From: Candidatus Aldehydirespirator catecholifindens
GTDB taxonomy: Bacteria; Actinomycetota; Acidimicrobiia; Acidimicrobiales; Aldehydirespiratoraceae
Length of the DNA stretch: 33,744 nucleotides
Direction of reading: 5' to 3'
NCBI GenBank assembly: GCA_028283245.1
Contig: JAPYNU010000037.1
Span: 1 to 33,744, forward strand
The translations under genes were made by a program, and so were the position numbers. How positions within the stretch are numbered: the stretch's first letter is position 1; the number at the start of each line of letters is the position of its first letter. This document shows positions 1 through 33,744 of this stretch, piece after piece. The notes under the pieces were generated by a model. It ran no database searches. It saw only the letters and a program-made list of their open reading frames with translations, and was not told the origin of the DNA.

Positions 1-2
1 CG

Positions 3-83
3 TTCAAGATTGTGCTGTCTGACCCTGAAGGCGCAATAATCGGTGACGGCGAAGCCATCATCACCATCAAAGACAACGACTAA
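3..83 (+). CDS. C-terminal end of a Calx-beta-type surface protein (partial)
   Basis: The window opens inside a reading frame that ends with TAA at 81-83. The last 26 residues read FKIVLSDPEGAIIGDGEAII followed by TIKDND. The pattern 'L(S)DPEGAxIGDGEAxxTIxDND' is the typical last strand of a Calx-beta domain, a beta-sandwich repeat found in very large secreted or surface-anchored adhesins. Only the C-terminus is present, so domain number, signal peptide and anchoring cannot be judged. A second surface protein starts at the other end of the window. Family recognition is good for so short a piece, but function beyond extracellular adhesion or calcium binding is unknown. Confidence 0.7.
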   Translation, partial: FKIVLSDPEGAIIGDGEAIITIKDND

Positions 84-250
84 CCCAAACCCTGCCCAGT
101 CATCAGCATCACTGCAAGATCAAGTGGCTGTTCCACGCAATTTGAAGCACACGCTCTTTTGAGGGCATCTTCTATCCATTGCTTCGCGGGTGTGTGATAG
201 AAACTGGACTCGTCAACTACGTACAGCAGTATGTTGGCATCTACGAGCAC
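80..250 (-). pseudogene. Truncated PIN-domain (VapC-type) toxin
   Basis: On the minus strand a GTG at 250 opens a 56-residue frame beginning VLVDANILLYVVDESSFYHT. This is the classic N-terminus of PIN-domain ribonucleases: the first catalytic Asp in 'VDANILLY', then a helix with 'WIEDAL'. After about 35 residues the similarity is lost, and the frame stops at 80-82 over the end of the Calx-beta gene. Intact VapC proteins are about 130-140 residues and need three or four acidic residues, so the rest of the active site is missing. It is probably a decayed toxin-antitoxin remnant. A short minus-strand frame just upstream (stop near 257) may be the antitoxin tail, but I could not recognise it. Confidence 0.6.
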
Positions 251-368
251 TTGTGCCTATCGGGCGTGAGTCCCCTCAAGCACTTCGAGGGCATCAGCCA
301 CGTTGGAAACGTCAATACGCAGCCTTAGTCGACGGGTTTGCTGCACGAACGGCTAAGCCTTGCGAAGA

Positions 369-2657
369 TCAGCCCCAGTGAGTGGAGCGGTAGTCCATCA
401 TGTCGCCGCCGTGTAACTGCCGGGTGGCGTTTCCGACGCGAACCCAGAACTCCGAGTGGCTGCGGGCACCCTCTTTGGGTTTGGCGAAGACCGGTCTGCC
501 TGACGCAGATACCGAAACAATGCACACATCTTTGCCGCCGACACTCTCAAAGCTGATGCGGACGATCCCAACCGTTGGAGTTGAGAGCGTCTCGTCAAGC
601 ATTTGACGCAGGAACAGTTCGTAGCCGTCGTTGTCCTTCTTGCGGAGAGTCTGCAAGTCTGGGTCAAGGCCAAGAACGCAGCCGTCGTCGCTGACTCCAA
701 TGAGCAGTTTGCCGCCTTGGGAGTTGAGGAATCCGCAGACTGTCTTGGCGATGATGTGCTCCATCGCCTTGTCAGATCTGTCAACATGCAGGTTCCAGCG
801 AGCGGTTGATTTGAATTCGACGGTTTGTGACTCACCCACTCGCAGCAGTTCGATGACATCTTCTGCAGGCTCCGGCGTGCTGTCTTCCCGCAAAGTTTTG
901 AACCCATCACGCACTACCTGAGCGAGCAGTTTTCGTCGTCGGTCGCAGAAGGTTGCATAGTCAAGTTGCTCCCAGCCGACGGGAAGGGCGTGCCAGTAGA
1001 TCTGACGTTCGAGCCTGTCGGGACGCATCCGTGCTGTCATCGCCCTCCAGTAGGTGAGGGGGTCGTCAGCAGCGATGGTCGCATTGTCGGGCCAGTCAAG
1101 GTAGGCCATATTGGCGATCGCGTTGATGCTGCGGGTGCCGGTGATGCCTTTTGTGGCGAGATGCGCCTTCGGGAACAGGTGGTGACGCTCCACTGCTCGT
1201 GGAGATGCCACAGCGGGGTCGAACAGATCACGCAGACGCAGGTCACTGAACAAAGCTTCAGCGTCAAGGAGGTTCAAAGCGGCTTGATACGCTGACAAGA
1301 GCGGCGATTTGGCTGCGGACGTGTCGAGAAGGTTTGGAAGCGAAATCTCCCAGTAGTCGTTCGTGAAAGTTGCTCGTACTAGGCGGTCAAGCCCGTCACA
1401 GAACGCGTCTGCGCTCCCGTCTGCAACGGCCGAAAGTCGCCCAAGATCCGCCTCAATCTGGGTTTCGAATGAGCCTGTGTAGCGCCCTGTCGTATGAGAC
1501 ATGAAGAACCAACGGGCAATAACGCCTCGCAGTGTCTTGCTGTCGACTCTGAATTCGTGCTGACCGATTAGCCAAAGCACGTAGGCATAGATGACGGCAT
1601 TCTGTGAAGTCACCATTCGGCTGCTGCGGAATCCCGCGTGTGCAAGGCATTTTAGGAACTCATGCCAGTTGCTCAGGTCTAATACTTGGTCCTGCGCGCG
1701 CTCCAGTTTTGCAAACTGTGCGATACGCCGGTCTTGCGAGATCGCACCTGTCTCAAGATCTTTACCCCTCAGAATGTTGTAGACATAGCGAAGCTGGCCC
1801 CGACGGAAGGCGAGCCCTACGCCCGCTCGCAGCAGTTGGTCAGGCCTCGGTTCGATGAAGGCATTCTTTGGGGATGGCTTGGCAACGGTCGGGTCAATCG
1901 CATGTCGGCAGAACTGTTCGAGTTGTTGCCGCCCTTTCTCCCAATGCACCGACATGAGCGTCAAGATGAAGTCGGACTGCTTGAGTTGCACGCCCTGAGA
2001 GTTGGTGCGTACGAAGATTTCAGCGACCTGTTCCTCGTCAGCGCTTGCGTTCAACTCGAGCACTTGTAATCGGAAGTCGCGCAGATCGCGAACCCTGTCA
2101 ATGCGTTCTTCCAAGATGTCTTGTTGGTCGCTCCACTCGTCGCCGCTTTCGCTGGGGTTCGCTCCACGATATGTACCGAGCCGGTCTAGGAAGGAGCGGA
2201 CCGTTGATCTGTATTTGTCGGCCCACAGCACAGTGATGTCTGCGATGTACTCGGGATCTCGCTTGATAGCTGCGCTGGCGACTTCGAAGCTCTCATCCTT
2301 GGGGCGAAACGCAATGCGAATCTGCTTCTGTCGATATCGGTTGGTAAGAATTGGTCGGCCTGTGAGCACAGCGAACAACGAGGTGAGACGTTGTTGCCCG
2401 TCCACTATCAGCAGGCGAGACACGCCTTCATTCTCGCCGCCTCCCACTTGCCGCACGCCTACCTCGGCCCCGGTCTCCCAGAACATTAAAGTTCCTACCG
2501 GAAAGCCCCGATACATTGAGTCAAAGAGGTCGCGAACTTGGGTGGAAGACCAAACGAATGGTCGTTGAATGTCTGGCAGCGCGATCTTTCCCTGCCGGAT
2601 CTCCTCAATCAGAGATATCAACGGATAGCCGGTATCGCGATAGACAGTTGGTGCCAT
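369..2657 (-). CDS. DUF262 protein fused to an AlbA_2 (Schlafen-like) domain
   Basis: This 762-residue protein has three recognisable parts. Residues about 10-250 are a DUF262 (GmrS/ParB-like nuclease) domain with 'LPDIQRPFVW' at about 27-36 and the motif DGQQRLT at 86-92, which in this family binds NTP or acts in catalysis. The middle region ends in a DUF1524-like HNH segment with 'VERHHLFPKAHL' near residue 490. Residues about 600-762 are an AlbA_2 domain ('GESQTVEFKSTARW', 'FLNSQGGKLLIGVSDDG'), as in Schlafen-type and putative regulator proteins that bind nucleic acid. DUF262/DUF1524 proteins include type IV restriction enzymes such as GmrSD, so phage or foreign-DNA defence is the likely role (inference). 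The start is supported by GAGGAGGGA at about 2664-2672. The gene lies between two broken genes. Confidence 0.8.
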   Translation of the reverse strand: MAPTVYRDTGYPLISLIEEIRQGKIALPDIQRPFVWSSTQVRDLFDSMYRGFPVGTLMFWETGAEVGVRQVGGGENEGVSRLLIVDGQQRLTSLFAVLTGRPILTNRYRQKQIRIAFRPKDESFEVASAAIKRDPEYIADITVLWADKYRSTVRSFLDRLGTYRGANPSESGDEWSDQQDILEERIDRVRDLRDFRLQVLELNASADEEQVAEIFVRTNSQGVQLKQSDFILTLMSVHWEKGRQQLEQFCRHAIDPTVAKPSPKNAFIEPRPDQLLRAGVGLAFRRGQLRYVYNILRGKDLETGAISQDRRIAQFAKLERAQDQVLDLSNWHEFLKCLAHAGFRSSRMVTSQNAVIYAYVLWLIGQHEFRVDSKTLRGVIARWFFMSHTTGRYTGSFETQIEADLGRLSAVADGSADAFCDGLDRLVRATFTNDYWEISLPNLLDTSAAKSPLLSAYQAALNLLDAEALFSDLRLRDLFDPAVASPRAVERHHLFPKAHLATKGITGTRSINAIANMAYLDWPDNATIAADDPLTYWRAMTARMRPDRLERQIYWHALPVGWEQLDYATFCDRRRKLLAQVVRDGFKTLREDSTPEPAEDVIELLRVGESQTVEFKSTARWNLHVDRSDKAMEHIIAKTVCGFLNSQGGKLLIGVSDDGCVLGLDPDLQTLRKKDNDGYELFLRQMLDETLSTPTVGIVRISFESVGGKDVCIVSVSASGRPVFAKPKEGARSHSEFWVRVGNATRQLHGGDMMDYRSTHWG

Positions 2658-2820
2658 GATTGGTCCCTCCTCAATTGCGAAGGGATGACTTTACCCGCTT
2701 TGTTGTTGCTGCGCCGGGGGCTGGGTCACTGACTTGCGACACATGCACGCAACGTGATTACGCCTGGGTTTCGCATCGCTGGATGCAGTTATACAGAAGT
2801 TAGTCAGAAGTTCGGATACT

Positions 2821-2850
2821 TTGATAAACTTATGTAAACTATGTCAATAT
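2821..2850 (+). promoter_or_regulatory. Possible promoter in an AT-rich patch upstream of the truncated ATPase
   Basis: The sequence between the divergent DUF262 and ATPase genes is far more AT-rich than its surroundings from about 2787 to 2852. It holds TTGATA at 2821-2826 and CAATAT at 2845-2850 with an 18 nt spacing. This is a weak sigma-70-like match; it is listed mainly because of the base composition. Confidence 0.2.
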
Positions 2851-2875
2851 CGGGTTGCTTGGCAGAGGTTGACCG

Positions 2876-3157
2876 ATGGACAGACTTGCTAATCCCTACA
2901 GGCCAGGAGCGGGAACACAGCCCGCTGCCTTGATGGGACGCGACCATCTAATCGACGACTTTGGAGTGACCTTGCGGCGAGCGGTCGACGGTCGTCCAGG
3001 CAAGAACTGCATGCTGTTGGGTCTGCGCGGCACCGGCAAAACAGTGCTTCTGAACCGCTTCATGGAGATCGCCAGTCAGGAAGGTGTCCAGACCGCGTTC
3101 GTTGAAGCCTCTGACTCGGAGAGCTTCAGTGAAATCCTCATGTTGAGGGTGTGTTAA
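2876..3157 (+). pseudogene. N-terminal fragment of an AAA-type ATP-binding protein
   Basis: The 93-residue frame starts MDRLANPYRPGAGTQPAALM, followed by 'GRDHLIDDF' and a P-loop 'LLGLRGTGKTVLLNRF' at about 48-63. This is the start of the prokaryotic ORC/Cdc6-like AAA_16 ATPase family ('NPYxPGAGxxPxxLxGRD'), whose members run to about 380-420 residues. The frame runs into TAA at 3155-3157 just after strand 2, so the Walker B, sensor and C-terminal regions are absent. Its stop overlaps the stop of the convergent CooC-like gene in the palindrome TTAA, so the break lies exactly at a gene boundary. Probably a non-functional remnant left by a recombination event. Confidence 0.7.
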
Positions 3158-3906
3158 GTCTGTGCTGGTTGCAGTAGGTGGTTGGTTAGGGAATTGACGG
3201 CAGTCCACACTGAGGCGGCTCTAGTGCTTGGTAGAGGGACTCCCTCGCGGTCTGCTTGGGCGACTTCGTTGCTGGCGGGGATTACCACATCAAGAGGCAC
3301 ATCGTTTTGTGCACAGAGACGGGCCAGCAGGTCTTGCTGGTTTTCGCTGACTTTGTTGCCGACACCGATCCAAGCGGCTATGCCGAGTTCATCAGCTAGG
3401 ACGATCGTGCGACGGGCGGTGATCACCGCTTTGAGGCTGGGTTCCATCACAAGCACCAGCACATCGGCGTGGGCCAGAGTGCCACCAGAACGGCTCAGGT
3501 GTTCGATTCCGGCTTCCATGTCGATGATGGTGTCGTCGGTTTCGGTTTCGAGCGCTTCTCCTAGCAGGCTTCGCACCGTGGCGTGACCCCCGCAGGTACA
3601 TCCTGCGGCTGCTTCGTTGACACGCAGAGCCGACATCACGGTTACACCAGAAGGGGTTTGAGTCCCGTAGTCGGCCATTAGTTCAGCCACGGTGAGATCA
3701 CCGCGACTGCCCACAACAATCGACCGAGGCACCGTCGGCAAGGCCTCGGTTGCGCCATAGTCAAGCCCTAGCGACAGACCCAGGTTTGGGTTGGAGTCGG
3801 TGTCAACAGCCAGCACTCTTCGGCCTCGCTCGGTCAAAGCTCGAGCCAGCAGCGCGCTGATCGTCGTTTTGCCTACGCCGCCCTTGCCGACAACTCCGAT
3901 CTTCAT
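3154..3906 (-). CDS. cooC: CooC-type nickel chaperone ATPase with Cys-x-Cys motif
   Basis: This 250-residue P-loop ATPase begins MKIGVVGKGGVGKTTISALL with the deviant Walker A motif GKGGVGKTT of the MinD/ArsA/CooC class. It has 'LAVDTDSNPNLGLSLG' at about 32-47 (switch I) and 'DTIIDMEAGIEHLSR' in the Walker B region. Cys103 and Cys105 lie in 'AGCTCGGHAT'. In CooC of carbon-monoxide dehydrogenase systems the equivalent CxC pair binds Ni(II)/Zn(II) across the dimer, and ATP-driven dimerisation delivers nickel to the enzyme. No CO dehydrogenase gene is visible here, so the client enzyme is unknown. The next gene on the same strand upstream of it is unrelated; hypF lies beyond its start. It serves as the cysteine reference for the Sec-containing paralogue at 13813-14553. 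Confidence 0.8.
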   Translation of the reverse strand: MKIGVVGKGGVGKTTISALLARALTERGRRVLAVDTDSNPNLGLSLGLDYGATEALPTVPRSIVVGSRGDLTVAELMADYGTQTPSGVTVMSALRVNEAAAGCTCGGHATVRSLLGEALETETDDTIIDMEAGIEHLSRSGGTLAHADVLVLVMEPSLKAVITARRTIVLADELGIAAWIGVGNKVSENQQDLLARLCAQNDVPLDVVIPASNEVAQADREGVPLPSTRAASVWTAVNSLTNHLLQPAQT

Positions 3907-4054
3907 CGCACCTGCGCCTCAGTCATCTTGGCAACGTACCAGCCACTGCGACCACTCCCGTCACCGACCCAACTATGACACCGACGCACCACCTGCTTGA
4001 AGGTTCTCAAAAGCACTGCACCGTCTCTGGCGAGCGAGCGTCACCGTGCGAGCG

Positions 4055-6394
4055 TCACTTTGCCATCATTGCTCGTCCCACAGCTGCTTGCCCCAGCGAA
4101 ATACCCCCGTCGTTGGGTGGAACTTGACGGTGGCTAAGCACCGTGAAGCCGCACTGTTGCAAGTCTGTGGCCAGCAGTTCCGACAGCAAACGATTCTGGA
4201 AGACCCCTCCCGACAATGCCGCAGCGCTGAGTCCCGTAGCTTCACGGGCTTGCTGCGCCGCAGCCACAGCAACATCGGCCACCCAACGATGAAACGAACC
4301 CGAAATCTCAGACGGGTGCCGACCGGCTAACAAATCGTCTGTCACGGCGATGATCAGCGGAGTCGGGTCAATCACCGCAGGAGAGCCCGCGCTGATCACT
4401 ACCGGATAACGCCGCTCGCATGACCCTGCAGCCTGCTCAAGACCGATGGCGGCCTGCCCTTCGTAGCTCACGGTCTGGCGTATTGCGCACATCGCTGCCA
4501 CCGCGTCGAACAGCCTGCCCAGCGATGTTGTCATCATCGCCTGGCCCGCGCGGCACTGAAGCAGAACCTGCTCAGCCTTGCTGTGATGCTCTGCCAACGA
4601 ATCAAGTTGCGGCAGGTCCGTTCCGAATGCTTCGTGAAGATGAGCCAGCGCCATACGCCACGGTTGACGGATCGCAGCAGCGCCGCCCGGCATCGGCACT
4701 GCACGCAGATGAGCGAAGCGCTCATAGCCGCCAGCATCACCAACCAAGACCTCCCCGCCCCAGAGGACACCGTCAGTGCCCCAACCGATGCCATCAAAGA
4801 TCAGACCGATGACTTCACCCACAAAACCCGAGTCGGCCAAACAGGAAGCCAGATGCGCGTGATGATGCTGCACACCGAGTCGGGGGGCAAGATCAACGCT
4901 GCAAGCGAACTTGGTGGACAGATACTCGGGGTGCTGATCATGAACGATCAGTTCGGGCATAGCTCGGGTCAACTCAAGTAGATCGGCTACAGCAACCTCG
5001 AAAGCGTCCAAAGCGGACGGGTGCTCCAAGTCACCGAGATGCACCGACAGATGAGCCCGATTGCCCAGAGCCAAACACACCGTGTTTTTGAGTTCAGCGC
5101 CAACCGCAAGCACCGGCGCACCGCTGTTGTTGAGCTGCAGCGTTGTCGGGGCGTAACCGCGAGCGCGGCGCAGCAACTGGAAATCTCCGTTGACGACATG
5201 AGCCACGGAATCATCGGCGCGACGCTCAATAACCCGATCGTGGCTGAGGATCGCGTCCACCAGCGGCGCAAGTTCAGCCGCCGCCACAGTGTCGTCAATG
5301 ACTATTGGTTCGTCGCTGAGATTGCCGCTTGTGCAAACCAGTGCCACTCCGACAGCATCAGTTAGCAAAGCATGAAGCGGGCTCGCTGGCAGCATCACCC
5401 CCAACAGCTTCGTGTCGGGTGCCACCTGCGCCGCTACCTGCGTCGCTACCAACGCTGACTCTCGCCGAGGTGCCAGCACGATGGGGGCTTCGGGTCCACA
5501 AAGCGCCCGCTGCGCCAGATCGTCAAGCCACACGAGTTCGTTTGCTGCAGCGAGCGAAGCGACCAGCAGCGCGAAGGGTTTCTCGTCGCGCTGCTTGCGC
5601 TGTCTCAGTCGAGTCACAGCGGCTGCGTCATCGGCGCGACATGTCAGCTGATAGCCGCCCACACCCTTGACGGCGACGATGCGACCCTTTTTCAGCAGCG
5701 CTGCCGCAGCCTCCAGCGGGTCGCTGGCTTTTAGCGCTGCCGTAGCTTCTAGCGGGTCGCCAGCCTCCAGTGTTGCCGCAGCTTCTAGCGTGCCGCCGTG
5801 ACAAGCTTCTCCTGTGCTAAAGCGAAGCGACAGCTGCGGGCCGCAGTCAGCGCAGCAGACAGCTTGGGCGTGATGACGCCGATCCGTCGGGGCGAGATAC
5901 TCAGCTTCGCATAAGTCGCAAAGCGCAAAGCGAGCCATTGAAGTGCGTTCTCGGTCATAAGGCAGGCGCTGCACCACCGTGTAGCGGGGTCCACAGTCGA
6001 CGCAACATGTGAAGGGATAGCCGTAGCGGCGGTTACCGGGGTCGCGGATCTCAGCAAGGCACGCCGAGCAGGCAGATGCGTCCGCAGGAACGCCAGCAAC
6101 CACCGTGTCGCTGCCGCCTGAACTGCCAGCAATCAGAAACTTGCGGTCGTGGTCAACGCAGGGCATCACCGTCGAATGCAGCGACTCCACTCGCGCCAGC
6201 GGAGGTGCCTCGGCGGCGACCCGGTCAACGAATACGGCAAGATCATCTTGAGTGCCCTGAATTTCGCACCAGACACCGTTGTCATCATTGCCAGCAGCAC
6301 CGGTCAGTGACAGTTGTAGCGCTAGGCGATGCAGATGCGGCCGGAAACCCACGCCCTGCACAGTGCCGGTGATGCGCAGACGGAGTCGCTGCAC
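4055..6394 (-). CDS. hypF: Carbamoyltransferase HypF, [NiFe] hydrogenase maturation
   Basis: This 779-residue protein has the full HypF architecture: an acylphosphatase-like domain (about 1-90, 'GTVQGVGFRPHLHRLA'), a zinc-finger region (about 105-190, 'ACSACLAEIRDPGNRRYGYP' then CCVDCG and CDLC), a YrdC-like domain (about 230-400, 'RIVAVKGVGGYQLTCRA') and a Kae1/carbamoyltransferase domain (about 420-779, 'HHHAHLASCLADSG', 'LIFDGIGWG', 'ALSGGVFQNRLL'). HypF makes the carbamoyl adenylate used by HypE to build the CN ligands of the NiFe site, so the organism probably has a [NiFe] hydrogenase elsewhere. No other hyp gene is in the window. A 12-residue Ala/Glu-rich repeat is inserted between zinc finger and YrdC domains. 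Confidence 0.93.
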   Translation of the reverse strand: MQRLRLRITGTVQGVGFRPHLHRLALQLSLTGAAGNDDNGVWCEIQGTQDDLAVFVDRVAAEAPPLARVESLHSTVMPCVDHDRKFLIAGSSGGSDTVVAGVPADASACSACLAEIRDPGNRRYGYPFTCCVDCGPRYTVVQRLPYDRERTSMARFALCDLCEAEYLAPTDRRHHAQAVCCADCGPQLSLRFSTGEACHGGTLEAAATLEAGDPLEATAALKASDPLEAAAALLKKGRIVAVKGVGGYQLTCRADDAAAVTRLRQRKQRDEKPFALLVASLAAANELVWLDDLAQRALCGPEAPIVLAPRRESALVATQVAAQVAPDTKLLGVMLPASPLHALLTDAVGVALVCTSGNLSDEPIVIDDTVAAAELAPLVDAILSHDRVIERRADDSVAHVVNGDFQLLRRARGYAPTTLQLNNSGAPVLAVGAELKNTVCLALGNRAHLSVHLGDLEHPSALDAFEVAVADLLELTRAMPELIVHDQHPEYLSTKFACSVDLAPRLGVQHHHAHLASCLADSGFVGEVIGLIFDGIGWGTDGVLWGGEVLVGDAGGYERFAHLRAVPMPGGAAAIRQPWRMALAHLHEAFGTDLPQLDSLAEHHSKAEQVLLQCRAGQAMMTTSLGRLFDAVAAMCAIRQTVSYEGQAAIGLEQAAGSCERRYPVVISAGSPAVIDPTPLIIAVTDDLLAGRHPSEISGSFHRWVADVAVAAAQQAREATGLSAAALSGGVFQNRLLSELLATDLQQCGFTVLSHRQVPPNDGGISLGQAAVGRAMMAK
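5697..5790 (-). repeat. 36-bp tandem repeat inside hypF
   Basis: About 2.6 copies of a 36-bp unit (5697-5732, 5733-5768, 5769-5790) encode the 12-residue unit LEAxAxLxAxDP in the linker between the zinc-finger and YrdC-like domains of HypF. It keeps the frame and is probably a harmless linker expansion. Confidence 0.8.
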
Positions 6395-6566
6395 AGCGCG
6401 GAGGTTACCGAGCCTTTGCAGTTCTGAGCACGAAATCGCAGGCTCAACAAAACAGGCTCAAAGAAGAGCCGCTTGGCTCCTCTCAATATCGCAGGTGACA
6501 GGACCTATCTGCCAGCAAAACCATGCAGTTGGAACATTTATAGATATAGCTCTAAAGTCTTGAGCT

Positions 6567-8624
6567 ATGCATTTACGTCGAATCCCTTATCTCGCCCTAG
6601 TCCTAGCGCTGCTCGCTTTTTTGCTGACACCTTTCGCTCACGCCCAAGACGAAGAGGTCGTGGTTCGTGTGGGCTTGCACGCTGCCGAAAAGAACCTTAA
6701 CCCGTTCATCGTTCCCCAGGCGCTGCCATTGACGCACGATTTCACGATGCTGGTTTACGACACGCTTTTCTGGTCACAGAGCCGCATTGATCCCGAGCCT
6801 TGGCTGGCGACCGGCGCTGAAGCATCCGATGACTTCCGTGTTTGGACTGTGTCGCTGCGCGATGACGTTGTCTGGCATGACGGCGTTGCTTTCACCGCCG
6901 AAGACGTGGCTTTCACTTTCCAGTACTTCGCTGATGACGCTGGCCCGGGACGTTACGGCCATCACATTTATGACCATCCAGTGTTTGAATCAGCGACGGT
7001 CATTGACGACACCACCGTTGAGCTTCGCTTTGAGGATCCAGTGTCAACCTTCATGATGTTGCCCGGCGGTGACGCTCCGATACTGCCCAAACACATCTGG
7101 GAAGGCGTTGAAGATCCGCGTGCTGACGCCACTTCGCTGCCGGTCGGAACAGGCCCCTACGTGATGGTTGACTATGAGCCCGGCACCTCATATCGCCTGG
7201 AAGCCAATCCCGACTATTTCTTGGGGCCACCCCTAGTCGACACGCTGATCATGCCGGTGGTTAGAGACTCTCAGGCTGCTTTCGCAGGGCTCCAAACAGG
7301 TGCACTCGATTTCGTCACTCGCAACCTGCCAGCACCGCTGGTGCCTCGAATGCAAGAAAACAACGAAATTGAGGTGATCACAGGCAGCCGCATGCAGTCG
7401 CTGTATCTGATGTTCAACACCCGCAAGCCGATCCTGTCAAACCCGACAGTGCGTAAAGCCATGAGCATGGCGCTGGACCTTGAAGCCATTGTCAACATTG
7501 TTGAGGGAGGCTTAGGACGTCCAGGAAACGACACTTGGACGCATCCCGATTCGCCTTGGGCGCACCCTTCTGGTGGTCACACCTTTGACGTGGCCGCCGC
7601 CAACGCAATGCTTGACGAAGCTGGCTACGCGATGGACGGCGATACGCGTCGCAGCCCTGAAGGCGCACGGCTGGAGTTCACGCTGCTCGTCAACGCAGCC
7701 GCTCCGCCACAGATCCGATCTGGAGAACTGGTCGCTGAGCAGCTTTCTGCCATAGGTGTTGATGTCACAGTCGAACCGCTGGACGCGCCTGCCATCACCG
7801 CAGCCCGCCGCCCGGGGCCTGACGGACCGCCAAAAGTGGAAATGTTCATCGCCGTGTTTGAGTCGCACGCCCACGCTGATCCTGATCATCTATTCTTCTT
7901 CTTTCACACCCCAGGCCGAGGCGTAGGCGGGATTTTCAGCGGCTATTCCAACCCCGAATTTGATGCTGTGCTCGATTCTGCCTTAGGGGTGTCGGTGCCC
8001 GAGAAGCAAGAACTGATCAGCCAAGCGCAAGAAATTTTTGCTGCTGAAGCACCGGCAGTGGTGCTGTATTACCCCGACGGACGTTGGGGTTATCGCCCTA
8101 GCGCGTATGACGGGTGGATCAGCGACCCAGGCCACGGAGTGTTCACCAAACGTTCGCTGCTGGCACCGTATGCGGCGGTTGCAGCTTCACTCGAAGCTTC
8201 CGACTCCGAAGGCGAAGGTGAAAGCGAAGGCGGCGTTTCTGGTGATTCTGCTTCTGGTGAGGCCGACACTGGCGACACCGACGGATCTGCTGGTGACGCG
8301 GCGGCTGATTCCACAGACTCCGAGGAGTCCACGGCGGCAGCCAACAGCTCAGATGACGCTTCTGAGAATGCTGACGCGCCACAAGCAGCCGATGAGATGG
8401 CGGCTGATTCAGATGAGCCCGCTGAAGCTTCTGCTGACACTTCAACAGCCGCTGCCACTGACAGTGGCACATCAGCGCAAGACGCGTCAGATGACGGCGA
8501 CTCAGATGACGATGGCGGCGCTGCGACAGTGGTGACTGCGGTGGTAGTGCTGGCTGTCATAGCTGCGATAGCGGCGTTCGCCGTGGTGCGACGCCGTGGG
8601 CAGCAGGGCACCGTCGAAGACTGA
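6567..8624 (+). CDS. ABC transporter substrate-binding protein, Opp/Dpp/Nik family, C-terminally membrane anchored
   Basis: This 685-residue protein starts with a signal peptide (MHLRRIPYLALVLALLAF..., cleavage probably after 'FAHA'). Its SBP_bac_5 domain spans about 30-545 ('WTVSLRDDVVWHDGVAFTAE', 'LPVGTGPYVMVDYEPG', 'NPTVRKAMSMALDLEAIV'). Family members bind peptides, nickel chelates or other small solutes. The domain is followed by an Asp/Ser/Glu/Ala-rich linker of about 100 residues and a C-terminal transmembrane helix ending in Arg residues ('VVTAVVVLAVIAAIAAFAVV' then RRRG). So the protein is held by a C-terminal helix instead of a lipid, and the linker spans the wall. It is the first gene of a likely operon with the two permeases, ATPases and selenoproteins; from this context nickel is a plausible substrate, but no nickel-specific residue can be named. 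Confidence 0.88.
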   Translation: MHLRRIPYLALVLALLAFLLTPFAHAQDEEVVVRVGLHAAEKNLNPFIVPQALPLTHDFTMLVYDTLFWSQSRIDPEPWLATGAEASDDFRVWTVSLRDDVVWHDGVAFTAEDVAFTFQYFADDAGPGRYGHHIYDHPVFESATVIDDTTVELRFEDPVSTFMMLPGGDAPILPKHIWEGVEDPRADATSLPVGTGPYVMVDYEPGTSYRLEANPDYFLGPPLVDTLIMPVVRDSQAAFAGLQTGALDFVTRNLPAPLVPRMQENNEIEVITGSRMQSLYLMFNTRKPILSNPTVRKAMSMALDLEAIVNIVEGGLGRPGNDTWTHPDSPWAHPSGGHTFDVAAANAMLDEAGYAMDGDTRRSPEGARLEFTLLVNAAAPPQIRSGELVAEQLSAIGVDVTVEPLDAPAITAARRPGPDGPPKVEMFIAVFESHAHADPDHLFFFFHTPGRGVGGIFSGYSNPEFDAVLDSALGVSVPEKQELISQAQEIFAAEAPAVVLYYPDGRWGYRPSAYDGWISDPGHGVFTKRSLLAPYAAVAASLEASDSEGEGESEGGVSGDSASGEADTGDTDGSAGDAAADSTDSEESTAAANSSDDASENADAPQAADEMAADSDEPAEASADTSTAAATDSGTSAQDASDDGDSDDDGGAATVVTAVVVLAVIAAIAAFAVVRRRGQQGTVED

Positions 8625-9627
8625 GCCCGGCACCGCCTCAAGGCGGCGACGCTCTGGTGTCGCGCGTCTGCTGAGGCTGGGTTCGCAGTATGCGGCGGTG
8701 ATCCTTGCCGCGTTGGTGGTCAACTTTGCGCTGCCGCGGCTGGCACCCGGTGAGCCAGCTGACTATCTCGTCCCGCCGGATTCAGGCTCAGTCGAAGATG
8801 CCGTGCGTCAGTCAATGCTGGAACGTTTCGACCTTGACGGCTCAGCCTGGCAGCAGTTCGGTAGTTATCTAGGCAACCTGTCACAAGGCGATTTTGGCAT
8901 CTCGGTTCGTGACGGCAGGGCCGTGTCGGAGGTGGTCGGTGAGCGCCTTTGGTGGTCGCTGCTTTTGGTGGGCACGGCGGTGGCAGCGTCAACGATTCTG
9001 GGGGTGATGCTGGGTTTCGCTGCTGGCTGGCGACGCGGGTCACGGCGCGATGTGTCGCTTCTGGCTGGGGTTTTGGCAGTGGATGCGCTGCCAGCATTTT
9101 TTGTTGGGCTGATGCTGCTGCTGGTGTTCTCGGTGCAGCTTGAGTGGCTACCCGTCTACGGGGCCGTGTCACCCGAGGCGCTCGGTGGCTGGGACTGGAT
9201 CGTTGACGTTGCGAAACGTTTGGTGATGCCTGCGGTGACTCTCACATTCGTTGGCCTGGGATCGGTGTTCGTCGTGGCTCGCTCGGCGATGATTTCCGAA
9301 CTCGGCGAGGACTACGTGTTCATGGCCCGCGCCAAAGGGCTGTCGGATCGTGCCGTCAGGCGTCACGCTGCTCGCAACGCCATGATCCCGGTATCTACCG
9401 TGGCGCTGCTGGGGTTCTCCACGTTGGTGGGAGCAGCGACCGTGGTTGAAAGCGTTTTCTCGTATCCAGGTCTTGGTTCGCTGGCTTTTGATGCTGTTAG
9501 AGCCCGCGACTATCCAGTGCTTCAAGCGGTGTTTGTACTGCTGTCGCTGACTGCGGTGGCCGCCAACCTGCTAGCAGATCTGCTTTATCCGGTGATTGAT
9601 CCGCGGGTGCGCCGAGCGGGTTCGTAA
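8596..9627 (+). CDS. ABC transporter permease, DppB/NikB type
   Basis: This 343-residue inner membrane permease has about six hydrophobic segments and the BPD_transp_1 coupling region 'SELGEDYVFMARAKGLSDRA' followed by 'HAARNAMIPVSTVALLG', typical of DppB/OppB/NikB. The N-terminal segment ends 'NFALPRLAPGEPADYL', the usual start of the first periplasmic loop. The GTG start at 8596 lies inside the 3' end of the substrate-binding protein gene (29 bp overlap), implying translational coupling; a later start is possible because the first 20 residues are polar. Its TAA overlaps the ATG of the next gene (TAATG). It pairs with the permease half of the following fusion protein. Confidence 0.88.
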   Translation: MGSRAPSKTEPGTASRRRRSGVARLLRLGSQYAAVILAALVVNFALPRLAPGEPADYLVPPDSGSVEDAVRQSMLERFDLDGSAWQQFGSYLGNLSQGDFGISVRDGRAVSEVVGERLWWSLLLVGTAVAASTILGVMLGFAAGWRRGSRRDVSLLAGVLAVDALPAFFVGLMLLLVFSVQLEWLPVYGAVSPEALGGWDWIVDVAKRLVMPAVTLTFVGLGSVFVVARSAMISELGEDYVFMARAKGLSDRAVRRHAARNAMIPVSTVALLGFSTLVGAATVVESVFSYPGLGSLAFDAVRARDYPVLQAVFVLLSLTAVAANLLADLLYPVIDPRVRRAGS

Positions 9628-12500
9628 TGCGATCGAATACGAAGTATCGCACTCGGCTGCGTCCGGCCACGCTGGTTCTGGCGTTGCTCGGCGCGGTGAT
9701 GCTGATGCTGGTGATTGGTGCGGCTGTATTTGCTGATCTGCTGGCATCACATCCACCCGACCGAACAAGTGGGTTGCCATACCAATCCCCTTCAGCGCAG
9801 CACTGGCTGGGCACCGACGATCTAGGCCGCGACCTTTGGGCGCAACTAGTGTTCGGTGCCCGAGTGTCGCTGCTGGTGGGATTAATCGCAGCTGTGGCCG
9901 CGACACTGCTTGGCACTGCTGCTGCTTTGCTCGCTGGCTGGCACCGCGGCTGGGTTGATGCGGCGATCATGCGGCTGGTTGATCTGACACTGTCGCTGCC
10001 GTTTTTGGTGCTGGTTCTGGTGTTGGCCGCCTATTTTGGGCGTGGTCTCGAGGTGCTGATCGTGTTGATTGCGGGAGTGCTGTGGGCACGCCCGGCGCGG
10101 CTGTTACGCAGTCAGGTGCTGAAAATCTCGGAGTTCGGCCACACCGAAGCCGCACACGCCATGGGGTCGGGCCCGTTGCGGATCATGACGATCCATATCG
10201 GCTGGCGCTTGGTGCCTCTAATCGTGTCGCAGCTGGTGAGAGCAGCCGCAGTAGCGGTGATCGTGCAGTCAGGTGTGGCGTTTCTGGGTTTGGGCGATCC
10301 CGGTCGGGTTAGCTGGGGTTCGACGCTCTACTTCGCCAACAACGGCAGCGCCATCCTCACCGATGCTTGGCTTTGGTGGATTGTCCCTCCAGGCGCAGCA
10401 TTGACGATTCTGATCGTCGGGCTGGCTTTTGTGGGGTTTGCGTTTGAGGAGTTGGCCGATCCGCAGCTGAGCAGCCACGGCTGGAGGCCCCCTAGCCACC
10501 GTCGCCTCAGCGAAACGATGCCAGAGTCGTGTGACCCCGAGGTGCGTCTTGATGTGCGCAACTTGTCGGTGAGCTTTGATGAGGCAACGGTGGTACGCAA
10601 TGTCGACTTGCGGATCAAACGAGGCAGAACCCTGGGGCTGGTGGGCGAGTCGGGGTCGGGAAAGTCCACGCTGGGACTAGCAGTTCCAGGACTGGTGGCT
10701 CATCCGGGCCGGATCGAAGCAGCCGCAGTGATGTTCGAAGACCTTGACTTGCGTCGCCTGGGTAGGCACGGCTTGGAGAAGATCCGTGGCCGTGATGTAG
10801 CGATCGTGCCGCAGGCGGCAATGAGCGTGCTCAACCCCACAATGAACGTTGTTGCTCAAGTAGTTGAGTCGGCGAAGCTGAGAGCTGAAACTTCAGCCAC
10901 TTCAGGCGCCACTGAGCGAGCGAGTGAACTGCTGACGCGAGTCGGTCTCCCGACCGAGCGCCATTGTGCTTTTCCTCATCAGCTCAGCGGCGGGCAGCGT
11001 CAACGGGTGGTGATCGCCATGGCTGTCGCCAATCAACCAAAGCTGGTGATCGCTGATGAGCCGACCACAGGACTTGATGTCATCAATCAGCAGGCCATTC
11101 TCGATCTGCTGGACGAACTCCGCCGCCGGTTGGGTTTTGATCTTTGGCTCATCTCACATGACCTACCGCTGGTTGCGTCTCGGGCTGATGACCTCGTGGT
11201 GATGTACGGCGGTCGTGTAGTGGAAGCCGGTAGCGCTGTTCAAGTAGCGCAAAACCCGCAACATCCCTATACGTCGCTGCTGCTTAAAGCGTTCCCCTTG
11301 CTGGGTGATGCTGCTGTGAGCCTGCGTCCAGTGCCCGGTGAAGTCCCTGACCCTCGCAACCTGCCGACCGGTTGCGCTTTCGCGCCGCGCTGCCCACACC
11401 GCCGCGATGACTGCCTACAAACTGTGCCTGCGCCACGACTGATCGGCGAAGCAACTGTGGCTTGTCATCACGCGCCACTGCCCCAAAGCGTCCCGCTGCC
11501 TGCGTTCACAGTTTCCGCCGACGTGTCTTCGTCTTCTTCAAGCTCAGATTCCGACCCTATGTACAGTCAAAGTGCCCCCAACGCGAACCGGTTCCTCAGC
11601 AAGACCGACCCGCTGCCACAGCCTGGCTTGTTGGCGGCAAGCGGCGACTCATCGCCTTATGCGGCTCTGAGTTTGACTGATGTAGGGGTGATGTATTCAA
11701 GACAAGCGCTGCGGCGCCGCAACGCAGAAGCAGTCCATGCCCTACATAAAGAGTCACTTGAGGTCGCTGTCGGTGAGTCCGTCGCCATCATCGGCCGTAG
11801 CGCGGCGGGCAAATCCACTATTGCACGACTGGCGGTAGGGCTCGTTCAGCCAACTAGCGGCTCACTGACGCTGTTGGGGCATGACTTGGCGGAGTTGTCA
11901 AGGCGGCAGCATCGTCAACTGCGACGAAGTGTGCAGATGGTGTTTCAGGATCCGTATGAGTCGCTGCATCCCAACATGACGGTGGTTTCGCTGGTCGGCG
12001 AGCCGCTGGCCATCGCCGGAATGCCGCGTCGTGAGCGCACACAGCGGGTGCTTGCAGCGTTGCAGCGCTTGGGGTTGACCCCAGCCGAGAGCTTTCTTTA
12101 CAGGCACCCCAAGACTCTCAGCGGCGGGCAACGCCAGCGTGTGGCTCTAGCCCGAACTCTGGTAGCCGAACCGGAACTCATCGTCGCTGACGAACCGGCA
12201 TCAATGCTTGACGCGTCACTCAGAGCGACTGTGGCCACGCATCTGCTTGAGGTTCGTGAAGCGCTGGGTGCAACGCTGGTATTCATCACTCACGACATTT
12301 CTCTGGCGCGCCTAGTGACTGAGCGGATTGTAGTGCTATGTGAGGGCCGCGTAGTTGAAGACGGCCCCTCACAGCAGGTGATCGAATCGCCGAAACATCG
12401 AGAGACTCAAGCATTAATCCAAGCCGCGAGCCGCAGCCACCATCTGGTGCCAGCCCCAGATAAAGCCTCAAGTTGCTACGGTCGCTCAACGCCACGCTGA
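9627..12500 (+). CDS. Fused ABC transporter: DppC-type permease + DppD-type ATPase + DppF-type ATPase
   Basis: A single 957-residue frame holds three proteins that are normally separate. Residues about 1-285 are a DppC/NikC-type permease ('HWLGTDDLGRDLWAQLVFGA', 'EAAHAMGSGPLRIMTIHIG'). Residues about 305-620 are an OppD-type ATPase with Walker A GESGSGKST near 339, signature LSGGQRQR near 453, Walker B 'LVIADEPTTGLD', and the Cys-bearing tail 'CAFAPRCPHRRDDC' typical of this family. After a Ser-rich linker, residues about 675-930 form an OppF-type ATPase with Walker A GRSAAGKST near 723, LSGGQRQR near 831 and 'LIVADEPASMLD'. The second Walker A lacks the usual acidic residue (RSAAGKS versus ESGSGKS). 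The complete transporter is therefore encoded by three genes. The DsrE-like gene follows 42 bp later. Confidence 0.9.
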   Translation: MRSNTKYRTRLRPATLVLALLGAVMLMLVIGAAVFADLLASHPPDRTSGLPYQSPSAQHWLGTDDLGRDLWAQLVFGARVSLLVGLIAAVAATLLGTAAALLAGWHRGWVDAAIMRLVDLTLSLPFLVLVLVLAAYFGRGLEVLIVLIAGVLWARPARLLRSQVLKISEFGHTEAAHAMGSGPLRIMTIHIGWRLVPLIVSQLVRAAAVAVIVQSGVAFLGLGDPGRVSWGSTLYFANNGSAILTDAWLWWIVPPGAALTILIVGLAFVGFAFEELADPQLSSHGWRPPSHRRLSETMPESCDPEVRLDVRNLSVSFDEATVVRNVDLRIKRGRTLGLVGESGSGKSTLGLAVPGLVAHPGRIEAAAVMFEDLDLRRLGRHGLEKIRGRDVAIVPQAAMSVLNPTMNVVAQVVESAKLRAETSATSGATERASELLTRVGLPTERHCAFPHQLSGGQRQRVVIAMAVANQPKLVIADEPTTGLDVINQQAILDLLDELRRRLGFDLWLISHDLPLVASRADDLVVMYGGRVVEAGSAVQVAQNPQHPYTSLLLKAFPLLGDAAVSLRPVPGEVPDPRNLPTGCAFAPRCPHRRDDCLQTVPAPRLIGEATVACHHAPLPQSVPLPAFTVSADVSSSSSSSDSDPMYSQSAPNANRFLSKTDPLPQPGLLAASGDSSPYAALSLTDVGVMYSRQALRRRNAEAVHALHKESLEVAVGESVAIIGRSAAGKSTIARLAVGLVQPTSGSLTLLGHDLAELSRRQHRQLRRSVQMVFQDPYESLHPNMTVVSLVGEPLAIAGMPRRERTQRVLAALQRLGLTPAESFLYRHPKTLSGGQRQRVALARTLVAEPELIVADEPASMLDASLRATVATHLLEVREALGATLVFITHDISLARLVTERIVVLCEGRVVEDGPSQQVIESPKHRETQALIQAASRSHHLVPAPDKASSCYGRSTPR

Positions 12501-12542
12501 GCGGCACCGGTAGGTAAGGTGCGCTGTATACAGGAGGAAATC

Positions 12543-12920
12543 TTGACACAGCGCCGCAAATTGATCTTCTTCACCACAGCGGATCCCCGCAATGACTGCG
12601 GTGCGCTGTTTCGTGCCTATCACTTCGCAATGGCAGCAGCTACGGCCGGACTCGAAGCAGAAGTACGCCTCGCAGGCGATGCCGTAGCGGTCGCCGATCT
12701 TGAAGTAATCCCCGATACTGAAATGGGCCGAGATGTGCGCCAGAAGGTTGCCTCGGGCCGCGAAGCATCCTTCGCTGTGTCGTTTTGACCGTATTCAAGC
12801 GATGCCCGTGGGGTATCAGCGCAGGCGGCTGCCAGTGTCGGTGCCGACTTTCGTTACCTCGGCGAAATCCTTACCGAGGTAGCTGACGGCACCTCGGAAC
12901 TAGTCTTCGTAGGTGGCTAA
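12543..12920 (+). CDS. DsrE-like selenoprotein (Sec82 encoded by in-frame TGA)
   Basis: TTG at 12543 follows a perfect AGGAGG (12532-12537) at 5 nt. The frame runs 81 codons ('KLIFFTTADPRNDCGALFRA', 'GLEAEVRLAGDAV'), meets TGA at 12786-12788, then continues open for 43 codons to TAA at 12918-12920. The downstream part reads PYSSDARGVSAQAAASVGAD and ends 'ADGTSELVFVGG'. Together they make a full-length DsrE/DsrF-like fold of 125 residues, and the TGA stands where DsrE-like proteins have their conserved active Cys ('C-P-Y/x-...-A-R-G'). A stable hairpin (12801-12817) follows. A conventional call ending at 12788 would lack the active residue and the last strands. DsrE-like proteins carry sulfur or selenium as persulfide or selenide; the role here is inferred. 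A pseudogene is the main alternative. Confidence 0.85.
12801..12817 (+). promoter_or_regulatory. Candidate bacterial SECIS hairpin for the DsrE-like gene
   Basis: GATGCCC (12801-12807) and GGGTATC (12811-12817) form a 7-bp stem with one G-U pair around the loop GTG (12808-12810). The loop begins 19 nt after the TGA at 12786-12788. Bacterial SECIS elements lie inside the coding sequence just after UGA with a G (often GU) in the apical loop about 16-37 nt away, so spacing and loop fit. Confidence 0.7.
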
Positions 12921-12941
12921 CATCGCAGCAATCCCGGCTAA

Positions 12942-12970
12942 CTCGGCTATATGGCCGATATATGGCCGAG
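12942..12970 (+). repeat. Inverted and direct repeat between the DsrE-like and CooC-like genes
   Basis: CTCGGC at 12942-12947 and GCCGAG at 12965-12970 form a perfect 6-bp inverted repeat. Inside it TATATGGCCGA occurs twice in tandem. The element lies in the 109-bp gap between two operon genes and could be an operator, an internal processing hairpin or a weak attenuator. No T-run follows. Confidence 0.45.
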
Positions 12971-13029
12971 ACCGCTCTTGCAGACTCTGAGAGTGTTGCA
13001 GAGCCGTTGGCTTGGCAGACTCAGCCTCA

Positions 13030-13800
13030 ATGATTCGGATTGCTTTTGTGGGCAAGGGAGGTGCAGGCAAGTCCACCATTGCGGGCACGTTCGCTCGGCT
13101 GCTAGCACGCCGTGGCGAGCCGGTGCTGGCATTGGACTCAGATCCGATGCCGGGTATGCCGTATTCACTTGGCGTAGCGGTGGATGATCATCCCATACCC
13201 GAAGATGTGGTGGTCGCTGGCAGCGAAGGCCAACCCAGATGGGTGTTGCGACCCGGTCTTGATGCCTCTGAGATGATCGCCCGTTATGCGGCGCAGTGCC
13301 CTGACAGTGTCCGTTACTTGCAGTTCGGCAATCTTTGGGGTCCGGTCGTGCGGTTGCAGCAAGCCCAGTTCGCCTGGAGTCAAGTGGTCGCCGAGCTAGA
13401 TGCAGAGCAATGGCATCTGGTCGGTGATCTGCCGGGAGGCACCCGTCAAGCCATGTTCGGCTGGGCTAAATACGCCGACACGGTGTGTCTCGTGGTGGAG
13501 CCGACCGTCAAATCGCTGCACACGGCGACCCGTCTGGTGAAGCTGACGCAAGCCGAATGGGGCCCTAGCCGTCTTGTGGTGATAGTCAACAAAGCCCAAG
13601 ACCACGCCGATGTGGACCGAGTCAGCAAACGGCTGGCCGTCGAGCCCGCCGCAGTTGTGCCTCATGATCCTGTGGTGGCGCAAGCTGATCGTCAAGGCGC
13701 AGCCCCGCTAGACGCATCGCCCGCCGGTGCTTTCGCACAATCAGTGGAGGCGCTGGTTGAACAAGTTACGGCGCTTTACTCTCGCCATTCTCACCCCTGA
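13030..13800 (+). CDS. CooC/MinD-like P-loop ATPase lacking the CxC motif
   Basis: ATG at 13030 (a TTG at 13012 is in the same frame) opens a 256-residue protein starting MIRIAFVGKGGAGKSTIAGT with the deviant Walker A GKGGAGKST. It continues 'VLALDSDPMPGMPYSLGVAV' and 'WHLVGDLPGGTRQAMFGWAK' in the Walker B region. Its general plan matches the CooC proteins at 3154-3906 and 13813-14553, but the stretch where those have CxC or UxU ('GNLWGPVVRLQQAQFAW') has no Cys or Sec, so it cannot bind metal the same way. It may partner the Sec-containing CooC, for example as a heterodimer (inference). Its TGA stop is 12 nt before the next ATG and lies within the next gene's Shine-Dalgarno region. Confidence 0.82.
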   Translation: MIRIAFVGKGGAGKSTIAGTFARLLARRGEPVLALDSDPMPGMPYSLGVAVDDHPIPEDVVVAGSEGQPRWVLRPGLDASEMIARYAAQCPDSVRYLQFGNLWGPVVRLQQAQFAWSQVVAELDAEQWHLVGDLPGGTRQAMFGWAKYADTVCLVVEPTVKSLHTATRLVKLTQAEWGPSRLVVIVNKAQDHADVDRVSKRLAVEPAAVVPHDPVVAQADRQGAAPLDASPAGAFAQSVEALVEQVTALYSRHSHP

Positions 13801-13812
13801 GGAGGTGGTGCC

Positions 13813-14553
13813 ATGAAAATCGCGGTTGTCGGCAAAGGCGGCGCTGGCAAGACCACAACCAGCGCTGTGCTGGCACGCTCTCTCGGGCAGCGTGGTTTGC
13901 CTGTTGTAGCTCTTGATTGCGACACCAACCCCAACCTCGGCTTGTCGTTAGGCGTGGGTGACAACGAAACCGAACACCTGCTGACTTTGCGTGAGATGCT
14001 CGACACCGGCGAAGCCGAGCACGCCCCCAGCTTCGGCGAGATTCTTGAGCGCTACGGCACCGACGCACCAGACAACGTTCGTCTGGCGGTGATTACCCGC
14101 ATCGAGAACCCTGAGCCTGGTTGACCTTGATGCGGGTTGTCAGCCGAGCAGTTGCTCGGCTTCGCCGAGGCCGATGCCGCCACTATCGTCGCAGACCTTG
14201 AGGCTGGCATCGGCACTTTGACGCGGCTGGCACCCGCAGCAGTGGATGCCACAGTGGTGGTGGTAGAGCCAACCCTGCGATCCATTGATGTCGGCCGCCG
14301 AGCGGTGTCGGTGGCTGAAGAGCAGAGCCAAGGCCAAGTGGTGATTGTCGCCAACAAGGTTGCCGATGAGCAGGATCGGATCCGCATCATCGAAGCTTTT
14401 GGTGAAAGGCCGCTAGTGGTGGTTCCAGCCGACACGGCAGTTGATGCCGCTGACAGGCTTGGCATTTCACCGCTTGACCATGAGCCTTCCGCTCCGGCTG
14501 TGGCGGCGATCAAGGGACTAATCGAACTGCTAGGGCTCGACACAGCGCTCTAG
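13813..14553 (+). CDS. cooC: CooC-type ATPase selenoprotein with Sec-Pro-Sec in place of Cys-x-Cys
   Basis: ATG at 13813 is preceded by GAGGAGGT (13799-13806). The protein starts MKIAVVGKGGAGKTTTSAVL and 'ALDCDTNPNLGLSLG', closely matching the CooC at 3154-3906. TGA occurs in frame at 14122-14124 (codon 104) and 14128-14130 (codon 106). The frame then continues without a break to TAG at 14551-14553, giving 246 residues against 250 in the paralogue. Around the codons the reading is EPG-U-P-U-CGLSAEQLLG; the paralogue has AAG-C-T-C-GGHATVRSLLG at residues 101-115. Both TGAs thus replace the two metal-binding Cys of CooC, and the Walker B region ('TIVADLEAGIGTL') and the C-terminal part are conserved after them. 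A hairpin follows at 14142-14161. A gene caller would split it at 14124/14137. Likely role: nickel binding and delivery with selenolate ligands (inference). Confidence 0.88.
14142..14161 (+). promoter_or_regulatory. Candidate bacterial SECIS hairpin for the Sec-x-Sec CooC
   Basis: AGCCGAGC (14142-14149) pairs perfectly with GCTCGGCT (14154-14161), an 8-bp stem with loop AGTT (14150-14153). The loop G at 14151 is 20 nt after the second TGA and 26 nt after the first, so one hairpin could serve both codons. The GU in the apical loop matches known bacterial SECIS features. Confidence 0.75.
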
Positions 14554-14653
14554 CCCTGAAGTCTCAACGGTGGCGACGATCACCTGAGGCGGTATCGCAT
14601 CGCACTCGACGCAGAGGTCTGGCGATGTGTATCGGTAGCGGCTAGAATGTCTG

Positions 14654-14905
14654 GTGATGTGGCTCTGGTGGATCGGCAACGCGGTGCTGTTGGTGGCGGT
14701 TGTGCCTGTTGTGCTGCTGCTCGCCAACCGGGTGATGCGCCCTGCGTTGGAGATCAAGCGCTATGCCGCAGACATCGTTGAGCATGGTGCTGGGTTAGAC
14801 AAGAACCTAGAGCCCGTACCGGCTGTGGCCGATACCCGTGACCTAGTTTCGGCGGCTAAAGGTCTTGCGGTTCGCTATGTCAACGCAGCAGGGCCTCTGC
14901 TGTGA
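14654..14905 (+). CDS. Small membrane-anchored protein of unknown function
   Basis: This 83-residue frame has one N-terminal transmembrane helix ('NAVLLVAVVPVVLLLAN') followed by a soluble helical tail ('ALEIKRYAADIVEHGAG', 'DTRDLVSAAKGLAVRY'). I do not recognise the family. It lies about 100 bp after the Sec-containing CooC and 42 bp before a similar small membrane protein, which suggests one operon and a joint role such as a membrane dock for the chaperones. The first codon is uncertain: GTG 14654 and ATG 14657 are adjacent and no strong ribosome binding site is visible. Confidence 0.6.
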   Translation: MMWLWWIGNAVLLVAVVPVVLLLANRVMRPALEIKRYAADIVEHGAGLDKNLEPVPAVADTRDLVSAAKGLAVRYVNAAGPLL

Positions 14906-14947
14906 GTGACGCTGCGCTCAACGACTTGACGGTAGGAGTGTGAGCTG

Positions 14948-15208
14948 ATGCCAGCCACAGCTGTTGTGACAGTGGTGCTTGCGCTGGTGATTGCGGCTGC
15001 GTTGGCCTACTACTTGACCCGTGTGGTGATCGTGCTGCGAGCCGTGAACGACTCACTTGGCAAGATCACTACGGCGGTGCGTTCTATCGCTGACCGCACC
15101 GCACCGCTTGGTGAGCTTCTGAGCCCGGTCAAGACCGACCTTGAGACGGTGGCCGACACTCTCGACTCGGTCGCGGCGAGCCTAACCCCGCAGGCCAAAG
15201 CAAGCTGA
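14948..15208 (+). CDS. Small membrane protein with a helical tail, unknown function
   Basis: ATG at 14948 follows GGTAGGAG. The 86-residue product has one N-terminal transmembrane helix ('VVTVVLALVIAAALAYYL') and a heptad-like tail ('RAVNDSLGKITTAVRSIADR', 'KTDLETVADTLDSVAASL') resembling the DUF948-like or chemoreceptor-like coiled coils of small actinobacterial proteins. No catalytic motif is seen. It closes the plus-strand run that begins at 6567, and its TGA at 15206-15208 directly abuts the stop of the convergent methyltransferase gene. Confidence 0.65.
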   Translation: MPATAVVTVVLALVIAAALAYYLTRVVIVLRAVNDSLGKITTAVRSIADRTAPLGELLSPVKTDLETVADTLDSVAASLTPQAKAS

Positions 15209-16003
15209 TCAGCTAGCGGTGTCCCACCATAGGGTCACTCGTTCACGCGTGAACGGGTTTTGAGCTACTAGTTCAGCCACCTCGGGTTCGCGTTCGGGTG
15301 GCAGACAAAGGTTGCGGCACCATTGAACCGCCTCAAAAGCCTGCCTCTTTTCGGCTCGTGGATCATCACCGAGCAGCGACTCCTCCACCACTGGATTGAA
15401 TCCGGCTTCAGTCACAGCCTCAACAGCGGTTGCTGCGGTTGGTTCATGTGGCCGGTCAAGCCCCCAGAAGTGATGCCACAGCATCCGGCGACGGTCCTGC
15501 GGATGTTTGGGCGTGATCTCGATCACCACCCGGCGTCTCGCTTTGGCGTTCAGCGCAGCAACGAACGACACAATGTCAGCGATGTTGTAAAGAACGTTGT
15601 GGCACACCACCACATCAGCAACAGGCACCACATCAGCGGTTTCGGGCCATGACCCTGCGTGAACCTGCGCCGCAATACCGCGCTCGGCTGCGGTGGCTAC
15701 GAACAGTTCAAGCATGTCGTCTTGACGATCAACACCGATCACTTCAGTTGCTGGGGGTGCCACAGCGAACGCCGCCGCCCCGCCCCCGCAGCCAACATCA
15801 AGCACCGAACCTCCATCATTGAGCGCTTCGCCAGCTCGGCGATTAGACAGCGAAAGCTCGAAAGTGCCGGGAGCAGGCGCAGCAAAAATCTCTGGCGAAA
15901 ACACAAAAGGCTGCCGGGGAGCAGAACCGAGGATCTCTTGAGGAATAGCCCAGTCAGCCATCTGCCGGGCCCAGCGCTGCGTAGCAGTCTCAGCTTGGTT
16001 CAT
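15209..16003 (-). CDS. Class I SAM-dependent methyltransferase
   Basis: This 264-residue protein carries the SAM-binding motif I 'SVLDVGCGGGAAAFAV' at about 66-81, then 'EVIGVDRQDDMLEL' (acidic residue binding the ribose) and 'DVVVCHNVLYNI' (motif post-II), all typical of class I methyltransferases. The substrate cannot be told. The C-terminal part contains WCRNLCLPPE with two Cys. ATG at 16003 is preferred over the adjacent upstream TTG at 16006. The gene stands alone between a convergent neighbour and the lipoprotein gene upstream. Confidence 0.82.
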   Translation of the reverse strand: MNQAETATQRWARQMADWAIPQEILGSAPRQPFVFSPEIFAAPAPGTFELSLSNRRAGEALNDGGSVLDVGCGGGAAAFAVAPPATEVIGVDRQDDMLELFVATAAERGIAAQVHAGSWPETADVVPVADVVVCHNVLYNIADIVSFVAALNAKARRRVVIEITPKHPQDRRRMLWHHFWGLDRPHEPTAATAVEAVTEAGFNPVVEESLLGDDPRAEKRQAFEAVQWCRNLCLPPEREPEVAELVAQNPFTRERVTLWWDTAS

Positions 16004-16139
16004 CAACCAAACCTAACGGACCAGCGCTTTTGAGGCTTGCCGCAATGTTGAACCAAGATGTCACCTAGCTGATTCGTTGCGGTCGACGACAGTCACGCAA
16101 TGAACTAGTTGTGTTTGAGTTCTTGTTGAGCCTGCCTGC

Positions 16140-16155
16140 GTGAGCTTCGGCTCAC
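16140..16155. terminator. UUCG-loop hairpin, possible terminator
   Basis: GTGAGC (16140-16145), TTCG, GCTCAC (16150-16155) make a perfect 6-bp stem with a stable tetraloop, about 38 nt beyond the stop of the minus-strand lipoprotein gene. There is no T-run on either side, so it could be a pause or decay-protecting hairpin instead. Confidence 0.4.
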
Positions 16156-16192
16156 CACGTTGGGCTGGATCGTGGGACTCGGTGGGTGGGTG

Positions 16193-16828
16193 TTAGCCGG
16201 CGGTGGTGCTGGTTGCTGGCAGGCTGCCGCACGGCTCGCCCTGCCCGGTGTAGACACCTGAGACTATGTACCAGCCGGATTCGCGACCCAACTGGTTGAA
16301 CGAAGTGACGGTCAAACGCACTGGAACGCCCGGCTGAATATCAAGAGCCCGAGCAGCCCAACGGCTGCCACCTGCACGGGTGGTGTCTATCTCGTTGACT
16401 GTGTATTCGCTGTTGGTGATCATCGCACCACCCGACTCCGACACGTAGACCCGTATTTTTGACACTTCAGCGGGATTGGGCAAGGCATCAAACTCAACAT
16501 TGAGTTCGTTGGGTGCGTTGCCGCCTCGGCACGCCACATTGCTTGGTGCTACTGGTGGTGCCACAGTCTGAGGTGGCGGTACTGTAGTGCTGGTAGTTAT
16601 TGGGGTCTCTACAGGAACCTGATCCTCGCTGACGGGAGGCACCTCAACAACGAGTGGCGGTGTCGGTTGAGTCACTAAAAGCTGCGTAGTGGTGGTGACA
16701 ATTGACGCTGTCGTGGTGGTTGATTCATCAACTGCACCGTCGTCGTTGTTGTCACCGTCGTCGTCACTGCATGCCGCAGCAACCAACGCAAGCGCGAGAA
16801 CCGCCGCCGCAAACCGCAATGAACGCAT
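16193..16828 (-). CDS. Secreted lipoprotein with a fibronectin-like domain
   Basis: ATG at 16828 is chosen because AAGGAG lies 6 nt upstream. The 211-residue product has a lipoprotein signal (MRSLRFAAAVLALALVAAAC, lipobox Ala-Ala-Ala-Cys). An Asp/Asn-rich then Thr/Val/Pro-rich spacer of about 80 residues follows, then a C-terminal beta-rich domain ('ELNVEFDALPNPAEVSKIRV', 'VPVRLTVTSFNQLGRESGWY') resembling a fibronectin type III fold, with two Cys (ACRGG and EPCGS) that could form a disulfide. It would sit on the outer face of the cytoplasmic membrane. Function unknown. Confidence 0.75.
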   Translation of the reverse strand: MRSLRFAAAVLALALVAAACSDDDGDNNDDGAVDESTTTTASIVTTTTQLLVTQPTPPLVVEVPPVSEDQVPVETPITTSTTVPPPQTVAPPVAPSNVACRGGNAPNELNVEFDALPNPAEVSKIRVYVSESGGAMITNSEYTVNEIDTTRAGGSRWAARALDIQPGVPVRLTVTSFNQLGRESGWYIVSGVYTGQGEPCGSLPATSTTAG

Positions 16829-16993
16829 AGGGAACTCCTTTGTTGCAGCAACCCGTGTGGCGGACTTGGCTCTGACGGATGACAAAGCCGAACCCGTATC
16901 TGCAATCATAGGCTGCGGTGCGGTGGTTACAAATGTTTAAGCCAACACCTATCCACAATCGTTGGCGTTCAGCGCCCGTTTAGCTGCGGTTCA

Positions 16994-17032
16994 AGGGTGG
17001 TGACATATGGTTTCTAGGGTGGTGACAAATGG
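16994..17032 (+). repeat. 17-bp direct repeat at the start of the HD-protein gene
   Basis: AGGGTGGTGACATATGG (16994-17010) and AGGGTGGTGACAAATGG (17016-17032) differ at one base, 22 bp apart. Each copy carries a GGGTGG ribosome-binding-like sequence and an ATG. Only the second ATG (17029) opens the HD-protein frame; the first gives a short frame. The repeat could be a small duplication of the start region. Confidence 0.7.
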
Positions 17033-17835
17033 GACAAATAGTGAGTCAAGACATATCAACACCGAGAGATGAACTCTGCGAGTTGCTGGCAGGCGCTGAT
17101 CCCGCGTCTCGGCTCTGGTCGGCTATCGACAGCGGGCGCATGGCAGAACTCGTTCCCGAGCTCCCGCTGCTGAGGATGGAACAAGACCCGATCCACCGAC
17201 ACAAAGATGTGCTGGCGCACACGGTGGCGGTTGTGGCCAAGACTCCCGACGATGTCATGGTGCGCTTGGCGGCGTTGTTCCATGACATCGGCAAGCCCCA
17301 AACCCGCAGCTACGAACACGGTGAAGTGACTTTCCGCCATCACGAAGCGGTTGGTGCGCGCATGACCCGTCGCCGTCTGACCGAACTCGGCTTTGACGAG
17401 GCGATGATTAACGATGTCAGCGAACTGGTGCGGCTGTCGGGTCGTTTCAAGGGCTATGCGTCGGGCTGGAGCGACTCTGCGGTTCGTCGTTACGCACGAG
17501 ATGCTGGGCCACTGTTGGGACGTCTCAATCAGCTTGTTCGCTCGGACTGCACCACCCGCAACCGCGCCAAAGAGGCCGACCTCCACCGCCAGATCGACGA
17601 CCTTGAGTGTCGCATAGCTGCTTTGGCCGAAGCCGAACGTCAAGCAGCGCAGCGCCCCCAAATCGACGGCGACGCGGTGATGGCTCATCTTGGGCTGTCG
17701 CCGGGGCCGGTAGTGGGTCAGGCATTGACCTGGCTGCTGGAACTCAAACAATCCGAAGGCGAACTGCCTACCGAGGAACTGCTGCAACGCCTCGACCAGT
17801 GGTGGGTCGAGCAACACTGTCGAGAATCGCTGTAA
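17029..17835 (+). CDS. HD-domain protein matching the C-terminal half of CCA tRNA nucleotidyltransferase
   Basis: This 268-residue protein has the HD phosphohydrolase core: H in 'DPIHRHKDVLAHTVAVVAKT', HD in 'RLAALFHDIGKPQTR' and 'TFRHHEAVGARM'. It ends with 'DGDAVMAHLGLSPGPVVGQA' and 'LLELKQSEGELPTEELLQRL'. This is the arrangement of the C-terminal half of actinobacterial PcnA-type CCA-adding enzymes (about 470-490 residues). The N-terminal nucleotidyltransferase head with its GxS...DxD motif is absent, and the region upstream encodes a different gene on the other strand. So it cannot add nucleotides by itself. It may be a free-standing 2',3'-phosphodiesterase/phosphatase or a split-off domain. 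Confidence 0.8.
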   Translation: MGQIVSQDISTPRDELCELLAGADPASRLWSAIDSGRMAELVPELPLLRMEQDPIHRHKDVLAHTVAVVAKTPDDVMVRLAALFHDIGKPQTRSYEHGEVTFRHHEAVGARMTRRRLTELGFDEAMINDVSELVRLSGRFKGYASGWSDSAVRRYARDAGPLLGRLNQLVRSDCTTRNRAKEADLHRQIDDLECRIAALAEAERQAAQRPQIDGDAVMAHLGLSPGPVVGQALTWLLELKQSEGELPTEELLQRLDQWWVEQHCRESL

Positions 17836-17975
17836 CCCCGGTAGCCTGCGTCGGGATTTTCATCCAGCAAAGCAACTTTTAGCAAAGCAAAACACAGCTA
17901 GACACGACACAGCAAGACGTATAACCAGACCAGATTAGAAAAGCAAGCCAACCAACAGTAAAGCAAGGAGCAGGC

Positions 17976-18998
17976 GTGACTTATCGGGCCGAATACCTGT
18001 GGATCGACGGAAACGAGCCGGTGGGCGAGATTCGCACCAAAACCAAGATCCTCAAGAACGATGAAGAGCCCCCGATCTGGGGATTCGACGGGTCTTCCAC
18101 CAATCAGGCCACCGGCGATAACTCCGACGTGGTGCTCAAACCCGTGTTCACCTGCGGTGACCCTGTGCGCGGCGGCGACAACATTCTGGTGCTGTGTGAG
18201 ACTCTGCTCACTCGTGACCTGTCGCCGCATCCCACCAACCGGCGAGCTGAGTGTGTGGCCGTCTATGAGAAATACAAGGATCAAGACCCCTGGTTCGGTA
18301 TGGAGCAGGAATACACGCTGCTTGATGCCATCACCCGCTGGCCAGCCGGTTTCCCTACTGCAGGCTTCCCACCACCGCAAGGCCCCTACTACTGCGGCGT
18401 GGGCGCAGGCCGGATCTCAGGCCGTGAACTCATAGAAGAGCACACCACAGCCTGCATTGAAGCTGGCTTAACCATCGCTGGCACCAACGCCGAGGTGATG
18501 CCTGGGCAGTGGGAGTTCCAGATCGGCCCGCTGGACACTGTCACAGTGGCTGATCACATTTGGGTAGCCCGTTATCTGCTGTTCCGTCTCGCTGAGAAGC
18601 ACGGCATTGAAGTGACTATCGATCCCAAGCCGATGCTCGGTGACTGGAACGGCGCAGGGATGCACACCAACGTTTCCACCAAATCAATGCGTGAAGGCTA
18701 TGAGCCGATCATTGTGGCTTGTGAGTCGCTGGGCATGGCTGGCAAGCCCGAAGAGCATCTTGCTGGCTACGGGGCTGGCATTGAGTTCCGTCTCACCGGT
18801 GAGCACGAAACCGAGCGCTACGACCAGTATTCCTACGGAGTGTCCGACAGGGGCGCGTCGGTGCGGATCCCCTGGCAGGTCGCCCGCGACGGCAAGGGCT
18901 ACATCGAAGATCGCCGGCCTAACGCCAACGCAGATCCGTATTACGTGACCACGCTGCTGACGAGGACCATCTGCGAGGCGCTCGTTGGCTTCGACTGA
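17976..18998 (+). CDS. glnII: Glutamine synthetase type II (eukaryotic-like)
   Basis: This 340-residue enzyme makes glutamine from glutamate, ammonia and ATP. It is a short type II enzyme: 'MTYRAEYLWIDGNEPVGEIR', 'PPIWGFDGSSTNQATGDNSD', 'WFGMEQEYTLLD', 'AEVMPGQWEFQIGP', 'DWNGAGMHTNVSTKSMRE' and 'RRPNANADPYYVT' are all GSII signatures. Type II enzymes lack the adenylylation loop of GlnA and occur in rhizobia and actinomycetes. GTG at 17976 follows AAGGAG (17965-17970). The upstream 140 bp contain repeated AGCAAAGCAA but no operator I could identify. It sits immediately before glutamine-dependent NAD synthetase, which uses its product as an amide donor. Confidence 0.94.
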   Translation: MTYRAEYLWIDGNEPVGEIRTKTKILKNDEEPPIWGFDGSSTNQATGDNSDVVLKPVFTCGDPVRGGDNILVLCETLLTRDLSPHPTNRRAECVAVYEKYKDQDPWFGMEQEYTLLDAITRWPAGFPTAGFPPPQGPYYCGVGAGRISGRELIEEHTTACIEAGLTIAGTNAEVMPGQWEFQIGPLDTVTVADHIWVARYLLFRLAEKHGIEVTIDPKPMLGDWNGAGMHTNVSTKSMREGYEPIIVACESLGMAGKPEEHLAGYGAGIEFRLTGEHETERYDQYSYGVSDRGASVRIPWQVARDGKGYIEDRRPNANADPYYVTTLLTRTICEALVGFD

Positions 18999-19058
18999 GT
19001 CGGGCGCGGCGCGGTCAGTTAATGGCGCGGTCAGGTAATACTGCCGCGCGCTGTCGCA

Positions 19059-20978
19059 ATGCACTCTGACAACTCGGGCGACGCTATTAGCAGTCCCGGC
19101 GTTGCGCCTAGTCATCTGAGGGTGGCTGTCTGTCAGATCAACCCAACTGTCGGCGACTTGGTCGCCAACGCAGATCTGATCGCATCAGCGTTGGCCCGCG
19201 CCGAGGCAGCAGATGCGGACGTGGCAGTGTTTGGCGAACTGGCACTGACGGGCTATCCGCCCGAAGATCTGGTGTTCCGCCCAGGATTCGTTGCCGAGGT
19301 GCGTGAAGTGCTTGAAGGCTTAGCGGCGCAGACCCGTGATTGTGTTGCAGTTGTGGGTTTCGTTGACGGGGCCGGTGAACCGTCGCGGCAAGTGCCTGAC
19401 ATGGCCGGTGTTGAGAACTTCAGCAACGCTTATAACGCTGCGGCGCTTTGTGCGGCTGGCGAAGTGAGCGGCGTTTGTCGCAAGCGTCACCTTCCCAACT
19501 ACGACGTCTTTGATGAGATGCGCCATTTCGGTGTGGACGCAGAACCGTCCGCGCTGTTTGAGATCGGTGGGGCGCTGGTCGGAGTGACGATTTGCGAAGA
19601 TGCTTGGGTTCCCGACGGGCCGGTGAGCGAACTGGCTCAAGCAGGTGCGCAACTGGTGTTGAACCTCAACGGCTCGCCTTTCAGGGTTGACAAGCAGGCC
19701 GCCCGTGAGCGGGTCATCGGCCAGCGTTCAGCAGCGGCAGGCGTCGGGGTTGTGTGTGTCAATCTGGTCGGCGGCCAAGATGCGCTTGTTTTTGATGGCG
19801 GTTCCTTCGTGGCTGGTGCCAACGGTGAGACTTTGGCTCGCTGCGAGTCGTTCGCGGAGTCGGTAAACGTCTTCGACGTTGAACTATCACAACGCCGCAT
19901 CGCTTCACCTGATACGGCGATTTCATCTGATACCGCAACGACTTCACCTGACACGGCGACTTCACCTGACACGGCGACTTCACCTGACGACGCAGCGACT
20001 TCATCTGATACAACCAAGCGCACGGTCGTGTCGGTGACACCTCCGGTTGCGCTGCCACGCAGTCCCGAACACTCACAACACTTGGATGCTCCGCTCGTGC
20101 CGCTGCTTGGCTGTCAAGCCCAACGCTGGGCCGCCTTGACTTTGGCTACTCGTGACTACGTTCACAAGAGCGGTTTCAGCGATGTATGCCTGGGCTTGTC
20201 AGGAGGGGTGGACTCTTCACTGACTGCGGCTATCGCAGCGGACGCGCTTGGCGCTGAACATGTGCATGGCGTGTTGATGCCGTCACGCCACTCAAGCGAT
20301 CATTCGCTGCGAGATGCCGAGAAGCTCGCGGCCAACCTCGGCATTGATGCTCGCACTGTCGGCATCGAACCAGCCCATTCAGCCTTGACGACGATACTTG
20401 AACCGGCTCTAAGCGCCAGCCTGATGCCCGGCAGCCTCACCGACCAGAACCTGCAGTCGCGCATCCGCGGAACCACCCTTATGGCCATGGCGAACGAACA
20501 CGGTTGGCTGGTGCTAACCACCGGCAACAAGAGTGAGTTGGCTGTGGGATATTCAACTCTTTACGGCGACACCGCCGGAGCGTTCGCAGTGATCTCAGAT
20601 CTGTGGAAGCTTGAGGTGTATCGGCTGTGCGTGTGGCGCAACCAGCAGGCTGGTAGCGAAGTCATCCCCGAAACGGTTCTCGCAAAGGCACCTTCGGCTG
20701 AACTAGCACCGGGGCAGCGAGACGATCAGTCGCTGCCGCCTTATGAGGTGCTTGACCCGATCCTGCGCGCTTACGTGGAGGAGCTTCGTAGCATTGTTGA
20801 GATACAACAGATGCAGCCTGAATCTGCACAGATGGTGGCTCAAGTTTGCCGCATGGTTGATGCCGCCGAATACAAGCGCCGTCAGACACCGATCGGCCCC
20901 AGGCTTACAGCACGAGCTTTCGGTCGTGACCGGCGCATGCCGATCATCAGTCGTTACCGATCTCTCGGGGTTTCGTGA
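19059..20978 (+). CDS. nadE: Glutamine-dependent NAD+ synthetase
   Basis: This 639-residue two-domain enzyme carries an N-terminal nitrilase-type glutaminase (about 20-275) with catalytic Glu in 'VFGELALTGYPPEDLVF', Lys in 'CRKRHLPNYDVFDE' and Cys in 'GVTICEDAWVPDG'. The C-terminal synthetase (about 345-639) has the P-loop 'LGLSGGVDSSLTAAIAADAL' and 'LVLTTGNKSELAVGYSTLYG'. It converts nicotinate adenine dinucleotide to NAD+. A Ser/Pro/Asp/Thr repeat separates the two domains, where other members have a short linker. ATG at 19059 has no strong ribosome binding site. Its stop TGA overlaps a GTG that opens a short coupled reading frame. Confidence 0.93.
   Translation: MHSDNSGDAISSPGVAPSHLRVAVCQINPTVGDLVANADLIASALARAEAADADVAVFGELALTGYPPEDLVFRPGFVAEVREVLEGLAAQTRDCVAVVGFVDGAGEPSRQVPDMAGVENFSNAYNAAALCAAGEVSGVCRKRHLPNYDVFDEMRHFGVDAEPSALFEIGGALVGVTICEDAWVPDGPVSELAQAGAQLVLNLNGSPFRVDKQAARERVIGQRSAAAGVGVVCVNLVGGQDALVFDGGSFVAGANGETLARCESFAESVNVFDVELSQRRIASPDTAISSDTATTSPDTATSPDTATSPDDAATSSDTTKRTVVSVTPPVALPRSPEHSQHLDAPLVPLLGCQAQRWAALTLATRDYVHKSGFSDVCLGLSGGVDSSLTAAIAADALGAEHVHGVLMPSRHSSDHSLRDAEKLAANLGIDARTVGIEPAHSALTTILEPALSASLMPGSLTDQNLQSRIRGTTLMAMANEHGWLVLTTGNKSELAVGYSTLYGDTAGAFAVISDLWKLEVYRLCVWRNQQAGSEVIPETVLAKAPSAELAPGQRDDQSLPPYEVLDPILRAYVEELRSIVEIQQMQPESAQMVAQVCRMVDAAEYKRRQTPIGPRLTARAFGRDRRMPIISRYRSLGVS
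19903..20010 (+). repeat. 18-bp tandem repeat in the nadE linker
   Basis: About six imperfect copies of an 18-bp unit (consensus CTTCACCTGACACGGCGA) encode (S-P/S-D-T-A-T/I)n between the glutaminase and synthetase domains. Two central copies are identical. The unit keeps frame, so copy number could vary without breaking the enzyme. Confidence 0.85.
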
Positions 20979-21075
20979 CCGCAACAACCCGAGCACCGTC
21001 ACCTCAGCATCACGCACCTCAGCGCCACGACGCTAAGCGGTGTTACCGATCGTTGGGGGTTTCGTGACCGCAACA
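20953..21075 (+). repeat. Duplicated nadE stop/start junction, 34-bp copies 89 bp apart
   Basis: 20953-20986 and 21042-21075 match at 31 of 34 positions. Each copy encodes the nadE end (YRSLGVS then TGA) overlapping a GTG (GTGACCGCAACA, M-T-A-T). The offset of 89 bp is not a multiple of three, so the duplication created the short frame listed at 20975-21067. Confidence 0.85.
20975..21067 (+). CDS. 30-codon mini-cistron created by junction duplication
   Basis: GTG at 20975 overlaps the nadE stop (GTGA). The frame reads MTATTRAPSPQHHAPQRHDA then KRCYRSLGVS and ends at TGA 21065-21067, itself overlapping the GTG of the next gene. Its last residues repeat the NadE C-terminus. It is probably a by-product of the duplication that maintains translational coupling; a functional peptide is not claimed. 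Confidence 0.4.
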   Translation: MTATTRAPSPQHHAPQRHDAKRCYRSLGVS

Positions 21076-21690
21076 GCGAGCTACGGCTATTCGTTGGGTC
21101 AAACAGCCCGGCTGGTGTGTTCGCTGCGCTGGCTGTGCTCGCGCCTGTCAGAGATGTTTGAGAGCTGGGCAGCCCAAGCAGCAACTGCGGCCGCCGAGAC
21201 CGACGACTCTGCCGATGCCGCTGCCAACGATGCCGACGCTGCCGGTAAGGCTGTGGCACTTGAGTTGCGGCAGCTGGGCCGCAGGCTTGGCGATCATCGC
21301 GCGGTGCTCAACGGCCTTCAGCCGGATTCTGAGAGGCTGGCCCCTTGGCGCGAAGCCGCCCCAGCACACCCGGCACTGATCGCAGCACTTGACACGATCG
21401 CCGCAACCACCGACAGCTCGCAACGTCTTGACATTGCCCTAGAACTGCTTGTGCCGCAGTTGCGCAACGCTTATGGGCAGATATGCGAACGAGCAGCAAA
21501 CCACAGCGATGGCGCTCTTATCACAACCGCCGAGACGTTCAGGTCCGAACTGCAGCGCCACTATCGCATTGGACGGGCGGGCCGCAGCAACGAACAGCGT
21601 TCGAGCGCCGTCACTGAAGCTGAGCGCACTCTTGCGGCCGCAGGAGGCCTAATCCCATCGGAGGTCTTGTGCAGCCCGGACTGGCCATGA
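21064..21690 (+). CDS. Small alpha-helical protein, possibly ferritin/MiaE-like
   Basis: From GTG 21064 (GGGGG 4 nt upstream) the product has 208 residues; a TTG start 8 codons earlier is possible. It is almost all helical and Ala-rich. The first segment 'YGYSLGQTARLVCSLRWLCS' followed by 'EMFESWAA' resembles the first helix of actinobacterial MiaE/ferritin-like proteins. The His/Glu diiron ligands expected in the second and third helices are not clearly present, apart from DHRAVL. I therefore treat it as a distant or degenerate member at best. The gene is translationally coupled to the nadE region and ends with an ATGA overlap into a tiny frame. Confidence 0.55.
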   Translation: MTATASYGYSLGQTARLVCSLRWLCSRLSEMFESWAAQAATAAAETDDSADAAANDADAAGKAVALELRQLGRRLGDHRAVLNGLQPDSERLAPWREAAPAHPALIAALDTIAATTDSSQRLDIALELLVPQLRNAYGQICERAANHSDGALITTAETFRSELQRHYRIGRAGRSNEQRSSAVTEAERTLAAAGGLIPSEVLCSPDWP

Positions 21691-21758
21691 CCGCTACAGG
21701 ATCGACGCTGCCGGTCGCTACAAGACTGACGCCGCTGGTCGCTACAGGATTGAGCTAG
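21687..21758 (+). CDS. Tiny 23-residue reading frame made of a 24-bp repeat
   Basis: ATG at 21687 overlaps the stop of the previous gene (ATGA). The product is MTATGSTLPVATRLTPLVAT plus GLS. The DNA is 2.7 imperfect copies of a 24-bp unit (GTCGCTACAGGATTGACGCTGCCG-like). It again begins M-T-A-T, like the two upstream GTG starts. Expression is unproven. Confidence 0.3.
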   Translation: MTATGSTLPVATRLTPLVATGLS

Positions 21759-21824
21759 TGCGCGTATTTGAGTGCATCACGCACCTAGACGAGACAGCCT
21801 GCGTGCCTGCTGAGTTTCAGCAGT

Positions 21825-21852
21825 TGGCAATAAGCACAATGTGGGTATCGTC
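21825..21852 (+). promoter_or_regulatory. Possible promoter for the sigma factor gene
   Basis: TTGGCA at about 21825-21830 is followed after 16 nt by TATCGT, roughly 70 bp upstream of the sigma factor start. It is a fair -35 and a moderate -10 match in a 160-bp stretch that otherwise holds no gene. Confidence 0.3.
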
Positions 21853-21920
21853 TAGTTCGGCAATGGCGTGCAGGGCAGCGGTCGTTCGCGGCCGGCTCTT
21901 TTGACCCGTAGTGAGGCGAC

Positions 21921-22868
21921 GTGGTTAAGGTCAAAGAGCGAGTCGAGCGAGATGACGACGACTTGGTACGTCTCTATCTCAGCGACATAGGCCAGTATCC
22001 GCTGCTCACCAAAGATGACGAAGTTCGGCTAGCGCAAGAAATCGAATCTGGTGTCGCAGCCCGCAAAGCGCTGAAGGAGGCTGTGTCTGGCTCTTTGAGC
22101 GATCACCGGCGCCGTGAACTGCGTCGTAAGGATCGGCTGGGCTTGGAGTCCGAGCGCACCTTTGTGCAGTCGAACCTGCGGCTGGTGGTCTCGATCGCCA
22201 AGAAGTATCAGGCTTCGGGCTTGCCGCTTCTTGACCTGATCCAAGAAGGCAACCTCGGATTGATGCACGCAGTCGAGAAGTTCGACTGGCGCAAGGGTTT
22301 CAAGTTTTCGACTTATGCCACTTGGTGGATCCGCCAAGCCATCACCAGAGGCATTGCCAACACGGGACGCACCATTCGTTTGCCGGTGCATGCTGGTGAC
22401 ACGCTGGCACGGTTGCAGAAGGCTCGCTCCCGCCTAGAACTCAAGCACGGTCGACCTCCCAGCGTTGCGGAAATGGCCGCCGAAGTGGAGATGCCAGAAG
22501 ACAAGATCATTGAGGCGCTGCGGTTTCAGTCCGAGCCGCTGTCGCTGTCGGAGCCGTTACGCCAAGATGGCGAGGCTGAACTCGGCGACGTAGTGGAAGA
22601 CCGTTCGGTTGACTCGCCCTTTGAGACCGCTGCCACCACCATGTTGCCCAGTGAGGTGATGCGGCTGCTGTCGCCGCTGGATGAGCGAGAACGCGACATT
22701 CTGAAGTTGCGCTTCGGGCTGGATCGTGGCGAGCCTCGCACACTGGAAGAAGTGGGCGAGCATTTCGATCTCACCCGTGAACGCATCCGCCAGATCGAAG
22801 CAAGAGCAATGTCTAAACTGCGTCACCCTTCAAGCGACACTGGAGCCCGAGACCTCCTCAACGTCTAA
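21921..22868 (+). CDS. RNA polymerase sigma-70 factor, RpoD-like (group 2 type)
   Basis: This 315-residue sigma factor has region 1.2 ('DLVRLYLSDIGQYPLLTKDD'), region 2 ('LRLVVSIAKKYQASGLPLLD', 'FKFSTYATWWIRQAITRGIA'), region 3 ('RLPVHAGDTLARLQKAR') and region 4 ('LKLRFGLDRGEPRTLEEVGE', 'LTRERIRQIEARAMSKLRHP'). It lacks the long N-terminal extension of the principal actinobacterial sigma factor, so it is probably a SigB-like group 2 factor, although a short primary sigma cannot be excluded. GTG 21921 follows GTGAGG. The last 81 bp are duplicated at 25582-25662. Confidence 0.88.
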   Translation: MVKVKERVERDDDDLVRLYLSDIGQYPLLTKDDEVRLAQEIESGVAARKALKEAVSGSLSDHRRRELRRKDRLGLESERTFVQSNLRLVVSIAKKYQASGLPLLDLIQEGNLGLMHAVEKFDWRKGFKFSTYATWWIRQAITRGIANTGRTIRLPVHAGDTLARLQKARSRLELKHGRPPSVAEMAAEVEMPEDKIIEALRFQSEPLSLSEPLRQDGEAELGDVVEDRSVDSPFETAATTMLPSEVMRLLSPLDERERDILKLRFGLDRGEPRTLEEVGEHFDLTRERIRQIEARAMSKLRHPSSDTGARDLLNV

Positions 22869-22889
22869 CCCGCCGCTGACCAGCAGGCC
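22809..22889 (+). repeat. 81-bp direct repeat, copy 1 (sigma factor 3' end)
   Basis: This copy encodes MSKLRHPSSDTGARDLLNV and stop at the end of the sigma gene plus about 20 bp beyond. It matches 25582-25662 at 76 of 81 positions. The three differences inside the coding part are all synonymous. Confidence 0.95.
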
Positions 22890-22939
22890 ATATCAAAACT
22901 AAGTAGTGGTCGGTTCAGGCTGAACTGGGTGGGAGTGTT

Positions 22940-23824
22940 TCAGGCTTGTGCGGGCAGAGGAGTCTTGCTTCGGTGAGAGCTGACGGCGCTCCAGCAGGAC
23001 TTCACGGTCAGTACTGCCATGAACACGACCACTGTCGCCAGTGCCATGGTGGCACCAGCCGCAGTGTCATGGTGATAACTGATCAGCAGGCCGATCACCG
23101 ACGAGAAGGCACCAACACCAGCCGCGACGACCATTATTCGAGGCACACGCCGCACTAGCAGCACCGCAGTGGCGGGAGGAGCAACTAGGAAGGCGAAAAC
23201 CAGCAGGTTGCCCACCACCTCAAATGAGGCAATGATCGACAGCGCCAACAGCACCAAAAGCACACCGTGGGCGAGGCGGGGTCGCAGGCCTAAAACCTGC
23301 GCCTGTGCTTGGTCGAAGGTCATCACTAAGAACGCCCGATAGAACACCACCACCCCGCCGACCGATATCACTGCGGCGATGGCCTGCTGGCGGAGATCGG
23401 CTGCGTTGACCCCGGTGATTGAGCCGAAAAGGAACCGATTGAGGTCACCGGTGTAAGCCCCCGACGCGCTGGACATGATGGCCACCGCCAGCGACAGGAA
23501 CCCCACGAACAGCACTCCGATGGAGGTGTCCTCAGGTAACGGAGAATGGCTGCGGATCAGGTTGATCCCCCAGACCATGACCATGGCAGCCACAAAAGCG
23601 CCGATGGTGGTGTGAACTCCGATGATGAAAGCCAGCGCGATGCCGGGCAGCACGCCATGAGCGAGAGCATCACCGAGGAAGCTCATGCCTCGCAGCACCA
23701 CCCAAGTGCCGACCACTGAGGTGGTGAGCACCACTAGCAGCGCAGCGTAGAGGGCGCGTTGCATGAACAAGTTGGTGGTGAAAGGCTCGATCCACCACGC
23801 CGCCGGGTCGGTCAGAAACTCCAC
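22940..23824 (-). CDS. znuB: Zinc ABC transporter permease (ABC-3 family)
   Basis: This 294-residue membrane protein has eight or so hydrophobic segments with the ABC-3 signatures 'LRGMSFLGDALAHGVLPGIA', 'SPLPEDTSIGVLFVGFLSLA' and 'EVVGNLLVFAFLVAPPATAV'. It forms the channel for Zn2+ (or Mn2+) uptake together with the binding protein encoded 23 bp upstream. The ATPase usually encoded between or beside these two genes is missing here, so it must be supplied from elsewhere. The GTG start at 23824 has no strong ribosome binding site. Its last 18 codons are repeated, in decayed form, at 26063-26125. Confidence 0.88.
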   Translation of the reverse strand: MEFLTDPAAWWIEPFTTNLFMQRALYAALLVVLTTSVVGTWVVLRGMSFLGDALAHGVLPGIALAFIIGVHTTIGAFVAAMVMVWGINLIRSHSPLPEDTSIGVLFVGFLSLAVAIMSSASGAYTGDLNRFLFGSITGVNAADLRQQAIAAVISVGGVVVFYRAFLVMTFDQAQAQVLGLRPRLAHGVLLVLLALSIIASFEVVGNLLVFAFLVAPPATAVLLVRRVPRIMVVAAGVGAFSSVIGLLISYHHDTAAGATMALATVVVFMAVLTVKSCWSAVSSHRSKTPLPAQA

Positions 23825-23847
23825 GGCGGCATTATTCTCAACTCGCC

Positions 23848-25032
23848 TCAGGCGAGTGCATCAACTATTAGTTCTGTGTTGGTGCGCAGGAAGCCAATGT
23901 AGGTCTGAGCGCCGCTGCCTGCTGGGCCCAGACTGCCGGTGTAGAGGGTCACCACCTCAACATCGCCAACACGGGCGGCCAGCGCCTCAACATCGTCAGA
24001 GCTGTGCTGAGTTTCGGCAAAGACAGCCTTGATTCCTTCGTGCTCAATGATCTCTGCAAGTTCCTCAAGCTGCGCCGGATTGGTTTGCGCCATAGTGCTC
24101 GGGCTCGGGATGACGGTGCCGATCACCTCGAAATCGTAACGGTCGGCGTAGTAGCCGAGGGCATCGTGGTTGGTCACCAGCTTGCGACTCTCGGCGGGCA
24201 ACTGCTCAACCTCTGAGCTGATCTCAGCATCCACCGCCTCCAACTCGGTCACATAAGTCTCTAGGCAGGCTTGTACTGCTGCCGCGTCTAGTCCGAGATC
24301 CGTAGTCAGCACTCTCGCCAGAGCAGGCAGAGCCTCGGACACACGGTGCGGATCGAACCACACATGAGGGTCACCTCCGCTGTGGTCGTGTCCCTCGTGC
24401 TCGTCGTGGTCGCTGTGTTCGTCGTGTTCGTCTTCGTGTTCGTCGTGATCGTCGTGGTCGCTGTGTTCGTCGTGGTCTTCGTGTTCGTCGTCGTGGTCGC
24501 TGTGTTCGTCGTGGTCTTCGTGTTCGTCGTGGTCGTCATGGTCGCTGTGATCGTCGTCGTGGCCGTGATCGTGGCCACCTACGAATGTGAAGGGAATCGT
24601 GTCGACCTCATCGGCGAACTCAAATACAGCAGTGCCCGACTCTGCAACAGCCTCAAGAGTGTCTATTAATCCTTCCTCCAAATTGAGACCGTTGGCTACC
24701 ACCAGTGCAGCATTCTCCATGCGCGCCCTGTCCTGAAGTGATGGCTCATAGCCGTGAGGATCACCACCGACAGGTATGAGCGTCTCCACATTGACCATCC
24801 CGTCGCAAGCCACGTTTGACACGACATCAGCCCAGATGCCGGTGGTTGCAACGATGGCTGGTGCCTCTGTGTCTGTCGTTGGTGACGCTGATTCGCTAGA
24901 AGAGTCGTCCGAGCATGCTGCTGCAATCAGAGCCGCTCCAGCGAAGATGGAGACTGACGTCAGTGAAACCCTTCGAGCGGGTCGTTCGCCACTGACGAGG
25001 TCACGATCCTGAGTCTTCCTTGATAGTCGCAC
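23848..25032 (-). CDS. znuA: Zinc-binding lipoprotein of ABC transporter, with long His/Asp-rich loop
   Basis: GTG at 25032 is chosen because AAAGGAG precedes it by 7 nt; it gives 394 residues. After a lipoprotein signal ('VSIFAGAALIAAACSDDSSS') the ZnuA/SBP_bac_9 domain shows the metal ligands His in 'GGDPHGYEPSLQDR', His in 'GGDPHVWFDPHRV', His in 'KLVTNHDALGYYADRYDFEV' and an acidic 'FAETQHSSDDVEAL'. Between the first and second ligands lies a loop of about 75 residues made almost only of His, Asp and Glu. Such loops in ZnuA collect zinc. Divergent from the Fur-family gene with a shared 80-bp control region. Family and metal are clear; Mn is less likely given the loop. Confidence 0.9.
   Translation of the reverse strand: MRLSRKTQDRDLVSGERPARRVSLTSVSIFAGAALIAAACSDDSSSESASPTTDTEAPAIVATTGIWADVVSNVACDGMVNVETLIPVGGDPHGYEPSLQDRARMENAALVVANGLNLEEGLIDTLEAVAESGTAVFEFADEVDTIPFTFVGGHDHGHDDDHSDHDDHDEHEDHDEHSDHDDEHEDHDEHSDHDDHDEHEDEHDEHSDHDEHEGHDHSGGDPHVWFDPHRVSEALPALARVLTTDLGLDAAAVQACLETYVTELEAVDAEISSEVEQLPAESRKLVTNHDALGYYADRYDFEVIGTVIPSPSTMAQTNPAQLEELAEIIEHEGIKAVFAETQHSSDDVEALAARVGDVEVVTLYTGSLGPAGSGAQTYIGFLRTNTELIVDALA
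24379..24574 (-). repeat. Low-complexity His/Asp/Glu repeat in znuA
   Basis: Tandem units of about 24-36 bp built from GAC, CAC, CAT and GAG codons encode strings such as DEHEDHDEHSDHDD. The array forms the zinc-collecting loop. Its antisense strand gives a spurious Val/Phe-rich frame. Confidence 0.9.
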
Positions 25033-25076
25033 GGCTACGCTCCTTTGATGACGACAAACATGTCGTGGCACTATAT

Positions 25077-25091
25077 TGAGAGTGAGTCTCA
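25077..25091. promoter_or_regulatory. Candidate Zur/Fur operator
   Basis: TGAGA (25077-25081) and TCTCA (25087-25091) form a perfect inverted repeat around GTGAG, in the 82-bp gap between znuA and the divergent Fur-family gene. The core TGAGA-N5-TCTCA has the size and AT-flanked setting of a Fur/Zur box, though it is not a close match to the E. coli consensus. It would control both genes. Confidence 0.5.
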
Positions 25092-25114
25092 TAAACAATC
25101 CAAGCGGGGGAGCA

Positions 25115-25582
25115 TTGACGACAGGTCGTGATGGAGATGTAGTCCATGCTGACAGTGATCTGCATGGGGCAGTGGGCCGTCACCTCGCTCGGCACGACTA
25201 TCGCTACACCGCCGGTCGTCGCCGACTCGTTGACACCATGGCGGATGCAGGCAAGCCGGTGACGTTGCCCGACATAATTTCGGCGTCGCCGGACCTGTCT
25301 CCTAGTTCCGTTTATCGCAACTTGGACGTGCTGGAACGTTCAGGGGTAGTAGATCGGATCACCACCCGCGGTGATCATGCCTTCTTTGAGTTTGCTGAGC
25401 CGCTACTGTCGCATCATCATCACCTGATATGCATCGACTGTGGAATCGTCAAGGACTTTTGTCTTGATGACGAGGTTGAGAAGCGCGTCGATCGTGGTCT
25501 GCTCGAAGCTGCAGGTGAGGCCGGTTTCACCCCACTGCGACACAACGTCGACCTGCACGGCTACTGCCCCGACTGCAAGTAA
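25115..25582 (+). CDS. zur: Fur-family metalloregulator, probably Zur
   Basis: TTG at 25115 (after GGGGGAG) is preferred to the TTG at 25076, which would place the start inside the operator; it gives 155 residues. The N-terminal winged helix shows 'RYTAGRRRLVDTMADAGKPV' and 'SASPDLSPSSVYRNLDVLER'. The dimerisation domain has the His-rich 'LLSHHHHLICIDCGIVKDF' and C-terminal 'NVDLHGYCPDCK', giving the CxxC...CxxC structural zinc site of Fur/Zur. Position next to znuA/znuB makes Zur, the zinc-responsive repressor, the best call. The stop TAA overlaps the first base of a duplicated sigma-gene tail. Confidence 0.88.
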   Translation: MTTGRDGDVVHADSDLHGAVGRHLARHDYRYTAGRRRLVDTMADAGKPVTLPDIISASPDLSPSSVYRNLDVLERSGVVDRITTRGDHAFFEFAEPLLSHHHHLICIDCGIVKDFCLDDEVEKRVDRGLLEAAGEAGFTPLRHNVDLHGYCPDCK

Positions 25583-25662
25583 TGTCGAAGCTGCGTCACC
25601 CTTCAAGCGACACCGGAGCCCGAGACCTCCTCAACGTCTAACCCGCCGCTGGCCAGCTGGCC
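25582..25662 (+). repeat. 81-bp direct repeat, copy 2 (sigma-gene tail after zur)
   Basis: This detached copy of the sigma factor gene end starts at the last base of the zur stop codon (76/81 identical to 22809-22889). It would encode MSKLRHPSSDTGARDLLNV. All three coding differences are silent, so it was copied from, or once belonged to, a working gene. Confidence 0.95.
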
Positions 25663-25709
25663 GCGAAAAATCCTGCGTAATAAAGTCCGAAATCAAGCTC
25701 GAAACAGGT

Positions 25710-25964
25710 TCACTCTTGGACCTCAAAGTCGCCTCCGAATGCTTTGATGAGCCATTCTGGCGTTTCTGCGAAATCAGGGGCCATTTCAATGGCACCAGCT
25801 AGGCGGCCCGGTACCCGAGGTGCTTGCCGGGACCGGTATGCGCAGAGTCGAGCGACAGGGCGTCCGGCTCGCCCGAGCACTATTTCTTCTCCTTGTTCCA
25901 CTCGGTCAAGAAGTTTGGACAAGTTGGTCTTGTCTTCGTAGACGTTGACAACAGTTTCACCCAC
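25710..25964 (-). CDS. Phd/YefM-family antitoxin, orphan
   Basis: The 84-residue product starts 'GETVVNVYEDKTNLSKLLDR' and continues 'VEQGEEIVLGRAGRPVARLC', the typical DNA-binding N-terminal fold of Phd/YefM antitoxins ('NVxExKxxLSxLLxxVxxGExxxIxRxGxPVA'). The C-terminal part ('WLIKAFGGDFE') is the usual toxin-neutralising tail. The toxin gene, normally a PIN-domain VapC directly downstream, is absent: downstream lies the sigma-tail repeat. It may be a relic or act on an unlinked toxin. Start GTG 25964. Confidence 0.82.
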   Translation of the reverse strand: MGETVVNVYEDKTNLSKLLDRVEQGEEIVLGRAGRPVARLCAYRSRQAPRVPGRLAGAIEMAPDFAETPEWLIKAFGGDFEVQE

Positions 25965-26062
25965 GGCTCAATCCTCTTGCTCAGTTTAGTAGAGGTTTAG
26001 TCAGATCAGACCGTATTAGAAGTGAGTGAGCTTGCAGTTAAGGACCATCGCCAAAGACTTTT

Positions 26063-26125
26063 GGGACTGTTTCAGGCTTGTGCGGGCAGCAGGGGTTTGC
26101 CTCTGTGAGAGCTCAAGGCGCTCCA
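26063..26125 (-). pseudogene. Remnant of the znuB 3' end
   Basis: This 63-bp block matches 22931-22993 at about 53 positions. Read on the minus strand it gives WSALSSHRGKPLLPAQA and TGA, against WSAVSSHRSKTPLPAQA at the end of ZnuB. The similarity fades upstream, so it is the decayed tail of a second permease copy. It overlaps spurious frames in other phases. Confidence 0.8.
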
Positions 26126-26164
26126 CCATGTTACGGATCATGGCAGTCGCAGACAGCAGTGCAG

Positions 26165-26656
26165 CTAATCGTTTTGATCGTCGGAATCGGGAACTCTGTG
26201 AGCCAGGTTTAATTTGGCCACTCTCTCGCGTTTTGCTGCTCTTCGTCCCAACACGTTGACCCCGACGAGCGGAGCAAGCGCTGTCACAACAATGACGATT
26301 CCCGCAGTTGACTGCCCTGAGTTGATGAGTGCGAGAGAACCGAGCAGCGCTGTCATAGCGAAAATCCACGAGAGCACTTGCGCTCGGGTGGCTCTTCGGT
26401 CGTCGCCACGAATGACTAACCCCTCAAGCGTTTGCCGATGCTCTCCTTGAGAGATCACATCATCAACGATCTTGTGGGCGAGTTCCGGCTGGTGCTCAGC
26501 TAGACGCGCCATTGCATCTATGAGCGAGGGGAACAGCAGTTGGATCTGATGGAAAGATTGCTGAATAGCGATGTCTCGAATGCGAGGCGCGTCGTCAGCT
26601 TCGCCGCTTTGGTCCTGAGGGGCAGGGAGATGCCCGTCTGGGTCGGGCGAACTCAT
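26165..26656 (-). CDS. DUF2335-like membrane protein
   Basis: This 163-residue protein has a charged N-terminal half ('LFPSLIDAMARLAEHQPELA', 'QGEHRQTLEGLVIRGDDRRA') followed by two transmembrane helices ('VLSWIFAMTALLGSLALINS' and 'TAGIVIVVTALAPLVGVNVL') and a basic cytoplasmic tail. This is the layout of DUF2335 proteins, common next to toxin and defence genes; their function is unknown. The ATG overlaps the stop of the gene upstream (ATGA), so the two are co-translated. Confidence 0.7.
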   Translation of the reverse strand: MSSPDPDGHLPAPQDQSGEADDAPRIRDIAIQQSFHQIQLLFPSLIDAMARLAEHQPELAHKIVDDVISQGEHRQTLEGLVIRGDDRRATRAQVLSWIFAMTALLGSLALINSGQSTAGIVIVVTALAPLVGVNVLGRRAAKRERVAKLNLAHRVPDSDDQND

Positions 26657-26874
26657 TCAGAAGGCAGAGGCTTGTGGGAGGCTAGTACTTTCTGAGTGTC
26701 TTCTTCAACGGCTAGCCAGTCTTGGAGCACCGCGAGTAGATCTGCCTCTTGCGGTGACGGCGAAGTGTTGTAGGTGTCGTAGGTGCCGAAGAAGTCAAAC
26801 AGTCGGGCGATGCCGTGCAGCGCTCGAGGACGCGCGAACAAGAAAGTGCTGCGGGAACTCAGCTGTTCATTCAT
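26653..26874 (-). CDS. Small hypothetical protein coupled to the DUF2335 gene
   Basis: From ATG 26874 the product has 73 residues: 'MNEQLSSRSTFLFARPRALH', then 'GIARLFDFFGTYDTYNTSPS' and 'EADLLAVLQDWLAVEEDTQK'. I do not know the family. It is soluble and acidic at its C-terminus. The ATGA overlap with the DUF2335 gene suggests they form one complex. An in-frame upstream codon 9 nt earlier is less likely. Confidence 0.65.
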   Translation of the reverse strand: MNEQLSSRSTFLFARPRALHGIARLFDFFGTYDTYNTSPSPQEADLLAVLQDWLAVEEDTQKVLASHKPLPSE

Positions 26875-26955
26875 GCATCGCAACGTTACGCGATCAGCGT
26901 GCTTACTGCCAACCTCATCTCCGAGTAGATCTGCTCAAGCCGATAGGCTCGGGGG

Positions 26956-27051
26956 TGGCGGAGGTGGACGGGAATCGAACCCGCCGGACGGGGATCGCCC
27001 GTCCCACCCGCTTTGAAGGCGGGGGAGCCCACCAGGCGCTCAGACACCTCC
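26956..27051 (-). tRNA. selC: tRNA-Sec (anticodon TCA)
   Basis: The minus strand gives a 96-nt tRNA including an encoded CCA. It starts GGAGGTG at 27051 and ends CACCTCC-G-CCA at 26956. The anticodon stem-loop is CCCGC-CTTCAAA-GCGGG with anticodon TCA at 27014-27016. The variable arm is very long and G/C-rich (GGGACGGGCGATCCCCGTCC), and the T-arm has GGTTCGATTCC. An anticodon that reads UGA, a 96-nt length and a long extra arm together identify selenocysteine tRNA. It provides the means to read the in-frame TGAs at 12786, 14122 and 14128. selA, selB and selD are not in the window. Confidence 0.95.
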
Positions 27052-27128
27052 GTTGCGAAGGCTAACCGCTGCGACCAACTTGCCTCGAAGAGGTCGCAGA
27101 CAAGTTATTGACCACTACGCTTTGCAGA

Positions 27129-27212
27129 GTGAAAAAATGCAAATGGATCATCGGTTTGGCCGTGCTCGTAACAGTAATCGTCATTCTCGCTCGCAAGATC
27201 CAGGAGAACTGA
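27129..27212 (+). CDS. Possible 27-residue membrane microprotein
   Basis: GTG at 27129 opens MKKCKWIIGLAVLVTVIVIL followed by ARKIQEN and TGA: two lysines, a single hydrophobic helix and a basic end, the typical form of small membrane proteins. It precedes yqeC by 15 bp in the same frame. The ribosome binding site is weak, so this stays tentative. Confidence 0.4.
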   Translation: MKKCKWIIGLAVLVTVIVILARKIQEN

Positions 27213-27227
27213 CGTAGCGTCTGCAGC

Positions 27228-28049
27228 GTGCGTGTCACCGAACTCGCCGGTGTCGCCGAAGCTTTGGAGCTGACTGGACGGTCGCTGACAGCGCTGGTTG
27301 GCGGAGGCGGCAAAACCACCCTGCTATTCGCACTGGGACGGACACTGTCGCCGCGCACTCTGCTTACCACCACAACACGTATGGGGCGTGATCGCACCGG
27401 CGGCTTCGCTTGTCTAATCGCGCCCGATGACAACAGCCTCGCCACAGCTTGCAACACCCACGAAACGGTTCTGGCATGGCGCAGCACCGATGAGCGCAAG
27501 GCGATCGGCTTCGCTCCTGAAGTCGTTGACCGCTGGTTCGCCTCAGGTATAGCTGATCGGATAGTTGTTGAGGCTGACGGCGCACGGCGACGGCCCTTCA
27601 CTGCGCCTGCTGCTTGGGAACCGCCGATCCCATCGTTGTCCACCGACGTGCTGGCTTGTATAGGTGCCGAGGCTTTGGGATACGTGATAGCCGATCGGGT
27701 GCATCGACCCCTGCGGGTGGCTGCGGCTGCTGGATGCTCGCCTTATCAGCGGTTGACACCTCAACGCGCTGCGGTTGCGCTGACCAGCGATTTGGGTCTG
27801 CGCAAGAATGTTCCCTCTACGGCGCGCTTCACGGTGGTGGTGTCTGGAGCCGATCCTCAAGATCCGCAGGTGCAGGAGTTGGTCGCTGAGCTTGATCGGC
27901 TCAGCACAGCTTCACTGGTAGTGATAAAAAACTGCAAAGACCTCGCCGAAACCACCGAAGCGAACAAGATCGCCGACACCGCTGACAACACCAGCAGCGT
28001 CGGCACTGTCGACGCTGCTGCTAGCGAGTTCGGAAGCGTGCGCCGATGA
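27228..28049 (+). CDS. yqeC: YqeC-type selenium-linked accessory ATP/GTPase
   Basis: This 273-residue protein carries the P-loop 'LTALVGGGGKTTLLFALGRT' near 20-38, 'LLTTTTRMGRDRTGGF', 'RIVVEADGARRRPFTAPAAW' (Walker B-like) and 'EPPIPSLSTDVLACIGAEAL'. These match the YqeC family, named for its linkage to selenium-dependent molybdenum hydroxylases (with selD and mocA-like genes), where it is thought to help make a selenium-containing cofactor. Its location just after tRNA-Sec supports selenium metabolism. No hydroxylase is in view. Start GTG 27228; an ATGA overlap couples it to the oxidoreductase. Confidence 0.83.
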   Translation: MRVTELAGVAEALELTGRSLTALVGGGGKTTLLFALGRTLSPRTLLTTTTRMGRDRTGGFACLIAPDDNSLATACNTHETVLAWRSTDERKAIGFAPEVVDRWFASGIADRIVVEADGARRRPFTAPAAWEPPIPSLSTDVLACIGAEALGYVIADRVHRPLRVAAAAGCSPYQRLTPQRAAVALTSDLGLRKNVPSTARFTVVVSGADPQDPQVQELVAELDRLSTASLVVIKNCKDLAETTEANKIADTADNTSSVGTVDAAASEFGSVRR

Positions 28050-29656
28050 CACGCGCCACGCCAGCACCAGCAGCTGACTTTGATGCGATTGTGGTGGGCG
28101 CTGGGCACAACGGCCTAGTTTGCGCCGCCTACCTGGCTCGCGCTGGTGTCAAGACTCTGCTCATTGAGGGTCGCGACACCGTCGGCGGATGTGCCTCGAC
28201 GGTCAGCGATCTCGGCGCTCGCTTCAATATCTGCAGCTGCGACCACGCTCTGGTGCGCCTCATGCCCCTGATCACCGATCTTGACCTAGCGACTCACGGA
28301 CTGCGTTACCTGGAAGCCGATCCCAGCAGCGTCTACCTTGATCACGACGGCAACCCGCCCTGGCTGTTTTTTCACGATTCCGAGCTGACGATCGAGTCGA
28401 TCGGACGTAACCGCCCTTCTCAGGCTCGGGCTTACCGCCGCTACCTCAAAGATGCGTTCAGTGTGGCGGAGCTGACTCTTGAAACAGCCGTCGGCCAAGC
28501 TTCAACACCGCAGATGCTGGCCCGAGTAATGGCTCGCCGAGGCCGGGGAGGCATGCGCCTCATGCAATGGGCTCGCTCCAGTGCGCTGGAAGTGCTGAGC
28601 CGTTACTTCGACGATGAGGCTCTGATCATGCCCGCGGTCAGTAACGGTCCGACCGTCTGGGGCATCGCCCCCGACGCACCCGGTTCTGGTCTGGCAGCAG
28701 CGCAGTATGCGGCGCGTCACCTAGTAAAGACCGGACGTCCCGTCGGTGGCAGCGGAGCGCTGACAGATGCTTTGGCGGCTTCGTTCAAAGCATCAGGCGG
28801 AGAGCTTCGCTGTAGTTCTACGGTGGATGGTTTGCTCACTGCGGACCGACGGGTGTGCGGAGTTCGACTCGCAGACGGCACCGAGATCACTGCGCCAGCG
28901 GTGACAGTCACTTGCGATCCGGTGATCGTGGCAGCTCAGTGGCTCAAGCCATCAGCTGATGCGCCAGCACGGGGCGTGTCTCGTTCGTGGCGAGCCCGTC
29001 GCTTCGTTGAGCGAGCTCGCGTGGCGACACCAGGCGACGGGTATCAATCCAAAATTGACGCAGTTGTTAGCGAAGTGCCCCGCTACCGGGCGCTGCAAAA
29101 CTCGAATCTGCTTGACCTGTTCGACGGACGTGACCCAGCTGAGTCCAACTATGTGATTTCACCGACTGTTGCTGAGTTAGCCGAAGCTCATCGTCTGCGT
29201 GCAGCGGGGCGGATCGCGAAGCGTCCCACATTGCTAGCCAACGTGCCTTCGGTGCTGGATCCGTCGATGTGCAGCAGCGATGGGCATCATGTATTAAGCC
29301 TTGAAACGCTGTTTACGCCTTATCACCTCAAGGGAGGCTGGGAACACTCATCGGAGCCTGACCGCTGGCTGAAAGTATGGTCAAATCTGCTTGAACCGGA
29401 TTATCTCGAGTCGCTTCGTCGTTATCGGACCATGACCCCAGAGCGCTACGAGAGCGAGTTCTTCCTGCCACGCGGCTACACGCCCTCATATCGGGGCTCG
29501 CCATTGTCGACGCTTCTGGGCCACCGCCACGAACTGAGCCGCCATCGTGCGCCTGTGCCTGGTTTGTTCATGTCGGGTGCGGGCACATTTCCAGGTGCAG
29601 GTGTCTGGGGTGCCTCTGGTTGGCACGCCGCCAACGCCGTGCTGCGATCGCTATAA
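28046..29656 (+). CDS. FAD-dependent oxidoreductase, phytoene-desaturase/PYROXD2-like
   Basis: This 536-residue flavoprotein has the N-terminal FAD-binding motif 'DAIVVGAGHNGLVCAAYLAR' at about 13-32, 'LIEGRDTVGGCASTVSDLGA' and a C-terminal 'GLFMSGAGTFPGAGVWGASG' that contacts FAD. This is the phytoene dehydrogenase-like NAD(P)/FAD oxidoreductase group, with PYROXD2 as closest animal relative. Substrate unknown; there are no carotenoid genes nearby. It overlaps yqeC by 4 bp, so the two are probably co-expressed. Confidence 0.88.
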   Translation: MTRATPAPAADFDAIVVGAGHNGLVCAAYLARAGVKTLLIEGRDTVGGCASTVSDLGARFNICSCDHALVRLMPLITDLDLATHGLRYLEADPSSVYLDHDGNPPWLFFHDSELTIESIGRNRPSQARAYRRYLKDAFSVAELTLETAVGQASTPQMLARVMARRGRGGMRLMQWARSSALEVLSRYFDDEALIMPAVSNGPTVWGIAPDAPGSGLAAAQYAARHLVKTGRPVGGSGALTDALAASFKASGGELRCSSTVDGLLTADRRVCGVRLADGTEITAPAVTVTCDPVIVAAQWLKPSADAPARGVSRSWRARRFVERARVATPGDGYQSKIDAVVSEVPRYRALQNSNLLDLFDGRDPAESNYVISPTVAELAEAHRLRAAGRIAKRPTLLANVPSVLDPSMCSSDGHHVLSLETLFTPYHLKGGWEHSSEPDRWLKVWSNLLEPDYLESLRRYRTMTPERYESEFFLPRGYTPSYRGSPLSTLLGHRHELSRHRAPVPGLFMSGAGTFPGAGVWGASGWHAANAVLRSL

Positions 29657-29724
29657 AATCTTGCCGTAGGCATTCTTGACGTAGTTGCCCCCTCTGAACG
29701 ACAAGAACTACATCAAGATTGCAA

Positions 29725-30390
29725 TCACGGAGTATCGCCCCAGCGTGAGATAGTGCCAGCATCAATGCCAAGTTGCTCCAAAGCCCGCACCACTGTGTGG
29801 TCAACAAGGTCTTGGATCGACTTTGGTCGTGTGTAGAAGGCAGGCACCGGCGGATACACCACCGCCCCGATCTCGGCTGCCTGCGCCATCAGCCGCAAAT
29901 GCCCAAGATGCAATGGTGTTTCACGCACCATCAGCACCAGCGGCCTTCGTTCCTTGAGCGTCACATCCGCAGCTCGTGACACTAGGTCGCTGCCGTAGGA
30001 GTTGGCCACCGCCGACAGCATCTTGATAGAGCAAGGGGCTATCACCATCCCGGCGGTGACATACGAGCCTGACGAGATCGGTGCGGCGATGTCACGGGCA
30101 CCATGCACCACATCAGCCAAAGCCTCAACGTCAGCAGGCGACAGGTCGGTTTCGTATGCCAGAGTCTGGCGCCCAGGCCCGGTTATCACCAAATGGGTTT
30201 CCACTTCGGTAATGTCGCGCAGCAGTTCCAAGGCACGGATCCCAAAAATCACTCCAGTGGCACCGCTGATCGCCACCACCACACGACGCAGCGTGCTCGG
30301 TGTCGCACCCGTTGCTGGCCCCTGCTCAGCATTCATCTCCTGCTCAGCATTCATCTCCTGCTCAGCATTCATCTCCTGTCCAGCATTCAT
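29725..30390 (-). CDS. ubiX: Flavin prenyltransferase UbiX
   Basis: This product of up to 221 residues has UbiX signatures 'RRVVVAISGATGVIFGIRAL' at about 36-55, 'APISSGSYVTAGMVIAPCSI' and 'VLMVRETPLHLGHLRLM'. UbiX joins dimethylallyl phosphate to FMN to form prenyl-FMN, the cofactor of UbiD, encoded just upstream on the same strand. The N-terminal 24 residues are four copies of MNAxQE/G encoded by an 18-bp repeat, so the true start is unclear; the family normally starts about 35 residues later at 'RRVVVAISG'. Confidence 0.92.
   Translation of the reverse strand: MNAGQEMNAEQEMNAEQEMNAEQGPATGATPSTLRRVVVAISGATGVIFGIRALELLRDITEVETHLVITGPGRQTLAYETDLSPADVEALADVVHGARDIAAPISSGSYVTAGMVIAPCSIKMLSAVANSYGSDLVSRAADVTLKERRPLVLMVRETPLHLGHLRLMAQAAEIGAVVYPPVPAFYTRPKSIQDLVDHTVVRALEQLGIDAGTISRWGDTP
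30319..30390 (-). repeat. 18-bp tandem repeat carrying start codons at ubiX
   Basis: Four copies of ATGAATGCTGAGCAGGAG (first and last copies vary slightly) form the 5' end of ubiX. Every copy carries two ATGs and an AGGAG, so repeat number changes the number of possible start sites without changing the reading frame. Confidence 0.9.
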
Positions 30391-30451
30391 CTAGCATCCA
30401 AGACTTGATCACAACTCGCTTGGGTGTCGTCAAAGGCCATTGCTCAAGAAC

Positions 30452-31798
30452 TCAAGAGAGATAGTCGCTTAAGTCAACCGGCGCATATGAAACCCGCTCA
30501 CCGTATTCGCGCCGTTCCCGCTTATAAGTGGCATCAATCCCGACTTTGGTGCTGACACCGCGCTCCTGTGCGATCGGGTCCATCTCGTGGCCCTGCGCGC
30601 CCGCAACCGTAAACACGTCGTCTAGCCAATTCACTCGATTGGTTAGCGCCCAGTGCAGTTCAGAAGGCTGAGTGATGTCAATGTCGCGATCCACCACCAC
30701 TACGTTGCGGATGTTGATGTGTGCAGCTAATGCGGCCATGGCCAAGTTCTTGGGGGTTCCGGGGTTGTTGCGATCGATCTGAATCACGGCCAAGAAACCG
30801 TTGCCATAGGCAGGAATATGCACGTCAGCGGTGCTGTCGATGTGGCGCACGAAACGCCGCAGCAACGGCTCGCGGGGTAACACATTGCCAATGAATACAT
30901 GCTCGTACCAGCCCGGAATGATCGTCTGGAAGATGGGGCTGTGACGCCATGAGATGGTTGTCACTTCGACTGTGGGGCTGTGCCACATCTCGCCGTGATA
31001 GCCGTGGAACTCAGCCAAAGGCCCCTCGTCGGCTCGCACACTGGGACGGATCTGGCCCTCAATCACCAGCTCAGCATGTGCAGGCACGTCCACATCGGTG
31101 CTGACACCGCGACATACTTCCACTGGCTGTTGACGCAATGCACCCGCAATGCACAACTCGTCGATTGTCGTGCGCACCCCGGCAGCGATCATCACCGCCG
31201 GGTCAAGCCCGATGGCAAGCGCCACATCAAACGGTGCGGATGGGTCGGTGCGGCTGCGCATGAACGTTCCGACATCTCGCCATTCGTTGAGGTTGAACCC
31301 CAGCGTGTTGCGGCTCAGCACCAGCATCCGGTTGTATGACAGATTGCCGCGGCTGGTGACCGGGTCTTTGGTCACGCTCACAGCACCGGTAATGAACGCG
31401 CCCCCGTCACCTCGTGAATGCACCGGTATGGGGATGGATGCCAGATCAACGTCCTTGCCGGTGAGGCAGTTATCGTGCCAAGCCGCCGAATCAACCCGTG
31501 CTGGTGCCATCTGGCCGGAGGTCTCCAGAGCCTGACCCATGCGATCCACGACCTGCTCAGGGGCACAGTTAAGGGCCAATGCTGCGGTGCGACGGCTAGT
31601 CACTGCGCCAGAGAAGATCGGCCACGGCGAATCTTTCGGATTTTCAAAGAGTGCTGGTCCGGCATCGTTGCGCTCAAGTGCTGCGGCCACATCGGCTAGC
31701 TCATGCTGCAAGCTCACCGGACGCACCACCCGATTGAGCATCCCCGCAGCTTCGGCGGCGACCATGTAGCTGCGAAGGTCGTTAATCTTGACGTTCAC
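30452..31798 (-). CDS. ubiD: UbiD-family prenyl-FMN-dependent decarboxylase
   Basis: This 448-residue protein begins MNVKINDLRSYMVAAEAAGM (GTG 31798). It shows UbiD family segments 'ENPKDSPWPIFSGAVTSRRT', 'YNRMLVLSRNTLGFNL' (prFMN and metal binding region), 'PLAEFHGYHGEMWHSPTVEV' (containing the E-x-x-x-x-G region) and 'DVHIPAYGNGFLAVIQIDRN'. The family (de)carboxylates aromatic or alpha,beta-unsaturated acids with prenyl-FMN. A length of about 450 residues suggests the broad non-UbiD-proper subgroups; substrate not determined. It is followed by ubiX, forming a cofactor-plus-enzyme operon. Confidence 0.9.
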   Translation of the reverse strand: MNVKINDLRSYMVAAEAAGMLNRVVRPVSLQHELADVAAALERNDAGPALFENPKDSPWPIFSGAVTSRRTAALALNCAPEQVVDRMGQALETSGQMAPARVDSAAWHDNCLTGKDVDLASIPIPVHSRGDGGAFITGAVSVTKDPVTSRGNLSYNRMLVLSRNTLGFNLNEWRDVGTFMRSRTDPSAPFDVALAIGLDPAVMIAAGVRTTIDELCIAGALRQQPVEVCRGVSTDVDVPAHAELVIEGQIRPSVRADEGPLAEFHGYHGEMWHSPTVEVTTISWRHSPIFQTIIPGWYEHVFIGNVLPREPLLRRFVRHIDSTADVHIPAYGNGFLAVIQIDRNNPGTPKNLAMAALAAHINIRNVVVVDRDIDITQPSELHWALTNRVNWLDDVFTVAGAQGHEMDPIAQERGVSTKVGIDATYKRERREYGERVSYAPVDLSDYLS

Positions 31799-31910
31799 CT
31801 AATCCACCCTAACGCCGAGCCGCATCACGGGTGAAGCCGAAACCTCCCGAGCGGATACCCATCAAGTCAAGAATTGATCTTTGCGCTTAACCGCCACTAA
31901 TCTCAGGCTT

Positions 31911-32198
31911 GTGGTGATTGAGTTCCTGACGTTTGAGGTTGCCCCCGACGAGCGCGATCAATGGCTGCGGGTAGAGGAGCAGCATTGGAGCCGCTACCTA
32001 GAGAGCCGCCCTGGTTTCATCGGCAAAGAGATGTGGGTCGGTGATGACCCCGGCAAGATTCACGCAGTGATCCGCTGGGAAACTAAGGCGCACTGGGACA
32101 CCGTTCCTGCCGAAGACGTTGAGGCGGTAGATGAAGCCATGGGCAAGTGGTTCCGCCCGGCCACTCTGCACACCTACCGTGTTATACGTCACAACTAG
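31911..32198 (+). CDS. Antibiotic-biosynthesis-monooxygenase-fold protein (TIGR03792-like)
   Basis: From GTG 31911 the product has 95 residues: 'VVIEFLTFEVAPDERDQWLR', 'SRPGFIGKEMWVGDDPGKIH' and 'VIRWETKAHWDTVPAEDVEA'. This pattern matches the small dimeric alpha/beta-barrel family TIGR03792 related to ABM domains. No function is known; some relatives bind heme or act as monooxygenases. In-frame codons go back to 31881, but family alignment favours the GTG at 31911. Confidence 0.75.
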   Translation: MVIEFLTFEVAPDERDQWLRVEEQHWSRYLESRPGFIGKEMWVGDDPGKIHAVIRWETKAHWDTVPAEDVEAVDEAMGKWFRPATLHTYRVIRHN

Positions 32199-32358
32199 CC
32201 GACTGGTTTGATGGTGCGGAGTGTTGGGGTTGGTTCTCTGTGCCCGATTTGCGTGTGGCTTGTGGTTTGTGTCATGGTCGGGTATGGTAGATGTAAAAGT
32301 TGTTGAAAAGTTGTTGGTAGTGCTGTTCGCGGGTGGCGGTGTTTGCGTTTCTGTATGA

Positions 32359-32377
32359 TGTTAACTAGCCTAGTTAA
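32359..32377. promoter_or_regulatory. Perfect 19-bp palindrome upstream of the surface protein
   Basis: GTTAACTAG-C-CTAGTTAAC is a perfect 9+1+9 palindrome, 26 bp before the start codon. It could be an operator or a 5' UTR hairpin. An extra TAACTAGCCTA half follows it directly. Confidence 0.75.
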
Positions 32378-32380
32378 CTA

Positions 32381-32395
32381 GCCTAATTTTAGGAG
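32381..32395 (+). promoter_or_regulatory. Ribosome binding site next to a CCTAATTTTAGG hairpin
   Basis: CCTAATTTTAGG (32381-32392) is self-complementary and its last bases begin the strong Shine-Dalgarno AGGAGG (32390-32395), 7 nt before ATG 32403. Pairing would partly hide the site, and competition with the upstream palindrome is possible. Confidence 0.5.
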
Positions 32396-32402
32396 GCTTC
32401 TG

Positions 32403-33744
32403 ATGATGAATGGTGTGAGGAGTTTTGTGGGGTTGGCTGTGTCTAATTCCCCCCCCCCCCTTGGTCGCGGTGGTTTAGTTAGTGGTGCGTCCGTTAGGCG
32501 CTGGGGTCGGGTTTGGTGGTGTTGTTTAGTTTCTGTGTTGTTGGCTTCTTTGCTATCTTTTGTGGGTGTTTCATCTGTTTCCGCGCAGTCTGGGCAGCTT
32601 AATCAGTGGTTCACTCAAAGTAATGGTGTGCGGGTGCTGCCGCAGGCGCAGATTGAGTATTCGAATTATCGGGCGGCTTGTACGGGTACGCAGTCTGATG
32701 TGACTCAGGTGCGTTGCGAGATGTCGGCGGATCGTCATTGGGGGTTGCTGGTGCAAGCCAAGAACCCTCTAGACAACAATCGTCCCACGGATTGCGAAGA
32801 ATCTGGCATTAATCCAAGAAGTGGTCATAATTTGAATCCGTTTAGTTTTGAGAGTTCGGGTAATGTGCCGGGGTCTGCGGTTTGCTTGGTTAGGGGTGTT
32901 GCTGATATAAGCCAGCGAAAAGTTCGGTCGGGTTCGGTGCAGCCTGGGGGCAGTTCATCGTATCGGGGTGCTAATTCGACACGGTTCGCTTTGTCTCTTA
33001 TAGCTTATGATGTAAATGGTCGCCCTGTGACCCACTCTAAAACGGAGCCTGCAGCATTCACTGATGGGGTCGCGAAGACCACGAAACGCCCTAGGGTTCA
33101 TGTAGCAAGCATATGTTTCACCACGGGTACTCTTGGTGGGGGAACTGGTGAGCAGTTCTTGCGACGTTTTTTCAGGAATCTTTTGATTCCTGAGGTTAGT
33201 TTTATGTGGTTCTGTGTCAATAATCCTAATGATGAGAGTGTTTCTAGCGCGAACGCGATCACTGATCTACGTGAGTGGGGTAAGAGAGCTAAAGCCGCTA
33301 CGTCGGTTGGTAGCATTAGCGAGGACACGGTTAACAGCGAATCGTCAGTGCCGGATAGCCTGATCGCTAACGTGCGTGGTTACGCAGCCGAAACCTATCA
33401 TGGTCATGCACATGTGAATCGTTGGCGGCGGGTGCTGCTCGCCTTCGGTGAGACCGTGCCTGGGTTCAGTGGCTCGCCTATGACCGTTGCTGAAGCGCAA
33501 ACTTATGCAGACAAAGGCTGGACTCGCTGGAACCCGATCGTCACGATGCTTACTGTGTTGCAAACACCGCAAACAACACAGTCACAGCCACAAAGCGAAA
33601 ACACGGACGTTGTGCCACAAAGCGAAAACACAGACGTTGTGCCACAAAGCGAAAACACTGAGGTTGTGCCACAAAGCGAAAACACAGACGACACACAGCA
33701 GCTAGCGCCGTCTTACACAGTGCCTGCACAGTTGATTACTGATG
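32403..33744 (+). CDS. Secreted surface protein with poly-C tract (partial, runs off the window)
   Basis: This frame is open from ATG 32403 to the window end (447 codons). The N-terminus has a basic region, a long hydrophobic signal ('CCLVSVLLASLLSFVGVSSV') and likely cleavage at SAQS. A novel beta-rich part with several Cys follows, then 'VRGYAAETYHGHAHVNRWRR' and 'MTVAEAQTYADKGWTRWNPI', a module I associate with large Calx-beta surface proteins of acidimicrobia. After it come 9-residue repeats PQSENTDVV. Codon use is T-rich up to about 33360 and GC-richer after it. Twelve C in a row sit upstream of the signal peptide. Confidence 0.8.
   Translation, partial: MMNGVRSFVGLAVSNSPPPLGRGGLVSGASVRRWGRVWWCCLVSVLLASLLSFVGVSSVSAQSGQLNQWFTQSNGVRVLPQAQIEYSNYRAACTGTQSDVTQVRCEMSADRHWGLLVQAKNPLDNNRPTDCEESGINPRSGHNLNPFSFESSGNVPGSAVCLVRGVADISQRKVRSGSVQPGGSSSYRGANSTRFALSLIAYDVNGRPVTHSKTEPAAFTDGVAKTTKRPRVHVASICFTTGTLGGGTGEQFLRRFFRNLLIPEVSFMWFCVNNPNDESVSSANAITDLREWGKRAKAATSVGSISEDTVNSESSVPDSLIANVRGYAAETYHGHAHVNRWRRVLLAFGETVPGFSGSPMTVAEAQTYADKGWTRWNPIVTMLTVLQTPQTTQSQPQSENTDVVPQSENTDVVPQSENTEVVPQSENTDDTQQLAPSYTVPAQLITD
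32449..32460 (+). repeat. Homopolymer of 12 C in the signal region
   Basis: Twelve consecutive C at codons 16-20 of the surface-protein gene encode Pro residues. Slippage by one or two bases would shift frame ahead of the signal peptide and switch the protein off. Confidence 0.9.
33588..33690 (+). repeat. 27-bp tandem repeat, surface protein
   Basis: Three full copies (33588-33614, 33615-33641, 33642-33668) and a partial fourth of a 27-bp unit encode PQSENTDVV or PQSENTEVV. Probably a flexible spacer between domains. Confidence 0.9.

Follow-up and report, generated by a model that had tools for sequence, protein, structure and literature searches.

A CooC-type ATPase of Actinomycetota with in-frame UGA codons at both metal-ligand positions: very likely a selenoprotein and probably a nickel carrier for [NiFe] hydrogenase

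The window analyzed here, a stretch of 33,744 nucleotides that constitutes an entire contig of the 2.59 Mb genome of Candidatus Aldehydirespirator catecholifindens (104 contigs; this genome is G000 and the contig is C36 in our numbering), encodes a CooC-type ATPase in which both codons at the metal-ligand positions are TGA. Both very likely encode selenocysteine (Sec), decoded by means of a single hairpin downstream. Judging from the sequence and from genome comparison, the protein likely delivers nickel, bound to selenolates, to a [NiFe] hydrogenase of the actinobacterial type. The gene, denoted UxU CooC hereinafter, spans 246 residues in one frame that ends with TAG and contains TGA as codons 104 and 106; because the second TGA is directly followed by a cysteine codon, the motif reads U-P-U-C-G. 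The first-pass annotation had described this frame, had noted that its TGA codons fall on Cys103 and Cys105 of a cysteine paralogue encoded in the window, and had suggested that conventional annotation would hide the gene. All this is borne out by the window sequence: the intact minus-strand paralogue has Cys103-Thr-Cys105 in the same place, and the standard reading splits the gene into two open reading frames, 13813-14124 and 14137-14553. In a codon-usage scan of both strands, the TGA codons with coding signal on either side were those at codons 104 and 106, the one at 12786, which lies inside a DsrE-like gene, and the one at 13798, which is the ordinary stop of the gene immediately upstream. 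The features of the window that are relevant to this analysis are collected in Table 1.

Table 1. Features of the window, with the evidence on which each assignment is based
Feature	Coordinates	Strand	Evidence
CooC paralogue, Cys103-Thr-Cys105	3154..3906	-	intact frame; family matches
HypF, hydrogenase maturation	4055..6394	-	TIGR00143, 714 bits
ABC importer substrate-binding protein, NikA/peptide class	6567..8624	+	below NikA cut-off
ABC importer permease, NikB-like class	8698..9627	+	below NikB cut-off
ABC permease fused to two ATPase domains, NikD/NikE-like	9627..12500	+	NikD 339.5 bits, NikE 364.5 bits, both above cut-off
DsrE-like protein, putative second selenoprotein; in-frame TGA at 12786-12788	12543..12920	+	PF02635, 26.1 bits, cut-off 22.7
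Putative hairpin after the DsrE TGA, GATGCCC-GTG-GGGTATC	12801..12817	+	conserved in 7 aligned copies, judged by eye
CooC-like P-loop ATPase without CxC, putative partner subunit	13030..13800	+	family matches, context counts
CooC-type ATPase, U104-P-U106-C107 (UxU CooC)	13813..14553	+	frame, orthologue alignments, PDB match
TGA codon 104, very likely Sec	14122..14124	+	CxU and CxC loci have a Cys codon there
TGA codon 106, very likely Sec	14128..14130	+	relatives have TGA, TAG (where tRNA-Sec is CUA) or a Cys codon
Hairpin GCCGAGC-AGTT-GCTCGGC, putative SECIS common to both TGA codons	14143..14160	+	fold, conservation, covariation
tRNA-Sec, anticodon UCA	26956..27051	-	tRNA search of the window

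The assignment to the CooC type, also made in the first-pass annotation, stands. The top sequence match in the PDB is CooC itself (3kje, E = 2.3e-14; runner-up, 2.4e-07), and in the alignment codons 104 and 106 fall on Cys112 and Cys114, the residues that in CooC1 of Carboxydothermus hydrogenoformans (3kje, 3kjg, 3kjh, 3kji) bind zinc at the dimer interface, at a site for which nickel competes (PMC6006190). The two CxC ligand positions are present but are occupied by TGA codons in the window gene, cysteines being found at both in 19 of the 84 loci aligned. The deviant Walker A motif (GKGGxGKT) is located at residues 7-15 as GKGGAGKTT, with the invariant positions kept in all 27 sequences aligned. 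The predicted model has a mean pLDDT of 86.9 (62-72 around the motif); in a Foldseek search with this model, many MinD-type folds were retrieved and, among the 50 matches listed, 3kje ranked eighth by E-value and first by TM-score (0.78). Membership in the HypB family was rejected because the HypB model TIGR00073 is not among the families matched by UxU CooC; the genome of the window itself yields no HypB match at E <= 1e-10. Compared with CooC1, one or both cysteines are replaced by Sec in the UxU family, an additional cysteine follows the motif, the gene has a tandem neighbor without CxC, and the genome encodes a hydrogenase rather than a CO dehydrogenase.

Among 298 genomes of the order, 30 contain a match to UxU CooC at E <= 1e-20. 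The orthologous set was defined as 28 places with E <= 1e-66, the next-best place having an E-value of 3.6e-51; two of the 30 genomes (G136 and G037) have distant matches only and were left out. These orthologues comprise 21 U-x-U, 5 C-x-U, 1 C-x-C and 1 frameshifted form. A frame broken elsewhere in related genomes, which the first-pass annotation had named as the mark of a true pseudogene, is seen only in the frameshifted copy, the other 27 being free of additional breaks. A scan of one genome per species (84,980 species), in which the named relatives nearest to the genome of the window are MAGs of Acidimicrobiaceae and Acidimicrobiia, yielded 181 relatives. The top 80 of these, from across Actinomycetota, were kept; many of their contigs coincide with those of the 298-genome search, which contributed four extra loci to an alignment of 84 distinct loci. 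This alignment includes 45 UxU, 16 CxU by TGA, 3 CxU by TAG, 19 CxC and 1 frameshifted locus, so the homologues with C, U or mixed residues at the two sites that the first-pass annotation had proposed to look for do exist (45 UxU, 19 CxU and 19 CxC). With 45 independent loci carrying both TGA codons, sequencing error is untenable. The frameshifted copy (L032/L173, genome G231) keeps the hairpin core described below and contains an out-of-frame TGC-CCG-TGA-TGC run; it is either a pseudogene or a sequencing error, and the adjoining gene without CxC is also fragmented.

In a wider search of the phylum, 63 of 396 genomes have a match at E <= 1e-30, at places with two, one or no TGA (TGA codons only were counted). 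The cysteine forms of the CooC family are plainly common as well: a large protein set contains 1287 full-length relatives and, among the best 120 of these, 95 are Cys-x-Cys and 25 could not be parsed; Sec forms would be absent from such a set because annotation cuts them. The 298-genome search also revealed 24 other places with one TGA (L059-L082), paralogues of the types U-T-C, U-T-G/W and U-G-G in which the TGA is always at the first CxC position. Within this order, the Sec trait extends across the CooC family, with the double TGA as its extreme form. A tree from which the columns under study were removed, built by a quick method and with many weak branches, implies at least five Sec/Cys changes at position 106 and at least six at position 104.

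The strongest single piece of evidence for Sec at position 106 comes from cultured bacteria, in which the identity of the stop codon agrees with the anticodon of tRNA-Sec in all five genomes that have a stop there. Codon 106 is TAG in Blastococcus saxobsidens DSM 44509, Geodermatophilus chilensis B12 and Modestobacter sp. DSM 44400, and in all three the tRNA-Sec anticodon is CUA (ARAGORN labels these genes Pyl from the anticodon; the Rfam tRNA-Sec score is 65-67 bits); in Pseudonocardia nigra and P. kunmingensis, codon 106 is TGA and the anticodon is UCA. The extra match to the tRNA-Sec model in each UAG genome (48-50 bits, just above the cut-off) is a tRNA-Ser in all three cases. Amycolatopsis marina and Haloechinothrix halophila combine tRNA-Sec (UCA) with a Cys-x-Cys CooC. 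The CUA tRNA-Sec of the Geodermatophilaceae has been described along with the selenoproteins FDH, UGSC and AhpC (PMC5330540), which share both the bacterial family and the tRNA with the TAG form of CooC. Two loci from MAGs named Geodermatophilaceae (L151 and L154) have TGA at codon 106, unlike the TAG of the three isolates of this family, so a switch from UGA to UAG may have occurred within it.

SelA and SelB are encoded in most genomes with the UxU family. The first-pass annotation had named a lack of selA, selB and selD as a refutation; in the genome of the window, SelA and SelB are present, as is tRNA-Sec, and contig 61 carries SelB and SelA at a distance of about 1.5 kb from each other. 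SelA was detected in 27 of the 28 genomes with the UxU family (no match in G187), compared to 179 of the 298 genomes overall, and SelB scores above its cut-off in 24 of the 28, the other four being 86-93% complete or less. Two matches to the SelB model below the cut-off, both of the size of EF-Tu, contain in-frame TGA codons (two in G115:C52:89855-91195 and one in G029:C61:8550-9698). A gene of selenium cofactor biosynthesis, yqeC (27228-28049; TIGR03172, 134.9 bits), is located in the window on the strand opposite to tRNA-Sec, at a distance of 177 bases. Taken with the cysteines, Sec codons and mixtures found at the exact sites, these observations support the first-pass view that both TGA codons encode selenocysteine, and we consider such a reading very likely. 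What counts against it is the lack of a SelA match in G187, the four genomes without SelB above the cut-off, and the retention of the hairpin in one cysteine form, to which we now turn.

The putative SECIS element, a stem with a four-base loop, starts 12 nt past the second TGA. Its core, GAGCAGTTGCTC, located 15 nt past the second TGA, is found in 63 of the 64 Sec loci (the exception, L131, differs by one base) but in 1 of the 19 Cys loci. The latter is L150:2320-3039, a Cys-x-Cys CooC with the full core from a Nocardioidaceae MAG, which may reflect either a recent loss of Sec or the use of a sense codon for Sec. Among the Sec loci, Leu114 is encoded by TTG in 64 of 64 and Leu115 by CTC in 63 of 64, and none of the 57 columns that are conserved yet open to synonymous change (median 0.61) is more constrained in codon choice than these two; downstream of the TGA codons, such freezing of synonymous sites is seen in the Sec loci only. 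The flanking pairs of the stem co-vary, with compensatory changes: the pair 111.3-116.1 is C-G in 39, U-A in 13 and U-G in 12 of the 64 Sec loci, and 111.1-116.3 is paired in 55 of the 64. A tree-based test of the association between hairpin and Sec yielded four supported pairs with a median p of 0.125, too few for significance. A single hairpin seems to serve both UGA codons.

The genes around UxU CooC, selected by codon usage, include, in a row on the plus strand, an ABC importer of the Nik/peptide class, the DsrE-like gene with its TGA, a CooC-like gene without CxC, and UxU CooC itself; HypF and the cysteine CooC are encoded on the opposite strand. The fused permease-ATPase gene also matches a dipeptide ATPase model, and the importer fits the peptide models as well as the nickel models. 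The CooC-like gene without CxC immediately precedes UxU CooC in 27 of the 28 orthologue contexts and at 75 of 80 loci; it is represented by fragments in G231, and the exception is G041, in which the neighbor pair belongs to a paralogue elsewhere and not to the orthologue.

HypF is present in the window, in which no hydrogenase was found; another contig of the same genome (C33) carries the small and large hydrogenase subunits, a protease, HypC, a SIS-domain protein, HypD, HypE and a fourth CooC, and in the genome G223 the whole set of genes is on one contig. The closest relative of the large subunit is HofG (5aa5; 513 bits, the next match scoring 166), a type that we take to be the actinobacterial, high-affinity group 1h [NiFe] hydrogenase. 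Its C-terminus is DPCMPC and so contains Cys, not Sec; a Sec-containing hydrogenase was accordingly rejected for this genome. The [NiFe] hydrogenase family (PF00374) was detected in 27 of the 28 genomes with the UxU family (all except G239) versus 45 of the 298 overall. Within the stretches fetched around the gene, Hyp or hydrogenase genes are found in 10 of the 28 genomes and at 41 of 80 loci. At the other 39 loci there is none in the stretch fetched, which speaks against delivery of nickel to the hydrogenase.

HypB with HypA has the same presumed task, the insertion of nickel into [NiFe] hydrogenase. HypB scores above its cut-off in 17 of the 298 genomes and in 6 of the 28 with the UxU family, HypA does so in the same six, and the two were not found above the cut-off in the other 22. 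Weaker HypB matches in these 22 genomes number seven, all of which are UreG above its own cut-off; UreG, present in 7 of the 22 genomes, could also handle nickel, another point against assigning this task to UxU CooC. In G004 and G046, HypA, HypB and a second hydrogenase are encoded on one contig, separate from the UxU gene, and of the seven cultured genomes, five have neither HypA nor HypB above the cut-off, Modestobacter and P. nigra having both. Among the hydrogenase-containing genomes without the UxU family, however, 9 of 18 also lack HypB above the cut-off, so the absence of HypB alone does not point to UxU CooC. An exchange of HypA and HypB for UxU CooC is, therefore, suggested by these counts but not proven.

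A possible route for the metal can be outlined. Nickel would enter through the Nik-like importer, and the neighbor without CxC would pair with the UxU protein, allowing U104, U106 and perhaps C107 to coordinate Ni(II) close to where the two subunits meet. Binding of ATP would open the site and release nickel to the large subunit of the hydrogenase, presumably after HypC, HypD, HypE and HypF have completed the iron half of the center; where HypA and HypB are missing, in 22 of the 28 genomes, the same route would take their place. The selenolates might provide for tight metal binding and for easy re-reduction after contact with oxygen. The fuller version of this scheme, in which the hydrogenase matures without HypA and HypB by means of a CooC heterodimer with one Sec-x-Sec-Cys nickel subunit and one subunit devoid of the site, the DsrE selenoprotein helping, is a conceivable scenario that we put forward tentatively, as somewhat short of probable. 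If it is correct, hydrogen oxidation in these bacteria would depend on selenium even though the hydrogenase itself contains none.

Several other interpretations were weighed against nickel delivery. The protein could be a CooC-family selenoprotein in which the selenolates serve redox chemistry, bind zinc, copper or some metal other than nickel, or handle selenium. Most characterized selenoproteins are redox proteins, according to the 2026 catalogue (PMC13188914), 7 of the 28 genomes encode a putative DsrE selenoprotein of the redox type alongside UxU CooC in the gene row, and the presence of up to nine CooC-like matches per genome in the 298-genome search leaves room for several clients; the near-universal co-occurrence with [NiFe] hydrogenase, the Hyp and other CooC genes that often adjoin the gene, and the coincidence of the ligands with those of the CooC Ni/Zn site make such a role unlikely. 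Less likely still is that only one of the TGA codons is read efficiently, so that translation mostly ends at codon 104 and the UxU arrangement is regulatory or yields a truncated product: there is one hairpin for two UGA codons, at a distance that fits the second better, and the CxU forms have the second stop only, but both TGA codons are retained by the 45 UxU loci in many families and bacterial proteins with multiple Sec are listed in the catalogue (PMC13188914). That UxU CooC is a classical CooC loading Ni-CO dehydrogenase, as the family resemblance and the name "CO dehydrogenase maturation factor" borne by many cysteine homologues in the source annotation would have it, is highly improbable and, within the limits of genome completeness, contradicted, given that the CooS/prismane family (PF03063) was found in none of the 33 genomes carrying the gene compared to 5 of the 14 control genomes. 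Finally, the pseudogene or two-gene interpretation, in which the TGA codons are real stops as in the conventional two-ORF reading, can be discounted almost entirely because both stops persist in an otherwise open frame at 45 of the 84 loci, the stop becomes TAG where tRNA-Sec reads UAG, and the downstream synonymous sites are frozen in the Sec loci only, so that all the matches of codon, tRNA and hairpin would have to be coincidental.

UxU CooC thus appears to be a CooC by sequence and a selenoprotein by genomic tests, with a probable hydrogenase client unlike the classical one. The first-pass annotation knew of no described CooC selenoprotein, and we found none in a literature search that covered few subscription journals, or among the 119 prokaryotic selenoprotein families and subfamilies of Table 1 of the 2026 catalogue (PMC13188914). 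Sec in an NTPase of the metal-chaperone group is not without precedent because the catalogue lists a CobW-related selenoprotein (NF041053); that protein, however, belongs to a different NTPase family and has a single Sec in a motif listed as UxxC (PMC13188914). The U-x-U-C arrangement also resembles the CxCC metal motif of the G3E GTPases (COG0523; PMC9164220). Ordinary annotation breaks each Sec form into two pieces. As a family, these proteins would extend the known selenoproteins by one whose selenium most likely serves to bind a metal and pass it on, and the assembly of a nickel enzyme would be linked to the availability of selenium. They also bear on the production of [NiFe] hydrogenase in these genomes, in which HypA and HypB are missing. 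Direct testing is possible because the gene is present in cultured Blastococcus, Geodermatophilus and Modestobacter (UAG) and in Pseudonocardia (UGA).

The DsrE-like gene with one in-frame stop is found in 7 of the 28 contexts and at 13 of the 80 loci. A DsrE-like selenoprotein of the same family (PF02635) is included in the catalogue with the motif UxxC (PMC13188914); by contrast, the residues here are U-P-Y/F/G-S, without a cysteine three positions on. In the seven copies aligned, the TGA and the bases that follow it are conserved.
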